Below, piece by piece: positions 1 to 64,000 of a stretch of DNA of 64,000 nt (position 1 is the stretch's first letter; each line of letters starts with the position of its first letter). Source of the stretch: Halococcus qingdaonensis (GTDB lineage Archaea > Halobacteriota > Halobacteria > Halobacteriales > Halococcaceae); NCBI RefSeq assembly GCF_024508235.1, contig NZ_CP101943.1, positions 1,426,001 to 1,490,000 of the forward strand, read 5' to 3'. The position numbers and the translations under genes are program-made. The notes below the pieces were generated by a model. That model was not told the DNA's origin and ran no database searches. It was given only the letters and a program-made list of their open reading frames with translations.

Positions 1-1349
1 ACTGGGAGGACGATCCAGCCGACATGCGCGAGAACCTCCGGTACGGGGCGGACTACTCCTCACTCGAACCGCAGACCGAGATGGACTTCGAGCGCGAGGG
101 CGGCTTTTCGCACGCCATCGAACTCTGCAACGGCTGTGGCACCTGCCGCCAGACCGATTCGAACACGATGTGTCCGACCTACCGTGCCTCGAAGGAGGAG
201 ATCCAGACGACGCGCGGGCGGGCGAACATGCTCCGGGCGGGGATCTCCGGCGAGATATCAGAAGAAGAGATGTTCTCCGAGCGGTTCCAGGAGGAAGTGC
301 TCGACCTCTGTGTGGGCTGTAAGGGCTGCAAGAGCGACTGTCCGACGGGTGTCGACATGGCGAAAATCAAGACGGAGGTCAAACACGAGTACCACGAGCG
401 CGAGGGAGCGGGCCTCCGCGAGCGCCTCTTCGCCAACATCGATAGCCTTGCCGCGCTCGGCAGCCGATTTGCGCCGCTGTCGAACTGGGGGACGAAACTA
501 CCGGGCGCGCGAACCGCGATGGAACGGATCGCCGGCATCGCCGCGGAGCGCGAACTCCCCCACTTCGAGCGCGAGAGTCTGGAGGAGTGGTTCACCGCCC
601 GCGGCGGCTCTCAGGTCCCGCTCGCCGACGCCAACGAGAAGGCGCTTCTCTTTCCCGACACCTACACGAACTACAGCAACACCACGCCGGGGAAGGCCGC
701 AATCTTGACGCTCGAAGCGGCGGGTGTCCATGTCGAGATCCCCGACGACGTGGTGTCGAGCGGTCGACCGGCCTACTCGAAGGGTTTTCTCGACGAGGCT
801 CGCGGGCGTGCAGAGACGAACGTCGCGGTGCTCGATCCCTACGTTCGGGACGGCTGGTCGATCGTCTTCACCGAACCCTCGGACGCCGTGATGTTCCAGG
901 ACGAGTATCTCGATCTCCTTCCCCAGGACGGCGCGACCGAGCGTGTTTCCGGCAACGCCTACGGCGTTCTCGAATACATCGACGTGCTGCGGCTCGATGA
1001 TGAAATCGACTTCGAGGGACAGAACGAGTCGCTCACCTACCATGGCCACTGCAACCAGAAGGCGCTCAACAAGGACCACCACGCGGTCGGCGTTCTCAGA
1101 CGGGCCGGCTACGCCGTGGACCCGCTCGATTCGGGCTGCTGTGGCATGGCCGGCTCCTTTGGCTACGAGGAAGAACACTACGACCTCTCGCAAGCGATCG
1201 GCAACATCCTCTTCGAGCAGGTCGACGAGAGCGGCGGCGAGGAAGTGGTCGCTCCCGGCACCTCCTGTCGGACCCAACTCGGCGATCGACCCGGCGAAAC
1301 CCCGCCGCGTCATCCGATCGAGAAGGTCGCGCTGGCGATCACGCGCTGA
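1..1349 (+). CDS. FAD-linked oxidase / Fe-S oxidoreductase, C-terminal part (5' end outside window)
   Basis: The reading frame is already open at the left edge (in frame from base 3), so the Met at 24 is internal. The visible part carries two 4Fe-4S clusters: CNGCGTC around residues 35-41 (counted from that Met) with a following CP at 50, and CVGCKGCKSDCP around 96-107. Further on there are cysteine-rich CCG-type motifs, GHCNQK and DSGCCGMAGSFGYE. This is the GlpC/GlcF-like half of the roughly 1000-residue haloarchaeal fusion in which an N-terminal FAD-binding 4 domain oxidises D-lactate, glycolate or a similar 2-hydroxyacid and passes electrons through Fe-S centres to the membrane chain. The FAD half lies upstream of the window. 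The substrate cannot be decided from this fragment. Confidence 0.88.
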   Translation, partial: WEDDPADMRENLRYGADYSSLEPQTEMDFEREGGFSHAIELCNGCGTCRQTDSNTMCPTYRASKEEIQTTRGRANMLRAGISGEISEEEMFSERFQEEVLDLCVGCKGCKSDCPTGVDMAKIKTEVKHEYHEREGAGLRERLFANIDSLAALGSRFAPLSNWGTKLPGARTAMERIAGIAAERELPHFERESLEEWFTARGGSQVPLADANEKALLFPDTYTNYSNTTPGKAAILTLEAAGVHVEIPDDVVSSGRPAYSKGFLDEARGRAETNVAVLDPYVRDGWSIVFTEPSDAVMFQDEYLDLLPQDGATERVSGNAYGVLEYIDVLRLDDEIDFEGQNESLTYHGHCNQKALNKDHHAVGVLRRAGYAVDPLDSGCCGMAGSFGYEEEHYDLSQAIGNILFEQVDESGGEEVVAPGTSCRTQLGDRPGETPPRHPIEKVALAITR

Positions 1350-1353
1350 CGCC

Positions 1354-1584
1354 TCAGCCGCCCGACTCGCCGAACAGCTGACCGATCGTCCGCAGTAGGT
1401 CGACGACCGATTCGAGGATCGCGTCGATGCGCTCGATGAGATCCTGTACCCCTTCGAGCTGGAGCACGACTGCTGCGCCGCCTGACAGTTCGACGGGAAG
1501 GGCTGCTGCGTCGGGGCTACCGAACACGACGGCGACGGCAACGCTGACGGCCACCAGTCCGACCGCTACGGGAAGCGGTTTCAT
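1354..1584 (-). CDS. small membrane or secreted protein, 76 aa
   Basis: This short ORF starts with ATG and encodes a hydrophobic N-terminal segment (roughly residues 3-22), which is a signal anchor or signal peptide. A second, weaker hydrophobic and amphipathic helix rich in Ile, Leu, Val and Asp follows near the C-terminus. It lies tail to tail with the Fe-S oxidoreductase, 4 bp away. Third-position GC is high, as in neighbouring genes. No family is recognised and no function is proposed. Confidence 0.5.
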   Translation of the reverse strand: MKPLPVAVGLVAVSVAVAVVFGSPDAAALPVELSGGAAVVLQLEGVQDLIERIDAILESVVDLLRTIGQLFGESGG

Positions 1585-1671
1585 GGATCGATGGTATCTC
1601 GCGCTCGCCTATACCGGTTGCGGTGGCCTACCGCGCGCCACGGTATCATCCGTTTTCTCGAACCGTTCGGT

Positions 1672-2721
1672 TCAGGAATCGCGCCGCTGGCGGGCGCAGT
1701 CGGTAATGGGGTCGAGCACGCTATCCGCGATCTCGTAGGGGTCGGTCTCGCCGGCCGTGACGCCCGCGACGAGTTCCTCGATACCGCCACGGGCGGCGAT
1801 CTCCTCGGTGAGGAGGTCGGCGGTGTCCTCGCGCAGAAGGGTTCGGATCTCCTCGGCGTAGCGGGCGCGCGCCTTCGCGTCGAGTTCGCCCGTCGCTTCG
1901 AGATGTGCGCGATGGTCGTCGAGCGCGCTGACGTACTCCTCGACGCCCTCGCCATGGGTGGCGACCGCCTCGACGATCGGCGGCATCCAGCCGTTTTCGG
2001 CCTCCGTACGCTGGAGTGCGACCGCCTCGGCCGACTCGGCGTGATGGCCCGCGTGGTGGTCGGTCGAGGAGCGCCCGCGGTCGTCATCGCGCAGCTGGAG
2101 CATCTCCTGTAGCTCCTGGACCGTCCTATCGGCCCCGTCGAGATCGGCCTTGTTCACGACGAACACGTCGGCGATCTCCAGGATGCCGGCCTTGAGCATC
2201 TGTACGTCGTCGCCGCTGCCGGGCTGGACGAGCACCGTCACCGTGTCGGCGGTTTTCACGATGTCGATCTCGTTTTGCCCTGCACCGACGGTCTCGACGA
2301 TGATCCGATCCTTGCCGAAGGCGTCGAGCGCCTTCACCGCGTCGGCGGTGGCGATGGAGACACCGCCGAGGCTCCCGCGCGCGCTCATCGAGCGGAAGAA
2401 CACGTCCATGTCACCCACGTTGGACGCCATCCGGATGCGGTCGCCGAGCACCGCGCCGCCGGTGAAGGGTGAAGAGGGGTCGATGGCGATGACGCCGACG
2501 GTGAGGCCCTGGCTCCGGTAGTGTTCGGCGACCTTGTCGACGAGGGTGGATTTGCCCGCGCCCGGGCTGCCCGTGATGCCGATCACCTCGGCGTTGCCGG
2601 TGTGATCGTAGAGCGAGGAGACCAGTTCACGGTGGCCCGGCATGCGGTTTTCGATCTTCGTGATCGCCCGCGCCAGCGCGCGATGATCGCCGTCGAGCAG
2701 GCGGTCGAGCAGCTCGCTCAT
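1672..2721 (-). CDS. meaB: methylmalonyl-CoA mutase-associated GTPase MeaB (ArgK family)
   Basis: This 349-residue G3E P-loop GTPase has the Walker A motif GSPGAGKS at residues 51-58 after the family-typical helical N-terminus. MeaB proteins protect and reactivate the adenosylcobalamin-dependent methylmalonyl-CoA mutase by gating cofactor loading. The ATG at 2721 was chosen because it overlaps the TGA of the upstream mutase small-subunit gene in an ATGA quartet, which indicates translational coupling. A longer open frame exists upstream but only runs through the mutase gene. The pairing with the B12-binding subunit supports the assignment. The large mutase subunit is not in the window. Confidence 0.93.
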   Translation of the reverse strand: MSELLDRLLDGDHRALARAITKIENRMPGHRELVSSLYDHTGNAEVIGITGSPGAGKSTLVDKVAEHYRSQGLTVGVIAIDPSSPFTGGAVLGDRIRMASNVGDMDVFFRSMSARGSLGGVSIATADAVKALDAFGKDRIIVETVGAGQNEIDIVKTADTVTVLVQPGSGDDVQMLKAGILEIADVFVVNKADLDGADRTVQELQEMLQLRDDDRGRSSTDHHAGHHAESAEAVALQRTEAENGWMPPIVEAVATHGEGVEEYVSALDDHRAHLEATGELDAKARARYAEEIRTLLREDTADLLTEEIAARGGIEELVAGVTAGETDPYEIADSVLDPITDCARQRRDS

Positions 2722-3137
2722 TCGCGCTCGGGGGCGTTCTCGCGAACGAACTCGATGGTGTCCTCCATCGACGCGCCGGGGCCGAAGATGGCCGAGACGC
2801 CCCGTTCTCTGAGCTCGTCCTCGTCCTTGTCGGGGACGATCCCGCCGACGATGACGAGCGTGTCGTCGAGCGCACCGTACTCGTCGAGTCCGTCGAGGAT
2901 TTTGGGGACGAGCGTGTTGTGTGCCCCCGAGAGAATGGAGATCCCGAGGACGTCGACGTCCTCCTGGACGGCGGCCTGAACGACCTCGTCCGGCGAGCGG
3001 TGGAGGCCGGAATAGACGACCTCGAAGCCCGCATCGCGGAAGGCGCGCGCGATGACGTGCGCGCCGCGGTCGTGGCCGTCGAGTCCGACCTTGGCGACGA
3101 GACAGCGGATGGGGCGCTGTGTCTGCTCTGCACTCAT
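2718..3137 (-). CDS. mcmA2: methylmalonyl-CoA mutase small subunit (B12-binding domain)
   Basis: This 139-residue stand-alone cobalamin-binding domain has the DxHxxG signature as DGHDRG at residues 20-25, in which His22 would be the lower cobalt ligand. The GISILSGAH and GGIVPDKDE segments are typical of the mutase Rossmann domain. It pairs with a separate catalytic subunit to interconvert methylmalonyl-CoA and succinyl-CoA in propionate and odd-chain metabolism. It is the first gene of a two-gene unit with meaB, overlapping by 4 bp. The split architecture, with the catalytic subunit encoded elsewhere, is normal for archaea. Confidence 0.92.
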   Translation of the reverse strand: MSAEQTQRPIRCLVAKVGLDGHDRGAHVIARAFRDAGFEVVYSGLHRSPDEVVQAAVQEDVDVLGISILSGAHNTLVPKILDGLDEYGALDDTLVIVGGIVPDKDEDELRERGVSAIFGPGASMEDTIEFVRENAPERE

Positions 3138-3195
3138 GCACGCCCATTCAGTCGCCGCCGATTTGTGTTTATCGGTGAAAAACGATGCACGATCG

Positions 3196-3651
3196 TCAGT
3201 AGCCGTGCGGTCCGAGCTGCCGGCGCTCGTGCTGGACCGCCTCGAAGACCAGCCAGAACCCGGCCAGTGCGGTCAGAATCGGGACAAACGAACCCGGGTT
3301 CGTCCAGTCGACCGCTCTCCTGGACGTGAACCCGTAGAACGTCCCGTCACGCGAGACGTATTTCGGCAGGCTCAGGCCGTCGTCCTCGAAACTATAGCTC
3401 TGTCCGTCGATGGCGTTGTCGACGATGCGTTTCGTCTCGGCGTCGAGCTGTCGGTACGGCGTCGTCTGCGCTTGCTGTTGGAAGCTCGGCTCGCCGACCT
3501 GGCCGTCGTAGCCGAACTGGTAATCGAAATCGGCCGTCCCGAGCCAGATCGGCCCGCTGGCGAGCAGCACGCAGACACCGAGGAGCATCAGGAGGAATCG
3601 GAGCGACGAGTATCGCGTGAGCAGCGTGCTCCGAAGGAGCGATCGGACCAT
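3196..3651 (-). CDS. membrane-anchored protein with one extracytoplasmic domain, 151 aa
   Basis: The protein has an N-terminal transmembrane helix (about residues 17-38), an exported domain of about 70 residues and a C-terminal transmembrane helix (about 124-142). The start is the ATG at 3651. The open frame continues further upstream but only as the antisense of the DUF420 gene. The exported part contains a segment starting LDAETKRIVDNAIDG and a DGTFYGF motif, matched in spacing by the protein at 47975-48442. The two are probably paralogues of one haloarchaeal family of unknown function. The gene is head to head with the DUF420 gene and may share a promoter region with it. Confidence 0.72.
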   Translation of the reverse strand: MVRSLLRSTLLTRYSSLRFLLMLLGVCVLLASGPIWLGTADFDYQFGYDGQVGEPSFQQQAQTTPYRQLDAETKRIVDNAIDGQSYSFEDDGLSLPKYVSRDGTFYGFTSRRAVDWTNPGSFVPILTALAGFWLVFEAVQHERRQLGPHGY

Positions 3652-3738
3652 ACATTTACTGTCGAAACCGCCAATAAATATCTTCCCCCGCCGCGCCGAA
3701 CCAGAAGACCGATAGTTCGAACGTGCCAACGGCCGGGA

Positions 3739-4347
3739 ATGGCAACAGCCAGCACGCACGGCCCCGTCAAGGAGCATCCGCTCGCGGCGACCGCCGTCCT
3801 CTCGGTGATCGGCTACGTGCTCGTCATCGGGACGTTCGCCGGCGTCCTCGATATCTTTCCGCCGATCGACGACGGGACGGTGCTCCTGCTCTCGGACGCC
3901 ATCGCCGTCGTCAACAGTCTCGCGCTGACGGCGCTGCTCGTCGGCTTCTACTTCATCCGTCACGACGACGTCCGTCGCCACCGCGCGGCGATGCTCACCG
4001 CCTTCGGACTCATCATGGTCTTCCTCGTGCTCTACCTCTGGAAGGTCGGCGGCGGGTTCGAGAAGGAGATCGTCATCGAACAGGGCCAGTTCCTCGCCGG
4101 CTACGCCGGTCTCATCAGACCGCTCTATCTGATGATGCTCGCGATCCACATCCTACTGTCGGCGATCGCGGTTCCCGTCGTCATCTACCCGGTCGTGCTC
4201 GGGCTGACCCACACACCCGCCGAGCTCAAGGAGACCGCCCACGCACGCATCGGCCGCATCGCGGTCGCCTCGTGGTCGCTCAGCCTGTTTTTGGGCGTCG
4301 TGACCTACTTCCTGCTGAACCATCTCTACAGCTGGATGCCGCGGTAG
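3739..4347 (+). CDS. DUF420 membrane protein, oxidase-assembly (CtaM/YozB) family
   Basis: This 202-residue protein has five or six predicted transmembrane helices and the DUF420 hallmarks: an RRHRAAM loop after helix 2, a LYLMMLAIHI helix with an intramembrane His, and a second conserved HARIGR loop. The bacterial homologue CtaM/YozB is needed to mature heme-copper oxidases. Its position near ctaA-ctaB and coxB (6.4-8.8 kb) fits such a role here. The start is the ATG at 3739; the frame upstream is non-coding. A second copy of the family lies at 41291-41848. Confidence 0.85.
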   Translation: MATASTHGPVKEHPLAATAVLSVIGYVLVIGTFAGVLDIFPPIDDGTVLLLSDAIAVVNSLALTALLVGFYFIRHDDVRRHRAAMLTAFGLIMVFLVLYLWKVGGGFEKEIVIEQGQFLAGYAGLIRPLYLMMLAIHILLSAIAVPVVIYPVVLGLTHTPAELKETAHARIGRIAVASWSLSLFLGVVTYFLLNHLYSWMPR

Positions 4348-4443
4348 CACCGTCGAACCGAGAGCACCCTCGATCCGGCGACTCGCGGCGATCCCTGTAC
4401 GACGATTCCGTTCCAGAATGAAAACCGAGTCGCAACTTCCCGA

Positions 4444-5190
4444 TCAGTCCGTGCGCGGCAGGGCGTACGCCCCGAGCGCGAAAAAGACGACCGCGAGCAC
4501 GCAGAGAACCACGAGATCGAGCTCCCAGCCGCTCCCGCCGGTGACGACCGTGCGCACGCCGCGGGCGAAGTACGTCAGCGGCGAGACGTTCATCACCGGC
4601 TGGAACCACTCGGGAAGCAGATCGGGCGGCACGAACGTATCGGACAGGAAGAGCAGCGGGAGCGCCAGCGAGTTGCTCGCCGCGATGACCCCGTCCTGAG
4701 AGTCGGCGAGGCTGCCGAGAAGCGCGCCCACGCCACAGAACAGCGCGACCGAGACGACGACGAACGGGACGACGACGACCGAGAGCGTCACGTCCGCACC
4801 CGTGAGGAGGACGACGAGTCCGAGGATGAGCAGGCCCGCGAACCCGATGATCAGTACGTTGACCAGCGTCTGGGCGAGCAGCCACTCCGGGCGGGTGAGC
4901 GGCGTACTGGCGAGTTTCTCGAAGCGATTGCCATCGCGGTGGCGTGCGACCGTGCTACCGACGCGCGAGAGCGGCGTGAAGAGCACGACGACGGCCAGAT
5001 AGCCCGGCACGTAGTACGCCGGTGACTCCGTAAAGAGTCCGCCGCCGGTCGGGCGCGTGCCGACCAGCACGCCGAAGATGAGGATGAGGATCACGGGGAA
5101 AAAGAAGGTGAAGAAGACGGCCGTCCGCCGGCGCAGGAACGAGCGCCACGCCGCGCTGGTCGCTGCACCGACCCGTCCGGTCGCGGTCAC
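4444..5190 (-). CDS. ABC-2 type transporter permease
   Basis: This 248-residue membrane protein has six predicted helices and the ABC-2 layout: a basic N-terminus, a first helix FFTFFFPVILILIFGVLVG, and a large hydrophilic loop before the remaining helices. The start is the GTG at 5190, which overlaps the TGA of the ATPase gene as GTGA, so the two proteins are translationally coupled. Together they form an exporter of the multidrug/heme or lipid type. The substrate is unknown. Linkage to the cytochrome oxidase genes makes a role in oxidase maturation possible, but this is inference only. Confidence 0.88.
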   Translation of the reverse strand: MTATGRVGAATSAAWRSFLRRRTAVFFTFFFPVILILIFGVLVGTRPTGGGLFTESPAYYVPGYLAVVVLFTPLSRVGSTVARHRDGNRFEKLASTPLTRPEWLLAQTLVNVLIIGFAGLLILGLVVLLTGADVTLSVVVVPFVVVSVALFCGVGALLGSLADSQDGVIAASNSLALPLLFLSDTFVPPDLLPEWFQPVMNVSPLTYFARGVRTVVTGGSGWELDLVVLCVLAVVFFALGAYALPRTD

Positions 5191-6137
5191 TGTACCATCT
5201 CCGCTTCCTGTCCCGTATCCGCAAGCGAACGGTCGTCGTCGATGCCGTCGCGCGAACGGCTCTCGTCGGTCACCGTGAGATAGACGTCCTCCAGGTCGGG
5301 CTGTCGCCACGCGAGCTCGCCGTATTCGATAGCGTTCCGTTCGAGCGCATCCACCACCGTCCCGATCTCGGTCGCCGAAACGTCGCCCACGACGATGCCC
5401 GTCGGGTGGGAGTCGATCGTGTGGTCAAGTCCGCCGAGCGCCGTCGTGTCGGCGTCGGTCTCGATTTCGAGTCTGGACCGGCCGCCGTATTCAGCGACGA
5501 GATCGCCGGGCGTGCCGACGGCGGCCAGCTGGCCGTCGGCGAGCAGCCCCACCCGATCGGCGAGCCGTTCGGCCTCGGCCATGTAGTGGGTGGTGAGGAG
5601 GATCGTCGTGCCACCGGCCGCGAGCCCCTCCAGAAGACGCCAGAGCGCGCGTCGGCCGGCCGGATCGATCCCCGTCGTCGGCTCGTCGAGCACCAGCAGG
5701 TCGGGATCGTTGACGAGCGTCGCGCCGACACAGGTCCGGCGCTGCTGGCCGCCCGAGAGGTCTTCGTACCGTGTATCGGCGCTGCCGGTTATCCCGACGT
5801 CGTCCAGAACGCTCTCGATGTCACGTGGATCGTCGTACAGACCGGCGTAGTAGTCGAGCAGTTCGCGTGCGCTCAGCCGTGCCGGCGGCGAAAACGATTG
5901 GGGAAGCACGCCGAGGCGTGCGTTCTCGACCGCGTCGGGTGGCGAGCCAAACAGCGACACCGAGCCGTCGATCGCGGTGGTACCGGTCAGCGCACGCACG
6001 AGCGTCGTCTTGCCCGCGCCGTTCGGGCCGACCAGCGCGAACACCTCGCCGGCGGCGACCGACAGCGAGACGCCGTCGAGCGCCACCGTCTCGCCGTACT
6101 CCCGGCGAACGTCCTCAGCACGCAGTACCGCATCCAT
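5187..6137 (-). CDS. ABC transporter ATP-binding protein
   Basis: This 316-residue ATPase has Walker A GPNGAGKTT at about 37-45, Q-loop GVLPQ at about 76-80, signature LSGGQQRR at 127-134 and Walker B LLVLDEP at 147-153, followed by the D-loop and H-loop (TTHYM). The C-terminal ~80 residues form the regulatory extension common in ABC-2 drug and heme exporters (CcmA/DrrA group). It is the first gene of a two-gene operon with the overlapping permease. The ATG start at 6137 lies 48 bp from the Rdx-family gene upstream on the same strand. Confidence 0.92.
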   Translation of the reverse strand: MDAVLRAEDVRREYGETVALDGVSLSVAAGEVFALVGPNGAGKTTLVRALTGTTAIDGSVSLFGSPPDAVENARLGVLPQSFSPPARLSARELLDYYAGLYDDPRDIESVLDDVGITGSADTRYEDLSGGQQRRTCVGATLVNDPDLLVLDEPTTGIDPAGRRALWRLLEGLAAGGTTILLTTHYMAEAERLADRVGLLADGQLAAVGTPGDLVAEYGGRSRLEIETDADTTALGGLDHTIDSHPTGIVVGDVSATEIGTVVDALERNAIEYGELAWRQPDLEDVYLTVTDESRSRDGIDDDRSLADTGQEAEMVQ

Positions 6138-6185
6138 GCTGGATCGACGGCCGCGGCCGTTCTAAGGGGTTCGATTCGACGAGCG

Positions 6186-6416
6186 TCAGAGCCGACCGCG
6201 TACCTCGCGGGTGATGCCGTCGACGTCGTACTCGTCCTCGCCCTTCTCGAAGACCGTCTCGCCGTCGACACGCACTTCGAGGACGCCGTGATCGCCGGTG
6301 ACGAGCGCCACGCGGTCGAGTTCGGCACCGAAGTTCGTGAGCAGCGCGTGCTGGACGTCTTCGGCACGTTCGAGGAAGCCACAAGGAACGCAGTATTCGA
6401 TCTCGACTGTCGCCAT
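6186..6416 (-). CDS. Rdx family (SelW/SelT/SelH-like) thioredoxin-fold protein
   Basis: This 76-residue protein starts VEIEYCVPCGF with a CxxC pair at Cys9 and Cys12, followed by the alternating beta-strand and helix pattern of the Rdx fold, including VLEVRVDGETVFEKGED. Eukaryotic members carry selenocysteine in this motif; here both positions are plain cysteine codons. A redox role, such as thiol transfer or thiol sensing, is the family inference. The gene lies between the ABC ATPase gene and ctaA-ctaB on the same strand, so it could be co-transcribed with the oxidase biogenesis genes. Confidence 0.88.
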   Translation of the reverse strand: MATVEIEYCVPCGFLERAEDVQHALLTNFGAELDRVALVTGDHGVLEVRVDGETVFEKGEDEYDVDGITREVRGRL

Positions 6417-6457
6417 GGACGGGATTGCGTCTCGGCCGATTTACGCCTATCGCCGGC

Positions 6458-7873
6458 TCAAAGTAGGATGGCGTCGATAACGATGGCGAACAGCAGCGCG
6501 CCGAGATAGGCGTTCGAGGCGTGGAACGCACGGAAGGCGGCCTGTTCGCTGCGCTCGCGGTGGAGTCTGACGACCGTCCAGAGGAACAGTGCGCCGAACG
6601 CGACCGTTGCGCCGGCGTAGAGCCAGCCGAGCGACGTGACTGCCGACAACACGCTCGCGCCGAGCAGCGTGGCCGCGAGATACCAGACGATGTGCCGACG
6701 GGTGACGCGTTCGCCACGGACCACGGGCAGCATCGGAAAGCCGCCGCGGGCGTAGTCGTCCTTGTACGCGAGCGCGAGGTTGTAGAAGTGCGCCGGCGTC
6801 CAGAGGAAGATGACGCCCGCGAGCGCGAGTCCCGGCACGCCCACCGTTCCCGTCACCCCGACCCAGCCGATGAGCGCGGGGAGCGCGCCCGCAGCGCCAC
6901 CCAGAACGGTGTTCTGTACGGTGTTCGGTTTGAGCACGAGCGTGTAGATCACGCTGTAAAAGAGGATGGCACAGAGGCCGAGCGCGGCCGCCAGCAGGTT
7001 GACCGAGAGGAACAGCGCGAGCGAGGCGGCCGCGAGCAGGACGCCGAAGGCGAGCGCGTTCGTCACGCCCACCTGATCGGTGGCGATCGGGCGGTCGTTC
7101 GTCCGCTGCATCTTCCGATCCTTCTTGCGTTCGAGTACGTGGTTGAACGTGCCGCTCGCACCGATCGCGAGCACGCCGCCACCGAGCACTCTGACGACGA
7201 TCCCGGCATCGAGCGACGGCCCGGCCGCGAGCGCCATCCCGGCGGCCGCCACGAGACAGAGCAGCCACATCAGACGTGGCTTCATCAGTCTGAAATACGC
7301 CGCGCCGATCCGCCTCGCGCTGGCGAGCGGGCCGGATGGCGGTGACGGGGTTTGCAGTGACGGATTTTCGCCAGTGTCGGTGTCGGTCGGTGTGGCCGTG
7401 AGTGGATCCGGATCCGTGACCGGTGCCGTGTCGTCGGTGCCGAGTTCGAGTGTCCACGCGAGCGCGAGGACGAGCCCGACGAAGATCGCCATCCCGGAGA
7501 GCAGGTGGAGCGTCGAGAGCCAGTCGGCCGAGGCGGTCGCGGCGAGCGCGCCCAACCCGATCTGGACGGGGTAGAGAACGAACGGGACGAGCAGGGCAGC
7601 CTTCGCGCGTCGCGACGTGGACGAGCGCCAGGTCGTGACGAGCGCCGCGAGGACGACGACGCCGACGACGAGCGCCGCGAGGCGGTGGCCCCACGCGATG
7701 AGCACGCGCGGATCGGAGAGATCGGTGCCACAGAGCGGCCAGGTCGAGCAGGCTTGCGTCGCCTCGGTCAGCGCCGTCGTCGCTCCGACGACGATGAGGA
7801 GATAGACGCCGATGGCCGCGGCCGCAAGCAGCGTCGTCACCCGTCTGCGCTCGGTGGCTGTGTTGGCTGTCAC
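6458..7873 (-). CDS. ctaB: heme O synthase (protoheme IX farnesyltransferase) with N-terminal CtaA/COX15-like domain
   Basis: The N-terminal ~150 residues contain about four transmembrane helices with the QACSTWPLCG and AWGHRLAAL motifs of heme A synthase (CtaA/COX15). A variable acidic linker (about 155-190) leads into a complete UbiA-type prenyltransferase domain with FNHVLERKKDRKMQRTNDRP, the polyprenyl-diphosphate/Mg site of CtaB. The usual first Asp of that site appears as Glu here. The GTG at 7873 (471 aa) was chosen over a TTG 30 bp upstream. The gene diverges from coxB with about 110 bp between them. Its role is to make heme O, and perhaps help make heme A, for the terminal oxidase. 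Confidence 0.87.
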   Translation of the reverse strand: MTANTATERRRVTTLLAAAAIGVYLLIVVGATTALTEATQACSTWPLCGTDLSDPRVLIAWGHRLAALVVGVVVLAALVTTWRSSTSRRAKAALLVPFVLYPVQIGLGALAATASADWLSTLHLLSGMAIFVGLVLALAWTLELGTDDTAPVTDPDPLTATPTDTDTGENPSLQTPSPPSGPLASARRIGAAYFRLMKPRLMWLLCLVAAAGMALAAGPSLDAGIVVRVLGGGVLAIGASGTFNHVLERKKDRKMQRTNDRPIATDQVGVTNALAFGVLLAAASLALFLSVNLLAAALGLCAILFYSVIYTLVLKPNTVQNTVLGGAAGALPALIGWVGVTGTVGVPGLALAGVIFLWTPAHFYNLALAYKDDYARGGFPMLPVVRGERVTRRHIVWYLAATLLGASVLSAVTSLGWLYAGATVAFGALFLWTVVRLHRERSEQAAFRAFHASNAYLGALLFAIVIDAILL

Positions 7874-7985
7874 GGTGTTGTGACTCGATTTCGATCTTCG
7901 CAATCGGCGTACTTAGGCCCCGCGTTTTCGGCCATCGACAGGGGAGTCAGCAGGTATTTATGCTCCACTACCGAAGCGCGGACAG

Positions 7986-8831
7986 ATGACCAAAACGCGT
8001 CTCGGGCGGTATGCCCTGCTGGTGGTCGGGGCCGTTCTCGCTGCGACGGAACCGGTGTTGGCACAGTCGGTCAACGCGGACCTCATCTACGGACTGAACG
8101 CGAAGCTGCTCTACGTCGCGATCCCGATAACGCTGCTCGTCCAGGTCATTCTGGTCTACGCAGTCTGGAAATTTCGGAACAACGACGATCCGCAGCCGAC
8201 CCGCGAGAACCGACGGCTCGAAATCACGTGGACGATCGCCACCGCGATCATCCTCCTGTTCGTCGGCGTCGCCTCCTACACGGTGATTGGCAACCCGGCG
8301 ATCGCGCTGACCGCCGACGGGAATCAGGCACAGCCACAGGCCCAACAGCAGCTCCAACCGTCGGTCACGCATCCGAACCGCTCAGGGGCGACCGCCCCGG
8401 ATAGCAAACAGGCCGTCGAGATCGAGATCGACGCCTTCCAGTGGGGCTGGGAGTTCATCTATCCGGACGCGGGCGTCAACTCCTCGACCGAACTCGCGAT
8501 ACCGGCGAACAAGTCGGTTTATCTCCACATCACCTCCCGTGACGTCATCCACGCGGTCCACGTGCCGGCGCTCGGCCTCAAACAGGACGCCATCCCCGGC
8601 CAGTACAACACGATCATGACCAACGCCACCGAACCCGGCACCTACCAGCTCTACTGCGCCGAGTTCTGTGGCTCCGGCCACTCGAAGATGCTCGCCAACA
8701 TGACGGTCATGCCGCAGGGCGAGTACCAGTCGTGGCTCGACGAGCAGAAATCCGGTAGCGGTTCGAACGAGAGCGCTGGCGGCTCGGCGAACAGTTCGTC
8801 GCTGGCCCCCGTCGCCGCGAACCCGGCCTAA
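7986..8831 (+). CDS. coxB: cytochrome c oxidase subunit II
   Basis: This 281-residue protein has a signal or first hydrophobic segment (10-27), two transmembrane helices (about 41-62 and 82-103), a Gln/Pro linker and a cupredoxin domain. The CuA ligands are complete: His189 in VIHAVHVP and the cluster CAEFCGSGHSKM with Cys224, Glu226, Cys228, His232 and Met235. It receives electrons on the outer face and passes them to subunit I, which is not in the window. The C-terminal ~25 residues are a Gly/Ser-rich tail. Its stop overlaps the 3' end of convergent radB by 4 bp. Confidence 0.95.
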   Translation: MTKTRLGRYALLVVGAVLAATEPVLAQSVNADLIYGLNAKLLYVAIPITLLVQVILVYAVWKFRNNDDPQPTRENRRLEITWTIATAIILLFVGVASYTVIGNPAIALTADGNQAQPQAQQQLQPSVTHPNRSGATAPDSKQAVEIEIDAFQWGWEFIYPDAGVNSSTELAIPANKSVYLHITSRDVIHAVHVPALGLKQDAIPGQYNTIMTNATEPGTYQLYCAEFCGSGHSKMLANMTVMPQGEYQSWLDEQKSGSGSNESAGGSANSSSLAPVAANPA

Positions 8832-9523
8832 ACCCCTTCTTCGACCGCTTCGAGACCGTCGTTCGTGATCGCGAACCGGCAGGTCTCGCCGGCGGCTTTC
8901 GAGCCGTGTTTTTCGAGCGTCGCTCGGCGGTTGCCCGCTCGGAACCGTTCGAGTCTGAGGATCGTGCCCGTCAGATGTGAGAGCGTGTGGCCGCCGAGCG
9001 CCCGCGCCCGCCCCGACTCGCTCTCGGGATCGGCGAACACCTGATTGGTGAGCAACACGGCGAGATCGTGTTTGCGCGCGAGCGACAGCAGATGCGTCAC
9101 CTGACGACCGATCTGTCGGAGCGCCTCGCCGTCCTCCCGGTTCGTCCGCTCCAGGCGATAGAAACCCGTCGCGCTGTCGAGCACGATCAACGAGGTGCGC
9201 TCGGCGAGCTGTTCGGCATCGCGGACGGCCTCCTCCTGTTCGTCGAAATCGAGCGCCTCGGCGACGACGATGCGCGAGGTGAGATCGTCGAGATCGGCGC
9301 TGCGTGCCTGCGCGAGCTGCTCGAAGCGCGCCACGGAGAGCCCCTCGGTGTCGATGTAGTAGCTCGCATCGCCGTCGACGGCCGTCTCGACGGCCGCCGA
9401 CAGCGCGAGATTCGTCTTGCCGGCGGCCGGCGGGCCGTAGACCTGCGTGACGGCTCCGCGCGGGAGCCCGCCACCGAGGAGGTCGTCGAGCACCCCACAG
9501 CCGGTCGAAAGCGGTTCGCTCAC
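8828..9523 (-). CDS. radB: DNA repair and recombination protein RadB
   Basis: This 231-residue RecA-superfamily ATPase lacks the N-terminal helix-hairpin-helix domain of RadA, which is what separates RadB from RadA. Walker A is GPPAAGKTN at 30-38 and the Walker B strand is LIVLDSATGFY. RadB is a euryarchaeal RadA paralogue that assists recombination, probably as a mediator of RadA filaments. The gene is head to head with the 9601 gene. The length and the motif set SAATGFYRLER and TNQVF are typical of the family. Confidence 0.93.
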   Translation of the reverse strand: MSEPLSTGCGVLDDLLGGGLPRGAVTQVYGPPAAGKTNLALSAAVETAVDGDASYYIDTEGLSVARFEQLAQARSADLDDLTSRIVVAEALDFDEQEEAVRDAEQLAERTSLIVLDSATGFYRLERTNREDGEALRQIGRQVTHLLSLARKHDLAVLLTNQVFADPESESGRARALGGHTLSHLTGTILRLERFRAGNRRATLEKHGSKAAGETCRFAITNDGLEAVEEGV

Positions 9524-9600
9524 GGCGGCCGTTGCTGCCCGCCGACCAAAAGTCGTCCTGTCGCCGCGTGGTGAGCGTTTATTTGTGCCGGCGATCGAGT

Positions 9601-10347
9601 GTGAACGTGATCGTCGTCGCCACCGCCGACTTCGAGCTCTATCACGGCGTCGTCACCGAGCTCCGCGAGCGCGGCGTCGAGTTCACGACGGTGGAGCCCG
9701 GCGACGAACTTCCCGAGCGGACGCACGTTCTCATCGTCGGCGACGGGGACGACGTGCCCGACAGGAACGATACATCCGACGAAGAGATCGAGATCGTCCG
9801 TGCCGATCCAGCGGAGCCACGGCGGGCGGTCGAGAGCGCGCTCTCGTCGCTGCGCGACGGTGGCCGGACGATCGTCGGCGTCGATCCCGGCGATCGTCCG
9901 GGTATCGCCGTGCTCTCGGGCGACGTGGTGGTCGCGGCGTTTCACGTCCCGCTCGCCGACGCCGGCGGCGTCATTACCGACGAGATCGCCGATACGGCGG
10001 ACCCGATCGTCCGTGTCGGCGACGGCGCGCGACTCACGGGCGCGTCCCTCATCGACGAACTCGACGTTCCCGTGGAGCTGGTCGACGAGACCGGCACGAC
10101 GCCTTCGCTCGGCACCGGTGCACGCGGGATGGGCGACGTGCTCGCCGCCGTCAACATCGCCCGGCGCTCGGGCGAGCAGGTCCGCGAGCGCACCGTCGAG
10201 CCCACCGTCGGCGAGCTCGACGTGATCAAGGCGCGCTCGCGCGAGCAGTCGGATACCAATCGCGAGATCGACGAGACGCTCGCCCGCCGTGTCGCCGCCG
10301 GCGAACTGAGTATCCAGGAAGCGCTTGCGGAGCACCGCGAGCAATGA
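9601..10347 (+). CDS. conserved haloarchaeal protein with RNase H-like (RuvC/YqgF-like) motif, 248 aa
   Basis: The GTG at 9601 gives a protein starting VNVIVVATADFELYHG, which is preferred over the 23-codon upstream extension. The N-terminal ~80 residues look like a small alpha/beta domain. At 91-105 the segment IVGVDPGDRPGIAVL has the strand and Asp pattern that opens RuvC/YqgF-type RNase H folds. Further conserved-looking parts are GTGARGMGDVLAAVNIA and a basic, charged C-terminus. The gene is divergent from radB, which suggests a role in DNA metabolism. No function is established, and the RNase H resemblance is a motif-level inference. Confidence 0.68.
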   Translation: MNVIVVATADFELYHGVVTELRERGVEFTTVEPGDELPERTHVLIVGDGDDVPDRNDTSDEEIEIVRADPAEPRRAVESALSSLRDGGRTIVGVDPGDRPGIAVLSGDVVVAAFHVPLADAGGVITDEIADTADPIVRVGDGARLTGASLIDELDVPVELVDETGTTPSLGTGARGMGDVLAAVNIARRSGEQVRERTVEPTVGELDVIKARSREQSDTNREIDETLARRVAAGELSIQEALAEHREQ

Positions 10348-10400
10348 AGGACAGCGAGAAACTCACAGAATGCGCCGTGTCGCCAAAGCGCGTTGTCGAC

Positions 10401-10613
10401 TCAGAAAGAGCAACCCCGGCATCTCAGTACGATACGTCCGACCCGAGCGACGACATCAAGGATTGCGATCGCTCCGAGCACGCTGAGCAGGTAGACCAGC
10501 CACCAGCCTACGATAGCGGCTGCATGCGATTCGGTGATAGCTGCGACGGCAATATCGACAAGGAGGACTGCTACGACGACTACGACGACTCTGATCGAGA
10601 GAGGGATGTTCAT
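10401..10613 (-). CDS. small two-helix membrane protein, 70 aa
   Basis: The ATG at 10613 begins an ORF with two hydrophobic helices, about residues 5-25 (Val/Ala-rich) and 34-57, and a short basic Cys-containing tail. The gene is convergent with the 9601 gene and lies upstream of the larC 3' end on the same strand. No conserved family is recognised. Coding is plausible because both helices have clear boundaries and the frame is used throughout, but a purely hydrophobic short ORF is weak evidence. Confidence 0.45.
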   Translation of the reverse strand: MNIPLSIRVVVVVVAVLLVDIAVAAITESHAAAIVGWWLVYLLSVLGAIAILDVVARVGRIVLRCRGCSF

Positions 10614-10660
10614 GGTTTACACGTCAATTCACGTATAGATATGCTTTCCGGCGGTGGTAC

Positions 10661-11998
10661 TCAACTGTTGCGAACAGTATTCTCGGCCCGCCGCATGACC
10701 TCTCGGATCGGCACGTCGGTTTCGGCGGCGATCACGCTCGCGTCGTCGTATTCGGCGCTCACGTCGTAGACCGTTCCCTCAGAATCGCTGGCGATCTTCA
10801 CCGCGACCTCGTACTCCTCGCTCTCGACGGCGATCGTCGCGGTCTCGAAGACGCGCTCGGCGACCCAGCGGTGGCGCGCGCCGGTCTCGCGCACGCCGAG
10901 GGTTCCCGTTTCGACGGCGAGCCGGCGGGCGACCCGTTCTGCGTCCTCGGACTTGACAATGACCTTCACGAGATGGCCCGGACGGGATTTCTTCATCGTC
11001 GTCGGGAGGATCGAGACGTCACGCGCGCCGGCCTGTTTAAGGCTGTCGTGCAGCCCGCCGAGCACCTCCGGCGGGGCGTCGTCGAGGTTCGTTTCGAGCA
11101 CGCGAATTCCCTCGCGCGTGAGGCCCTCGCTACTGGTACCGACCAGCGCCCGGAGCACGTTCGGGTGCTCGGGGAAACCGTGATCGCCAGCGCCGTAGCC
11201 CGACGCGTCGAGATCGAGCGCGGGCAGTCGCTCGACGCCGTCGGCGAGGTGTGCGAGGATCGCCGCGCCCGTGGGAGTCAGGAGTTCGCCGTCGACCGGC
11301 CCACCGTGGAGCGCCCAGTCGGCGCGTTCGACGACCTCGACCACCGCGGGTGCCGGCACGGGATAGGTGCCGTGGCTCATCGCGACCGTGCCGCCGCCAC
11401 CCGCGATCGGGGTCGTCACGACGCGCTCGACGTCCAGCGAATCGAGCAGCAGCGTCGCCCCGACGACGTCCGCGATGGCATCGTCAGCGCCGACCTCGTG
11501 GAAGTGGGTTGCATCGAGATCGGTGCCGTGGACCGCCGCCTCCGCCTCGCCCAGGATCTCGAAGATCGCCGTCGCGTCCTTTTCGACTTCCTCGGGGAGC
11601 CCTATCGACTCGACGAGTTCGATGACCTCGATGTACGATCGGGTCGGGCCAGCACCCTCGGCATGCGTGTGATCGTGGGAATGGTCGTGATCGCCGTGGT
11701 GGTCATGCCCCTCGTGGGTGTGCTCGTGATCGTTGTCGTCGTGAGAATGGGTGTGATCGTGCGATCGATCGTCGTCGACTTCACTGTGGCCGTGGCCGTC
11801 GGTGGATTCGTCGTCCAGAAGAACGGTGACGGTCGTCGCGTCGACACCGTTCTTCGTCGTCGTATCGATCGCGTATCGGACGTCAAGCGCCCTCTCGACC
11901 GGTGTCAACACGTCGGGATCCGCGCCGGCGGCGAGCAGCGCGCCGCAGAGCATGTCGCCGCTCGCACCCATACGGCCGTCGAACGCCAGTGTTCGCAT
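10661..11998 (-). CDS. larC: LarC nickel insertion protein (nickel-pincer cofactor synthesis)
   Basis: This 445-residue protein opens with MRTLAFDGRMGASGDMLCGA, the conserved N-terminus of the DUF111/LarC family. LarC is the CTP-dependent cyclometallase that inserts Ni into the pyridinium dithio-acid pincer cofactor of lactate racemase-like enzymes. The loop at residues 69-112 contains 17 histidines among Asp and Glu, a likely metal store. The ATG at 11998 was chosen because the longer upstream frame is only the antisense of cdcH. The gene is divergent from cdcH. No larA, larB or larE is present in the window. Confidence 0.92.
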   Translation of the reverse strand: MRTLAFDGRMGASGDMLCGALLAAGADPDVLTPVERALDVRYAIDTTTKNGVDATTVTVLLDDESTDGHGHSEVDDDRSHDHTHSHDDNDHEHTHEGHDHHGDHDHSHDHTHAEGAGPTRSYIEVIELVESIGLPEEVEKDATAIFEILGEAEAAVHGTDLDATHFHEVGADDAIADVVGATLLLDSLDVERVVTTPIAGGGGTVAMSHGTYPVPAPAVVEVVERADWALHGGPVDGELLTPTGAAILAHLADGVERLPALDLDASGYGAGDHGFPEHPNVLRALVGTSSEGLTREGIRVLETNLDDAPPEVLGGLHDSLKQAGARDVSILPTTMKKSRPGHLVKVIVKSEDAERVARRLAVETGTLGVRETGARHRWVAERVFETATIAVESEEYEVAVKIASDSEGTVYDVSAEYDDASVIAAETDVPIREVMRRAENTVRNS

Positions 11999-12115
11999 GG
12001 TCGAGGTGGGGGTTGGCGTGGCGAAAAGCCGTCCGATCGTGGTAGTGGTTCGACATGGGCGGACAGGCAAAAGGCATAACCCCGCCAGCGACGGAGTATC
12101 GGACATCAGCCAGCC

Positions 12116-14341
12116 ATGAACGAAGTCCAACTGGAGGTGGCGAAGGCATACCCGAACGACTCGGGCCGCGGCATCGCCCGCCTCGATCCGGATACCCTGT
12201 TGCATCTCAAGCTCTCGCCGGGCGACATCATCGAGATCGAGGGCGGCGACACGACCGCCGCGAAGGTCTGGCGCGCCGATCGACAGGACTGGAACACCGA
12301 TACGGTTCGGATCGACGGGTTCACCCGACAGAACGCCGATATTGGCATCGGCGAACGCGTCGAGATCCGTAAGGCCGATCCCGGGACGGCCGACCGGCTC
12401 GTGCTCGCCCCGCCCGAGGAGGCCTCCGTCCAGTTCGGCAGCGACGCGGCCGGCATGGTCAAACGCCAGATCCTGAAGCGCCCCGTCGTCGAGCGCGACA
12501 TCGTGCCCGTGATGAGCTCGACCAACCATCCGTTCATGCGCTCGCCGGGCCAGGCGATCCCGCTCATCGCCGTCGACACCGAGCCTGACGGAGTGGCGCT
12601 CATTACCGAGGACACCGACGTCGAACTCCGCGAGGAGCCGATCTCGGGCTTCGAGAAAACTGGAGGTGGTATCACCTACGAGGACATCGGCGGTCTCCAG
12701 AGCGAGATCCAGCGCGTCCGCGAGATGGTCGAGCTGCCGATGAAACACCCCCAAATATTCCAGAAGCTCGGCATCGAGCCGCCCCAGGGGGTGCTGCTGC
12801 ACGGGCCGCCCGGCACGGGCAAGACCCTGCTGGCGAAGGCGGTCGCCAACGAGACCAGCGCCAGTTTCTTCTCGATCGCAGGGCCCGAAATCATCTCCAA
12901 GTATTACGGCGAGAGCGAACAGCAGCTCCGCGAGATATTCGAGGACGCTACTGAAGAATCGCCGGCCATCATCTTCATCGACGAACTCGACTCCATCGCG
13001 CCGAAGCGCGAGGACGTGACGGGCGAGGTCGAGCGCCGCGTCGTCGCCCAGTTACTGACGATGATGGACGGGCTGGAAAGCAGAGGCCAGGTCATCGTCA
13101 TCGGCGCGACCAACCGCGTCGACTCGGTCGACCCCGCGCTGCGCAGACCGGGTCGATTCGACCGCGAAATCGAGATCGGCGTACCCGATGAGCGCGGGCG
13201 CGAGGAGATCCTCCAGATCCACACCCGCGGGATGCCGCTGAGCGACGACGTGAACCTCTCGGGGCTCGCCGACGAGACCCACGGGTTCGTCGGTGCCGAC
13301 ATCGAGAGTCTCACCAAAGAGTCGGCGATGAAGGCGCTCCGGCGCTACCTGCCCGAGATCGATCTCGACGAGGAGGACGTCCCGCCGAGCCTCATCGACC
13401 GGATGATCATCAAGCGCGAGGACTTCGACGGCGCGCTCAACGAAGTCGAGCCGAGCGCGATGCGTGAGGTACTCGTCGAGCTCCCGAAGATCACGTGGGA
13501 GGACGTCGGCGGGCTCGAAGATGCCAAGGGCGAGCTCAAGGAGGCCGTCGAGTGGCCGCTGTCGAGCCCCGAGCGCTTCTCGCGACTCGGGATCGAGCCA
13601 CCGGCGGGGGTGCTACTCTACGGACCGCCCGGCACCGGCAAGACGCTGATGGCCAAGGCCGTCGCCAACGAGACCAACGCCAACTTCATCTCGGTGCGCG
13701 GGCCACAGCTGCTCTCGAAGTGGGTCGGCGAGTCAGAGAAGGCGATCCGGCAGACGTTCAAGAAGGCCCGGCAGGTCTCGCCCACAGTCATTTTCTTCGA
13801 CGAACTCGACAGCCTCGCCCCGAGCCGCGGTGGCGACGTGGGTTCGAACGTTTCGGAACGAGTCGTCAACCAGCTCCTCACGGAGCTCGACGGGCTGGAG
13901 GACATGAAGAACGTGATGGTCGTCGCCGCGACCAATCGACCGGACATGATCGATCCGGCGCTCATCAGATCGGGGCGGTTCGATCGGCTCGTGATGGTCG
14001 GTCAGCCGAGCGTCGAGGGTCGCGAGCGCATCCTCTCGATCCACACCGATGACACGCCGCTGGCGGCCGACGTGAGCCTGCGCGAGATCGCCGAGATCAC
14101 CGACGGCTACGTCGGGAGCGATCTCGAATCCATCGCCCGCGAGGCTGCGATCCAGGCACTCCGAGACGATCCCGACGCCGACGTCGTCGAGATGCGCCAC
14201 TTCCGGTCCGCGCTTGAAACTGTGCGTCCGACGATCACCGAGGACATCCTCGACTACTACGATCGCATGGCCGAAGAGTTCAAGGGCGGTGCGGCGGACC
14301 CCGCTCGCGGCCGCAGCGGCGGGCGCATCGGGTTCCAGTAG
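12116..14341 (+). CDS. cdcH: CDC48/VCP-type AAA+ ATPase CdcH
   Basis: This 741-residue protein has an N-terminal double-psi barrel substrate domain (about 1-185) and two AAA modules. Walker A GPPGTGKT appears at about 233-240 and again at about 503-510. Walker B motifs are [14 protein letters not shown] and [12 protein letters not shown], with arginine fingers in the following helices. Archaeal Cdc48/VAT unfolds proteins and feeds them to the proteasome and related pathways. The length and domain order are normal. The start codon lies just downstream of AT-rich promoter sequence, consistent with a short-leader transcript, and a T-run follows the stop at about 14345. Confidence 0.96.
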
Positions 14342-14549
14342 TAGTTTTTACTGCACCGGGTAGCCCTGCTCGGCCATCACTCTCTGCCCGCGCCGGACGA
14401 CGCTCGCCGTTCGTCTCCAGGGTTTCTCGTCGGTCGAATCCCGCCCCGTTCGCGTGAGGATCACGACACCGCAGTCGCAGAGTATCGCCCCGCTCGTGAT
14501 CGGTGAAGGAAAACGTATTTGACTGGGGCCGGGTAACTCCGAATCGTCA
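14342..14549. other. intergenic region with an unassigned minus-strand open frame
   Basis: The 208 bp between cdcH and tRNA-Lys contain a minus-strand frame ending at a TAA (14348-14350). It would encode a C-terminus rich in Arg with a CDCGVV motif and ending in AEQGYPVQ. No ATG, GTG or TTG lies at a sensible place upstream in this frame, so a gene is not called; it may be a remnant. A plus-strand TATA-like sequence around 14511-14519, about 35 bp before tRNA-Lys, is the probable tRNA promoter. Confidence 0.35.
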
Positions 14550-14623
14550 GGGCCGGTAGCTCAGTTAGGCAGAGCATCTGACTCTTAATCAGACAGTCGG
14601 GGGTTCAAATCCCTCCCGGCCCG
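14550..14623 (+). tRNA. trnK: tRNA-Lys (anticodon CTT)
   Basis: A full cloverleaf can be drawn by hand in 74 nt. The acceptor stem is GGGCCGG with CCGGCCC plus discriminator G, the D stem is GCTC/GAGC, the anticodon stem is TCTGA/TCAGA with loop CTCTTAA (anticodon CTT, reading AAG), and the T arm is GGGGG-TTCAAAT-CCCTC. CCA is not encoded and no intron is present. Confidence 0.95.
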
Positions 14624-14647
14624 CTTCTACAACGTTTTCGAGGGATG

Positions 14648-14682
14648 AGTACATCACGGAAGGTGTATATGAATGATGTACT
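14648..14682. terminator. inverted repeat downstream of tRNA-Lys
   Basis: AGTACATC (14648-14655) and GATGTACT (14675-14682) form an 8-bp perfect inverted repeat around a 19-nt AT-rich loop, between tRNA-Lys and the convergent formamidase gene. The position suggests a bidirectional terminator or processing signal. It has no poly-T tract, so the role is uncertain. Confidence 0.35.
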
Positions 14683-14716
14683 TCCACGCATTTTTTGATC
14701 GCGTTCGAAGAACAGG

Positions 14717-15574
14717 TCAGTTTTCGATTCGATCCAGAATGGCCGAACAGAGTCGACTGTCCGCATCGAGAAACCCCTCGATGGCGGTGTAGTGGTTGGT
14801 TTCCGGCTGTGCCAGCCCGGTGCCGTCGAGGCCAGCCTGCTGCCACGCAGTCAGGAACTCCTCCGATTGGCGGCACAGCTCCGCGGGCTCGTCCGCACCG
14901 TAACTGACCAGCAGCGGTGGTGCCTCTGACGGGACGTGCCGGATCGGGCTGTTGCGCCGGACCTCGTCCCAGGTGAGTTGCAGTTTCGGCTGGAGCCAGG
15001 TGTAGGGAAACGGTGCGAGATCGAACAGTCCGCTGATCGTACAGGCGCTCTCGACGATATCGGGCGACCGGTCGTATTCACTCGTCCAGTCGGTCGTCAG
15101 CAACATTGCGGCCAGATGGCCACCCGCCGAGTGGCCGGCGACGTGGATGGAATCGCCATCGCTGTCGAACTCGTCGGCGTGATCGGCGAGCCAGACGACC
15201 GCAGCACGGGTCTGGCGGACGATCTCGTCGATCGAGACTGCCGGACAGAGCGCGTAGTTCATCACGACGGTCGTCACGCCCGCCGAGACGGGACCACGGG
15301 CGACGAAATCGAACTCGTCGCTGGTACGGCTGTGCCAGTAGCCACCGTGGATGAAGAGGAGGATCGGGGCGTTCTCGCGGTCGGCGGGGAAGACGTCGAG
15401 CCGTTCGGCCACCGTTGGACCGAACGAGACGTCACGGTGATGATCGAGTTCCGCACGAACCTCCTGACTCTTTTCGGTGTAGAACTCCGCGTACTCGGAG
15501 GCATCGTCGACGGCCTGGCTCACGTTGTACTGCGCGTCGAGCTCCGCCTGAGTTTCGAACTCACGATAGAGCAT
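14717..15574 (-). CDS. kynurenine formamidase (arylformamidase), alpha/beta hydrolase
   Basis: This 285-residue alpha/beta hydrolase has the oxyanion motif HGGYW at 76-80 and the nucleophile elbow GHSAGG at 147-152 (Ser149), with a C-terminal catalytic His in ETNHYTAIEGF. This HGGxW plus GHSAGxH pattern fits the arylformamidase family, which hydrolyses N-formylkynurenine to kynurenine. The next gene upstream on the same strand is kynureninase, 50 bp away, which strongly supports the call. The ATG at 15574 was preferred over a GTG 24 bp upstream. Another esterase function is possible on family grounds alone. Confidence 0.83.
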   Translation of the reverse strand: MLYREFETQAELDAQYNVSQAVDDASEYAEFYTEKSQEVRAELDHHRDVSFGPTVAERLDVFPADRENAPILLFIHGGYWHSRTSDEFDFVARGPVSAGVTTVVMNYALCPAVSIDEIVRQTRAAVVWLADHADEFDSDGDSIHVAGHSAGGHLAAMLLTTDWTSEYDRSPDIVESACTISGLFDLAPFPYTWLQPKLQLTWDEVRRNSPIRHVPSEAPPLLVSYGADEPAELCRQSEEFLTAWQQAGLDGTGLAQPETNHYTAIEGFLDADSRLCSAILDRIEN

Positions 15575-15624
15575 GCGTGGGATTCCGGCGGTCGGCACTT
15601 AGCCGTTCGTCACTCGCAGGCGGA

Positions 15625-16893
15625 TCACGTGACAGTACCGTCGGGATCGAACCGTTCGTACGCGCCCGATTCGGCGATCTCGGCCAGCGTCACGACGAAC
15701 TCCCGGACGTCGGCGTAGCTCGTGTACAGCGGTGCCGGACAGACCCGGACGACGTTCGGTGGGCGGAAGTCGACCACGGCGTCGCGGGCAGCGAGTGCCG
15801 CGGCGAGTCGCTCCGCGTGGGGATGCTCGATGGCGACGTGCCCACCCCGTCGGGCGCGCTCGCGGGGCGTTCCGATCGTGAACGAATCGTCGAGCTGCTC
15901 GTCGACGAGCGCGATCAGGTACGCCGTCAGATCGAGTGATTTCTCCCGGATCGCGTCGATGCCGGCCTCGGTGACGATGTCGAGTGCCCCCTCCAGTGGT
16001 GCGGCACTCAGCATCGGGATGGTGCCGATCTGCCACGCGGCCGCAGTGTTGGCCGGCGTGTACGTCGGGCGCATCGCGAACTGGGTGTCCTTCTCGTGAC
16101 CCCACCAGCCGGCGAGTGCGGGCTGGGTGCCGAAGTGGCGTTCGTTCACGTAGAGCCCGGCGATGGCTCCAGGACCGGCGTTGAGATACTTGTAGCTACA
16201 CCAGACGGCGAAGTCGACGTTGGAGAGGTCGTGGGGAACGACACCGATCGAGTGCGCGAGGTCGAACCCGCAGATCGTTCCTTCGTCGGCTGCGGCGGTC
16301 GCGATACGCTCGATGTCGAGCAGCTGGCCGCTGCGATAGAGCACCGACGGGAGCAGGAGGAGATCGACGTCGTTCGTTTCCAGTGCTGCGACGACGTCGT
16401 CCTCGTCGATCGTTCGCCCGTCGTCGCTCTCGACGGTCACGAGCCGATCGTCGGGATCGAACCCGCGCTGGCGGAGCTGGGCGCGGACGGCGTAGCCGTC
16501 GGTTGGGAAATTGAGTTCGTCGATCAAGACGGTTGGCCGTCCGTCGATCGTGTCGAGAAACGTTCCGACGAGCGTGTGTATGTTCACCGTCGTAGCGTTG
16601 GCCGCGACGACCTCGTCCCCGTCGACGCCGAGCAGCGGCGCGAGACGGTCGCCGAGATACTCTCCGTACCGGAACCAGGGCGGATCGCCGTCGGTCCAGC
16701 CGCGGATGCCGAGCTCTCGCCACTCGTCGATGACGCGTTCAAGTGTACGGTGTGCGTCCGTCGAGAGCGAGCCGAGCGAGTTGCCGTCGAGATAGAGCTC
16801 GTCCGAGCGGTGAAAGCGGTCGGCGAACCCGGCGAGCGGATCGGCCTCGTCACGAGCGATCGCACCCTCGTGGCTGGCGTCGAAGGCGGTCAT
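15625..16893 (-). CDS. kynU: kynureninase
   Basis: This 422-residue fold-type I PLP enzyme starts MTAFDASHEGAIARDEADPL and contains the family segments LYLDGNSLGSL and WGHEKDTQFAM. The PLP-binding lysine is Lys235 in CSYKYLNAGPG. It cleaves kynurenine or 3-hydroxykynurenine to (hydroxy)anthranilate and alanine. With the adjacent formamidase it gives the second and third steps of tryptophan catabolism; the first enzyme, tryptophan 2,3-dioxygenase, is not in the window. The APC transporter upstream on the same strand may import the amino acid. Confidence 0.94.
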   Translation of the reverse strand: MTAFDASHEGAIARDEADPLAGFADRFHRSDELYLDGNSLGSLSTDAHRTLERVIDEWRELGIRGWTDGDPPWFRYGEYLGDRLAPLLGVDGDEVVAANATTVNIHTLVGTFLDTIDGRPTVLIDELNFPTDGYAVRAQLRQRGFDPDDRLVTVESDDGRTIDEDDVVAALETNDVDLLLLPSVLYRSGQLLDIERIATAAADEGTICGFDLAHSIGVVPHDLSNVDFAVWCSYKYLNAGPGAIAGLYVNERHFGTQPALAGWWGHEKDTQFAMRPTYTPANTAAAWQIGTIPMLSAAPLEGALDIVTEAGIDAIREKSLDLTAYLIALVDEQLDDSFTIGTPRERARRGGHVAIEHPHAERLAAALAARDAVVDFRPPNVVRVCPAPLYTSYADVREFVVTLAEIAESGAYERFDPDGTVT

Positions 16894-16933
16894 ACCGAAC
16901 GGAAGCGCCGCGCGTACAGTATCCTTTCGCTCA

Positions 16934-18361
16934 CTACTCTTCGAGGAAGGCGAACGGTAGCCGCGCGGGGAACTCGTCGTCGATCGAGAGCCGGTAGCCC
17001 GCGTAGACTAGGAGGCCGACGGCGAGCCAGATCCCCAGTAGAAGAAGGCTGCTGGAGAGGAGTGCCTCACCGACATTGCCGGCGAGCAACTGCTGGATGG
17101 CCGGGCCGAGATCCGCCAGCGAGATCGTCTGTGAGAGGAAGACGAGCATCGAGCCGGCGCTGAACAGCCCGATGACCGCGACCGTCACCGGTCCGAATCG
17201 CAACCCGCTGCGCTCGTACAGTGTCGGGTTGACGTGCGGCAGAGCGACGAGCGAGAGCGCGTGCGCGATGTACATGAACAGGAGCGCGGCCAGCGAGATG
17301 CTCAGCGCGTACGAGAACGTCGAGGTGAGGACGAACGCGACGGCGATTCCCCACGTGAGCGTGAGACCGACGTCGGGCGTACCGAACCGGTCGTTGACGT
17401 GCGTGAGCGCGTCGGGCAGCAGTCGATCCCGACCGAGCGCGTAGAGAATCCGGCTCGGGGACATATAGCCGGCGTTGGCGGTCGTCGCGTACGCGAGCAG
17501 GCTCCCGACGGCGACGATGCCGGCCGTCCCGACCGGGAAGTACGTCGCTGCGGCGTCGGTGAGCGGCGTCTCGCTTCCCGCGACCTGCTCCCACGGCAGG
17601 ATGCCGAGGACGACGACGCTCACGAGCAAGTAGAGCAGTCCGATGAAGAGCACACTGCCGGCGAACACGCGCGGCAGCGTCTTCCGGGGGTTTTCGGTCT
17701 CGCCGGCAGTCTGGGCGAGCGATTCGAAACCGATGTACGAGAAGAAGAGCGCGCTCGTCCCGGCGACGAACGGTTCGACGAGCCCGTCGGCGTACAACTG
17801 GCCGGGAAACAGCGGCGAGAAGTTTCCCGGATCGATCTGGAACAGGCCGGGGAGGCCGAGCAGCAGGAGGACGGCGACGAGGAGACCGGTCAGAATCGCC
17901 TGTGCCCGGCCGAAGACGTCGACGCCGACGAGGTGGAGGACGAACAGGACGGTAAGAAAGGCGATCGCCCACCACTCGGCGGGGAGAAATCGGAAGACGG
18001 GCCAGTAGCGGATCGCGTTGCCGAAGCCGATCGCGAAGACCGCCTGCGCGCCGATGAAGGCGACGACTTTCAGCCAGATGAAGACGTAGCCCGCGAGCGT
18101 CGAGTTCCACGTCCGCGAGATGTGCATGTACGCCCCGCCGGGATGCTCGCCGAGCGGACCGCTCATGAAGACCGCGTAGACGAGCGCGGTCGAGAACACG
18201 ACCGGCAGTCCGGCGAGGAAGCCGAGCGGGACGGCCGGACCCATGAGCTCCGCCGCCGTCCCCGTGACGACGAAGATCCCCGCACCGACCATCGTCCCGA
18301 CGATGACCGCGACGCTGTGTATCCACGAGAGGTTCCGACTGAGACGTCCTGCTGTACCCAT
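16934..18361 (-). CDS. APC superfamily amino acid permease
   Basis: This 475-residue protein has about 12 transmembrane helices. The first, after LSWIHSVAVIVGTMVGAGIF, carries the GxxxGxGIF substrate-site motif of the APC family. The conserved SYIGFESLAQTAGETENP loop in helix 6-7 is also present. The ATG at 18361 is preferred; an in-frame ATG at 18394 would add 11 residues. It sits directly upstream of kynU on the same strand with 40 bp between, so tryptophan, kynurenine or another amino acid is a plausible substrate, though not proven. Confidence 0.87.
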   Translation of the reverse strand: MGTAGRLSRNLSWIHSVAVIVGTMVGAGIFVVTGTAAELMGPAVPLGFLAGLPVVFSTALVYAVFMSGPLGEHPGGAYMHISRTWNSTLAGYVFIWLKVVAFIGAQAVFAIGFGNAIRYWPVFRFLPAEWWAIAFLTVLFVLHLVGVDVFGRAQAILTGLLVAVLLLLGLPGLFQIDPGNFSPLFPGQLYADGLVEPFVAGTSALFFSYIGFESLAQTAGETENPRKTLPRVFAGSVLFIGLLYLLVSVVVLGILPWEQVAGSETPLTDAAATYFPVGTAGIVAVGSLLAYATTANAGYMSPSRILYALGRDRLLPDALTHVNDRFGTPDVGLTLTWGIAVAFVLTSTFSYALSISLAALLFMYIAHALSLVALPHVNPTLYERSGLRFGPVTVAVIGLFSAGSMLVFLSQTISLADLGPAIQQLLAGNVGEALLSSSLLLLGIWLAVGLLVYAGYRLSIDDEFPARLPFAFLEE

Positions 18362-18494
18362 CGATGCGGAAGCAACGAAACGGCCACCGATCATCTTTGT
18401 CTTCCGTTCCGGATGGGTCGCCGACTCGATCAGAGATATCGAAACCATCCCCGTCTTGGATCGGTTTCTCGTCCACCAGTCGGCGGAGCGGGCG

Positions 18495-21086
18495 TCACTC
18501 GTCGGGCCGGATGCGCGAGAGCCGCATCGCGTTGCCGGTCACGCCGACGGTCATGCCGGCGTCGCCGGCGAGCACCGCCAGCCAGATCGGGACGTAGCCG
18601 AACGGGACCGCAACTGCGAGCCCGGCCTTAAAGAGGAGGCTGCCGACGATGTTCTGGCGGATGACGCCGTTGGCGTCGTTCGCGAGCTCGTAGAGATAGG
18701 GCAGTTTCGCGAGATCGTCGCCCATCAGCGCGATGTCGGCGGTTTCGAGTGCCGTGTCCGTGCCGGCGGCCCCCATCGCGACCCCAACCGTCGCGGTCGC
18801 GAGCGCCGGCGCGTCGTTGATCCCGTCGCCGATCATCGCCACTCCATCGTAGTCGTCGACCAGCTCGTCGATCGCTTCGACCTTCTCGTCGGGCAGCAGT
18901 TCCGCCCGATGTTCGTCGACACCGACTTCCTCGGCGATCGCACGCGCGGTACGATCGTTGTCGCCCGTGAGCATCACCGTGTGCTCGACACCGAGTTCCT
19001 GGAGACGGGCGACCGTCCGCTTCGCCTCGTCGCGCACTTCGTCGGCGACCGCGACGACACCCTCCAGTTCGTCTTCCGTACCGACGAGCACGACGGTCTT
19101 ACCCTCGGATTGGAGTTCTGGCACCGTCTCTTCCAGCAGATCGAGACAGTCGTTGCGCTCGCAGAGCTGGCGCGTCGTCTCCGTGACGACACCTCCGTCG
19201 GTCGTCGCGTGGACGTGTGAGAGATCAAAGCCGAGATCGTCGAACAGGCCAGGTTTGCCGGCGAAGTGTGGCGTGCCGTCGAGTTCCGCCCGTACGCCCT
19301 TCCCGGTGATCGATTCGAAATCGTCGATCTCGCGCTCGGCGACGCCCGCGCCCCCGGCCTCGGCGACGATGGCCTCGCCGATCGGGTGCTCGCTGCGCTT
19401 TTCGAGCCCGCGCGCACATCGGAGAACGTCCTCCTCGGTGTTGCCGTTGAGCGAAACGACGTCGGTGACGGTGAGTTCGCCCTTCGTGAGCGTCCCAGTT
19501 TTATCGAACGCCACCACGTCGACCGCGCCCATCGCTTCGAGGTGGTTGCCACCCTTGATGAGCACGCCGTTGTCCGCGGCGCTCGTGATGCCCGACACCA
19601 CGGAGACGGGCGTCGAGATGACGAACGCGCACGGGCACGCGAGCACCAGCAGGGTGAGACCGTGGACGACGGCCGTCGACCACGTCGTTCCGAGGACGAA
19701 CGGACTGCCGAGCGTGACGAGGACGGCAAACGCGACGACGACGGGCGTGTACCACGCCGAAAATCGCTCGACGAACTGCTCGCGCTCGGTCTTGTTCGAC
19801 TGGGCGTCCTCGACCATCTCCACGATCCGTGAGAGGGTGTTGTCCGCGGCCCCGGAGGTGACCTGCACTTCGAGATAGCCCTCCTCGTTGATCGTCCCCG
19901 CGTACACCTCGTCGCCAGTCGTCTTGTCGACCGGGACGCTCTCGCCGGTGATCGGGGCCTGATTGACCGCGCTCTCGCCCTCGACGACGTCGCCGTCCAT
20001 CGGGATCTTCTCGCCCGGGCGCACCACTACGACCTCGCCGACCGATACCTCGTCGACCGGGATCGTTTCCTCGTCGCCATCGTCCCGCTTGACGGTCGCC
20101 TCGTCCGGCGAGAGATCCATCAGCTCCTGAAGCGAGTTGCGGGCCTGATCCATCGAGGAGCGTTCGAGCAGTTCGGCGATACTGAACAGGAACGCGAGCG
20201 TCGCGGCCTCGAAGTAGAGCGCTTCGCCGAACGCGAGGCTTGCGACCAGCGCGCCGAGGATGGCGACCGACATCAGGAAGTCGATGTCGAGATTGAGATT
20301 TCGCACCGAGTAGTAGCCGTTCCGGAGGATCTCCTGGCCGCCGAACACGACCCCGATCAGGAAGAGGATGTCCGCGACGAACAGCTCGCTTCCGAGAACC
20401 GTCACGACGGCGGCGTTCTGCGCCCCGAGAACGAACTCGAAGAGCAGTCCGAGCCCGAGGAAGCCACCGCTGATCCAGGTCTTGATCGCGCGCGTGCTCG
20501 TCCAGATGCTGTCGTTCGTATCGCTCCCGTCGCTCGATCCCTCGCTTGCGGCGTCGGTGACGGTGTAGCCGGCGCTCTCGATGGCCTCGACGAGTTCGCT
20601 CTCGCCTGTTGTCGCCGCGTCGTAGGTGACGGCTACGTTCCCAGTCGTCGACTGGGTCTCGTACGAGGAGATACCGGTAATCCGATCGAGCGCGTTCTCG
20701 ACCTTGCCCGCACAGGAAGGACAGTCTATGTCCGGGACCGAGAGCGTCGTGGTCGTCGTACCCGATTCCTCGACGGTGTAACCGGCCTTCTCGATTCGGT
20801 CGGTGATCGCATCGCGGCTCGTTCGGTCGTCGAAGGCGACGGTGAGCGTGCCGGTCGTCACTTGCGGGTCGACGCCGTCGATCCCGTCGAGTTTCCGGAC
20901 GCTGCGTTCGACCTTCCCTGCACACGAGGGACAGTCCATGTCGGGAACCGAGAGCTGAACGACGCTTTCCTCGTCTATCGAAGTCGAAATCGGCGGGTCG
21001 TCCTGAACACTGGCTTCGCGGTCGGGATCGTCGTGCCCGTCGGATGGCGGGCCGATCCCGTCCTCCGACCGATCGGATGCGTCCAT
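18495..21086 (-). CDS. heavy-metal P1B-type ATPase (Zn/Cd/Pb exporter type)
   Basis: This 863-residue pump has two N-terminal HMA domains with CPSC at 52-55 and at 122-125 and eight predicted helices. The membrane CPC motif is at 484-486, the phosphorylation site DKTGT begins at Asp528, and the SEHPIGEAI and GDGINDAPAL motifs follow. The CPC flanks and the last-helix AGDAGMTVGVTGNA with an acidic residue fit the P1B-2 (ZntA) group, so Zn, Cd or Pb export is likely and Cu export less so. It heads a metal-homeostasis region. The upstream 60 bp contain a 12-bp perfect palindrome (21131-21142). Confidence 0.92.
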   Translation of the reverse strand: MDASDRSEDGIGPPSDGHDDPDREASVQDDPPISTSIDEESVVQLSVPDMDCPSCAGKVERSVRKLDGIDGVDPQVTTGTLTVAFDDRTSRDAITDRIEKAGYTVEESGTTTTTLSVPDIDCPSCAGKVENALDRITGISSYETQSTTGNVAVTYDAATTGESELVEAIESAGYTVTDAASEGSSDGSDTNDSIWTSTRAIKTWISGGFLGLGLLFEFVLGAQNAAVVTVLGSELFVADILFLIGVVFGGQEILRNGYYSVRNLNLDIDFLMSVAILGALVASLAFGEALYFEAATLAFLFSIAELLERSSMDQARNSLQELMDLSPDEATVKRDDGDEETIPVDEVSVGEVVVVRPGEKIPMDGDVVEGESAVNQAPITGESVPVDKTTGDEVYAGTINEEGYLEVQVTSGAADNTLSRIVEMVEDAQSNKTEREQFVERFSAWYTPVVVAFAVLVTLGSPFVLGTTWSTAVVHGLTLLVLACPCAFVISTPVSVVSGITSAADNGVLIKGGNHLEAMGAVDVVAFDKTGTLTKGELTVTDVVSLNGNTEEDVLRCARGLEKRSEHPIGEAIVAEAGGAGVAEREIDDFESITGKGVRAELDGTPHFAGKPGLFDDLGFDLSHVHATTDGGVVTETTRQLCERNDCLDLLEETVPELQSEGKTVVLVGTEDELEGVVAVADEVRDEAKRTVARLQELGVEHTVMLTGDNDRTARAIAEEVGVDEHRAELLPDEKVEAIDELVDDYDGVAMIGDGINDAPALATATVGVAMGAAGTDTALETADIALMGDDLAKLPYLYELANDANGVIRQNIVGSLLFKAGLAVAVPFGYVPIWLAVLAGDAGMTVGVTGNAMRLSRIRPDE

Positions 21087-21130
21087 TACCGACGCTACGG
21101 GATGCCTTTTTATTAACCTAACTGCTAAAA

Positions 21131-21142
21131 TAGCGGCCGCTA
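21131..21142. promoter_or_regulatory. 12-bp palindrome upstream of the P-type ATPase
   Basis: TAGCGGCCGCTA is perfectly palindromic and lies 45 bp upstream of the ATPase start, in a locally AT-rich stretch with TTAACCTAA just before it. The position fits an operator for metal-responsive control, but the palindrome is short and no regulator is assigned. Confidence 0.35.
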
Positions 21143-21189
21143 ATAATAGTGATTATGAACGAAAGCGGAACGGAGTAACAACCCGCCGT

Positions 21190-21686
21190 TCAGCCCGATT
21201 CTTCGGCGTTGACTGCCATCACGGGAACGTTTGTCTCGCGGATGACTCGTTCGGTGACGTCATCAGAACCTTCGGGTTCTGATTGGCTCACGGGAGCCAG
21301 CTCCCGTGAACGCTGCCGAGGAGCCGATGCTGGAGCCCGGTGCGGCCGTGCGTTCCCATCACGACGAGATCGATCCCGTTCTCGGCGGCGTACTCGGGGA
21401 TCCGTCGATCGGGCGCTCCTTCGAGGATCTCTGTGACGAGTTCGACGCCGACATCCGCTGTCACGGCTTCGACCTCCGCGAGGACTCGTGTCGCGGTCTC
21501 GCGGCCGACCTCCCAGAGCGCGTCGTGGACCTCGACCTTCGAGACCGTCATCCAGCTCTTGTCGGTGTCGACGACGAACAGCGCGTGGAGCGTCGCGTCG
21601 TACCGATCGGCGAGATCGAGCGCGTGCCGGACCGCAGCGGCTGCGGGCTCGCTGCCGTCGGTCGGGACGAGGATGCGATCGTACAT
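21190..21686 (-). pseudogene. universal stress protein UspA, disrupted near the 3' end
   Basis: The frame starts MYDRILVPTDGSEPAAAA and runs through the UspA nucleotide-binding fold, including GTHGRTG, up to LLGSV. There a 53-bp insertion (21259-21311) introduces HGSWLP and a TGA at 21288-21290. Directly beyond the insert the expected C-terminus continues, TERVIRETNVPVMAVNAEES, ending with TGA at 21190. Removing exactly 53 bp restores GSV-TERV with no loss. The truncated 132-residue product would lack the last beta strand (VPVMAV) used in dimerisation, so the gene is probably inactive or impaired. It lies between the P-type ATPase and Mn transporter genes. Confidence 0.85.
21259..21311. mobile_element. 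53-bp double-hairpin insertion inside uspA (IS200/IS605-derived mini-element candidate)
   Basis: The insert has two perfect hairpins: arms TCAGAACC and GGTTCTGA around a TTCG loop (21263-21282), and arms TCACGGGAGC and GCTCCCGTGA around a 2-base loop (21288-21309), separated by 5 bp. There is no target duplication, and exact excision rebuilds the uspA frame. Subterminal hairpins at both ends and no duplication are hallmarks of IS200/IS605 transposition and of palindrome-associated mini-elements derived from it. The boundary is uncertain by 1-2 bp because the flanks are similar. No transposase of that family is in the window. Confidence 0.7.
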
Positions 21687-21737
21687 GTCAGTTGCGGCCT
21701 CCGATCCGTCCGATCGATCGTCGGCCGTCGACGCCCG

Positions 21738-22997
21738 TCATCCGAGCACCCCGAAGCCGAACTGCGCGTACGGCCAGAAGTAGTAGACGAGAATCCCGAC
21801 GAGGACGCCGGGAATCGTCGTGTAGATCGTGGCGATGATCGCGGCCTTCAGATCGATCGCCAGCAGCGGGAACAGCGCGTCGCCGTCCTGACTGATGGCG
21901 TTCGCCACGAGCGCCGAGAACGGGATCGCCTCTTCGAGGGCGTACAGCTGCGCGAACACGATGTGTGCCGCACAGCCGGGGATCAGTCCGAGCACCGCGC
22001 CCGCGATCGGTGCGAAGATGCCTGCGGCCGCCGCGAGCGCCTGGATCTCGACGCCGGTGAGCAGGAGACCGTACTCGTAGAGCAGGTAGCCAGCGATGAC
22101 CCAGACCGTGACCATCGCTGTCTCCATCGCGGCGTGCTGGAAGGTGTTGTAGAGGCTCTCGAACGAGTCGCGAACGCGACCGGTCTCACCCTCGCCGATG
22201 TAGTGGCGACCGACGAAGTAGAGGTAGAACGACAGCGTGGTGCCGACGAGCCCGGTGATCGTGAACAGACCGTCGTAGGTGGCCGCGACCTCCCACGCGG
22301 GCTCCTGTGCACCCTTCGCGAGATACAGCACGCCGGCGACGAGCGCGCCCGCGAGAACGACCCACCAGAGAACGTGGATCGCGTGGCTGACGCGTTCGAG
22401 CAGCCGGGACTGGGACAGGTAGCTCGGGAGATCGCCGCCGTGATCGTGGTCGTGATCGTGACCGTCCGGGCCGTCGTAGTCGGCGATGCTCGGACCGCCG
22501 TCGGCGACGCTCGTCGTCGCGAACCCGCCGTCAGTCATCGGACGGCCGATGCGCTCGACCGCGTTGTCGACGTAGCCGACGCCGAGCCCGAAGATATCGA
22601 TCGCGTAGCCGAACAGCACCGCCGCGACGAACGCCATCCCGTAGGCGTACAGCGCCGCCTCGGGTGCGAGCGCGAGGATGATGAACGCCGAGTCACCGGC
22701 GGTCGCCGCGAGCGCCGCGACGACGGTACCGAAACTGACCGTCCCGCGGATGTAGAGTGGCATGGCGATGATCGCGCCGCCACAGCCCGGCGTGAGCCCG
22801 AGCAGCGCGCCGGTGAGCGGCTGGGCGCGCTCGTTTTCCTGAAGCCACGTGGTGAGGCGGCCATCGAAGCGATACTGGACGAGGCTGAACAGCAGGATCG
22901 TCGCACCGACGAATCCCGAGACCTGCACGAAACCTTCGCGCCACGAGCCGACGAGGATCTCGAAAACCTCCGGCAGGCCGAGTTGAAGCAGGATCAT
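21738..22997 (-). CDS. putative manganese/arsenic-type exporter (ArsP_2/putative Mn transporter family)
   Basis: This roughly 419-residue membrane protein has two repeated halves. Each contains a short glycine motif, GLTPGCGGAI in the first half and GLIPGCAAHI in the second, flanked by hydrophobic helices. A histidine-rich loop GHDHDHDHGG lies in between. This layout matches the putative manganese transporter (ArsP_2-like) family. The ATG at 22997 is used; a GTG at 23051 would add 18 residues. The SirR/DtxR-type regulator 670 bp upstream and the operator-like repeats in between support Mn or another divalent metal as substrate. Confidence 0.78.
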   Translation of the reverse strand: MILLQLGLPEVFEILVGSWREGFVQVSGFVGATILLFSLVQYRFDGRLTTWLQENERAQPLTGALLGLTPGCGGAIIAMPLYIRGTVSFGTVVAALAATAGDSAFIILALAPEAALYAYGMAFVAAVLFGYAIDIFGLGVGYVDNAVERIGRPMTDGGFATTSVADGGPSIADYDGPDGHDHDHDHGGDLPSYLSQSRLLERVSHAIHVLWWVVLAGALVAGVLYLAKGAQEPAWEVAATYDGLFTITGLVGTTLSFYLYFVGRHYIGEGETGRVRDSFESLYNTFQHAAMETAMVTVWVIAGYLLYEYGLLLTGVEIQALAAAAGIFAPIAGAVLGLIPGCAAHIVFAQLYALEEAIPFSALVANAISQDGDALFPLLAIDLKAAIIATIYTTIPGVLVGILVYYFWPYAQFGFGVLG

Positions 22998-23130
22998 CAG
23001 CCAGGGGACCCCTCGGATCGGGTGCGACGGTCGAGTCGGGAAGCGATACACTCGCTCGATCGAGAGTTGTCGTTCATTCGCAGGCGACTGTGAATGAGCG
23101 AAGGCAATAAAGATTTGTATCTAAATCGTG

Positions 23131-23148
23131 TATTAGTAGTCACTAATA
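23131..23148. promoter_or_regulatory. operator-like inverted repeat upstream of the Mn transporter gene
   Basis: TATTAGT and ACTAATA are separated by 4 bp, giving an 18-bp dyad about 130 bp upstream of the transporter ATG (80 bp upstream of the alternative GTG). The TTAG...CTAA arrangement resembles DtxR/IdeR-family operators, and a DtxR-family gene lies next door. Binding by that regulator is inference. Confidence 0.5.
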
Positions 23149-23338
23149 GCGATAGGGAGTCTCTCAAAACCGTCGGCGGTTTCTCAACACAGCCTGGATA
23201 ATACGAAAACGGACTTCTGGCGTCGAGTGAACTACCGAGTGATGACGGTTCTTCCGAGGATTTGCGGGGTAGAGCGATAATTGCCGAGATCGTCGAGACC
23301 CATCCATGGGTGCTATTCTAGAAGAGCAAAAGAAATAA

Positions 23339-23354
23339 ATTAGTATATCCTAAT
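23339..23354. promoter_or_regulatory. second TTAG/CTAA inverted repeat
   Basis: ATTAG and CTAAT flank a 6-bp AT-rich centre, a weaker version of the 23131-23148 dyad in the same intergenic region. It may be a second binding site for the adjacent DtxR-type regulator, or chance in AT-rich DNA. Confidence 0.35.
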
Positions 23355-23664
23355 AATCGGGCAGGAGGTGAAACACGATCGTTGGACACGCCACATAGAA
23401 CGGCTCGAACACTCGTGTGTTGACACATCTGTCTACACCAGTGTGCCTCTACCGAAATGAGTGAAATTCTGCATTCCCTAGCGTTTCGTTCTCGATACTC
23501 GTCCTCCAGCGACCGCGATCGAACCGATACGATACTGTGAGTGGCCGACATCTGATTCCGACGAACGATCCATTAGCGGCCGCAGTGGTGTGGCTGCTGG
23601 CAACTGTCATGATAGCTCGATCGCAGGAATGGTCCGACACGACGGGCAGACGACCCCGTCCATG

Positions 23665-24360
23665 CTAGCCGACCAACGACATCTCGTTGTCCGACGGGGC
23701 AGTGTCGAGTTCGCGGACGTACATGCTGGTGGTGATCTCGTCGGGGAGCGAGACCGTCTCACCGCCATCGCTCGGCGCGACAGTCATCAGTCCAAAGGGA
23801 GCGATCTCGGTGATTGCGAGCTGTGTCCCGGGCGTGATACCGGCATCGGCGAGATAGGAAAGCACCTCCGAATCGCTGTCGGCGACCTGTGTGACGACGA
23901 CCGTCTCGCCCTCACTGCAGTCGGCGAGCGTTGCATCGTCGTCCGCGGTCGGTTCGAGATCCTCGGTCGGGATCGGCGCGCCGTGGGGGTCGGCGCTGGG
24001 GTCGCCGAGAGCGGCCGCGAGCTTGGTTTCGAGGCGCTCGCTGATGTGGTGTTCGAGCCGATCGGCCTCCTCGTGGACCTCCGCCCAGTCGTAGCCCAGT
24101 TGCTCTGTCAGAAACAGTTCGAGCAGTCGATGATGGCGGATCGTTTCGAGCGCGACCAGTTCGCCCTCGGCGGTCAGCTGGACGCCTTTGTACTCCTCGC
24201 GCTCGGCGAGGTCAGCGTCTTCGAGGCGCTTGGTCGTCGCCGTCACCGTTGGAGGCGTGACGCCGAGCGAATCGGCGATCGCCGACGTGGAGACGGGCTC
24301 GTCGCCCTCATGGAGCTGGTAGATCGCTTTGAGATAGTCCTCGGATGTCGCGCTTGGCAT
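23665..24360 (-). CDS. sirR: DtxR/SirR-family metal-dependent transcriptional regulator
   Basis: This 231-residue protein has an N-terminal winged helix (about 5-65, with SIADSLGVTPPTVTATTKRL as the HTH), a metal-binding dimerisation domain with the expected His/Glu-rich helices (EADRLEHHISERLE), and a C-terminal FeoA/SH3-like domain (about 150-225). Family members bind Fe or Mn and repress uptake or activate efflux genes. The neighbouring P-type ATPase, Mn transporter and TTAG/CTAA repeats make local regulation likely. The protein starts at the ATG at 24360. The metal specificity cannot be told from sequence. Confidence 0.92.
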   Translation of the reverse strand: MPSATSEDYLKAIYQLHEGDEPVSTSAIADSLGVTPPTVTATTKRLEDADLAEREEYKGVQLTAEGELVALETIRHHRLLELFLTEQLGYDWAEVHEEADRLEHHISERLETKLAAALGDPSADPHGAPIPTEDLEPTADDDATLADCSEGETVVVTQVADSDSEVLSYLADAGITPGTQLAITEIAPFGLMTVAPSDGGETVSLPDEITTSMYVRELDTAPSDNEMSLVG

Positions 24361-24469
24361 ATCGTTCCCTTGGTTGTCGAGATACTAAATCGTTGTTGTG
24401 AAGCATCTAAACGTGGCGAAAGAGGAGAACGCGGATGGTCGGTGGTGAAAGGGAGCGACCGGCTCCGAC

Positions 24470-24625
24470 TCACGCCCAGCGAGACGAGTGATACAGCACG
24501 GCCAACACGTACAGCATCACGATCGTGAAGAAGACCGTGAGCATGAACATCTGGAACGTGACCTCAGGGACCGTGAGGGCTGGTTCTGCATCGATCGGTA
24601 GACGTGCCGACGTGACGAGCCTCAT
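24470..24625 (-). CDS. very small membrane protein, 51 aa
   Basis: An ATG at 24625 opens a 51-codon frame ending TGA at 24470. The product begins MRLVTSARLPIDAEPALTVP, followed by a single strongly hydrophobic helix (about residues 25-46, FQMFMLTVFFTIVMLYVLAV) and ends HSSRWA. A short soluble N-terminus, one helix and a basic or aromatic tail give a well-formed single-pass topology. It lies 110 bp upstream of sirR on the same strand, in an otherwise gene-free interval. No family is recognised. Confidence 0.5.
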   Translation of the reverse strand: MRLVTSARLPIDAEPALTVPEVTFQMFMLTVFFTIVMLYVLAVLYHSSRWA

Positions 24626-24934
24626 GCGTCATAACTGTGTTTACAGACGAATCCTATAATTGTTCCCCCCAAAATATTTGATTAGCTATGACTAACAATG
24701 ATGGGTCAGTAGTCGTACATCGATTCGCTGAGGGAGAGAATACGAGGTCCGTCGTCCGGTATGTCGGCTCGTCAGCTATCGCTTGCGGTGGGATCCGGAT
24801 GAAACGAACGATGTCGGGAACAATGGAAACAGTCAGTATCGGTGAACGATAGGAATTATAATCACGAAAACCGCTCGAAATCCGTATTTTTATCACGAAC
24901 CAGCTTCTAAACGCGATACAAGGAACGATTCGTT
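24626..24934. other. AT-rich intergenic region upstream of the RCK/APC pair
   Basis: These 309 bp hold no convincing gene; the minus-strand frame 24654-24896 has codon use unlike its neighbours. AT-rich tracts are frequent. A TATA-like stretch near 24887-24895 lies about 40 bp upstream of the start at 24935 and is the likely promoter of the RCK/APC unit. Confidence 0.5.
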
Positions 24935-25468
24935 ATGATCAACGAAACACTGGTGATTGGTGGTGACGGGTCGGTGGGGGAGACACTCGCTCGCCGACTC
25001 GCACACGGTTCGGCCGTCGTGCTATTTCTCGGGGAGGACGAACACGCCGTCGAACGCGCGACGGCGGCGGGTGTCGACGCCTGTCTGGCCGATCCGAGCG
25101 AGACGGCCACGCTCGACCGCGAGGCGATCGAGTCGATGGGCACCGCCATCGTCGCCTCGCGGACGGACAGACGGAACCTGCTGATCGCACAGCTGCTGGG
25201 ATGCCGCCGGACCGAGCGCATCATCGCACTCGTCAACGACCCGCGGAACGTCGACGCGTTCGCCGCGGCCGGGATCGAGCCGGTGTGTGCCGCGACCACG
25301 CTGGCCTCCGCACTCGCCAGACAGCACCATGACGGCAAGCGTCCCGAGATCGAGCGGCAGTCAGAACAGGCGACGGGGGAGTCGTCGACCGGGCAATCCC
25401 CGAAAGGGTCGGCCGACGGATCGGAGTGCGAACGGCTCCGATCGGACGGAACGGGTGGTGATCGCTAG
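24935..25468 (+). CDS. RCK_N (TrkA-N) NAD-binding domain protein
   Basis: This 177-residue protein starts with a beta-alpha-beta unit TLVIGGDGSVGETLARRL (a slightly altered GxGxxG) and continues as a single RCK_N/TrkA-N-like Rossmann domain to about residue 130. A hydrophilic Ser/Gly/Glu-rich tail follows. RCK domains gate transporters by sensing nucleotides. There is no membrane segment. Its TAG overlaps the GTG start of the APC transporter by one base, so the two are expected to be made together and the protein may regulate that transporter. Confidence 0.82.
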   Translation: MINETLVIGGDGSVGETLARRLAHGSAVVLFLGEDEHAVERATAAGVDACLADPSETATLDREAIESMGTAIVASRTDRRNLLIAQLLGCRRTERIIALVNDPRNVDAFAAAGIEPVCAATTLASALARQHHDGKRPEIERQSEQATGESSTGQSPKGSADGSECERLRSDGTGGDR

Positions 25469-27642
25469 TGCCAAAGAGCCTCGAACGCGATCTCGGGCTG
25501 TTCTCGGTGCTCGCCATCAGCATCGGCGCGATGATCGGCAGCGGGATCTTCATCCTCCCCGCGGTAGCCGTCGAGTACGCGGGACCGGCGGTCGTGATCG
25601 CCTACGTCCTGGCCGGGCTGGTCGTCCTCCCCGCGGCGCTCTCGAAGTCGGAGATGGCGACGGCGATGCCCGAATCCGGCGGCACCTATCTGTTCATCGA
25701 GCGCGGCATGGGGCCGTTGCTGGGGACGGTCGCCGGCATCGGTACCTGGTTCTCGCTGTCGTTTAAGGGTGGGCTGGCGCTGGTGGGTGGGGTGCCGTAT
25801 CTCCTCTACCTGTTCGACGTCCCGCCGTCGATCACGACGCCGCTGGCGCTCACCCTCGCCGTGATTCTCGTCCTCGTCAACCTGTTCGGCGCGAAACAGA
25901 CCGGTCGCATCCAGGTGATCATCGTCGCGATCATGCTCGCGGCGCTCGGCTGGTTCGTCGTCGGCGGGGTGCCGTCGGTACGGCCGGCGAACTACGCGGG
26001 CGTCTTCGAGACCAGCGCCGGCGGGATCCTCGCGGCCACCGGGCTCGTGTTCGTCTCGTACGCGGGCGTGACGAAGGTCGCGAGCGTCGCCGAGGAGATC
26101 GAGAACCCCGGCCGGAACATCCCGCTGGGCATTCTCGGCTCGCTCGGGTTCACCACGCTGCTGTACGCGCTCATCGTGATCGTCATGCTCGGCGTCACCG
26201 ACACGGCGGCGATCGCCGCCTCCGAGGCACCGATGGCGGTCGCCGCGGAGGCCGCACTCGGTCCGGCGGGCGTTCTCGTCGTCGTGATGGCGGCGCTGCT
26301 CGCGCTCGTGAGCACCGCCAACGCCGGTATCCTCTCCTCATCGCGCTACCCGTTCGCGATGAGCCGCGACGGATTGGTGCCCCCCTCGCTCGGCGAGATC
26401 AGCGAGCGTTTCGGCACGCCGAGCACGTCGATCACGCTCACCGGCGTCGTGTTGCTCGTCCTCATCGCGTTCGTCCCGCTCGAGAGCATCGCCAAACTCG
26501 CGAGCGCGTTCCAGATCCTCGTGTTCGTCCTCGTCAACGTCGCGCTGATCGCGTTCCGCCGCGGCACGATGACCTACGAACCGACGTTCGAATCGCCGTT
26601 CTACCCCTGGATGCAAGCGTTCGGCGTCGTCGGCGGGCTCGTTTTGCTCACGCAGATGGGAACCATCCCGCTCGCCGGGGCCGTCCTCATCACGGCCGGC
26701 AGCGTCGCGTGGTATCTCTGGTACGCCCGCGATCGCGTCGAACGCGAGGGCGCGGCCGTCGACGCGGTCCGCCGCGAGGTCGGACGGCAGGCCGTCGAAC
26801 GGACACGGGACGCGATCGCCCCGACGGAGGGCTACGAGGCGCTCGTCGCGGTGCCGGAGGGAACGGCCCCTTCACACGAGGAGACACTCGTCGGCGTCGC
26901 GGCGGATCTCGCAGCACCCCAGTACGGCGCGGTATCGGTCGTCCGGTTCGACGAGGTAGCCGACCAGGTGCCGCTCGAAGCCGCCACCGAACGGTCGGGT
27001 GCCGACATCGAGTTCGAGGAGCGGACGGACGCGCTCGCGGCCGAGCTCGACGTGCCGGTGCACGTCGGCGAGATCGTCAGCCACGACACCCGCCACGCGC
27101 TGGCGAACTACGTCGACGAGCACGACGTGGACACGCTCGTGATCGAGCGCCAGCCGTCACGCCGGCGCGAACGGCTGTTCGATGCGGACGACGAGTGGGT
27201 GCTCGCCCACACTGGCTGTGATGCCGTCGTCGTCGACAACGCCGCGGCGAACCCCGAGATCGAAACCGTGACCGTGCTGACCGACGACGGCCCTCACGAT
27301 CCGGCGAAGATTGCCGTCGCCGACGCGGTGGCGGCGGCACACGACGCGGCGATCGTCCTGGAATACGCCCGCGACGCGTCCGTTTCCGACGAACAGCGCC
27401 GAACGATCGCCGACTACCACGAGGAGATCGCGGCACTCTGTTCGGTGCCCGTCAGGACGGCGCTCGTCAGCCCCGACGGTGGTTCGGGGGATCTTGAAAG
27501 CGACGACGCCGACGTGCTGGTCGTCGGGACGGACGCCCAGTCGCTCGCCGATGGCACCGACGGACCCGTCCTCGTCGTGCGTCCGCGCGAGGAGAGTATG
27601 CCGGGGCGGATCGGGCGCGCGCTCGAAGGGCGGCTACTGTAG
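25468..27642 (+). CDS. APC amino acid transporter with C-terminal tandem universal-stress domains
   Basis: This 724-residue protein starts at a GTG. Residues 1-430 are a 12-helix APC permease with the GAMIGSGIF motif in helix 1 and FVSYAGVTKVASVAEEIENP in the 6-7 region. The remainder is soluble and resembles two degenerate UspA-type domains (about 450-600 and 605-724). Such permease-USP fusions are common in haloarchaea, where the cytoplasmic part is thought to bind nucleotide and modulate transport. Translational overlap with the RCK protein gives two potential nucleotide sensors on one transporter. The substrate is unknown. Confidence 0.9.
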   Translation: MPKSLERDLGLFSVLAISIGAMIGSGIFILPAVAVEYAGPAVVIAYVLAGLVVLPAALSKSEMATAMPESGGTYLFIERGMGPLLGTVAGIGTWFSLSFKGGLALVGGVPYLLYLFDVPPSITTPLALTLAVILVLVNLFGAKQTGRIQVIIVAIMLAALGWFVVGGVPSVRPANYAGVFETSAGGILAATGLVFVSYAGVTKVASVAEEIENPGRNIPLGILGSLGFTTLLYALIVIVMLGVTDTAAIAASEAPMAVAAEAALGPAGVLVVVMAALLALVSTANAGILSSSRYPFAMSRDGLVPPSLGEISERFGTPSTSITLTGVVLLVLIAFVPLESIAKLASAFQILVFVLVNVALIAFRRGTMTYEPTFESPFYPWMQAFGVVGGLVLLTQMGTIPLAGAVLITAGSVAWYLWYARDRVEREGAAVDAVRREVGRQAVERTRDAIAPTEGYEALVAVPEGTAPSHEETLVGVAADLAAPQYGAVSVVRFDEVADQVPLEAATERSGADIEFEERTDALAAELDVPVHVGEIVSHDTRHALANYVDEHDVDTLVIERQPSRRRERLFDADDEWVLAHTGCDAVVVDNAAANPEIETVTVLTDDGPHDPAKIAVADAVAAAHDAAIVLEYARDASVSDEQRRTIADYHEEIAALCSVPVRTALVSPDGGSGDLESDDADVLVVGTDAQSLADGTDGPVLVVRPREESMPGRIGRALEGRLL

Positions 27643-27687
27643 GTCGAACGGCAAACGCTTTCCCGAGCGGCGATACCTTCTCGGAGT

Positions 27688-28173
27688 ATGCCACCGCGCG
27701 AACTCGACGAGCTGGACGAGTACGTCGTCTTCCGACTCCAGGCGGACAGTCACGGAACGTCGGCGGCCGAGATCGCCGAGGACTACGGCGTCTCGCCGAG
27801 CACGGTCCGCAAACGCATCGCCCGTCTCGAGGACGAGGAGATCATCCGTGGCGCACATCTCGATATCGATTACGAACGCGCGGGCTACCAGCTGTTCACC
27901 AGCATCTTCTGTACCGCACCGATCCCCGAGCGCGAAGCGCTCGCCCGCGAGGCGCTGACGATCTCCGGCGTCGTCTCGGCCCGTGAGCTGATGACCGGTG
28001 AGGAGAACATCCAGATCGGTGCCGTCGGCCGCGACGGCGACGATCTCAGCCGCATCAACCGTGATCTCGCCGCGCTCGGCCTCGAGATCGTCGACGAGGA
28101 ACTCATCCACAACGAGTACACCGGCCCGCTCCAGTGGTTCGATAAGGACGACGAACCGGAAACGAACGAATGA
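27688..28173 (+). CDS. Lrp/AsnC-family transcriptional regulator
   Basis: This 161-residue protein starts MPPRELDELDEYVVF. It has an N-terminal HTH with AAEIAEDYGVSPSTVRKRI (about 28-46) and a C-terminal RAM/ACT-like alpha-beta domain. Lrp/AsnC proteins sense amino acids and control their metabolism or transport. It follows the APC transporter by 45 bp on the same strand, so regulation of that transporter is a natural guess. A short 5' region at 27643-27687 has room for little more than a core promoter. Confidence 0.88.
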   Translation: MPPRELDELDEYVVFRLQADSHGTSAAEIAEDYGVSPSTVRKRIARLEDEEIIRGAHLDIDYERAGYQLFTSIFCTAPIPEREALAREALTISGVVSARELMTGEENIQIGAVGRDGDDLSRINRDLAALGLEIVDEELIHNEYTGPLQWFDKDDEPETNE

Positions 28174-28373
28174 TATACCGCAGTATCCGCGCTCGGTGAG
28201 CGTGCAGACCTCGATGCTGGCGAAGGAGACGGCTATGCGGCGCTTTTGTATCCATCACCGATACGAACCGTCCCGCTGCACACCGATCGGCGATCGGGAG
28301 AACATCCCATCGTTCGCGATATAGCAGACAACCCGCCGATACGTTTAGGATACTACAGTTCGTGTGACCGGAC

Positions 28374-28703
28374 ATGCCCGACGAAACGATCACGGTCGAA
28401 AACGAGCAAATCACGGCGGATGCCGACTTCGTTCGAGGGTCGTCGGGGGCATCGATAGCGTCCACCGAATCGACGGGACGCTCGGCCCGTGCGGTGGTAC
28501 TGTTCGAACTGATCGAGGGTCCGACGTCCGCTCGGGCGATCGGTGATGGCACGTCCCTCTCCACCGGACAGGCCTCACAAGCGCTGAGCGATCTGGAAAA
28601 ACGCGATATCGTCGAGGTGCTCGTTCCCAAGGACGGCTCCGACGGATCGATTTTCGGCGTGCTGCCACGGGGCGAGAAGGCAGCAGTGAACCTCGAGAAG
28701 TAA
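28374..28703 (+). CDS. small winged-helix DNA-binding protein, 109 aa
   Basis: After a Ser/Thr-rich N-terminus the protein has the helical pattern of a winged helix: AVVLFELIEGPTSARAIGDG, then SLSTGQASQALSDLEKRDIV as turn and recognition helix, then a beta wing (EVLVPKDGSDGSIFGVLP). This resembles the haloarchaeal small MarR/ArsR-like regulators. The ATG at 28374 is preceded by a TTTAGG-type AT stretch, consistent with a near-leaderless transcript. The target is unknown. Confidence 0.7.
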   Translation: MPDETITVENEQITADADFVRGSSGASIASTESTGRSARAVVLFELIEGPTSARAIGDGTSLSTGQASQALSDLEKRDIVEVLVPKDGSDGSIFGVLPRGEKAAVNLEK

Positions 28704-29157
28704 CGCGGCAATATCTGTTTGGTGCAATTCGTTCGTCGAAACCGGCGGTCGCGATCCAGTACGATGGACGATCGGATTGTGAAAATCCACTGTAACGGGC
28801 GATAGGAGGAGAGAGGATGGCGCACGACCGGTTCTCGATGGGTTCTCTCCGACAGTAGCAGCGATCGGCAGTTTCTATTCCGTCGCTGAGCGGTAAGGAT
28901 TAGCAAAGAATGATTTATATGATTCGGCTCTGTCGCCTTCTACCGAAGGATGGACGTGAAGAGAGCATGCCACGCAGTCCGGCGGCGTGAGGTGCGGCGA
29001 CGGATCGCGAGATCACGGGCTCCAGCAACGGTGACGAGCTGGCGATCGCGTGACGGGGTTCACCGATCGATCGACGGCTGACGCGCCGAGCCAGCGCTCT
29101 CTAGACGGGAGTCCGTCTTTCGAGAAGTGAGCAGTCGACCATCACACCACCACACAG
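28704..29157. other. intergenic region with strong TATA-like box upstream of the beta-helix gene
   Basis: In these 454 bp the clearest signal is ATTTATAT at 28913-28920. About 30 bp later an ATG (28950) opens a 43-codon, very Arg-rich frame ending at 29081, which could be a leaderless peptide or simply part of a long 5' leader of the exported protein at 29158. No family resemblance is seen for the peptide, so it is not called as a gene. Confidence 0.45.
28913..28920 (+). promoter_or_regulatory. TATA-like box
   Basis: ATTTATAT sits in otherwise GC-rich DNA 30 bp before the ATG at 28950 and 238 bp before the exported beta-helix gene. Spacing fits an archaeal TATA box with transcription beginning near 28945-28950. 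Confidence 0.4.
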
Positions 29158-31629
29158 ATGCCACGCAACGACAGCGGAAACGGACGAAGGGAGAACGGAC
29201 AGCAAAGCGCATTTCCGATCGATCGACGATCGTATCTGGTCGCCGCAGGGGCTGCGGTCGGCCTGGGCGGGGTGGCCGCTCGGGAGGCCAGTGCCGCCAC
29301 GGAACGGCGGGGAATACGGTTCGATCGGGTCGTCGACGTGGTCGAGGACGCCGATTGTGATCCGACGGGCGGCACACCGTGTGACGAAGCGCTCCGAGCG
29401 GCCGCCGCGGACAACACACTGTTGAAATTTCCCGAGGGAACGTACAAACTGACCGAACAGAACGTCGTTCTCGGGAAGACGAATCTCGGATTCCTCGGCG
29501 AGGGCGACGTCCGGTTCACGGTGCCGGGAGGGTTCAACGAGAAAGTGCTCGTCGTCGACAACGGCACGGGGCTGCTCTTCGAGAACATCGATCTCGATCT
29601 GACTGCCGACGGTGCGACGCCGGGGCTCCATTTCGGGGCCGACAGCGATCTCGAAGTGCACGACGTCGAGTTCGTCGGCCAGGGGATCCACCCGGACAGC
29701 GATCCCCGAGATGGGGGCAACGGCAATCCCGACGTCACCAACGCGTTCACACCGATCGTCAGATCGCCCGACGGTACGGGCAACGTCAGCAACGTCGTCG
29801 CGAAAAACGACGGACTGATGGGTGCGTACAATGCCGGTGACGGCCGCGTCGGCGTCTGGATCGGTGTTACCACACAAGGGACGATCACACTCAAGAACTG
29901 CCGGTTCGAGGGATTTCCCAACAACGGGCTCTACTGTAGCCGGACGAACGGTGTCGTCCGGATCGAGGGCGGCGAATTCAGCAACAACGACATCTCGCAG
30001 GTTCGCATCGGCAGCGAGGGAAGCTACGTCGACGGTGGAACGCTGACGGTCGACGCCGGAGCGAGCGCCAGCCCCAATCCGAACGACATGCTCAACGGTC
30101 GCGGCGTGCGCCTCGAAGTCGGCTCGCTCGATACGGCCGGCCCGGAGGTCAGAAACTGCGACATCACCATCGCCGACGTTCCCCATTCCGGTGGCGGGGT
30201 GGTCGCATCGGGCGACATCGGCTCCTTCGCGGCGCTCGACACGCGGATCAACGTCGGCCCTGCCGGCGTCCGGGGCGTGCTGGCGAAGGACCCGACCGGC
30301 GGGAGCTACACGACGGATCCACCGTACGACGGCACGCTCCGGAACGTCAGCGTCACGGGGGCCGTCGGTGATACCGCGGCGATCGAACTCCGCAAGCGCC
30401 CCGAATCCATTATCGATGGCTGCTGTGTGCAGACCGACGGTGATGGCGTCGAGATCGTCGATTCCGATGGCGCGGTCGTCCGGAACTCGACGCTCAACGT
30501 GGCGGGCCAACCGGTCGTGACCGAGAACGCCACGATCGATACCGCTGCGATCGCCAACGGTGGAGGATGTCCGATGCCCAACGACGCGACCGCATCACCG
30601 GATTCGTTCGAGAACACGCTCACCATCGAGGCGGCCCCGGGAGCCGACTACGAACTCGCGGTCAGCGGGACGCTGGAGTCGAACGCGTCGTTCGGCGCAA
30701 CCGACGATCCCAACGACGAGCTCACGGGATCGAGTGCGTCCGGACAGGTCGGCGGTGGCGGTCGCGACAGCTACACCTACACGGGAACGATAACGAAGCT
30801 CCTGCTGCACGGTGGCGTCAACCTCTATCACGATGGACGGCCGGTCGATCCAGCCGACTATCTGCCCAACACGGTGACGATCGAGAGTCAGTCGAGCGCG
30901 ACCTACGAGATCACCACCAGCGACGGTATCGCCAAGAGCGAAGCGATGGGTGCGGCCGACCCGAACGACAGCATCGGCGGGCGAACCGCGACTGGACAGG
31001 TCGGCAAGGGTGGACGCGACAGCTACGCCTACCCCGGCGAGGTCATCAGTATCGATATCGATGGCGACGCTACCGTCTATCACAACGGCGACGAGATCGA
31101 CCCCAACGAGTTCGGCGTCGGCGGGACGCTCACGATCGAGGGGGCACCCGGAGCCGATTACGAGATCGAGGCGAACGAATCGCTAAAGCGGACCACGGCG
31201 GCCAACGCGACGGTCGATCCGAACGACAGTGTCTCGGGGCAGCGTGCGACGGGACAGGTCGGTGGTGGCGGCCGCGACAGCTATGCGTTCACGAGCGAAA
31301 TCACACGCCTCGTTCTCGACGGCGGTGCGAACCTCTACTACGACGGCAAGCCGATCGATCCGGCCGACTACCTCCCGAACACGGTGACGATCGAGAGCCA
31401 GTCGAGCGCGACCTACGAGATCACCACCAGTGACGGCATCGTCAAGAGCGCGATCATCGGGCCAGCGGATCCGAACGACAGCATCAACGGTCGGACCGCC
31501 GCTGGACAGGTCGGCAAGGGTGGACGCGACAGCTACGCCTACCCCGGCGAGATCACCAATATCGACATCGACGGCGATGCCACCGTCTATCGCAACGAGA
31601 CGGTGCTCGAAACGCCCGAACAGCTCTGA
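29158..31629 (+). CDS. Tat-exported right-handed beta-helix protein with four C-terminal repeats
   Basis: This 823-residue protein has a twin-arginine signal, RRSYLVAAGAAVGLGG at about residues 23-38, ending near AREASAA. Residues about 60-480 show the many short strands of a right-handed parallel beta-helix, such as NCRFEGFPNNGLY and IDGCCVQTDGDGVEI, a fold used by polysaccharide lyases and adhesins. From about residue 485 four repeats of ~85 residues follow, each with TIE...YEI, DPNDS, GQVGxGGRDSY and YxxG...DP. There is no transmembrane anchor or PGF-CTERM. It is probably secreted and carbohydrate-binding or processing; the enzyme activity is unknown. Confidence 0.82.
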   Translation: MPRNDSGNGRRENGQQSAFPIDRRSYLVAAGAAVGLGGVAAREASAATERRGIRFDRVVDVVEDADCDPTGGTPCDEALRAAAADNTLLKFPEGTYKLTEQNVVLGKTNLGFLGEGDVRFTVPGGFNEKVLVVDNGTGLLFENIDLDLTADGATPGLHFGADSDLEVHDVEFVGQGIHPDSDPRDGGNGNPDVTNAFTPIVRSPDGTGNVSNVVAKNDGLMGAYNAGDGRVGVWIGVTTQGTITLKNCRFEGFPNNGLYCSRTNGVVRIEGGEFSNNDISQVRIGSEGSYVDGGTLTVDAGASASPNPNDMLNGRGVRLEVGSLDTAGPEVRNCDITIADVPHSGGGVVASGDIGSFAALDTRINVGPAGVRGVLAKDPTGGSYTTDPPYDGTLRNVSVTGAVGDTAAIELRKRPESIIDGCCVQTDGDGVEIVDSDGAVVRNSTLNVAGQPVVTENATIDTAAIANGGGCPMPNDATASPDSFENTLTIEAAPGADYELAVSGTLESNASFGATDDPNDELTGSSASGQVGGGGRDSYTYTGTITKLLLHGGVNLYHDGRPVDPADYLPNTVTIESQSSATYEITTSDGIAKSEAMGAADPNDSIGGRTATGQVGKGGRDSYAYPGEVISIDIDGDATVYHNGDEIDPNEFGVGGTLTIEGAPGADYEIEANESLKRTTAANATVDPNDSVSGQRATGQVGGGGRDSYAFTSEITRLVLDGGANLYYDGKPIDPADYLPNTVTIESQSSATYEITTSDGIVKSAIIGPADPNDSINGRTAAGQVGKGGRDSYAYPGEITNIDIDGDATVYRNETVLETPEQL
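30613..31608 (+). repeat. four tandem ~255-bp coding repeats in the beta-helix protein
   Basis: The units start near 30613, 30868, 31126 and 31378. Units 1 and 3, and units 2 and 4, are the closest pairs: the same 10-mer ACGGTGACGA lies at 30871 and 31381, exactly 510 bp apart, within an almost identical stretch of about 70 bp. This points to a recent duplication of a two-unit block or to gene conversion. Confidence 0.85.
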
Positions 31630-31811
31630 TCGGTAGCGGCCGAGGCGGCTCTACAGCGACGAACGATCGTCGTGATTGCTCGATTCCCACACCGAATCAG
31701 CCACGGCCGTCCGAGATCGGTTCGACGAAAACGGACGCGATCGTCCCGCTCCACTCCGATTCCCTCATTAACTCGATACGTAGTAAACGTTTTACCCACG
31801 GCGCTCGATCC

Positions 31812-33248
31812 ATGCATATGGCTACCGCATCGGCCGCAAACGATCGAGAGCCGTTCATCGACGGGGAGTGGCAAGGTGGCGACGCGGTCATCGACGTGAC
31901 CGATCTCGCCGATGGCGGCGTGTTCGCCCGGGTGAGTGCAGCGGACCAGAGTCAGGCCGAAAGCGCACTCGCGGCCGCCGAAGACGCACAGTCCGCGCTC
32001 GCCGCGACGACGGTGCCCGAGCGCGTCGCGTGGCTCGAAACGATCGCGGCGGAACTGCGCGAACGGAAGGCCGAACTGGCGGAAATCATCGTCCGCGAAG
32101 CGGGCAAACCAATCGCCAGCGCGCGCGGCGAGGTCGAATCGGCCGCCGAGCGCTTCGAGCGCGCCGTCGGCGAGGCACGCGATCTCACCGGTGAGTATCG
32201 GGAGGGAACTACCGCGGGCCACGAGGGCTGGCAGGCGATCACCACACCCGAACCGATCGGCACAGTGTTGTGCATCACGCCGTACAACTACCCGCTCTCG
32301 ACGACTGCGCTCCAGGTCGCGCCCGCGCTCGCCGCCGGCAACAGCGTCGTCCTGAAACCCGCAAGCAAGACACCCGTGAGCGCCGCGATCCTGACGGAGA
32401 TCATCAGTGCGACCGATATCCCCGAGGGCGGGTTCAACTTCGTTCCGGGCCACGCGAGCGAGATCGGCGACGTGCTTTCCGGTTCGTCGGCCGTGAACGC
32501 GATCGCGATGACCGGTTCGTCGGCCGCGGGCGAGCACGTCGCGCGCGAGAGCAGGATCGTCAACCTCCACATGGAGCTCGGCGGCAACGCGCCCGCCGTG
32601 GTGTTCCCCGACGCCGATCTCGACGCGACCGCTGGGGACTGTGCGAAGGGTGCGCTCAAGTACGCCGGCCAGCGCTGCTCGGCGGTCAGCCGCGTGCTCG
32701 CTCACGAAGAGATCCACGACGACCTCGTCGAAGCGATCGACGACGCGATGGACGAGTGGCCCGCCGGCGACCTCTTCGACGAGGAGACGGCCCTCGGCCC
32801 GCTGATCTCCGCGGAGCAGGCCGACTGGGTCGAGGAACTCATCCAGGACGCCCGCGGGAAGGGCGCGCGCCTCGTCCGCGGCGGCGAACGCGACGGCCGA
32901 TTCGTCGAGCCGACACTGCTCGCCGACGTCCCGCGCGACGCGCGCATCGTTCGCGAGGAGCAGTTCGGGCCGGTGATCCCCGTGACCAAGATCGAAAACG
33001 AAGACGACGCCGTTTCGGTGGCGAACGCGAGCGACCTCGCGCTCGATGCGGCGGTGTTCACCGCCGATCACGACCGCGCGATGGACATTGCAGAACGGAT
33101 CGACGCCGGCGCGGTCCGGATCAACGGCGCGCCGTCACACGGTCTCGGCGACATCCCCTTCGGCGGCAACAAGCGGTCGGGCATCAATCGCGAGGGGATC
33201 GACGTGAGCATCGAGCAGTTCGTCCGGCGGAAGTCGATCGTTCTCTGA
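31812..33248 (+). CDS. gapN: aldehyde dehydrogenase, probable NADP-dependent glyceraldehyde-3-phosphate dehydrogenase
   Basis: This 478-residue ALDH-superfamily enzyme has the catalytic Cys at about 289 in GQRCSAVSR, the general base Glu in MELGGNAP, and the TPYNYP and GFNFVPG segments of the nucleotide site. The lengthened HEGWQAITTPEPIG and the GIDVSIEQFVRRKSIVL C-terminus are like the haloarchaeal non-phosphorylating GapN group, which oxidises glyceraldehyde-3-phosphate to 3-phosphoglycerate. The convergent TrmB-family sugar regulator supports a glycolytic role. Lactaldehyde or another aldehyde cannot be excluded. An ATG at 31818 is an alternative start. Confidence 0.82.
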   Translation: MHMATASAANDREPFIDGEWQGGDAVIDVTDLADGGVFARVSAADQSQAESALAAAEDAQSALAATTVPERVAWLETIAAELRERKAELAEIIVREAGKPIASARGEVESAAERFERAVGEARDLTGEYREGTTAGHEGWQAITTPEPIGTVLCITPYNYPLSTTALQVAPALAAGNSVVLKPASKTPVSAAILTEIISATDIPEGGFNFVPGHASEIGDVLSGSSAVNAIAMTGSSAAGEHVARESRIVNLHMELGGNAPAVVFPDADLDATAGDCAKGALKYAGQRCSAVSRVLAHEEIHDDLVEAIDDAMDEWPAGDLFDEETALGPLISAEQADWVEELIQDARGKGARLVRGGERDGRFVEPTLLADVPRDARIVREEQFGPVIPVTKIENEDDAVSVANASDLALDAAVFTADHDRAMDIAERIDAGAVRINGAPSHGLGDIPFGGNKRSGINREGIDVSIEQFVRRKSIVL

Positions 33249-33291
33249 TCGGGAAAACAGCTGTATCCGTCGATAAGCGACCGCGCCGTGC

Positions 33292-34329
33292 TCACCGGCG
33301 TTCGATACGGAGTTCGTGCGCCTCGATGTCCTCGTAGGTGGCGGCCTGTCCGCCGACCGAGATCGTGCCCGCATCCGTTTCGACGGTGAGACGCGCCGTC
33401 AGGTTCGTCGTGTTGCTCTCGATATCGACGACCGGGCCGGCGACCGATCGGCGCTCGCCGGTCTCGACGTCCCGCCCCTCGACGTGGGCGTCGAACTCGC
33501 CGTCGCTTTCGACGAGATCGGCCACACACCGTCGTATCGAGGCGTAGCGCCGCGGGAACGAGCGCCCATCGCCGCGATCGAGCAGCACGTCGGCAGTCGT
33601 CCAGAGGAGTGTGTCGAAGAATCCAGACACCAGAAAACCGAGTTCTGAACGGTTGAAGACGACGCCGTAGCGCTCGCGATCGGCGACGAGCGCGTCCTGT
33701 GTGGCGTAGACCGCGTGGGTGCCGTCGGCGACCGCGAGGATCGGGGTGGTGATGCCGTGGCGGGCACGGACGGCAGTCGCGATCGCCGTGTAGTCGTAGT
33801 CGTCGGGCGAAGGGACGTCGATGGCGGGCGTGAGGAGCAGCTCGATCGTCACACCGTCCTCACGGCGAGTAGCCAGCGCGTCCTCGAAGCGCTCAACGAG
33901 CGCGGGCGTCAGCGAGAGGTTGAGCTCGTACTCGGCGTTCTCGATCGCCGTCTCGAGATAGCGGAGGATCGTCGGGCGGGATTTGACGAGCGAGGCCGCC
34001 TCGGCGTCGCGTGCCGGCGTCGTGTATCGGCTTTCGAGATCGCCGACGAGCGTGTCGAGCGACGCGTGGATGTCGCCGAACGCATCCTCGGGATCGATGG
34101 CGAGCACCTCGATCGGGCGCGATTCCTTGAGTTCGACGAGTCCACGCTCTTCGAGGTCCCGGACGGTGTCGTAGACGCGTGGCTGGGGGATGTCGGTCCG
34201 CTCGGTGATCGCCGCGGCGGTCAGACGGCCGTGATCGAGAACGGCGAGGTAAGCGCTCGTCTCGTACTCGCTTAGGTCGAAGCGCTCGTTGATCCGCGCG
34301 AGTTCCCCACCGAGATCCTCGGAAGCCAT
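33292..34329 (-). CDS. TrmB-family sugar-sensing transcriptional regulator
   Basis: This 345-residue protein has an N-terminal winged helix (residues ~15-75, with LTAAAITERTDIPQPRVYDT), a coiled-coil segment, and a C-terminal TrmB effector domain running to the last strands with ATYEDIEAHELRI. TrmB of haloarchaea is a global regulator of glycolysis and gluconeogenesis that responds to sugars. The gene is convergent with the putative gapN gene, a typical TrmB target. The ATG at 34329 was chosen because the longer frame upstream runs antisense through the methyltransferase. Confidence 0.9.
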   Translation of the reverse strand: MASEDLGGELARINERFDLSEYETSAYLAVLDHGRLTAAAITERTDIPQPRVYDTVRDLEERGLVELKESRPIEVLAIDPEDAFGDIHASLDTLVGDLESRYTTPARDAEAASLVKSRPTILRYLETAIENAEYELNLSLTPALVERFEDALATRREDGVTIELLLTPAIDVPSPDDYDYTAIATAVRARHGITTPILAVADGTHAVYATQDALVADRERYGVVFNRSELGFLVSGFFDTLLWTTADVLLDRGDGRSFPRRYASIRRCVADLVESDGEFDAHVEGRDVETGERRSVAGPVVDIESNTTNLTARLTVETDAGTISVGGQAATYEDIEAHELRIERR

Positions 34330-34463
34330 GCCCCCTCCTACAGAGACGACCCAATTGAGGTCTGTGATTCGCCCGCAATGGTCATCGATCGCTGCTGCAC
34401 GGCATCTCGTCCTCACTCGTCCCACGACCGACGGCCGACCGTCGATGCACCCAGCCGACGATG

Positions 34464-35126
34464 TTACCCGAAATCGTCCGTCCGCTCCGATTTCCGTGCA
34501 ATGGCGATGAACGTCACGCCGCCGTCGAAGGTGGCCACCTTCGTCGATGCGAACCGATCGGTGAGTTGCGCCGGAATATCGGTGTCGGGAAACCAGTTCG
34601 TGGCCCACTTCGCAAGCGGAACGACCACGGGGTTGAGCAGTGTCCACGGGAATGTTTGGAACGGTTGCGCGTCGAGCACCACGATCCGACCGCCGGGGCG
34701 CAGCGCTCGGTAGGCAGCCTCGATCGCCCGCTCCGACTCCGGCATCGCACTCAGCGACATCGAGGCGTACACCGCATCGAACGCCCCGTCGGCGATCCCG
34801 GGCCGGCCCGCATCGCCACGGAGGACGTGGACGTTCGCCCAGCCCTTGTCGCGTGCTCGCCGACGGGCCTGGCGAGCCATCCCGAGGCTGTAGTCGAGGC
34901 CGACGACGCGCCCCGCGCTCCCGACGCGGGTTCGGAGCGCTGCGAAGGAGTTGCCCGGTCCACAGCCGAGTTCGAGCACTCGCTCGCCCGAATCGAGCGA
35001 GAGCGATTCCATCGCCCGCTCGCGGCGCTCGGACTCGCGGCCCAGGAAGGCGATGTCGTAGAGTCGACCGAACAGATTTCGATGACGACTCCACCAGTCG
35101 TAGAGTCCCTGTCCGCGACGGCTCAC
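34464..35126 (-). CDS. class I SAM-dependent methyltransferase
   Basis: This 220-residue Rossmann-type methyltransferase has the SAM motif I VLELGCGPGNSF at about 49-60, acidic motif II VVGLDYS, and motif IV GAFDAVYASMSLS. The N-terminal WSRHRNLFGRLYDIAF and the C-terminal loop are similar to UbiE/small-molecule or quinone methyltransferases of haloarchaea. The acceptor is unknown. It lies on the same strand as the TrmB gene with 134 bp between, at the left edge of the AT-rich accessory patch. Confidence 0.85.
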   Translation of the reverse strand: MSRRGQGLYDWWSRHRNLFGRLYDIAFLGRESERRERAMESLSLDSGERVLELGCGPGNSFAALRTRVGSAGRVVGLDYSLGMARQARRRARDKGWANVHVLRGDAGRPGIADGAFDAVYASMSLSAMPESERAIEAAYRALRPGGRIVVLDAQPFQTFPWTLLNPVVVPLAKWATNWFPDTDIPAQLTDRFASTKVATFDGGVTFIAIARKSERTDDFG

Positions 35127-35259
35127 GAGCCGATCATACCTCGGTGACGTGTCTCAGGCACGGACGGGAATCGTATCCGTTGGGAAATAAAACCCGGCGC
35201 ATTTTGGGCTCGTCTCATCCAATTCATTCCAAATATTTCACCCACACATCATAAATAGA

Positions 35260-36019
35260 GGCACTGCTAGATTGAGGTTGAACTGAACGGAGTCCTTCGA
35301 GGCGGTTGGAACGATGCTCGAAGAACTCCAGGTGGAGGTCACGAACTCTCCAGATGTACCGTTTTTGGACGCGGATCGGACGAGCACGCCAGCCTGGCTA
35401 ATCAGGCTGGCGTGCGCTGCTCACGCCGCTGCGGCGTCGTTGGCCGAGTGTCGCGACCTCTACGAGTGGTTCGGCGTCAGCCGAACCCGAGCCGCCATCC
35501 ACCACTGGTACCAGTCCTACGCCGAGCACTACGACCAGGACTTCACCGCCGCACCGGATCGCGTTGCCGTCGATGAGAAACAAATCCAGCTCGAAAACGA
35601 GCAGAACGTCTGGCTCTACGCAGCCATCGACATCGATTCGAAAGTCGTGCTCCATGCACGACTTTCTCAGCATCGCGGGACAGAGCCCGCAACGACGTTT
35701 CTCCGCGAACTCAAAGAGGAACACCGCGTCGGAGATGCGGAGTTCCTCGTCGACGGCATGGGCTACCTGACGGCGCTGGCCAAAACCGACCTTCTCGGCG
35801 ACCTCAACTACACCGACCGTAACATCGTCGAGAAGCTGTTCCAGACCTACACCATGCGCGTCGAGCGATTTCACGAAACGTGGAACGGCAGTCAGCCAGC
35901 GCTCGGCGCTTGGCTGACTGCCTACACCGCCTATTACAACCACTCTCGGAGCCACCAAGCGCTGGAGAACCAGCCGCCGGTCGAAGCACTCGAACTGAAG
36001 GGTTCAATCTAGCAGTGCC
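35260..36019 (+). mobile_element. IS6-family insertion sequence, complete, 760 bp
   Basis: The ends are perfect 16-bp inverted repeats, GGCACTGCTAGATTGA at 35260-35275 and its complement at 36004-36019, enclosing a single transposase gene. IS6 elements usually make an 8-bp target duplication, but the flanks here differ (TAAATAGA on the left, AAACGTTG on the right). This suggests that replicative transposition with an adjacent deletion or inversion has happened, or that the duplication has decayed. The element sits within the reading frame of a small membrane protein gene on the opposite strand. Confidence 0.9.
35314..36012 (+). CDS. IS6-family transposase
   Basis: This 232-residue DDE transposase has the IS6 pattern: an N-terminal helical region with AAIHHWYQSYAEHY, then DDE residues in VAVDEKQIQ, AAIDIDSKVV and MRVERFHETWN, and the C-terminal YYNHSRSHQALENQPPVEAL signature. 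The frame is intact from ATG 35314 to the terminal repeat, so the enzyme could be active. The stop lies inside the right terminal repeat. Confidence 0.93.
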   Translation: MLEELQVEVTNSPDVPFLDADRTSTPAWLIRLACAAHAAAASLAECRDLYEWFGVSRTRAAIHHWYQSYAEHYDQDFTAAPDRVAVDEKQIQLENEQNVWLYAAIDIDSKVVLHARLSQHRGTEPATTFLRELKEEHRVGDAEFLVDGMGYLTALAKTDLLGDLNYTDRNIVEKLFQTYTMRVERFHETWNGSQPALGAWLTAYTAYYNHSRSHQALENQPPVEALELKGSI

Positions 36020-36358
36020 AAACGTTGAGATATCTTCGTTGTCTGAATTGTCATACTCTCGCCGGCTGCTCATGATCCATAGCGCTACAATGGAGAGCGG
36101 TATTGATCCAAATATAGATATGATCCCATATGTGGTGAGTGGATTCTCAATGAATGAAAGCAGACGATAAAGTATCAAGCCGGTTCCGAATATGATGAAT
36201 ACTAAACTGTATTCGAGAAGTCTGATTTCGTTTATCCTGAATGAGCCCATCTCGATTTTCTCCCCTGTATCTCTGGAAATAACAATTTCTATTAGGACAA
36301 TAAACGCTGGTATTATAACGGCGACAAATTGGAGAATAGAGTAAATCGCTTTTTCCAA
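36020..36358 (-). pseudogene. membrane protein gene interrupted by the IS6 element
   Basis: A frame beginning at a TTG (36358) encodes about 113 residues with four predicted helices, including ILQFVAVIIPAFIVLIEIVI and ISIFGSIPLSIVALWIM, then an acidic segment reaching DISTF. It then runs straight into the terminal repeat of the IS element at a codon boundary and on into the transposase antisense. Base composition is AT-rich and codon use differs from the surrounding genome, suggesting acquisition by transfer. The original C-terminus is lost or displaced. No family is recognised. Confidence 0.6.
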
Positions 36359-36440
36359 TCATGATTCGAAGGAACGTTAGACTATGGTAAGAGTGGTTCG
36401 AAATCAACAACCGCTATTCCAGTAGCCGAAACTGATTTTG

Positions 36441-37925
36441 CTAGTTGTCCGGACTGTAGTTCGGCGCTTCGTCGGTGATAACGACGTCGTGGGCGTGGCC
36501 CTCGGTCTGGCCGGCCGCCGAGACGCGGACGAACTCGGAGCGGCGCTTGAACTCGGGGATCGTTTCGGCCCCGACGTAGCCCATCCCGCTTTTCATCCCG
36601 CCGACGAGCTGGAAGAGCTCGCTCTCGACGCTGCCCTTGTACGGTGTCGCGGCCTCGACACCTTCGGGGACGTAGTCCTCGTCCTCGTCGGTGTCCTTGA
36701 GATAGCGCTCGCCACCGCCGGACTGCATCGCACCGACCGAGCCCATCCCCCGGTACTGCTTGTATCGCTTGCCGTTCATCGTCACCACGCGGCCCGGAGC
36801 CTCGTCGGTGCCGGCGAAGTACGACCCGAGCATGACGGCGTCCGCACCCGCCGCGATCGCCTTGATCGCGTCACCCGAGTAGCGGATGCCACCGTCCGCG
36901 ATCACGGGGATGTCGTGTTCGCTGGCGACGTCGGCGACCTGCGCGACGGCGGTGATCTGGGGCATTCCCGTGCCCGTGACCACGCGCGTCGTACAGATCG
37001 AGCCTGGCCCGATGCCGACCTTGATCCCGTCGGCGAACCCGACGAGCGCCTCGGCGGCCTCGCGCGTCCCGACGTTGCCGACCACGACGTCGGCCTCGAC
37101 GCTCTCCTCGATCTCTCGGGCGCTCTCGATGACGTTGCGATTGTGCGCGTGCGCGCAATCGATGAAGAGTACGTCGGCACCGGCCGCGTCGACGGCGGTG
37201 GCGCGCTCGCTCTCGAACGGGCCGACGGCGACGCCGACGCGCAGCCGCCCCGCGTCGTCGCGGGCGGCCGAATCGTACTCGCGGCGCTGGAGGATCCCCT
37301 GCATCGTCACCAGTCCCGTGAGGTGGTTGCCGTCGTCGACGATCGGCACGCGCTCGATCTTGTGCTCGTACATGAGTTCGAGCGCGTTGCGGGCATCGAC
37401 GTCCTCGGGGGCAGTGATGACCTCGTCGGTCATCGCTTCGCGCACCTCGTCACGATCGCCGACTTCCAGATACGGTCGGATGTCGGTCGCGGAGATGATC
37501 CCCAGAACCTCGTCGTCGCCGCTCACGACGGGCGCGCCGCTGACACCCTCCTCTTCCATCATCGCGTCGACCTCTCGGACGGTTTGATCGGGGCTCGCGG
37601 TCACGACCTCGCGGATGACCAGTTCGTCGGCGCGCTTGACGCGATCGACTTCCGCGACGGTCTCCTCGACGTTCATGTTCTGGTGGAGCACGCCGAGCCC
37701 GCCCCGACGCGCCATCGCGATCGCCAGCTCGCTCTCGGTGACGGTGTCCATCGCGGCCGAAAGCACGGGGACGGAGAGTTCGACCGACGTCGAGACGCGG
37801 CTCGCGGTGTCTGCGTCGTCGGGTTCGACACGGCTCTCCTTCGGGCGGAGCAGGACGTCGTCGAACGTGAGCGCTTCGGGCACGCGGAGTTTCTCGGAGA
37901 ACGGCTCCGAACGATTAGTCGCCAT
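36441..37925 (-). CDS. guaB: IMP dehydrogenase
   Basis: This 494-residue TIM-barrel enzyme has the tandem CBS domains (about 100-215) inserted as usual. Catalytic Cys is in GPGSICTTR, and the mobile flap region carries [18 protein letters not shown]. It oxidises IMP to XMP, the first committed step to GMP. The N-terminus FDDVLLRP and the C-terminal [11 protein letters not shown] segments are family-typical. Position just right of the AT-rich patch marks the return to normal chromosomal composition. Confidence 0.96.
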
Positions 37926-38234
37926 GTAATCGGTGTGGGACCCCGAATCAAAAACGTTCCGAGAGACCCGGAACTATGCCGATCGTTCATGGGGTTCGTG
38001 TGGTCGCGTCTCACAGAACGCTTATGATTGTAACAGTAGTTGTTCGTGTATGGACGTCGCCAGTCCGCCAACCGCACGCATCGCCGCCCCGACGACCCTC
38101 GATACCGCGGTCGCCTCGATTTTTACAGCGGCATGCAAACTCACGCTGGCGACGCGAGTCACGAACGGCTGGCGCAGTTCCCCGAACCGTGACTCACACC
38201 ACCCGTCGGCTCCGGGAAAGAGCCACGCTTCGCC
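37926..38234. other. intergenic region, no supported gene
   Basis: These 309 bp lie between divergently read guaB and the DUF5794 gene. A plus-strand frame from about 38050 would give a 63-residue Ala/Thr/Ser-rich product without recognisable motifs or a stable codon pattern, so it is not called. The AT-rich stretch near 38021-38045, with TTATGATTGTAACAGTAGTT, probably holds a promoter. Confidence 0.45.
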
Positions 38235-39065
38235 GTGAGTCACTCCCAACACCCGGTCGCGCTCCGCCTCGAGCAGCGCGTCGGCGGCGCGGCCCGCCTG
38301 CTGGCGACCGTGATGGCGCTCCCGCTCGTCGACGGTATCTTCCCCGCGATGGTGCTCGCGGGCGCGCTCTCCGATCCGATCGGCATCCTCGAGGTCGGGC
38401 TGCTGGTCTTCGGTGGCAGCGCGACCGTCGCGGTGATCCTCGCCGAGATGAGCGGCAGCCGCCGCGAGCGCGTCGAGACGACGCTCGCCGTCGGCGTGGT
38501 CGTCCTCGTGCTCGCCGGCGTCGAGGCGGCGCTCGCACCGACGATCGAGAGCCTGCTCGATCTCGTCGTGTTCGAGCGGTTCGCCGCGCTGGTCATCCTC
38601 GCGATCGCCGCCAAGACCGCGAGCGCGCGCGTCGGCGAATATCTCCCGCGCCCGGCGGTCATCGTCGGATTGGGGATGGTCGCGAGCCTCGACCCCGCGA
38701 ACGCACAGCTCGTCCTGGTGCCCGACCCCACCCTCGTTCTCCGGGGCGTGGCGGCCGCCGGAACGGGCGTGGCCTTCGCGCTCGCGGTCGCCGTCACCAG
38801 TCCGTGGCTGCACGATGCCGTGGATATCGATCGATTCCGCTTCGGTAGCGCGGTCGCGCTCGGCGTGCTCGGGCTCTCGGTGCTCGGGCTCGTTCCCGAC
38901 GACGCACCGCTCGCGCTGGCGGTACTCGGGGTCACGACGCTGCTCGCGTTCGACCCCGGCGAGGTCGACGAAGAATCGGGCGAGGCAACGGCCGAGGAGA
39001 CCGCGGCGAGCACGACGGCCGACGAGGAGACCGACATCGGTCCCGATCGCGCACCCTGGTTGTAA
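38235..39065 (+). CDS. DUF5794 membrane protein
   Basis: This 276-residue protein starts at a GTG and has seven or so hydrophobic helices (for example GIFPAMVLAGAL and GVVVLVLAGVEAAL), and a long acidic C-terminal tail of about 40 residues rich in Glu, Thr and Ala. The arrangement matches the haloarchaea-specific DUF5794 family. It is followed after 32 bp by a DUF5795 gene, a linkage seen as typical of these two families, so a joint function at the membrane is likely but undefined. Confidence 0.85.
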   Translation: MSHSQHPVALRLEQRVGGAARLLATVMALPLVDGIFPAMVLAGALSDPIGILEVGLLVFGGSATVAVILAEMSGSRRERVETTLAVGVVVLVLAGVEAALAPTIESLLDLVVFERFAALVILAIAAKTASARVGEYLPRPAVIVGLGMVASLDPANAQLVLVPDPTLVLRGVAAAGTGVAFALAVAVTSPWLHDAVDIDRFRFGSAVALGVLGLSVLGLVPDDAPLALAVLGVTTLLAFDPGEVDEESGEATAEETAASTTADEETDIGPDRAPWL

Positions 39066-39097
39066 GGGTTTAGGGTTCTCGTCCACAAACGCCGCGC

Positions 39098-39325
39098 ATG
39101 GCTGACAACCGCGTCGTCGAGGGACGGATGGTCACGCCGGAAGCGCTCGCCGAACTCATCGAGGGCGACGACGTGATGGATGCCGAACCGATAACCGACG
39201 CCGACCGCGACTGTCCGGAGTGTGGCGGCGACGTGCTCGAAGTCGGCTACATGCCGTCGATCACCGAGTTCGTCACCGGCCAGAAGTGCCAGGACTGTGA
39301 CTGGAGCACGACCGATCGCGAGTAG
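39098..39325 (+). CDS. DUF5795 zinc-ribbon protein, 75 aa
   Basis: This 75-residue protein has two CxxC pairs, DCPECGGDVLE and KCQDCDWSTT, spaced as a zinc ribbon, after an acidic N-terminal half. It belongs to the haloarchaeal DUF5795 family and lies just downstream of DUF5794 on the same strand. A nucleic acid or protein-binding role is possible. The gene ends 43 bp before tRNA-Trp. Confidence 0.85.
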   Translation: MADNRVVEGRMVTPEALAELIEGDDVMDAEPITDADRDCPECGGDVLEVGYMPSITEFVTGQKCQDCDWSTTDRE

Positions 39326-39368
39326 CAACCGAAATGGGTTTAGGTGGTTTCGTTCTATGGTGGGCCAC

Positions 39369-39545
39369 GGGGTCGTGGCCAAGTCAGGTATGGCGACTGA
39401 CTCCAGAGGCACCGCGCCCGGGACGACACTCCAGACTGATATACAGAGCGGCCGACTGATCATCGCCCGCCGTGACGACCCTCTGGAGGACCGAGGCGCG
39501 ACCGGAGATATCAGTCGATCGGGGGTTCAAATCCCTCCGACCCCA
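39369..39545 (+). tRNA. trnW: tRNA-Trp (anticodon CCA) with a 103-nt intron
   Basis: Exon 1 (39369-39406) gives the acceptor strand GGGGTCG, D arm GCCA/TGGC, 5' anticodon stem ACTGA and loop CTCCAG. Exon 2 (39510-39545) gives the 3' stem TCAGT, variable CGATC, T arm GGGGG-TTCAAAT-CCCTC, acceptor CGACCCC and discriminator A. The split falls after position 37, the standard archaeal site. The joined RNA is 74 nt and CCA is not encoded. The intron length and sequence agree with the well-known haloarchaeal tRNA-Trp intron. Confidence 0.95.
39407..39509 (+). ncRNA. tRNA-Trp intron, box C/D guide RNA
   Basis: The 103-nt intron contains box D-like CTGA at 39436-39439 and 39456-39459 and a box C-like GTGACGA at 39472-39478. 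In studied haloarchaea this intron acts as a box C/D RNA guiding 2'-O-methylation of C34 and U39 of its own pre-tRNA, and is circularised after splicing. The sequence keeps the same layout, so the same function is expected. Confidence 0.85.
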
Positions 39546-39675
39546 CTTGCTGCGGCGAGCAACTCCGCGAGCCGCAGCAATGGAACGTGGAGGGTTTGAA
39601 GCAGAGAAGTCGAAACCTGCGAGCGAAGCGAGCAGGTCCGTCTTCGCGTGGTTCACAATCCCTCCGACCCCACTT
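39530..39675. repeat. direct repeat of the tRNA-Trp 3' end (att-like)
   Basis: The 19-bp AATCCCTCCGACCCCACTT at 39530-39548 (tRNA 3' end) recurs exactly at 39657-39675, with similarity extending leftwards to GGTTCA plus one extra base in the second copy. The copies are 127 bp apart. Such duplications arise when an integrative element recombines into the 3' end of a tRNA gene. Between them lie a 10-bp hairpin (39547-39556 with 39571-39580) and a short GC-rich spacer, with no integrase. Confidence 0.75.
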
Positions 39676-39958
39676 TTGCCGTCTGAGAAAACGTCAGAAT
39701 CGTCGAGCTGCGCGTTCGTGATCGTGGGAGAAAAACCGTCCGATCGCCGTTACGGGTCGAGATGTTCGGTGTTGCTCTCCTCTGCGGTGTAGCTGAGAGC
39801 GAGCGCACGCCGGAGCCGCCGGAAGGGATGTCTTATTGTCGTCATGTCGTCTGACGCATGTCACTGTTTCACAGTATCCGTAATAAACTTTGTGTCGATC
39901 CGACGGATCCGATCGGTCGTTTGGCAACCCTCATTGGCGTCGCGCGAGTGGTTGTCGT
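39546..39958. other. intergenic region after tRNA-Trp
   Basis: These 413 bp hold the att-like repeat, a perfect 10-bp hairpin directly after the tRNA (39547-39580) and an imperfect hairpin around 39617-39639 with arms CCTGC and GCAGG. Frames that run antisense through the tRNA end give Arg/Pro-rich artefacts only. The last 250 bp show nothing recognisable apart from AT-rich promoter-like DNA near 39870-39895 in front of the polymerase gene. Confidence 0.5.
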
Positions 39959-41254
39959 ATGGTCGAACACGGCGGACAGCGTCTGCCAGGCGTCGACGAC
40001 GGCGCGCCCCGCATCGTGTTCCACGTGGACATGGACTGCTTCTACGCCGCCTGCGAGCGCCGCCGCAAGCCCGGCCTCCAAGACGAGCCCGTCGTCGTCG
40101 GAATGGGTTACGAGGCCGGCGAGAGCCACGGCGCGGTCGCCACCGCGAGCTACGAGGCTCGCGCCCACGGGATCGAGAGCGCACAGGCCATCTCGACGGC
40201 GCTCGACCGCCTCCCCCGCGTCGAGGATGCGAGCGCGGACGAACCCGCCGGCCACTATCTCCCCGTCGATCTCGACTACTACGAGACGGTGGGCGAGGAA
40301 GTGCGAGACATCCTCCACGACTGCGCCGACGTCGTCCGCGAGGTGAGCATCGACGAGGCGGCGCTCGACGTCACCGAACAGACATCGTGGCAGCGCGTCG
40401 ACGGCCGAACGCTCGCCGAGGGCTACGCCCGTCACATCAAAGAGCGCATCCTCCAGGAAGTAGGCGTCGTCGCGAGCATCGGCATCGCACCGAACATGAG
40501 CGCCGCGAAAGTCGCCGCCGACAGCGAGAAACCCGACGGACTCACGACCGTCGAACCCGGCGACGTGGCCGAGTTCTTCGCGCCACTCGACGTCGAGGAC
40601 GTCCACGGCGTCGGTCCCGTCACCGCTCGCGAACTTCGCGAGATGGGTATCGAGACGGCGGGCGATCTCGCGGCGGCCGACCCGAGCAGACTCGACGAGC
40701 GCTTCGGCGAGCGCGGCCGCGAGATCCGTTCGTTCGCCCGCGGCGACGATACCCGCCAGGTGACGCCCGTCGGTCGCCCGAAGAGCCTCTCGAGCGAGTC
40801 GGCGTTCACCGATGCCACCGACGATATGGGTGCGCTCCGCGAACGCGTCGCGGCACTCGCGACCGCTGTCGCCGAGCGCGCCGACCGCGAGGACGCGCTC
40901 TATCGTACCATCGGGATCAAGGTCGTCACGCCGCCGTTCGACGTCAACACCCGCGCGCGCTCGCTGCCCGGGCCGGTGGCCGACGCCGATCTCGTCTCCG
41001 AGGTCGCGCTCGATCTCCTGAATGAGTTCGACGACGCCACGGTCAGGAAAGTCGGCGTCAGAGTGTCGAACCTCGCCTTCGCGACCGGCGAGCAGGCCAG
41101 CCTCGACGGCTTCGAGTCGGCGACTCGCGAACGAGCCGACGGCGGCACCGGACGATCCAGGGAGACGGGTAGCGACGAGCCAGCCGATCGGTCGGAATCG
41201 CCCGCCGAACCGACCGACGGCCAGGCGCACTTCGACGACTTCGCGGAGGAATAA
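39959..41254 (+). CDS. dinB: Y-family DNA polymerase IV (DinB/Dbh type)
   Basis: This 431-residue enzyme has the catalytic acidic residues in VFHVDMDCFYAACE (Asp24) and REVSIDEAALDV (Asp132, Glu133), an HhH thumb with DVHGVGPVTARELREMG, and the little-finger domain. The C-terminus carries two PCNA-interaction-like motifs, QASLDGF around residue 380 and a terminal QAHFDDF. It is a translesion polymerase recruited to stalled forks. The ATG at 39959 is preferred over a start 69 bp upstream because the extra residues lack family similarity. Confidence 0.94.
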   Translation: MVEHGGQRLPGVDDGAPRIVFHVDMDCFYAACERRRKPGLQDEPVVVGMGYEAGESHGAVATASYEARAHGIESAQAISTALDRLPRVEDASADEPAGHYLPVDLDYYETVGEEVRDILHDCADVVREVSIDEAALDVTEQTSWQRVDGRTLAEGYARHIKERILQEVGVVASIGIAPNMSAAKVAADSEKPDGLTTVEPGDVAEFFAPLDVEDVHGVGPVTARELREMGIETAGDLAAADPSRLDERFGERGREIRSFARGDDTRQVTPVGRPKSLSSESAFTDATDDMGALRERVAALATAVAERADREDALYRTIGIKVVTPPFDVNTRARSLPGPVADADLVSEVALDLLNEFDDATVRKVGVRVSNLAFATGEQASLDGFESATRERADGGTGRSRETGSDEPADRSESPAEPTDGQAHFDDFAEE

Positions 41255-41290
41255 ACAAGCTACAAACCGGCCACCATCCAAGCCCGAGTC

Positions 41291-41848
41291 ATGGAGTTTC
41301 GCGCGCGCAATTACGTGCCAGCGCTGACAGGAGTGCTCTCGCTGATCTCGCTCGGGCTCGTCTTCGGAGCCGTCCTTGGGCTGTTCGATGGAGCCCTCCC
41401 CCGGGCACCGACGGCGGTGCTCGACGCCATCCCCACGGTGAACGCCCTCGTCAGCGCGCTCGCTATCGTCACCATCGCGACCGGCTGGCGGGCGATCAGA
41501 CGCGGCGCGGTCGCCCGCCACCGCGCACTGATGGGCGTCTCGCTCGTGCTGTTCGTCACCTTCCTGGTGCTCTATCTCTACCGCGTCTCGCTGCTCGGGC
41601 CGGCACCGTTCCCCGGCCCCGAGACGATCTATCGGTTCGTCTATCTGCCGGTGCTCGCGATCCACATCTCGCTCGCCATCGTCTGTATCCCGCTGCTCTA
41701 CTACGTCCTCCTGCTTGCGCTCACCCGACCGATCGCGGCGCTCCCGGAGACGAACCATCCGCGTGTCGGTCGCGTCGCCGCCTCGCTCTGGATGATCTCG
41801 TTCGCGCTCGGCATCGTCGTCTATCTGCTGTCGTACATCATCTACTGA
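41291..41848 (+). CDS. DUF420 membrane protein, second copy
   Basis: This 185-residue protein with about five helices is a paralogue of the 3739-4347 gene. It has the same RRGAVARHRALMG loop, the FVYLPVLAIHI helix with its membrane His and the NHPRVGRVAASLWM loop. The family includes CtaM/YozB, an assembly factor for heme-copper oxidases. Located 36 bp after dinB on the same strand, away from oxidase genes, it may serve a different oxidase. The start is the ATG at 41291. Confidence 0.83.
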   Translation: MEFRARNYVPALTGVLSLISLGLVFGAVLGLFDGALPRAPTAVLDAIPTVNALVSALAIVTIATGWRAIRRGAVARHRALMGVSLVLFVTFLVLYLYRVSLLGPAPFPGPETIYRFVYLPVLAIHISLAIVCIPLLYYVLLLALTRPIAALPETNHPRVGRVAASLWMISFALGIVVYLLSYIIY

Positions 41849-41913
41849 CGGTTTTTGCTCCCGCTATCGATCGAAATCCGCACGCATTTGTTCGCAGCGG
41901 CCGGACGCCCGCC

Positions 41914-42537
41914 GTGCAAAACGTCACCGATCGCACGAGCAACCCCTTCGGCATGCGTCCGCCCTGCGACCGGTTCGTGCCCGGCTACGGCGACGCGAAC
42001 GCGGCGCTCCATCTCGTCGGCGACCATCCCGGCGTCCACGGCGGGCTCGACACGGAGGTTCCGTTCACGAACGCCGCCGGCCGTCGCCTGCTTTCGATCT
42101 TCGCCGACGTGGGGCTGATTGACGACCCCGACGCCGACGCCCCCACCCTCGACGATCTGTATCTCTCCTATCTCCACCTCTGTGCCGGCGAGCCGACGCC
42201 GGAGTCGTACGCCGACTGCGAGCGCTTCTTCGACGCCGAGCTCCGCGCCATCGGCGCGCACGTCCTGCTTCCCGTCGGCGAGCGCGCGACCGAGCAGATC
42301 CTGCAGACCTACACCGCCCGGACCCCGCCGCAGCCGCTGGCGATGGAGGACCTCCACGCCACCGAACTCCGCGGCAGCGGCTGGCTCGTCGTCCCGATCG
42401 TCGATCCACGGGACTGGACCGACGACCACGCCGACCGGCTGCGCGAGTCACTCGAAACGCTGCTGGCCACCGACTACCGCCGCGAGGCCGAACTCGGGCG
42501 GTTCATGCCCGGCGACGAGCCGTATATCGTCCGCTGA
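41914..42537 (+). CDS. uracil-DNA glycosylase superfamily protein
   Basis: This 207-residue protein starts at a GTG. The N-terminal FVPGYGDANAALHLVGDHPGVHGG resembles the GxxPG/GEAPG(D) active-site loop of UDG superfamily enzymes (with DHPG replacing EAPG), and the C-terminal half keeps the alpha/beta UDG fold with HVLLPVGERATEQIL. The cysteines of Fe-S UDGs are few here. The substitutions at the catalytic loop leave glycosylase activity uncertain. It lies downstream of DUF420 on the same strand. Confidence 0.72.
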   Translation: MQNVTDRTSNPFGMRPPCDRFVPGYGDANAALHLVGDHPGVHGGLDTEVPFTNAAGRRLLSIFADVGLIDDPDADAPTLDDLYLSYLHLCAGEPTPESYADCERFFDAELRAIGAHVLLPVGERATEQILQTYTARTPPQPLAMEDLHATELRGSGWLVVPIVDPRDWTDDHADRLRESLETLLATDYRREAELGRFMPGDEPYIVR

Positions 42538-42543
42538 TCGGGC

Positions 42544-44214
42544 TCATTCGGTCGGATCGGCCGTCCTGTCGCGCAGCTCCGTCCGCCGGATCTTCCCGGT
42601 GACCGTCTTCGGCAGCTCGTCGACGAACTCGACTTCCCGTGGGTACTCGTGGGCCGAGAGCTCCTCGCGGACGTGGGTTTGTAGCTCGTCAGCGAGTTCC
42701 TCGGAATCGCTTCCCTCGTCGGTGAGCACGACGTAGGCCTTGACGATGTTTCCTCGTTCTCTGTCGGGCTTCGGGACGACGGCGGCCTCGGCGACCGTCG
42801 GATGCTCGCCCAGGGAGCTCTCGACCTCGAAGGGGCCGATCCGGTAGCCCGACGAGAGGATCACGTCGTCGGCGCGCCCCTCGAACCAGAAGTAGCCGTC
42901 CTCGTCGAGATGGGCGAGATCACCCGAGAGATACCACTCGCCGTCGGGCCCGTCGACGAAACTGTCGGCAGTATTTTCCGGATTCTCCCAGAACTCGGCG
43001 AAGAACGAGGGGAAATCACCGCGATGGGCGATCTCACCCGTCTCGCCGGGGTCGAGCATCTCGCCGGTCGCAGGATCGACGATCGCCGATTCGATGCCGG
43101 GCAGGGGTTTGCCCATGCTCCCCGGCCGGAGTTCCATCGTCGGGTAGTTGTTGATCACCATGTTCCCGGTCTCGGTCTGGCCGTAGGTGTCGAGGATCGT
43201 CACACCCAGTGCCTCCTCACCCCACTCGACGACGCCGCCCGAGAGCGGTTCGCCGATCGAGAGCGCGTGGCGCAAATCGAGATCGACGTCGGTGAGAACG
43301 GTTTCGTTCGTCCGGAGCATGCGGTAGGCCGTCGGCACCGAGAAGAGAACTGAGACGGGGAACTCGTCGAGAACGTCGGCCCACTCGTCGGGGTCGAACT
43401 CACCCTCGTAGGCGAGCTGGCTCGTTCCCCAGAACCACGCGCCGAGCGCGTTGATCGGTCCCGTAAGCCAGCCGAGATCGGCCGTCGACCAGTAGAGATC
43501 GTCGTCCTGCAGATCGACCGCGTAGCGCTGGGTGGCCGCGACGCCCGCGACCCAGCGGTGTTTGTGTAGGACGCCCTTCGCCAGCCCGGTCGTCCCGCTG
43601 GTGTAGTAGAGCAGGGCGTTGTCCTCGCCGCCCGTCTCGACCGCCTCGTACTCTGCGCTCGCGTCGGCCGTCGCCGCGGCGAAATCCACGTCATCGTCGG
43701 CGACACCATCACCCCGATCGACCGTGATGACCGTCTCCACGCTCGCAACGTCCTCGAGCGCGCGTTCGACCGTCTCGCGGTTCTCGGAGGTCGTCACGAC
43801 CGCGCGGGCATCGCAGTCGCCCAGTCGATAGGCGATGCCCTCAGGACCGAACCGCTCGTTGATGCCGCCGAAGACCGCCCCGCGCTTCAGCGTCCCGACG
43901 AGGGAGACGTAGTGGGCCGGGATCCGCGGGAGATAGGTGAACACCCTGTCGCCCCGCTCGATGCCCTCTGATTCGAGCACGTTCGCGAACCGGCTCGATC
44001 GGTCGGCGAGATCGTCGAACGTCAGCGTCTCGCGCTCGCCGGCGGTGCCGACATACTCCAGTGCGACACGTCCGGAGCCGTCGGCGTGGCGATCACAGAC
44101 CTCGTGGCCGATGTTGAACGTCTCGGGCGCGTCCCAGTCGGCCTCGGCGTAGATATCGTCCCAGGAGAACTCCTCGCGGGCGGCCTCGTACTCCGGCAAG
44201 TTGTGCGTTGCCAT
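42544..44214 (-). CDS. AMP-binding acyl-CoA synthetase (acetyl/propionyl-CoA synthetase-like)
   Basis: This 556-residue ANL-superfamily ligase has the phosphate-binding loop YYTSGTTGLAKGV, the adenosine-site motif TYGQTETG, and the core A8-A10 region LSSGYRIGPFEVES with the final catalytic lysine in PKTVTGKIRR. It activates a carboxylic acid to its CoA thioester via an acyl adenylate; short- or medium-chain acids are likely. The ATG at 44214 was chosen because the longer frame upstream adds an unrelated segment. It is convergent with the UDG-like gene. Confidence 0.9.
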   Translation of the reverse strand: MATHNLPEYEAAREEFSWDDIYAEADWDAPETFNIGHEVCDRHADGSGRVALEYVGTAGERETLTFDDLADRSSRFANVLESEGIERGDRVFTYLPRIPAHYVSLVGTLKRGAVFGGINERFGPEGIAYRLGDCDARAVVTTSENRETVERALEDVASVETVITVDRGDGVADDDVDFAAATADASAEYEAVETGGEDNALLYYTSGTTGLAKGVLHKHRWVAGVAATQRYAVDLQDDDLYWSTADLGWLTGPINALGAWFWGTSQLAYEGEFDPDEWADVLDEFPVSVLFSVPTAYRMLRTNETVLTDVDLDLRHALSIGEPLSGGVVEWGEEALGVTILDTYGQTETGNMVINNYPTMELRPGSMGKPLPGIESAIVDPATGEMLDPGETGEIAHRGDFPSFFAEFWENPENTADSFVDGPDGEWYLSGDLAHLDEDGYFWFEGRADDVILSSGYRIGPFEVESSLGEHPTVAEAAVVPKPDRERGNIVKAYVVLTDEGSDSEELADELQTHVREELSAHEYPREVEFVDELPKTVTGKIRRTELRDRTADPTE

Positions 44215-44299
44215 ACCCCGATTACTGCCACGCCCATCATCAATGATGTTCATACAGAACTGACAGCTCTACGCGGGCGCGAAACGATGGACGCTGGTG

Positions 44300-44947
44300 T
44301 TACGAGAGCGGCTCGACCAGATCGGCGAGCGCCGCACGCGGATCATCGGCTTTCGCCACACCGCTCGCGAGCAACACTCCTGTAGCACCCAGTTCGCCCG
44401 CCGCGTCGAGGTCTTCACCCGACGAGATGCCCGCCCCGCAGAGCACGTCGACCGAGTCGTCGACCGCCTCGGCGGCCGCGACCGCGTCCTCGACGATGTC
44501 GGGATCGGCCTGACTCACCGAGACGTCGCCGCCGATGAGTTCGGGTGGTTCGACGGCCACCGCGTCCGGCCCGAGCGCCGCCGCCGCACCCACCTGCGCG
44601 GGGTTGTTCGCACAGACGATCGTTTCAAGCTCCGCCCGTTCGGCGGCGTCGAGCGCCCCGTCGATGTCGGCGAGGCGGAACCGGCGCTCGGAGTGGTTGA
44701 TCAGGGTACCGTCCGCACCCGCCATCGCCGCCGCTTCGGCGAGCGTGCTCCCCGTGTGACTGCCGTGCTCGACGGGCGAGACGTGCTGTGCCCACGTCTC
44801 GACCCCCGTGTCGGCGACCGCCGCGAGCCGTGCGGCTTGGGGCGCGACGGCGATCCGGACGCCCGATTCCTCGCTGACCTCGCGCGCCGCCGCGGCGACT
44901 CCGACCGCGTCGGCCGCGTAGGCCTTCAGATTGACCAGAACGAACAT
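44300..44947 (-). CDS. tpiA: triose-phosphate isomerase (archaeal type)
   Basis: This 215-residue enzyme is of the shortened archaeal class. The N-terminal LVNLKAY contains the substrate Lys8, the catalytic His is in LINHSERR and the catalytic Glu is in [10 protein letters not shown]. The phosphate loop GAGISSGED and the terminal [14 protein letters not shown] segment follow. It interconverts dihydroxyacetone phosphate and glyceraldehyde-3-phosphate. It is followed on the opposite side by the acyl-CoA synthetase, with a gap of about 85 bp. Confidence 0.95.
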
Positions 44948-44998
44948 GGTTGGAGGGACACCGCGACGGACAAATAGGTTGCGAGGTCGGTGTCGGTT

Positions 44999-45520
44999 TC
45001 AGGAGTCCTTTCGCTGCACGACGTCGCCGAGGGTGTACTCGCCCGTCGAGGCACCACCCTCCCACTCGGTGTCCGAGACGCCGCCCTCGGTAAGCGTGAT
45101 GTCGAGCTTGCGTTCGAGCTTGCTCTGGACGCTGTCGCTCGGCAGGCTCGCGGCGCGTTCGAGCTTGCGGATGAGGCTCGCCTTCTCGTTGAGCTCCTGG
45201 GCCAGTTCCTTCTGGCTCAGTCCCGCCGCCTCGCGCGCGTCCCGGATGCGCTCGTCGTAGTCCTGGACGACCTCCTCCATGTCGTCGAACATGTCGTGGC
45301 GACGCGTGTTGCTCGAACCGCTCGCCCCGCCGGCGCTCGATGAGTCGCTCGACCCGCCCGAGGAGTCGGTCGAGTATTTCGTCGAGGCACTCCCGGTCGA
45401 CTGCTGCTTGACCTCGGTGCCGAAGTCCGCACAGTCGTCGCAGACGTCGAGTTCAGCACCTTCGATCTCGACCGTCGTCGGAGAAGACGTCTCCGCACCG
45501 CACATCTCACACTGAACCAT
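44999..45520 (-). CDS. multiprotein bridging factor aMBF1
   Basis: This 173-residue protein has an N-terminal zinc ribbon (CEMCGAE with CDDC at about 27-30), a low-complexity Ser/Gly linker, and a C-terminal HTH_3 domain with REAAGLSQKELAQELNEKAS. Archaeal MBF1 binds the ribosome or basal transcription machinery. The gene is next to tpiA on the same strand, with 51 bp between, and ends a run with the phospholipid synthase and nucleotide kinase genes. Confidence 0.93.
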   Translation of the reverse strand: MVQCEMCGAETSSPTTVEIEGAELDVCDDCADFGTEVKQQSTGSASTKYSTDSSGGSSDSSSAGGASGSSNTRRHDMFDDMEEVVQDYDERIRDAREAAGLSQKELAQELNEKASLIRKLERAASLPSDSVQSKLERKLDITLTEGGVSDTEWEGGASTGEYTLGDVVQRKDS

Positions 45521-45563
45521 GTCGAGGGGAAGGCCACCCGCGCGTATAAAACGTCCGCCGTGC

Positions 45564-46181
45564 TCATCGCCTCGGCGAGAGCGCGCTCCAGGCGTGCGAG
45601 AGGCGCTGGAGTGCGGTCAGATGGCCGACGACGGCCAGCACGACCAGCAGCCAGCCGACCAGTCCCACGTCGAAGAGCGAGGGAGCGACGAACGCCGCGA
45701 TCGCCGTCACGATCCCGATCAGCGCGAGCCGATCCGCACGACCGAGCAACCCTCCGTACACCCGATCGAGACCGACCGCCTGCGCCTGCGTGCCGAGATA
45801 GGAGGTCATGAGCACGCCGGTCACGGCGACGATCCCCAACAGCATTCGCTCGATACCGATCGCGAGCCCCACGACCAGCACGATGTCGGCGTACCGATCG
45901 AGCACGTGATCGAGCAGATCGCCGGCCGGCGAGGCGGTGTCGAGCCGGCGGGCGAGCGCGCCGTCGAGCAGATCGAGCGCGCCGTTCAGTCCCACGAGCA
46001 CCGCACCGACGAGATACCACAGCGGCTCGCCGCCCGCGAGGGCGTATGCCACACCCGCCGCGCCCGCGAGGACGAACGCGAGCGCGCTCACCCCGTTCGG
46101 CGTCAGCCCCGCACGAGCGGCCAGACCGACGAACGGTTCCAGCAGTCGGTCGGCGAGCGAGCGGTACTGGTCGAGCGTCAT
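45564..46181 (-). CDS. CDP-alcohol phosphatidyltransferase (archaetidyl-alcohol synthase)
   Basis: This 205-residue integral membrane enzyme has five or six helices and the CDP-alcohol transferase motif DLLDGALARRLDTASPAGDLLDHVLDR, where Asp residues bind Mg and the CDP group. It belongs to the archaetidylinositol-phosphate synthase group that makes polar lipids from CDP-archaeol. The ATG is at 46181. It runs in the same direction as mbf1, 43 bp upstream of it, and is 10 bp from the adenylate kinase-like gene. Confidence 0.88.
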   Translation of the reverse strand: MTLDQYRSLADRLLEPFVGLAARAGLTPNGVSALAFVLAGAAGVAYALAGGEPLWYLVGAVLVGLNGALDLLDGALARRLDTASPAGDLLDHVLDRYADIVLVVGLAIGIERMLLGIVAVTGVLMTSYLGTQAQAVGLDRVYGGLLGRADRLALIGIVTAIAAFVAPSLFDVGLVGWLLVVLAVVGHLTALQRLSHAWSALSPRR

Positions 46182-46191
46182 CGACGGTCAC

Positions 46192-46707
46192 TCATAGCGA
46201 CACCGTGTCGAGAAACGACACCGTTCCGGCGCTCGGCTCGCGCTCGCCGGCGACGACGCGCTCGATCTCGCTCGCGACCGCCGCGGGATCGCGCTCGGTC
46301 GCGTCGATCTCGTAGACGTTCTCGATCCCGTGCTCCTCGACGGCTTCGGAGAGGATCACGTCGAGCGCCTCGCTCTCCCGGTTCTCCGCGATCGTTTCCT
46401 CTGACTCGTCGCGGGCAGCGAGGCGCTCGCCGAGTTCGTCGGGATGACAGCGCAGTACGACCACCCGGTCGGCCGGCAGTCGGTGGGCGAGATGTGACTC
46501 GACGAGTTCGATCTCACGACTCTCTCGGTCATCGAGAGCAGCAGCGACCGCGTCCATATCGGCGACGAGACTGCCGCGGCGCTCGTCGGTGCCCGAATCG
46601 AGCCCCTCCGCGCGGATACGATCGTTCAGATGCACTACCTCGCGATCGAGGCGCTCGGTCGCGGTCGTCTTGCCCGTGCCGGGCGTCCCAGTGACGGCGA
46701 TCCGCAT
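46192..46707 (-). CDS. adenylate kinase family protein (Fap7/hCINAP-like)
   Basis: This 171-residue P-loop kinase starts MRIAVTGTPGTGKTT with the Walker A motif GTPGTGKT at 7-14. It has a CINAP-type short form with the typical lid DRVVVLRCHPDELGERLAAR. Members transfer phosphate between ATP and NMP and also act in small-subunit rRNA maturation. A GTG two codons upstream overlaps the hisC stop as GTGA; the ATG at 46707 was chosen because it opens the conserved strand. It is cotranscribed with hisC. Confidence 0.86.
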   Translation of the reverse strand: MRIAVTGTPGTGKTTATERLDREVVHLNDRIRAEGLDSGTDERRGSLVADMDAVAAALDDRESREIELVESHLAHRLPADRVVVLRCHPDELGERLAARDESEETIAENRESEALDVILSEAVEEHGIENVYEIDATERDPAAVASEIERVVAGEREPSAGTVSFLDTVSL

Positions 46708-46709
46708 GC

Positions 46710-47798
46710 TCACGCGAGCACCTCGTTGATCGTTTCCACCGCGCGTCGCGTTTCGGCCTCGGTGCCGCAGGAGATCCGGATACAGTCGGGAAGTCCGAAG
46801 CTCGAACAGTCTCGGACGATGACACCCTGTCGTTTCGCTGCCTCCGCGACCGCCGTGGCGTCACCCACCTCGACGAGGACGAAGTTACCCGCGCTCGGGT
46901 AGGTTACGGCGTCGAGTTCGTCGTGCATGAACTCACGTGCCCAGCGGACGCTCTCGACGGTCTCCTCGACGTGTTCGTGATCGTCGAGCGCGGCGAGTCC
47001 GGCCCGGCAGGCGATCGCACTGGCCGCGAACGGGGTGTTCACGCGCTCGTACGCCTCAGCCCATTCCTCCGGAATCAGGGCGTAGCCGAGACGTACGCCC
47101 GCCAGCCCGTACACCTTCGAGAACGTCCGGAGCACGGCGACGTCGTCGCGAGCGTCCCACCCGTCCTGACCCTCGACGAGCGCGAGCGCGCTCGGGACGT
47201 CTGCGAACTCGCCGTAGGCCTCGTCGACGACGGTGAGGGTTTCGTCGTCGGTCTTCTCGGCGATCGCCTCGATCGTGTCGAGACTCGCAGTCGTCCCAGA
47301 CGGGTTGTGCGGGCTCGTCAGATAGACGATGCGCTCGCCGTCGTAAGCGTCGAGCACGGTTTCGGGCGTCTGTTCGAATCTCTCGGACTGTGCCAGTTCG
47401 TACGCCTTCACGCGACCGTGGTGATAGCGCGCGCTCATCGCGTAGTAGGCGAACCCGGGTCGGGAGACGAGGACCGAGTCCCCCGGATCGAGTAGCGCGC
47501 GAGAGAGATAGTCGAGCGCGCCGTCGCCACCGTTGGCGAGCCAGACCTGCTCGGAGTCGACCGCCCAGCGCTCGGCGATGCGCTCGGTAAGATCAGTGTG
47601 AGCGCTTTTCGGATAGCTGTGGACCGTCGCGGCACCGTCGCGGATGGCGGCGGCCGCCGCCGGACTCGGCCCGTGTGGGTTCTCGTTCGAGGAGAGTGTC
47701 ACCAGCTCGGCGGGATCGAGCCCCAGCTCGCGGGCGACCTCCTCGCTCCCCCGGCCCGCCGCGTAGACGGCGTGGTCGGAGAGGTCCCGTGGCTGCAT
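46710..47798 (-). CDS. hisC: histidinol-phosphate aminotransferase
   Basis: This 362-residue fold-type I PLP enzyme carries SSNENPHGPSPAA at the N-terminus, ANGGDGALDYLSRALL, and the PLP lysine in RTFSKVYGLAGVR, with the arginine RISCG near the C-terminus. It transfers amino groups between histidinol phosphate and glutamate in histidine biosynthesis. Aromatic amino acid transaminase activity of related archaeal enzymes is possible. It is the first gene of the hisC-kinase-lipid synthase run. Confidence 0.93.
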   Translation of the reverse strand: MQPRDLSDHAVYAAGRGSEEVARELGLDPAELVTLSSNENPHGPSPAAAAAIRDGAATVHSYPKSAHTDLTERIAERWAVDSEQVWLANGGDGALDYLSRALLDPGDSVLVSRPGFAYYAMSARYHHGRVKAYELAQSERFEQTPETVLDAYDGERIVYLTSPHNPSGTTASLDTIEAIAEKTDDETLTVVDEAYGEFADVPSALALVEGQDGWDARDDVAVLRTFSKVYGLAGVRLGYALIPEEWAEAYERVNTPFAASAIACRAGLAALDDHEHVEETVESVRWAREFMHDELDAVTYPSAGNFVLVEVGDATAVAEAAKRQGVIVRDCSSFGLPDCIRISCGTEAETRRAVETINEVLA

Positions 47799-47974
47799 GG
47801 TTGGACGAATGGATGACGGGGTTTAAGCGTACTCACCCAGCGCGGCAGCGACACGATCGTGGTTCGATCCCCGCCACACGTCGACTATCCGCGTCTCGAC
47901 CGACTCGGTTCGTAACTGTTCGATTGCTGGCATCCGAAAGCACATAATCCACCCGGGCGAGGAGTCCGTATCGA

Positions 47975-48442
47975 ATGGATCGCACGGATACAATCGCCTT
48001 CACGGTGCGCTTTCTCGGTGCGGTGCTGTTAGCCATCGGCATCGGTGCGGCCGTCGTCGGCGGCTACGCGCTGTTCCAGGAGGACCTGGGGCTGTGTGGC
48101 AACCCGCTCCTCGAAGTCAGTTCGCCGAGCGCGCCGGCCAGCGGCCCCACGCTCGCCGCGAGTGATCTCTCGGACCCTGAACGTGCCGCGCTCGACGAGG
48201 CAGTCAACGGTCCCGCGGACGACGGCGAGATCGACGGGCCGATCCGGACGGACGCGCTGCGCGAGGGCACGGTCGTCAGCTATCAAGGTGATCGCTACTA
48301 CGCGGCCATCGGCTCGCTGAACGAGTGTGTCTCGATCGATCCGCTCGTCTTCCCGCTCGGGATGGCACTGGTCGCACTGGGCGGTATCGCCTACGTCAGC
48401 CCGACGCTCCGGCGCTGGTTCGAGTCGCTCATGGGATCGTGA
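47975..48442 (+). CDS. membrane protein with extracytoplasmic domain, 155 aa
   Basis: Two predicted helices (about 10-33 and 124-143) flank an exported stretch of about 80 residues. The domain contains LSDPERAALDEAVNG, EGTVVSYQGDRYYAAI and two Cys. The order and spacing match the protein at 3196-3651 (LDAETKRIVDNAIDG, then DGTFYGF), so the two are likely paralogues. The function is unknown. The gene is convergent with the FAH-family gene, overlapping its 3' end by 14 bp. Confidence 0.72.
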   Translation: MDRTDTIAFTVRFLGAVLLAIGIGAAVVGGYALFQEDLGLCGNPLLEVSSPSAPASGPTLAASDLSDPERAALDEAVNGPADDGEIDGPIRTDALREGTVVSYQGDRYYAAIGSLNECVSIDPLVFPLGMALVALGGIAYVSPTLRRWFESLMGS

Positions 48443-49196
48443 CCGAGTGCGAGAGCGTGCCGATCCCCTCGATCTCGACGGCGACCCGATCGCCGTCCGC
48501 GAGCGGGCCGACGCCCGCCGGCGTCCCCGTCGAGATCACGTCGCCCGGTTCGAGCGTCATGTAGGCCGTGATCTCCGCGACGAGCTCGGGGATCGAGAAG
48601 ATGAATTCCTCGCGCGAGGAGTGCTGTCTGCGCTCGCCGTTGACCCGGAGTTCGATCGTCGCGTCGTCCGGTACCTCGTCGGGGCTCGCGAGCAGCGGTC
48701 CCATCGGCGCGGCGTCGTCGAAGGCCTTCCCGCGCACCCAGTTCTGCTCGGTGCGCTGGTCGTCGCGGTTCGAGATGTCGTCGACGCAGGTGAACCCTCG
48801 AACCACATCCATCGCGTCGGCTTCGGCGACGTTGCGACACTGCGTATCGATGACGACGCCGAGTTCCGCCTCGTAGTCGATGCGTTCCTTGTCGGGCAGC
48901 AGCTCGACAGTTTGGTTGTGGCTCGCCACGGTGTTCGGGCCCTTGAGGAAGAGTAGCGGCCGATCGGGGATCTCCTTGTCCTGTTCTTTGGCGTGACCCC
49001 GGTAGTTCAGCCCGACGCAGACGATCTTCGAGGGATCGGTCGGGGCGAGCACGTCCACCTCCGCGGGCGTGTAACTGTCGTCCGAGACGGAGAGACGACC
49101 GCCGGGGCCGGCGCTGGCGGTGATGCGGTTCTCGGCCGCGTCCCAGCTGCCGGTACGGACGTCGCCGTTCGGATCGCGAAACCTGACGCGGTTCAT
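48429..49196 (-). CDS. fumarylacetoacetate hydrolase family protein
   Basis: This 255-residue FAH-fold protein has the metal-site pattern [16 protein letters not shown], then YEAELGVVI and, near the C-terminus, [14 protein letters not shown], in the positions of the Asp/Glu metal ligands. Homologues act as acylpyruvases, 2-keto-diene hydratases or oxaloacetate decarboxylases, so the exact substrate cannot be given. The ATG at 49196 lies about 110 bp from the start of the UPF0173 gene, which is transcribed divergently. Confidence 0.9.
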
Positions 49197-49306
49197 GTCG
49201 GCCCCTCGTCGCCCGCCCCCATAAACTCATACACAGCGGGCAGCATGCTGCGCGCTGTCTGCTCGCCTACAGTATTAAGTGCGTGACGCGACTACTGGTG
49301 GGCGCA

Positions 49307-50017
49307 ATGGAACTCACCTGGCACGGCCACTCGACCTGGTACGTCACCGTCGGCGACACGAGCCTGCTCATCGATCCCTTCTTCGACAATCCGCATACCT
49401 CGATGGAGCCGGCGGAGATCGACCAGCCCGATTACGTCCTGCTCACCCACGGTCACGCGGACCACATCGCCCACGCCGGCGAGTTCACCGACGCGACCGT
49501 GGTCGCCCCCGTCGAGGTCGCCGCCTACGTCGAAGAAGAGATGGGTGCCGACGACACGATCGGCATGAACATCGGCGGCACAGTGGAGTGTGGCGACGCC
49601 CACGTGACGATGCACCGCGCCGACCACACGAGCGGCATCGACATGGGCTACGAGTACGAACTCGGCAACCCCGCCGGCTATCTCGTCAGCGACGAACAGC
49701 CGGGCCCCGACGGCACGGGCACCTCGTTCTATCACGCCGGCGACACCGGACTCATGAGCGAGATGAAGGACGTCATCGCGCCCTATCTCCAGCCCGACGC
49801 CGTGGCGCTCCCGATCGGCGACCACTTCACGATGGGCATCTGGCAGGCCGCCATCGCCGCCGACTGGCTGGAGGCCCCGCACGTCTTCCCGATGCACTAC
49901 GACACCATGCCGCCGCTCGAAGCCGATCCCGAGGAGTTCGTCGACGCAGTGGGTGAGCACGCCCCCGACAGCGAGGTCCACGTCTTGGACGACGACGGTT
50001 CGTTCACGCTCGACTGA
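49307..50017 (+). CDS. metal-dependent hydrolase, UPF0173 (metallo-beta-lactamase fold)
   Basis: This 236-residue protein starts [13 protein letters not shown] and has THGHADH as the metal-ligand motif, with further ligand His and Asp in HAGDTG and MHYDTMP. The UPF0173 family is a compact beta-lactamase-fold hydrolase, whose members have been assigned phosphodiesterase-like activity. The ATG at 49307 was chosen because the start 24 bp upstream adds residues not seen in the family. It is divergent from the FAH gene. Confidence 0.9.
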
Positions 50018-50083
50018 TCGTCGTTCGAGAACACTCCGCACGACCGGGATACTTACGAGTCCGGCGCTCGCATGGCCGATGCA

Positions 50084-50479
50084 ATGGCAGATATCACCGT
50101 CACGAGCACGTCCGACGAAGGATTCGCCACGACCAGCCAGCTCGGCGATTTCGAGCTCACGATCGACGCCACCGGCGAGGAGGGTCCCGACCCGAACGAG
50201 ACGCTCGTCGCCGACTACGCCTCCTGTTACATCCCGGCGTTCCGCGTCGGTGCCCAGCAGCGCGACCACGACGACCTCGGCACAGTAGAGATCGACGCTG
50301 CGGCCGACCTCGACGATGACGACGACCTCGAATCGATCAGCTTCGACATCAGCGTCGAGGCCGACCTCGACGGCGAGGAAGACGAGATCGCCGAGCGCGG
50401 CGAGGAGATCTGTCACGTCCACTCGGCGCTGCGCGAGGAGCTCCACGCCGACATCTCCGTCACAAGCGACGCGTTCTAA
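50084..50479 (+). CDS. OsmC family peroxiredoxin-like protein
   Basis: This 131-residue protein starts MADITVTSTSDEGF. It has the OsmC redox pair: Cys in ADYASCYIPAFRVGA and a second in GEEICHVHSAL. OsmC/Ohr proteins reduce organic hydroperoxides using thiols; here the sequence is short and acidic as usual for haloarchaea. An ATG 12 bp upstream (50072) would extend the protein by four residues. A TATA-like stretch around 50050 would place the start site close to the second ATG. Confidence 0.87.
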   Translation: MADITVTSTSDEGFATTSQLGDFELTIDATGEEGPDPNETLVADYASCYIPAFRVGAQQRDHDDLGTVEIDAAADLDDDDDLESISFDISVEADLDGEEDEIAERGEEICHVHSALREELHADISVTSDAF

Positions 50480-50841
50480 GCACCCACCTTTTTACTTCGA
50501 GATATCGCGCGCCTGCGGCGCGCTCAACCCCTCGCAAAAATCTGGACCAAAAACTCCCGCTCGCGCCTTCGGCGCTCGCGGTGAACCGCGCTCACTACGT
50601 TCGCGCGGACGCATCACCACCGCACCGTAACCGCACAGCACCGCAGAAGCCCTCACTCCCTGCGGTCGTTCGCCCTTCATCCACCAGGGACCGCACAGCA
50701 GCCGTACCGCCACCGCATCGCGGCGGCCGCGCCGCCACACATCCAGTCACGATTCGTCGAACATCCTCACGAAACAGTCGATCGGATTACAAAACATCGT
50801 TTCAGGGAACCGTTTTGTGGGCGTGTCACCAACCCGCAGAT
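50480..50841. other. GC-rich non-coding interval with hairpins
   Basis: The 362 bp between osmC and the Rieske gene open with a T-run (50489-50493) just after the osmC stop. A strong 7-bp hairpin GCGCGCC/GGCGCGC with a 3-base loop follows at 50507-50523. Next come TTCG-loop hairpins, repeated GCGC and CCGC tracts, and a stretch of simple Pro/His/Thr-coding sequence without a plausible ORF. The organisation looks like an intergenic repeat or a decayed insertion. Confidence 0.5.
50489..50493 (+). terminator. T-tract after osmC
   Basis: A run of five T (TTTTT) lies 10 bp past the osmC stop and just before a GC-rich hairpin. Archaeal termination uses T-tracts, so this is the probable 3' end of the osmC transcript. 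Confidence 0.35.
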
Positions 50842-52587
50842 ATGGCGGTCGAAGACACGGGCTACGTGCAGGTCGCATCGCTGTCGGATCTCGAAGACGA
50901 GGGCCGAAAAGTCGTCAGCAGCGACGGCCGGCCAATCGCACTCTTCCACCACGAGGGCGAGGTCTACGCCGTCGACAACCGCTGCCCACACATGGGCTTT
51001 CCACTCACTCGCGGCACGGTCGAGGACGGCATCCTGACCTGCCACTGGCACCACGCGCGGTTCGAACTGGAAGCAGGCGACACCTTCGATCTCTTCGCCG
51101 ACGACGTCCAGACCTTTCCGACCGAAATCGACGACGGCAAGGTGTATCTCGACCCCAATCCGGAACCCGACGTCCCGCCGGCGACACGATTCCGTAATCG
51201 GCTTGCCGACGGACTGGAAGAAGACATCTCGCTCGTGATGGCCAAATCGATTATCGGACTCGACGAGGAAGGCGAGGGGTTCTACACACCGCTCGAAACC
51301 GCCGTCAACTTCGGGACCCGATATCGGGAAATGGGCTGGGGGCGCGGCCTCACCACCCTCGGCTGCATGGCGAACCTCTACGATCACGTCGGCGGCCGGG
51401 ACAAGCGCCGCGCGATGTTCACGGGCGTCCGCGAGGTCGCCGACAACTCGGCCGGCGAACCACCCAGATTCCAGCAGTACGCCTTCGATAATCAGAATCT
51501 CTCGAAGGAACGACTCAAATCCTGGTTCCGGGACACCTGCGAGGTCCGCGATGCCGACGGCGCGGAGCGCTGTCTGCTCACGGCCATCGACTCGCTCCCG
51601 CCCGACGACGTCGCGGAGATCGTCTTTTCGGCCGCGACCGACCACCGCTACATGAACGCCGGGCACGCACTCGATTTCATCAACACGGCTTTCGAGACGT
51701 CTCAGCACCTCGGCTGGGAGGAGCACGCCGACGCCGCGCTCGCCTCGACGGTCGCCCAGATCACCGACGCCACCCGAAGCGAGGAACTCTCCTCGTGGCG
51801 TCAACCCGTCGATATCGCCGGTCTCTGCGCCGATGCAAACGATCTCCTGCCCGATCTCGTGGCTGCCGGCGAAGGAAAGGAATGGGAGCGACCCGAGGGA
51901 TTCGTCGAGACGCTGCTCGCCGACGACGCCGAAGCGATCATCGACGCGCTGACCGACGCCATCAGGGCGGGTGCGACGACGTCCCAGCTCGCGGACGCGG
52001 TCGCGCGCGCAGCCACGCGCCGAGTGCTCTGGTTCGCCACGAACAACGAGTTCACCGACTGGAACACCGTCCATCACACGTTCACCTACGCCAACGCGGT
52101 CCACCGCGCGAGCGAAAAGACCGACGCGACCGAACTCTATCGGGCGTGTTTCGACGGCGCGATGAGCGTCTATCTCGATCGGTTCCTCAACTCGCCACGC
52201 GCACCGGTGCCCGACCCCGGCGAGACCGACCGCGCACCCACGGACGTCCGCGAGGACCTGCTCGCTGCGTTCGACGAACAGGGCAACACGAATCGCACGG
52301 CGACGCTCGTGAGCGAGCACTTCGATGCCGACGGCGATCCTGACGATCTCAAACGCACGCTCGGCCGCGGGCTGCTCCGCGAGGACGCCGACTTCCACAC
52401 GTTACAGAGTCTGACAGCGGCCATCGAGCGCTTCGAGTACGTCGGCGAGAAGAGCGAGCAGCGGACGGCACTGATGGCGGCGGCGCGCTACATGGCCGCC
52501 CACTTTCCGACGCGGCGCTCGAACGAGCAGACCTTCTCGATCGCGACGCGGCTGCACCGCGGCGAGCGCCTCCACGAGGTGGAGTAG
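50842..52587 (+). CDS. Rieske [2Fe-2S] domain fused to a ~450-residue helical domain
   Basis: The first ~110 residues are a Rieske fold with the ligand motifs CPHMGF and CHWHHARFEL, the standard Cys-His pairs of a [2Fe-2S] cluster. Residues about 125-581 are predominantly helical and rich in His, Arg and Trp, with segments such as DHRYMNAGHALDFI and WNTVHHTFTYANAVHRA. The helical part recalls questin-oxidase-like proteins, but this is a weak resemblance. There is no transmembrane helix or signal. Such a fusion suggests an oxidoreductase with an internal ferredoxin-like module; the substrate is unknown. Confidence 0.8.
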   Translation: MAVEDTGYVQVASLSDLEDEGRKVVSSDGRPIALFHHEGEVYAVDNRCPHMGFPLTRGTVEDGILTCHWHHARFELEAGDTFDLFADDVQTFPTEIDDGKVYLDPNPEPDVPPATRFRNRLADGLEEDISLVMAKSIIGLDEEGEGFYTPLETAVNFGTRYREMGWGRGLTTLGCMANLYDHVGGRDKRRAMFTGVREVADNSAGEPPRFQQYAFDNQNLSKERLKSWFRDTCEVRDADGAERCLLTAIDSLPPDDVAEIVFSAATDHRYMNAGHALDFINTAFETSQHLGWEEHADAALASTVAQITDATRSEELSSWRQPVDIAGLCADANDLLPDLVAAGEGKEWERPEGFVETLLADDAEAIIDALTDAIRAGATTSQLADAVARAATRRVLWFATNNEFTDWNTVHHTFTYANAVHRASEKTDATELYRACFDGAMSVYLDRFLNSPRAPVPDPGETDRAPTDVREDLLAAFDEQGNTNRTATLVSEHFDADGDPDDLKRTLGRGLLREDADFHTLQSLTAAIERFEYVGEKSEQRTALMAAARYMAAHFPTRRSNEQTFSIATRLHRGERLHEVE

Positions 52588-52652
52588 CTTCGCTCCCCGG
52601 CGAGCCCACCGTCGAACGCCACCGTTTAGCGCGCGCCGCCCGCAGCAGAGCT

Positions 52653-53195
52653 ATGACCGAACAGGCCGATCACGACTGGCCGGTTCTCGAATCGGAAGTC
52701 GAGTACGAGACCGGCTGGTACACCGGTGGCTACGACCGCGTCGAACAGCCCGACGGCAGCGAGAAGAAATACTACTGGGCGGAGCTGCCGGCGGCGGTCG
52801 TGGTGGTCGCCCGCGACGGCGATAGCGTGGTGTTCGTCGATCAGTACCGACCGGCGATCGGCGAGCAGTGTCTCGAACTCCCGGCGGGCATCGTCGAGGA
52901 CGGCGAATCGGCCACCACAGCGGGTGCGCGCGAACTCCGCGAGGAGACGGGTTTCGAGGCGGCGGGCGTCTCGCTCCTTGAGAATTTCTGGGTCGCCACC
53001 GGCGTGCTCCGCCACCGCCGCGCCATCGTCTTCGCCGAGGGACTTTCGCCTGCTGACCGCGACCTCGACGACAACGAGTTCCTGACCGTAACCACGATAC
53101 CTATCAACGAGGCGCTCACCACCGCGCGCGAAGAACCGGCCAACGACGCCACGATCGAGGGACTGCTGCTCGCACGCGAGGAGGGCCTGCTCTGA
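52653..53195 (+). CDS. Nudix hydrolase (ADP-ribose pyrophosphatase-like)
   Basis: This 180-residue protein has the Nudix box GIVEDGESATTAGARELREETGF, preceded by a VVVVARDGDSVVFVDQYRPAIG strand like ADP-ribose pyrophosphatases. The Glu residues of REL-REE coordinate Mg. It would clean up nucleoside diphosphate derivatives. It is followed 41 bp later by the rhodanese gene on the same strand, so a small unit is likely. Confidence 0.92.
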   Translation: MTEQADHDWPVLESEVEYETGWYTGGYDRVEQPDGSEKKYYWAELPAAVVVVARDGDSVVFVDQYRPAIGEQCLELPAGIVEDGESATTAGARELREETGFEAAGVSLLENFWVATGVLRHRRAIVFAEGLSPADRDLDDNEFLTVTTIPINEALTTAREEPANDATIEGLLLAREEGLL

Positions 53196-53235
53196 CGAAC
53201 GGCGGTTTTATTCACGCGAAACCGGTAGGGCTCCC

Positions 53236-53640
53236 GTGAGCGACGAAATCACGCCCGAGGAACTCGCCGGCCTGCTCGACGAGGAGGAGCCGGTGCGCGT
53301 CGTCGATATCCGGTCGCCGGCCGCCTTCGAGCGCGGCCACATCCCCGACAGCGAGAACGTCCCGTTCGGCGAACTGCCCCAGCGCGTCGAGCAGTTCGCC
53401 GACGCCGAGCACATCGTGACGGTCTGCCCGCACGGCAAGGCCAGCCTCCAGGCCCTCCAGCTCCTGCGCTCGGCCGAACCCGTCGACGACGCCCGGGTCG
53501 AGAGCCTCGACGGCGGGCTCGAAGCGTGGGACGGCCCGCTCGATGCCGCCGAGCACGGCGCTGCCGCCGATCGTACGAGCGACGACAACGCCGCCGACGG
53601 TGCGGTCCCATCCGGCAGCGAGACCGACGCACCGTTCTGA
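53236..53640 (+). CDS. rhodanese-like domain protein
   Basis: This 134-residue single rhodanese domain starts at a GTG. It has the CDC25-like active loop VCPHGKAS with the catalytic Cys, the preceding VVDIRSPAAFERGHIP, and SLDGGLEAW as the last strand-helix. It carries sulfur as persulfide. A short acidic Ala/Ser-rich tail follows the domain. Its stop lies immediately before the convergent polX stop. Confidence 0.92.
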   Translation: MSDEITPEELAGLLDEEEPVRVVDIRSPAAFERGHIPDSENVPFGELPQRVEQFADAEHIVTVCPHGKASLQALQLLRSAEPVDDARVESLDGGLEAWDGPLDAAEHGAAADRTSDDNAADGAVPSGSETDAPF

Positions 53641-55380
53641 TCAGTCCAAGAACTTCCGGAGTCCGTCGTAATCGCGCGCGTTGAGCACGTCGCCCGTCTC
53701 GGCCCAGCCGCGTCGGGCGGTGTGGACGCCGTATCGGAGCAGATCGTAGCTCGCCGGCTGGTGGGCGTCGGTGTCGATGACGATCGTCGCGCCGGCCTCG
53801 ATCGCCGTCCGCACCGCACCACCCGAGAGATCGAGCCGTTGCGGGTTCGCGTTCACTTCGAGCGCGACCCCATACTCCGCGGCCGCCTCGGCGATCCGCT
53901 CGAAATCGAGCTCCAGACCCGTTCGCCGGTTGAGATAGCGCCCCGTCGGATGGCCGATGATGTCGACGTGGGGCTGCTCGATAGCGCCGACGATGCGCTC
54001 GGTGCCGTCGCCGTCGAGCCCGCTGTGTGGCGAGGCGATCACCACGTCGAGCGCTTCCAGGACACTCTCCCCGACAGAGACCTCGCCGTCGGCCTCGATG
54101 TTCGCCTCGACGCCTGCGAGCACTTCGATATCGACGTTCTCCGCGGCCGACTCGATCGCTTCGCGTTGGGATTCGAGAGCCGCGTCGTCGAGGCCCATGT
54201 CGGCGACGATCCCCGGTCCGCTCGCGTGATCGGTGATGGCGAGGTACTCGTGGCCGAACTCCGCCGCGGCCGTGACCATCTCCGCGATCGTGTTGTCGCC
54301 GTCCGACCACTCCGAGTGCACGTGGAGATCGCCGCGAACGTCGTCCTCGGCGAGGAGATCGGGCAGGTCGCCGTCGGCCGCGGCGGCGAGTTCGCCGCCG
54401 TCCTCGCGGAGCTCGGGCGGGATCCAGGGCAGCCCCACGGCGTCGTACATCTCCTCCTCCGTCTCGCCCGCGACGTGCTCGCCGACCCGCTGGTCCGCTT
54501 CGATGTCGTCGACATCGGCGATGTCGAAAACGCCGTACTCGTTGACCTTCAGATCCTGCTCGATGGCGCGATTGCGGAAACCGATGTTGTGGTCGCGACT
54601 CCCGGTGAAATACTGGAGCGCGCTGCCGAACTCCGCGGGGACGACGACCCGGAGATCGACGCGCATGCCCTCCGAGCGGATGCTCGCCTTGCTCGATCCG
54701 GCCTCGATGATCTCGTCGCGATCGTCCCAGTCGGTGAACCGCTCGACGACGGACTCGGGTTCGTCGCTCGCCACGAGCAGATCGACGTCGCCGATGGTTT
54801 CGCGCCAGCGCCGCAGCGAGCCCGCGAGTTCGCAGTCGGCGACCGCCGCCGACTCACTCACGTAGTGCAGCAGTTCCTCGCCGAGCGGGCGCGCGTCGCC
54901 GAGCAGCGAGCGCTCGCCGGCCTGTCGGGCGAAGTCGATCCCCGACAGGATGTTCTCCTCGGTCTTCGCGCCGAACCCGTCGATCTCCCTGATGCGCTCC
55001 TCGCGCGCGACCGCTTCGAGATCGTCCAGGTCCTCGACGCCGAGCTCCTCGTAGAGCGTGCCGACGGTCTTCGGACCGACGCCCTCGACGCGCGTGAGCG
55101 CCGCCATCTCCACGGGGAGTTCGTCGCGCAGCTCTTCCAGCTCCTCGATCTCGTCCGTCTCGACGTACTCGACGATCTTCGCGGCGAGCGCGTCGCCGAC
55201 GCCCTCGATCCCCTCGACAGCATCCGTTCCGTCGGTGACCAGCGACTCGACCGACTCGGGATGGGCACGGACGTTCTCGGCCGCCCGGCGATAGGACTGG
55301 GGTTTGTACTCCACTCCTGTGGCTTCGAGGCGATCGGCGAACTCCTCGAAGCGGTCGGCGACGGCGTCGTTGTCGTTCAT
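53641..55380 (-). CDS. polX: family X DNA polymerase / PHP (PolX)
   Basis: This 579-residue protein has an N-terminal helix-hairpin-helix and nucleotidyltransferase half (with GVGPKTVGTLYEELG and the catalytic Asp strand GDVDLLVAS). The C-terminal PHP phosphoesterase half has the metal-binding motif GDLHVHSEWSDGDNT. The PHP domain provides 3'-5' exonuclease and AP activities and the N-terminus gap-filling DNA repair. The ATG at 55380 overlaps the 3' end of the DUF5788 gene by 4 bp, so the two are translationally coupled. Confidence 0.95.
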   Translation of the reverse strand: MNDNDAVADRFEEFADRLEATGVEYKPQSYRRAAENVRAHPESVESLVTDGTDAVEGIEGVGDALAAKIVEYVETDEIEELEELRDELPVEMAALTRVEGVGPKTVGTLYEELGVEDLDDLEAVAREERIREIDGFGAKTEENILSGIDFARQAGERSLLGDARPLGEELLHYVSESAAVADCELAGSLRRWRETIGDVDLLVASDEPESVVERFTDWDDRDEIIEAGSSKASIRSEGMRVDLRVVVPAEFGSALQYFTGSRDHNIGFRNRAIEQDLKVNEYGVFDIADVDDIEADQRVGEHVAGETEEEMYDAVGLPWIPPELREDGGELAAAADGDLPDLLAEDDVRGDLHVHSEWSDGDNTIAEMVTAAAEFGHEYLAITDHASGPGIVADMGLDDAALESQREAIESAAENVDIEVLAGVEANIEADGEVSVGESVLEALDVVIASPHSGLDGDGTERIVGAIEQPHVDIIGHPTGRYLNRRTGLELDFERIAEAAAEYGVALEVNANPQRLDLSGGAVRTAIEAGATIVIDTDAHQPASYDLLRYGVHTARRGWAETGDVLNARDYDGLRKFLD

Positions 55381-55808
55381 CGCCGCGCCCTCGAACTGTC
55401 CTGGCCGAGTGCCTGCTTCAGGAAGTTCATCCAGCGTTTGCGGTCGGCGGTCTCGCTCGCCGTCGCCTCGCGCTCGACGTCGCTCGTCCCGAGATCGGAC
55501 AGCGCGTGCAGCGCGCGCTCGATCCCGATGATGCTCTCGACGAGCTCCTCGCCGCGTTCGCGACTGATATCGTCCTCCTCGATTCGCTGTCGGCGTTCGA
55601 TGCGCTCGCGCCGGAGATTTCGCTTGGCCTGCTCGACGGTTTCGCGCTCGCCGGCGGGCACCGATTCCCGCGAGCGCGTCTCGAAGACGAACTCGGCGAG
55701 TGCGAGGCGCTCTCCCTGGACCGTGATCTCCTCGGGGATGTCGGCTCCGACGGTCGCCCCCTCGCGATCGATGCGCGCGAGGAGCTGTTTTCGCTCATAC
55801 GGTTTCAT
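55377..55808 (-). CDS. DUF5788 family protein
   Basis: This 143-residue soluble protein starts MKPYERKQLLARI. It has a beta strand with GADIPEEITVQGERLALAEFVFE and a strongly charged helix (EQAKRNLRRERIERRQRIEED), as in the haloarchaeal DUF5788 family. It precedes polX with a 4-bp overlap. A DNA-repair link is suggested by the coupling, but the function is unknown. An upstream ATG at 55832 is less likely. Confidence 0.78.
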   Translation of the reverse strand: MKPYERKQLLARIDREGATVGADIPEEITVQGERLALAEFVFETRSRESVPAGERETVEQAKRNLRRERIERRQRIEEDDISRERGEELVESIIGIERALHALSDLGTSDVEREATASETADRKRWMNFLKQALGQDSSRARR

Positions 55809-55855
55809 GCCATCGCTCGGAGCCGAGTCCACTTCGACCCTGCGGAGGGACGATG

Positions 55856-56623
55856 TCAGACGTGTGGCTTCGCCATCAGCGCGTCGCGGGGCTGGTCGGC
55901 GAGCCAGTCGAGCAGCTGGACGAGCTGGTCGGCAGCGGCCTCGAACAGCTGCTCGCCCTTTTCCGCGGTGGCGTCGGTCTGGTCGCCGAGGACGCCGCTG
56001 TCGGTGTTATCGATCGAGTCGTAGAACGTCCGCGCGCCGTGGACCGTCATGCCTCCTTCGTCGAAGTCGACGAGCCCGTCGTCGCGGGCGGTCTCGAACT
56101 CCTCCTCGCGGACGAGATCGGGCGCGATGTGCTGGATCATGGCCGTCTCCTTCGGACCACCGTGGGGACCGTTCGTCGCGAACAGTTCGTCGACGAGCTC
56201 GGGGATCGAATCGTTCCACATCCACTCGATGGCGTAGGCGTCGCCCGCATCGCGCAGGCGGCGACCGACCTCTCTGAGGTGGCTGACGTTGCCGCCGTGC
56301 GCGTTGACGAAGACGATCCGGTCGATGCCGTGATAGGTGAGGTTGCGCGCGAGGCTCTCCATGTAGTCCCTGAACGCCGGCGGGTCGACCCACATCGTGC
56401 CGTTGAACTGGCGGTGGTGGGGGCTGACGCCGACGTTCACCGTCGGCGTGCAGAGCACGTCGGCCCGGCTGGTCGCCTCGTGAGCGAGCGATTCGGCGAT
56501 GAGATGATCGGTCGCGAGCGGGAGGTGCGGGCCGTGCTGTTCGGTCGAGCCCACAGGCACGACCGCGAGCGATCGCTCGTCGATATCGTCGAGTTCCGGC
56601 CACGTCCGATCCGCGAGGTACAT
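55856..56623 (-). CDS. creatininase family amidohydrolase
   Basis: This 255-residue protein starts MYLADRTWPELDDID and has the metal-ligand motifs VPVGSTEQHGPHLPLATD and VNAHGGN, then GPHGGPKETA, as in the creatininase/MftE family. Members hydrolyse cyclic amides or act as arylformamidases such as FAPy deformylase in riboflavin/F420 biosynthesis (ArfB), so that role is also possible. The ATG at 56623 was chosen because upstream frame is antisense of the aminotransferase. Divergent from that gene. Confidence 0.85.
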   Translation of the reverse strand: MYLADRTWPELDDIDERSLAVVPVGSTEQHGPHLPLATDHLIAESLAHEATSRADVLCTPTVNVGVSPHHRQFNGTMWVDPPAFRDYMESLARNLTYHGIDRIVFVNAHGGNVSHLREVGRRLRDAGDAYAIEWMWNDSIPELVDELFATNGPHGGPKETAMIQHIAPDLVREEEFETARDDGLVDFDEGGMTVHGARTFYDSIDNTDSGVLGDQTDATAEKGEQLFEAAADQLVQLLDWLADQPRDALMAKPHV

Positions 56624-56710
56624 ACGAAAAATCCGCCGGGCCAGGGGATAACAGTGTTCAATCGGGAACGAACGGGAACATCCTTCTATGGGGCCCGTGT
56701 TTTTCGACAC

Positions 56711-57817
56711 ATGGATCCGCTCGACCTCCGCGAGGAGATCCCCGTCCTCGACGAGGTCACCTATCTGAACACGGGCGCGGCGAGCCCCGCACCGACGAGC
56801 GTCGTCGACGCTGCGACCGACGAGATCGAACGCCAGCAGCACGTCGCTCCCGCGGCCGAGGGCGCGTATCCCGCGCTGTTCGAGACGTTCGAGGAGACCC
56901 GTGCGCGCGTCGCCGAATTCCTCGGAGCCGACACCGACGAGATCGCGCTGACCCAGAGCACCGCCGATGGGATCAGTCGCGTCGCGACGGCGCTCCCCTG
57001 GCAGGAGGGCGACGTGGTGGTGCGCACCGACTGCGAACATTCGGCCGGCGTGCTGCCGTGGCAACGTCTCCGCGACACGCAGGGGATCGAGGTCAGGGTA
57101 CTCGAAACGGAGGCAGGCCGCATCGACCGCGAGCAGGCCACGGAACTGCTCTCGGACGCAGACCTGCTCTGTCTGAGCTCGATCACCTGGAACTACGGCA
57201 CTCGCTTGCCCGTCGCCGAACTCACAGGGATCGCCCACGATGCCGGCGCGCGCGTGCTCGTCGATGCCGTCCAGTCGCCGGGACAGGTCGATGTCGACGT
57301 CGGCGAGTGGGGCGCGGATTTCGTCGTCGGTGCCGGCCACAAGTGGCTCTGCGGGCCGTGGGGTGCCGGCTTCCTCTACGTCGCTGACGAGGCGACAGAC
57401 GCGCTCGTGCCCGAACGGGTCGGCTACCGGAGCGTGACCGATCCCGAGGGTGACGGCTACGAGTTCTCGGCGGGCGCGAAACGCCTCGAAATCGGCACGA
57501 CCTCGCCAGCACCGTATGCCGGGCTCCAGGCGGCGATGGACGCCATCGACTCGATCGGGATCGAGACGGTCGAAGGTCGCATCGAGCGACTCACCGACCG
57601 ACTCAAGGAGGGGATCGACGACGATCGACTACTGAGCCCACGCGAGTACGAATCCGGGCTGGTGACGATCGCCGCCGACGATCCCGCGGCCACCGTTTCA
57701 CGCCTCGCCGACGCGGACGTCACGATCCGGTCGATCCCGTCGCCGGCGGCCGTCCGCGTCTCGGTCCACGTCTACAACACCGACGAAGACATCGACGCGC
57801 TCTGCGAGGTGCTCTGA
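56711..57817 (+). CDS. class V aminotransferase (cysteine desulfurase-like)
   Basis: This 368-residue fold-type I PLP enzyme has the PLP lysine at Lys211 in GAGHKWLCGPWG and the LVDAVQSPGQVDVD motif with the cofactor Asp. It is close to the isopenicillin epimerase/SufS-like group. The catalytic Cys loop of true cysteine desulfurases is not evident, so another role is possible. Its TGA overlaps the ATG of the next tiny gene by one base. Confidence 0.85.
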   Translation: MDPLDLREEIPVLDEVTYLNTGAASPAPTSVVDAATDEIERQQHVAPAAEGAYPALFETFEETRARVAEFLGADTDEIALTQSTADGISRVATALPWQEGDVVVRTDCEHSAGVLPWQRLRDTQGIEVRVLETEAGRIDREQATELLSDADLLCLSSITWNYGTRLPVAELTGIAHDAGARVLVDAVQSPGQVDVDVGEWGADFVVGAGHKWLCGPWGAGFLYVADEATDALVPERVGYRSVTDPEGDGYEFSAGAKRLEIGTTSPAPYAGLQAAMDAIDSIGIETVEGRIERLTDRLKEGIDDDRLLSPREYESGLVTIAADDPAATVSRLADADVTIRSIPSPAAVRVSVHVYNTDEDIDALCEVL

Positions 57818-57996
57818 TGTCGTCGACGGAGGACGGTAGCACTAAAGGGTTCGACCGCAACGACACAGGCATGAACGTTCCGCAGCTGACGACGGTCGAC
57901 GGGGCCTACCAGTATCTGATGGGGATCTTGCTGCTGCTCGTCGTGGTGTTCGGACTGTTCTTCGGCGGGATGTATCTCGGCTATCTCCCGTTCTGA
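57817..57996 (+). CDS. very small single-pass membrane protein, 59 aa
   Basis: The ATG at 57817 overlaps the TGA of the aminotransferase (TGATG). The product has a hydrophilic N-terminus, MNVPQLTTVDGAYQYLMG, then one helix (LLLLVVVFGLFFGGMYLG) and ends YLPF. A second in-frame ATG at 57871 would give 41 residues; a TTTAGT-like AT stretch just upstream makes a separate leaderless start possible. No family is recognised. Confidence 0.6.
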   Translation: MSSTEDGSTKGFDRNDTGMNVPQLTTVDGAYQYLMGILLLLVVVFGLFFGGMYLGYLPF

Positions 57997-58025
57997 GCCC
58001 TCCACGCCACGACTTTTCTCCGGAA

Positions 58026-59852
58026 TCAGTCCGTCTCGGTCTCGGTCAGACGGACACCTTTGCCGGCGAGATGGCGGAGCTGGTTTCTGGCGAACTCCTC
58101 CTCGCGAGTGCCGCGGGTGGCGAGCACGTACATTTGCGAGTTACCCGACGGGCGCATCGTCCGGCCGGCACGCTGTGAGCCCTGCCGGCGCGAGCCGCCG
58201 AGCCCGGAGGCGACGATGGCGACCTCCGCGTTCGGCAGATCGATACCCTCGTCGCCGACCCGCGAGACGAGCAGTCTGCTTCGCTCGCCGCGCCGGAACT
58301 CGTCGAACAGCCGCTCGCGCTCGGGATAGTGCGTCTCGCCGCTGATGAAGGGGATATCGAGTGCATCCGAATACTCCCGGCCCTGGTCGAGCCACTCGAC
58401 GAAGATCAGCGTCTTCGCGTCCGCGTGATCGGCGAGCAGCGAGCGTATCGCGTCGAGTTTCGCCGGGTTCGTACCGGCGACCTGCCGGCGCTCGTACCCC
58501 TCGACGCTCGCGTACTCGGTGCGATCCTCCTCCGAGCGCCACGGGACGTAGCGGAGTTCGACCTCGGGCTCGGCGACGAAGCCCGCCTCGAACAGTTTCG
58601 CCCAGTCCGTCCCGATCGGCGGGCCGATGAGCGTGAAGATCTCGCCCTCCTTGTCGTCTTCCCTGATCGGGGTCGCCGACAGCCCGAGGCGATGTTTAGC
58701 CTGGAGATCGGCGCTGCGGCGGTAGATGGCCGCTGGCACGTGGTGGACCTCGTCGTAGACGATGAGTCCCCACCGTCGTTCGTCGAACAGCTTGCGGTGG
58801 CGGTCCATCCCCGCGGTGCGGTAGGTGGCGATCGTCACCGGTCGGATCTCCTTCTCGCCGCCGTGGTACTCGCCGATCTGCTCGGGATCGAGGGAGGTGT
58901 GGGTGAGCAGCTGTTCGTGCCACTGGCCGGCGAGCTCGCGACCCGGCGCGAGGATCAGCGTCTCGCCGCCGATCTCGGCCATCGCGCCGATGGCGGCGAT
59001 CGTCTTCCCGCTGCCCGGCGGGCCGACAAGCACGCCCGCACCGGTGTCGAGGAAGCGGTCGAGCCAGTCCTCCTGATACTCGCGCAGATCGACGCCGAGG
59101 TCGATGTCGAGCTCCGCGCCGCCTTCGAGTTCGCGCTGGTCCTGGACCGGATAGCCGGCGTCGTAGAGCGTGCGCTTGATCGAACCTTCCTTGCCCTCGA
59201 CGACCCAGCTCTCGGTGTCGGAGATCGGCCCGTGGAGCTGGTCCGCGTCGAGTTTCTGGCGCGCGACGTTGCCCATCAGTTCGGGGCTCTCGGCTTCGAG
59301 GACCGTGTAGCCGTCCTGGTGGGTCGTCAGCGCGAACTTCCGGGCGCGCGTCCACTGGCGCTCGACCCACTCTTCGAGTTCCGGTGCGGGTTCGCCCAGC
59401 ACGTCGCGCATCGTCCCGACGAGCCCGTCGATGTGGTCGTAGGGAGCCCACCAGACGTCCTCCTCGCGGATCTCGTAGATGTAGGCCTCGTCGGCCGAGT
59501 CGACGAGATGGGCGAACTGCGTGAGCTGCGCGCGGGTGAACTGTTCGGGCCGTTCGACGACGAGCTCGCGGCGTTCGGGGAAGACGACGACGTGCTCGGG
59601 ATCGACGAAATCGGCGAACTCGCGAGGATACCAGACGACGGGGTCGTCGCCCACGTCCTGGCGGTCGAGTTGCCCAGCTTCGGCCAGCCGATCGAGCGCG
59701 TCGCTCGCGTCGGTCTGGCTGCAGTCGAGGACGCGCGCCACCGCGCTCGCGGTCGCCACGGGCTCTTCGAGTTCTTCGAGCGCCGCGCGGAACGTGGCGG
59801 CGGTGATGGCGGTCCCGTCCTCGGGCTGCTCGCTCGCGTTCGTGTCCGTCAC
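58026..59852 (-). CDS. superfamily 2 DNA helicase, XPB/Rad25-like
   Basis: This 608-residue protein has an N-terminal unique domain (~1-240), then helicase motifs: Walker A VGPPGSGKTIAA, motif II YDEVHHVPA (DEVH as in XPB), motif III LSATPIREDD and motif VI GSQRAGRTMRPSG. Eukaryotic XPB opens promoters and repairs DNA; the archaeal homologue acts with Bax1-type nucleases in repair. No Bax1 gene is in the window. It is convergent with the small membrane protein gene. Confidence 0.92.
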   Translation of the reverse strand: MTDTNASEQPEDGTAITAATFRAALEELEEPVATASAVARVLDCSQTDASDALDRLAEAGQLDRQDVGDDPVVWYPREFADFVDPEHVVVFPERRELVVERPEQFTRAQLTQFAHLVDSADEAYIYEIREEDVWWAPYDHIDGLVGTMRDVLGEPAPELEEWVERQWTRARKFALTTHQDGYTVLEAESPELMGNVARQKLDADQLHGPISDTESWVVEGKEGSIKRTLYDAGYPVQDQRELEGGAELDIDLGVDLREYQEDWLDRFLDTGAGVLVGPPGSGKTIAAIGAMAEIGGETLILAPGRELAGQWHEQLLTHTSLDPEQIGEYHGGEKEIRPVTIATYRTAGMDRHRKLFDERRWGLIVYDEVHHVPAAIYRRSADLQAKHRLGLSATPIREDDKEGEIFTLIGPPIGTDWAKLFEAGFVAEPEVELRYVPWRSEEDRTEYASVEGYERRQVAGTNPAKLDAIRSLLADHADAKTLIFVEWLDQGREYSDALDIPFISGETHYPERERLFDEFRRGERSRLLVSRVGDEGIDLPNAEVAIVASGLGGSRRQGSQRAGRTMRPSGNSQMYVLATRGTREEEFARNQLRHLAGKGVRLTETETD

Positions 59853-59906
59853 TACTCGATAGCAGCGCCGCTGTGGACAAACGACTTCCGCCTCGCCGAT
59901 CCTCAG

Positions 59907-60281
59907 TCAGTCGTCGAGCGGTTCGACGAACTCGATCACGTGGCCGTCGGGATCGCGGACGAACGCGATCCGCGTGCCGGCGGCCTGTACGTCGGTCGGT
60001 TCCTTGACGACCCCGTGGTGGTCGATCTCCTCGAAGACCCGATCGACGCTCTCGACGCTCACGGCGAGGTGGTCCCAGGCGGTGCCCGCTTCGAGCTCGT
60101 CCACTCCTTCGGTTTTCGACAGCTGGAGTTCGACGCCGTTCTCGGCGGCCAGATAGCGGTTCTCGGTCTCGCCGTCGGGCGTCTCGAACGACCACGACTC
60201 CGTGAAATCGAGCTCCTCGGTGTAGAACGCGACCGCACGATCCATGTCTGCGACGTTGAGACAGGGGTGAAGTAGCTCCAT
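59907..60281 (-). CDS. VOC superfamily (glyoxalase-like) protein
   Basis: This 124-residue protein starts MELLHPCLNVADMDRAVAFY with the first metal ligand His, and has the second-half ligands in WDHLAVSVES and the final Glu in HVIEFVEPLDD, matching glyoxalase I/dioxygenase VOC domains. Substrate and activity are unknown. It is followed by the XPB-like helicase on the same strand (54 bp). The ATG at 60281 is the first after the upstream non-coding region. Confidence 0.9.
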   Translation of the reverse strand: MELLHPCLNVADMDRAVAFYTEELDFTESWSFETPDGETENRYLAAENGVELQLSKTEGVDELEAGTAWDHLAVSVESVDRVFEEIDHHGVVKEPTDVQAAGTRIAFVRDPDGHVIEFVEPLDD

Positions 60282-60406
60282 GGCACTCCGTGCGCCCCGC
60301 CGCGAATAAATCGGCTGGTCGCTCGCTTCGCCCCCGATCCCTCCCGCCACCCGGCGGATTTCACCACAGTGTGAACGTTTATCACGTACCCACACGATCG
60401 ACCGTT

Positions 60407-60808
60407 ATGGACGATCTCTTCGTCGGGCGGTTGATGTCGACCGATCTGCACACCGTGGCTCCCGAGACGCTCGTCGCCGACGCGGCGGAGTTGATGCTCG
60501 ACAACGGCGTCGGCTCGGTCGTGGTCGTCGAGGACGGCGAGCTGCGGGGCATCCTCACGCGAACGGATTTCGTCGATATCGTCGCCAAGAGCCGTCCGAA
60601 AGCCGAGACACCGGTCTCGGACTACATGACCGCCGACGTCGTCACGACGAGCGCTCAGGACCCCATCCGCGACGTCGCGGACGCGATGACCGAGCACGGT
60701 TTCCACCACATGCCGGTCGTCAGCGACGAGGACGGCCTCATCGGGATGATCACCTCCAGCGATCTCGCGGCGTACCTCTCGCATGTCCAGACGCCGAGCC
60801 CGGCCTGA
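60407..60808 (+). CDS. tandem CBS-domain protein
   Basis: This 133-residue protein consists of two CBS motifs, about residues 8-66 and 70-130, including GSVVVVEDGELRGILTRTDF and HHMPVVSDEDGLIGMITSSDL. CBS pairs sense AMP, ATP or SAM, or act as redox and salt sensors, and tune partner proteins. It stands alone, divergent from the VOC gene. A TATA-like AACGTTTATCACG stretch lies about 30 bp upstream of the ATG. Confidence 0.93.
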   Translation: MDDLFVGRLMSTDLHTVAPETLVADAAELMLDNGVGSVVVVEDGELRGILTRTDFVDIVAKSRPKAETPVSDYMTADVVTTSAQDPIRDVADAMTEHGFHHMPVVSDEDGLIGMITSSDLAAYLSHVQTPSPA

Positions 60809-60927
60809 GCCGGACCCACCACTCATCCGAGGGCGTACAGTTAACAGCCACCAGTGTGAGTGGTTCACAGACAGGTGGATTGCGAGATGAGCACCGACAG
60901 TCGACGTGGTGACCGGAGTGAAAAGGG

Positions 60928-61734
60928 ATGACCGAGCGAACGGCGGCGGGAAACGACACGCTCGACGTACACGAGAGCGACGATGGTCTGGTGATCCAGG
61001 CGACGATCGACCGGCCCGACGAGCGCAACGCGCTGAACGAGGCGGTGATCGAGGGGCTGCTCGACGTGCTCGCGATCGCCGACGAGGGACCGGCACGGGT
61101 AGTCGTCATCCGCGGTGCGGGCGGAACCTTCTGCTCGGGCGGCGATCTGAAGAGCATGGCCGCGAACTTCGGCGAAGGGCCACAGACCTATCGTGAGGGG
61201 TTCACGGGGCTATCGCGACTGATGGGGCGGCTCGTCGAGACGCGCGCGCTGACCGTGGCAGCCGTCGAGGGCTACTGTCTCGCGGGCGGGATGGGGCTCG
61301 CCGCGGCGTGTGACATGCTGCTCGCGAGCGAGGACGCCACATTCGGCACGCCGGAGGTCGATATCGGCCTGTTCCCCGCCCAGGCGCTCGTCCCGATTAT
61401 GCGCACCGTCACGGAAAAGCGCGGGCTGAAACTGCTGTTCACCGGCGAGCATATCGACGCCGCGAGCGCCCACGAGATGGGGCTGACGACCGACATCGTT
61501 TCGGAGAGCGAGTTCGAGAGCGAACTCGACGAACTGGTGGACGATCTCGCAGCCTCCTCGCCGGTGCTGATCGAGATGGGCAAGCGGGCCTACTACACAC
61601 AGCGCGACATGGGCTTCGACGAGGCCCTGTCCTACATGCGCGAGATCATCGCGCTGATCGCCATGAGCGAGGACACCGAGGAGGGGATCAACGCCTTCCT
61701 GATGGACGAGGAACCCGACTGGAGCGACCGATAG
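60928..61734 (+). CDS. enoyl-CoA hydratase/isomerase family protein
   Basis: This 268-residue crotonase has the oxyanion-hole segments GGTFCSGGDLKSMA and VEGYCLAGGMGLAAACDM, then ASEDATFGTPEVDIGLFP. Catalytic Glu positions are partly kept. It acts on an enoyl-CoA or related thioester. It is the first of three co-directional genes (BKACE, SDR), separated by only 11 bp from the BKACE gene, so the three are likely an operon for breakdown of an unidentified acyl compound. Confidence 0.92.
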   Translation: MTERTAAGNDTLDVHESDDGLVIQATIDRPDERNALNEAVIEGLLDVLAIADEGPARVVVIRGAGGTFCSGGDLKSMAANFGEGPQTYREGFTGLSRLMGRLVETRALTVAAVEGYCLAGGMGLAAACDMLLASEDATFGTPEVDIGLFPAQALVPIMRTVTEKRGLKLLFTGEHIDAASAHEMGLTTDIVSESEFESELDELVDDLAASSPVLIEMGKRAYYTQRDMGFDEALSYMREIIALIAMSEDTEEGINAFLMDEEPDWSDR

Positions 61735-61745
61735 ATGGAGGAACC

Positions 61746-62627
61746 ATGACGATACGAGAGCAAGAATCCGTCAAAGGCAACGATCCCGATAGAACGATCA
61801 TCTCGGCAGCGCTCACGGGCGCGCTCACCACCCGCGATCAGTGTGAAGAGATCCCCTACACGCCAGCGGAGATCGCTGAGGACGCCGCCGCGGCGCGCGA
61901 GGCGGGGGCGGCGATCGCCCATATCCACGCCCGCACCGAGAACGGAAGCCCGACGTTCGACACCGACATCTATCGGGAGATCCACGACGAGATCCGCGAG
62001 CGCACCGACATCGTCGTCAACTTCTCGACAGGTGCGCTCGACGCGCCGCCGGAGGAGCGCATCGAGTACGTTGAGGAGGTCGGGCCGGAGATCGCCGCGC
62101 TCAACATGGGGTCGATGAACTACGCGAAATACTCCGACAGTCGGGATGAATTCGTCTTCGACATGGTGTTCGAGAACCCTTTCGACGAGATCCGTCGGTT
62201 CGTCACCGCGATGGAGGAAGCGGGCGTGCGCCCGGAGTTGGAGTGTTTCGACACCGGCCATATCGGGAACACGCGACCGCTTCTGGAGCAGGACGAACTC
62301 ACTCATCCGCTCCAGTTCAGCCTCATCATGGGTGTCCTGGGCGGGATCCCGGCGACCGTCGAGAACCTGGCTCATCAGGTACGCCAGCTCCCTGCGAGCG
62401 CGAACTGGCAGGTGATTGGCATCAGTCGGGATCAGTGGCCGCTCGTCGCCGCGGCGCTCTCGATGGGTGGCAACGTCCGCGTCGGGCTGGAGGACAACTT
62501 CTACCTGCCGGACGGCGAGATGGCGACCAACGCCGAACTCGTCGCGCACGCGGCCACGCTCGCCGATTCGGTGGGCCGCGAGCCGGCGACGCCCGACGAG
62601 GCACGTGCCATCATGGGGTTGGACTGA
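61746..62627 (+). CDS. beta-keto acid cleavage enzyme (BKACE, DUF849)
   Basis: This 293-residue TIM-barrel enzyme has the Zn-binding HIHAR at about 62-66, GVLGGIPA, EDN in VRVGLEDNFYLPDG and the EciFDxGH-like ECFDTGHIG. The family condenses a beta-keto acid with acetyl-CoA to give a CoA ester plus acetoacetate; 3-keto-5-aminohexanoate and dehydrocarnitine are known substrates. The exact substrate here is unknown. The stop overlaps the start of the SDR gene by 1 bp (TGATG), giving translational coupling. Confidence 0.93.
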   Translation: MTIREQESVKGNDPDRTIISAALTGALTTRDQCEEIPYTPAEIAEDAAAAREAGAAIAHIHARTENGSPTFDTDIYREIHDEIRERTDIVVNFSTGALDAPPEERIEYVEEVGPEIAALNMGSMNYAKYSDSRDEFVFDMVFENPFDEIRRFVTAMEEAGVRPELECFDTGHIGNTRPLLEQDELTHPLQFSLIMGVLGGIPATVENLAHQVRQLPASANWQVIGISRDQWPLVAAALSMGGNVRVGLEDNFYLPDGEMATNAELVAHAATLADSVGREPATPDEARAIMGLD

Positions 62628-63433
62628 TGGCGGGGCTCGGCCCAACGCCGCCCGTCGAGGAACTCTTCGCCGACGATCTTCTCGCGGCCGAGGTCGCACT
62701 CGTGACCGGCGGCGGGACGGGCATCGGCCGGGCGATCGCGCTTGCGCTCGCCGACTGCGGTGCGGACGTGGCCATCGCCAGCCGCGAGCTGGACCACCTC
62801 GAACCCGTCGCCGACGAGATCGAAGAGCGAGGGGTCGAGGCGTGCGCGACCACCGTCGACGTCCGCGAGTACGACGCGGTCGAGACGATGGTCGACACGG
62901 TGGTCAAGGAGTTCGGCGGCATCGATGTTCTCGTGAACAACGCGGGCGCGAACTTCCTCGGACCGAGCGAATCGCTCACGCCGGGCGGCTGGCGCGCGGT
63001 CGTCGGCACGATCCTGGACGGGACGGCCTACTGCACGTTCGCCGTGGGCGAGCACATGATAGACGAGGGTGGCGGGGCGATCGTCTCGATGGGTGCGACC
63101 AACTCCGTCAGGGGTGCGCCGTATCACGCCCACTCCGGCGCGGGCAAGGCCGGCGTCCACAACCTGATGCAAACCGTGGCAAGCGAGTGGAGCGAGCACG
63201 GCATCCGGGCGAACACGGTCGCGCCGGGGATCGTCGAAACCGAAGGCGTGACCGAGGCCGCCGGCGGCGAACTGCCCGACGCGTTCCTGGACGACGTGCC
63301 CGCCGACCGGTTCGGCACGCCCGCCGACTGCGTTCCTCCTGTACTCTTCCTCGCCAGTCCCGCGGCCGCCTACGTCACCGGCGGCTACTTCACCGTCGAC
63401 GGCGGCCAGCTGCTCGCGCCGACGCCGTTCTGA
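62627..63433 (+). CDS. SDR family oxidoreductase, 2,4-dienoyl-CoA reductase-like
   Basis: This 268-residue Rossmann-fold SDR has the nucleotide-binding TGGGTGIG at 27-34 and NNAGANFLGP at the NNAG position. The usual YxxxK catalytic site is replaced by YHAHSGAGKAGVHN, where the residue four before Lys is Ser. That arrangement, followed by LMQTVASEW, resembles peroxisomal/bacterial 2,4-dienoyl-CoA reductase (DECR) type SDRs rather than classic alcohol dehydrogenases. It is translationally coupled to the BKACE gene. NADPH-dependent enoyl reduction is a reasonable guess. Confidence 0.87.
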   Translation: MAGLGPTPPVEELFADDLLAAEVALVTGGGTGIGRAIALALADCGADVAIASRELDHLEPVADEIEERGVEACATTVDVREYDAVETMVDTVVKEFGGIDVLVNNAGANFLGPSESLTPGGWRAVVGTILDGTAYCTFAVGEHMIDEGGGAIVSMGATNSVRGAPYHAHSGAGKAGVHNLMQTVASEWSEHGIRANTVAPGIVETEGVTEAAGGELPDAFLDDVPADRFGTPADCVPPVLFLASPAAAYVTGGYFTVDGGQLLAPTPF

Positions 63434-63502
63434 GCGATCCAGAAACCGCGATCGACGAGCGAGTTCCGTGACCGTTAGGCGATCGGCGGCCATCGACCGA
63501 TC

Positions 63503-63916
63503 ATGCCCGGCGGAACGTACACCTTGCTCGTCGTGATGCCCGAGCGCACGACCATCACCGTCGGCGCGCTCGGCGAACACGTCTTCAATCCTGGCTGGTA
63601 CGCCTACACTGGCAGCGCGTTCGGCACGGGCGGGTTCGCGCGTATCGAACGCCACCGTACGGTCGACGACGGCGAGAACGACACCCGTCATTGGCATATC
63701 GACTACCTGCTCGGTCACACAAAAACGACCATTGCAACGGTCGCGCGGACGGCCGACGCGGACGTCGAATGCGCGGTCGCCGACGTGCTTCCCGGCCAGC
63801 CGGTGGCGGGGTTCGGTGCCTCGGACTGTGACTGTGAGTCCCACCTCGCCTTCGACCCCGACCGCGAGCGACTGTGGCGGGCGATACAGGGCGCACACCG
63901 GGCGTTCGCACCTTAG
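63503..63916 (+). CDS. DUF123 (GIY-YIG-like) protein
   Basis: This 137-residue protein begins MPGGTYTLLVVMPE and has the GIY-YIG-like W-Y-A-Y-T-G-S-A-F-G motif (GWYAYTGSAFG) and RIERH, HWHIDYLL and CDCESHL, the hallmark residues of DUF123 proteins. Members occur next to, or fused with, endonuclease III in archaea. A nuclease activity in DNA repair is plausible. It overlaps the 3' end of the last, partial gene by 4 bp, convergent. Confidence 0.88.
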   Translation: MPGGTYTLLVVMPERTTITVGALGEHVFNPGWYAYTGSAFGTGGFARIERHRTVDDGENDTRHWHIDYLLGHTKTTIATVARTADADVECAVADVLPGQPVAGFGASDCDCESHLAFDPDRERLWRAIQGAHRAFAP

Positions 63917-64000
63917 AACAGGACGGTGCCGTGGTGGCGCGGACGTTCGTCGCGGCGCTTGGTGGCGAACGTGGCGAGGCGGGCTCTCAACTGGTCGCGC
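63913..64000 (-). CDS. partial gene at the right edge, C-terminus only
   Basis: On the minus strand an open frame enters from the right edge and ends with TAA at 63913-63915, encoding RDQLRARLATFATKRRDE and a short basic tail. It is the C-terminal 28 residues of an unidentified protein whose start lies beyond the window. The stop overlaps the DUF123 gene by 3-4 bp. Confidence 0.5.
   Translation of the reverse strand, partial: RDQLRARLATFATKRRDERPRHHGTVLF

Follow-up and report, generated by a model that had tools for sequence, protein, structure and literature searches.

CGTC-tagged REPs have been reported in five bacterial phyla, with archaea not named among the hosts, and include dRS3 of Neisseria and RPE-4 and RPE-6 of R. 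conorii (Di Nocera et al. 2013, PMC3733652). They have a CGTC tip, a stem of 8–9 bp that opens with an A-T and a T-A pair, and a 4-base loop; inverted dimers of unlike partners are frequent, intragenic copies lie in frame, and no dedicated transposase has been found. Rickettsia palindromic elements are about 150 bp long (PMC10969869) and lie in frame in unrelated functional proteins, to which they add a similar peptide. In REPIN/BIME elements with a RAYT (TnpA_REP), two inverted hairpins form one mobile unit (PMC3116915, PMC8266576). In this bacterial system, a HUH transposase recognizes a tetranucleotide next to the stem, and its cut site is a dinucleotide (PMC8266576). The TnpA_REP class is reported to be absent from archaea, for which only the IS200-like TnpA subclass 1.1 is reported (PMC6006769). 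In haloarchaea, the PATEs and SMRs of Haloquadratum are transposase-free and palindromic, make no clear duplication and are in some cases only 52 bp long; the 52-bp terminal-only PATEs keep one palindrome and appear to be mobilized (PMC3119063). Archaeal REPs are also reported by RepRanger, with no halobacterium listed in the accessible part of that source (PMC12306157).

The locus described here belongs to a large double-hairpin family that is spread across salt-loving archaea and is apparently previously undescribed; no haloarchaeal description of the element was found in the open-access literature. Judged from sequence comparison, the family probably consists of short non-coding mobile elements that resemble dimers of CGTC-tagged REPs (probability about 0.7).

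The window, a stretch of 64,000 nucleotides from Halococcus qingdaonensis, contains one copy of the element (Table 1). Direct reading of the sequence places a 53-bp double hairpin exactly where the first-pass annotation had put it. The annotation described arms of 8 bp and 10 bp; the second hairpin indeed has a stem of 10 bp, with loop CA, whereas the stem of the first is 9 bp, not 8, with A-T and T-A as its first pairs and TTCG as its loop. The element folds far better than dinucleotide shuffles of itself (z −6.05 as DNA and −5.62 as RNA), and none of 200 shuffles equals it. An Rfam search of the region gave no match above chance.

Table 1. Features of the uspA locus in window coordinates, and the two other copies of the element in the same genome
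Feature	Position	Strand	Remarks
uspA open reading frame as now readable, 132 aa	21288..21686	-	ends early at a stop codon within hairpin 2 (...LLGSVHGSWLP-stop)
Displaced uspA C-terminal codons, VTERVIRETNVPVMAVNAEESG-stop	21190..21258	-	matching sequence contiguous at empty sites L012 and L013
53-bp double-hairpin element (GTCATC...GTGAAC)	21259..21311	+	between C21258 and G21312; sequence read
CGTC tag, left tip	21258..21261	+	C is flank or target; CGTC in 57/60 aligned copies
Hairpin 1, ATCAGAACC-TTCG-GGTTCTGAT	21262..21283	+	outer stem conserved, inner stem covarying
Linker TGGC	21284..21287	+	family consensus ATTGGC, 49/60 copies
Hairpin 2, TCACGGGAGC-CA-GCTCCCGTGA	21288..21309	+	sequence free; covariation at all 8 modelled pairs across the family
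Inverted tag, right tip	21309..21312	-	CGTT on minus strand; plus-strand AACG or GACG in 46/60 copies
Own-genome copy 2 (L288)	G000:C1:2257301-2257362		covariance model, 36 bits; diverged
Own-genome copy 3 (L289)	G000:C1:48771-48829		covariance model, 34.8 bits; diverged

The window copy disrupts the uspA frame and truncates the gene. The frame is broken after LLGSV and the missing C-terminus lies immediately beyond the element, as the annotation had proposed; when the flanks are joined without the element, a single open frame results. The truncated product matches the Pfam Usp domain over positions 1–125 of 141. Empty sites, which the annotation had suggested looking for in close relatives, are present in two congeners (G001 and G009), with an offset of exactly 53 bp in the alignment. 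Both junctions of the window copy have CG (here ACG), which the empty site should contain only once; the junctions thus reflect either a C^G cut without duplication or a duplication of 2–3 bp. Judged from open reading frames only, the neighbours of uspA (window positions 16934–24360) encode a protein resembling amino-acid permeases, a metal P-type ATPase that carries two heavy-metal domains, a membrane protein of 437 aa and a protein resembling metal-dependent regulators.

Searching relatives with the region gave element-only matches of 55–57 bp in several halobacterial genomes, with up to nine in one genome. Among 195 genomes of the order, 65 contain the strict motif of hairpin 1, and none contains its reversed control. 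Because the exact stems match only the window copy in its own genome, other copies there were sought with a covariance model, which was built from 60 aligned copies. The model detects the element in 47 of 59 halobacterial genomes, with a maximum of 57 copies per genome. It scores the window element at 66.9 bits (E 2e-25) and finds three clear copies in the own genome, this one included. One of the others (L289) precedes another usp gene by about 100 bp. A collection scan yielded at least 120 matching stretches; among the matches listed, all are haloarchaeal except three bacterial ones. These three lack the second hairpin, are probably due to chance and were dismissed. The strict motif has zero matches in viral contigs. 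The annotation's non-autonomous mini-element is borne out, in that the element is dispersed, with many copies and empty sites, and the annotation's own caveat, that the sequence might recur nowhere else, falls away with copies across many halobacterial genomes.

The unit has the layout C^GTCA-hairpin 1-TTGGC-hairpin 2-(A/G)AC^G, in which the carets mark the element ends. It is 51–60 bp long, sits at a CG dinucleotide and carries its tags outward, with tips and linker at the frequencies listed in Table 1. The two hairpins are maintained by compensatory change. Specifically, 93.9% of the cells in the 60 copies pair, compared with 75.8% of those in shuffles, and changes on both sides affect 187 cells, compared with 58.6 in shuffles and 16–46 in slid controls. 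This kind of variation is seen in the inner part of hairpin 1 and over the full length of hairpin 2. The outer stem of hairpin 1 is fixed and its first two pairs are invariant in the 60 copies, which is partly imposed by the search motif. The second hairpin is recognizable beside the first in all but two of the 129 strict-motif copies.

The unit is dispersed at unrelated CG sites and has been inserted cleanly where close relatives are empty. A C immediately precedes 124 of the 129 copies. In one genome (G192), the genes for acyl-CoA dehydrogenase, PurK and ThpR carry 57-bp inserts that are missing from most of 26 congeners, an exact 57-bp alignment break being established in the pairs worked out; the PurK site is also filled in G203 and the ThpR site in G204. 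Acyl-CoA dehydrogenase genes that lack the insert have CTCGTC^GTCGCC at this site. The tip is similar to the target (CGTC), which makes the junctions of the G192 copies ambiguous by up to about five bases. The uspA copy shares only CG (or ACG) with its site, which suggests that TC belongs to the element. CG, which microhomology extends to as much as ACGTC, is found at both junctions and once in the empty site.

In relatives, many copies lie in frame within core genes, including those for PurA, PurK, PurD, ribonucleotide reductase (RNR), PGM and acyl-CoA dehydrogenase. The in-frame copies have one fixed orientation and phase, and the minus strand of the element is read in all of them. A similar peptide, ...SSGNQNSESSDD, is added to unrelated proteins; in context, the insert reads ...D^V(D/R)ERSSSGNQNSESSDD^..., and it is hydrophilic and acidic. 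The fixed orientation could reflect selection, since reading of the opposite strand would give a hydrophobic and basic peptide such as VIRTLRVLIGSRE, or a strand bias of insertion. In the frame test, each flank was scored separately for coding composition and continuity was not assumed. Where both flanks are coding-like, the frame is kept in 23 of 26 copies (p 9e-9 against one third), and in 16 of 19 (p 7e-6) once orthologous sites had been combined manually. With its length of 53 bp, the window copy breaks its gene and is an exception among genic copies.

Several Pfam domains span the inserts, namely ABC_tran, Acyl-CoA_dh_M, PurK_C, Adenylsucc_synt, polyprenyl_synt and AMP-binding_C, together with domains of a DEAD helicase, M20 peptidases, phosphoglycerate mutase, ribonucleotide reductase and, among others, an ETF protein. 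The PurD insert separates two domains. Alignment to sequences of solved structures places the adenylosuccinate synthetase insert in a gap of the solved structure's sequence, as extra sequence; the insert in acyl-CoA dehydrogenase has an aligned block on either side. In a histidine kinase (L072, genome G105), the insert lies amid repeated DAVEHGST peptides, which may themselves derive from such palindromes.

The anatomy of the element fits CGTC-tagged REP dimers and the Rickettsia palindromic elements better than PATEs. The REP superfamily is marked by a CGTC tip (or TGTC/CCTC), an 8–9 bp stem with two A/T pairs first and a loop of 4–5 bases, a predominance of dimers in opposite orientation, and an unpaired tail that is mostly CCA. 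The haloarchaeal element has the CGTC tip in 57 of 60 copies, the stem and loop as described, and a partner hairpin with an inverted tip in all but two of 129 copies, and it shares the in-frame intragenic copies. It lacks the CCA tail: TTGGC (49/60) stands where most, not all, families of CGTC-tagged REPs carry CCA (PMC3733652). It differs further in that the dimer is almost obligatory, the linker has 4–6 bases and the sequence of hairpin 2 is free. Kinship with the bacterial CGTC repeats is likely, although the shared motifs are short; the replacement of the CCA tail by TTGGC may instead mark the likeness as convergence. The Rickettsia habit of in-frame insertion with a common peptide is found in the family, whereas the window copy breaks its frame; the Rickettsia elements differ in the domain of life of their hosts and in length.

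Other described classes are further removed. REPIN/BIME elements with a RAYT carry a GTAG tag, a C^T cut and a cognate TnpA_REP, whereas the tag here is CGTC and the junction C^G, and no archaeal TnpA_REP has been reported. PATEs are linked to IS605-type ends, and their 52-bp forms contain one palindrome; SMRs measure 80–110 bp, have terminal inverted repeats and use PATEs as targets; in-frame genic copies are not mentioned in the accessible part of the account (PMC3119063). The inverted repeats of the haloarchaeal unit are only its 3–4 bp tips, CGTC and (A/G)ACG, whereas the terminal inverted repeats of MITEs measure 15–30 bp. Single REPs measure 20–40 bp, so the suggestion in the annotation that the element is perhaps one of the smallest does not hold.

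Movement of the unit could proceed as follows. In single-stranded DNA, on the lagging strand or during repair, the unit would fold into two hairpins. A nuclease acting in trans, most plausibly a HUH-type single-strand transposase, would cut C^G beside the tags, and the cut unit would be moved to another CG. Copies within genes would survive where they add a number of bases divisible by three and a peptide that the protein tolerates. The nuclease step, to which we give roughly even odds, has its best model in the bacterial REP system with its HUH transposase (PMC8266576). The reported absence of TnpA_REP from archaea (PMC6006769) and the lack of a significant association between the element and IS200-type TnpA count against it. 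The moving unit may sometimes be larger, since some copies are embedded in longer composite arrays of hairpins (L288, 114 bp). A wider proposal is tentative and, in our estimate, slightly more doubtful than not: that the family represents ancient, order-wide, protein-coding mobile palindromes, an archaeal counterpart of the Rickettsia elements, served by an unrecognized archaeal single-strand nuclease, and that core enzymes have been repeatedly extended by an acidic, salt-compatible surface peptide.

The annotation had linked the element to IS200/IS605. Its picture of a mobile, non-coding double hairpin stands; the derivation from IS200/IS605 ends is not supported, as no transposase is bracketed by any of the 129 copies, and Y1 transposases do not co-occur significantly with the element (42/64 element-bearing genomes compared with 68/126 others, p = 0.16), 22 element-bearing genomes having none at all. 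This result matches what is stated for the bacterial CGTC repeats, namely that they lack a dedicated transposase (PMC3733652). The same null result weighs against a PATE-type remnant, in which IS200/IS605 end hairpins would have been joined after loss of the core and moved in trans by an IS200-type TnpA. Such an origin would account for two hairpins with clean ends and no clear duplication, Y1 transposases occur in 110 of 190 genomes, with one in the own genome, and the 52-bp terminal-only PATEs of Haloquadratum, which appear to be mobilized, offer a precedent (PMC3119063). However, no copy has a transposase between hairpins 1 and 2, and the target appears to be CG rather than an oligonucleotide of 4–6 bases. 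In addition, hairpin 1 lies 3 bases from the tip, a shorter distance than that reported for the PATE 5' end, and the known 52-bp forms have one palindrome (PMC3119063). We therefore regard a PATE-type remnant as quite unlikely.

Copying of folded units by template switching or hairpin strand invasion during replication or repair would need no dedicated nuclease, consistent with the fact that no mobilizing enzyme was found, with arrays of chained alternating hairpins (L045, L018, L051, L052) and with a fold that is kept while arms and loops vary freely. This is also unlikely, because single complete units in unrelated genes, with fixed tips at C^G, indicate defined ends, and because the empty sites are clean and the unit length is fixed. 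A functional host signal, such as a transcription terminator, an RNA-processing site or a protein-binding site, conserved in place beside a merely variable uspA end, would explain orthologous recurrences (MFS gene, L022/L109/L116; PurD, L141/L189) and the conserved small-gene context common to L130/L131/L143/L148/L150. It is highly improbable, since the copies occupy unrelated sites and coding positions in core enzymes, and the sites that are empty in close relatives already contradict it. Intergenic copies could nevertheless have a regulatory effect as well.

Read as a mobile REP-dimer-like family, the elements would extend both CGTC-tagged hairpin mobile DNA and the rare habit of in-frame protein insertion to archaea. 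Inserts of 17–20 residues in haloarchaeal proteins would then form a DNA-borne class rather than an adaptation of each protein. Tractable hosts are available among Haloferax and Halorubrum relatives. With inserts in essential enzymes and insert-free orthologues in sister species, the cost or use of the peptide becomes directly testable, as does the question of what moves CGTC repeats.

Some copies occur in larger arrangements. At L045, L018, L051, L052 (G035), L082 and L122 (G002), alternating hairpins are chained by GAACG/TTGGC linkers, as if head-to-tail. The own-genome copy L288 belongs to a composite insertion of 114 bp, which has an additional hairpin and is present in G001 and absent from G009 and G004. 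At the Halorubrum-type loci (L014, L033, L041-L050, L155-L164), most of the 55-bp copies have longer flanks in common, with TGCGGTGCTTACGTC to the left and GCCTGCG...CCCTTTGAGTCCCACC to the right, so that the unit there belongs to a larger intergenic repeat. Similarly, 60-bp copies at L031, L079, L083 and L118-L120 (G005, G007) lie within a larger repeat that starts with TTTTGATCCACATTTTGCCAGC and ends with AGCAAAAGGTGG. At L062, L077, L126, L130, L131, L143, L148, L150 and L154, in several families, the element has one and the same position just before a conserved MARPVCLKWDD stretch, which suggests an old, retained insertion.
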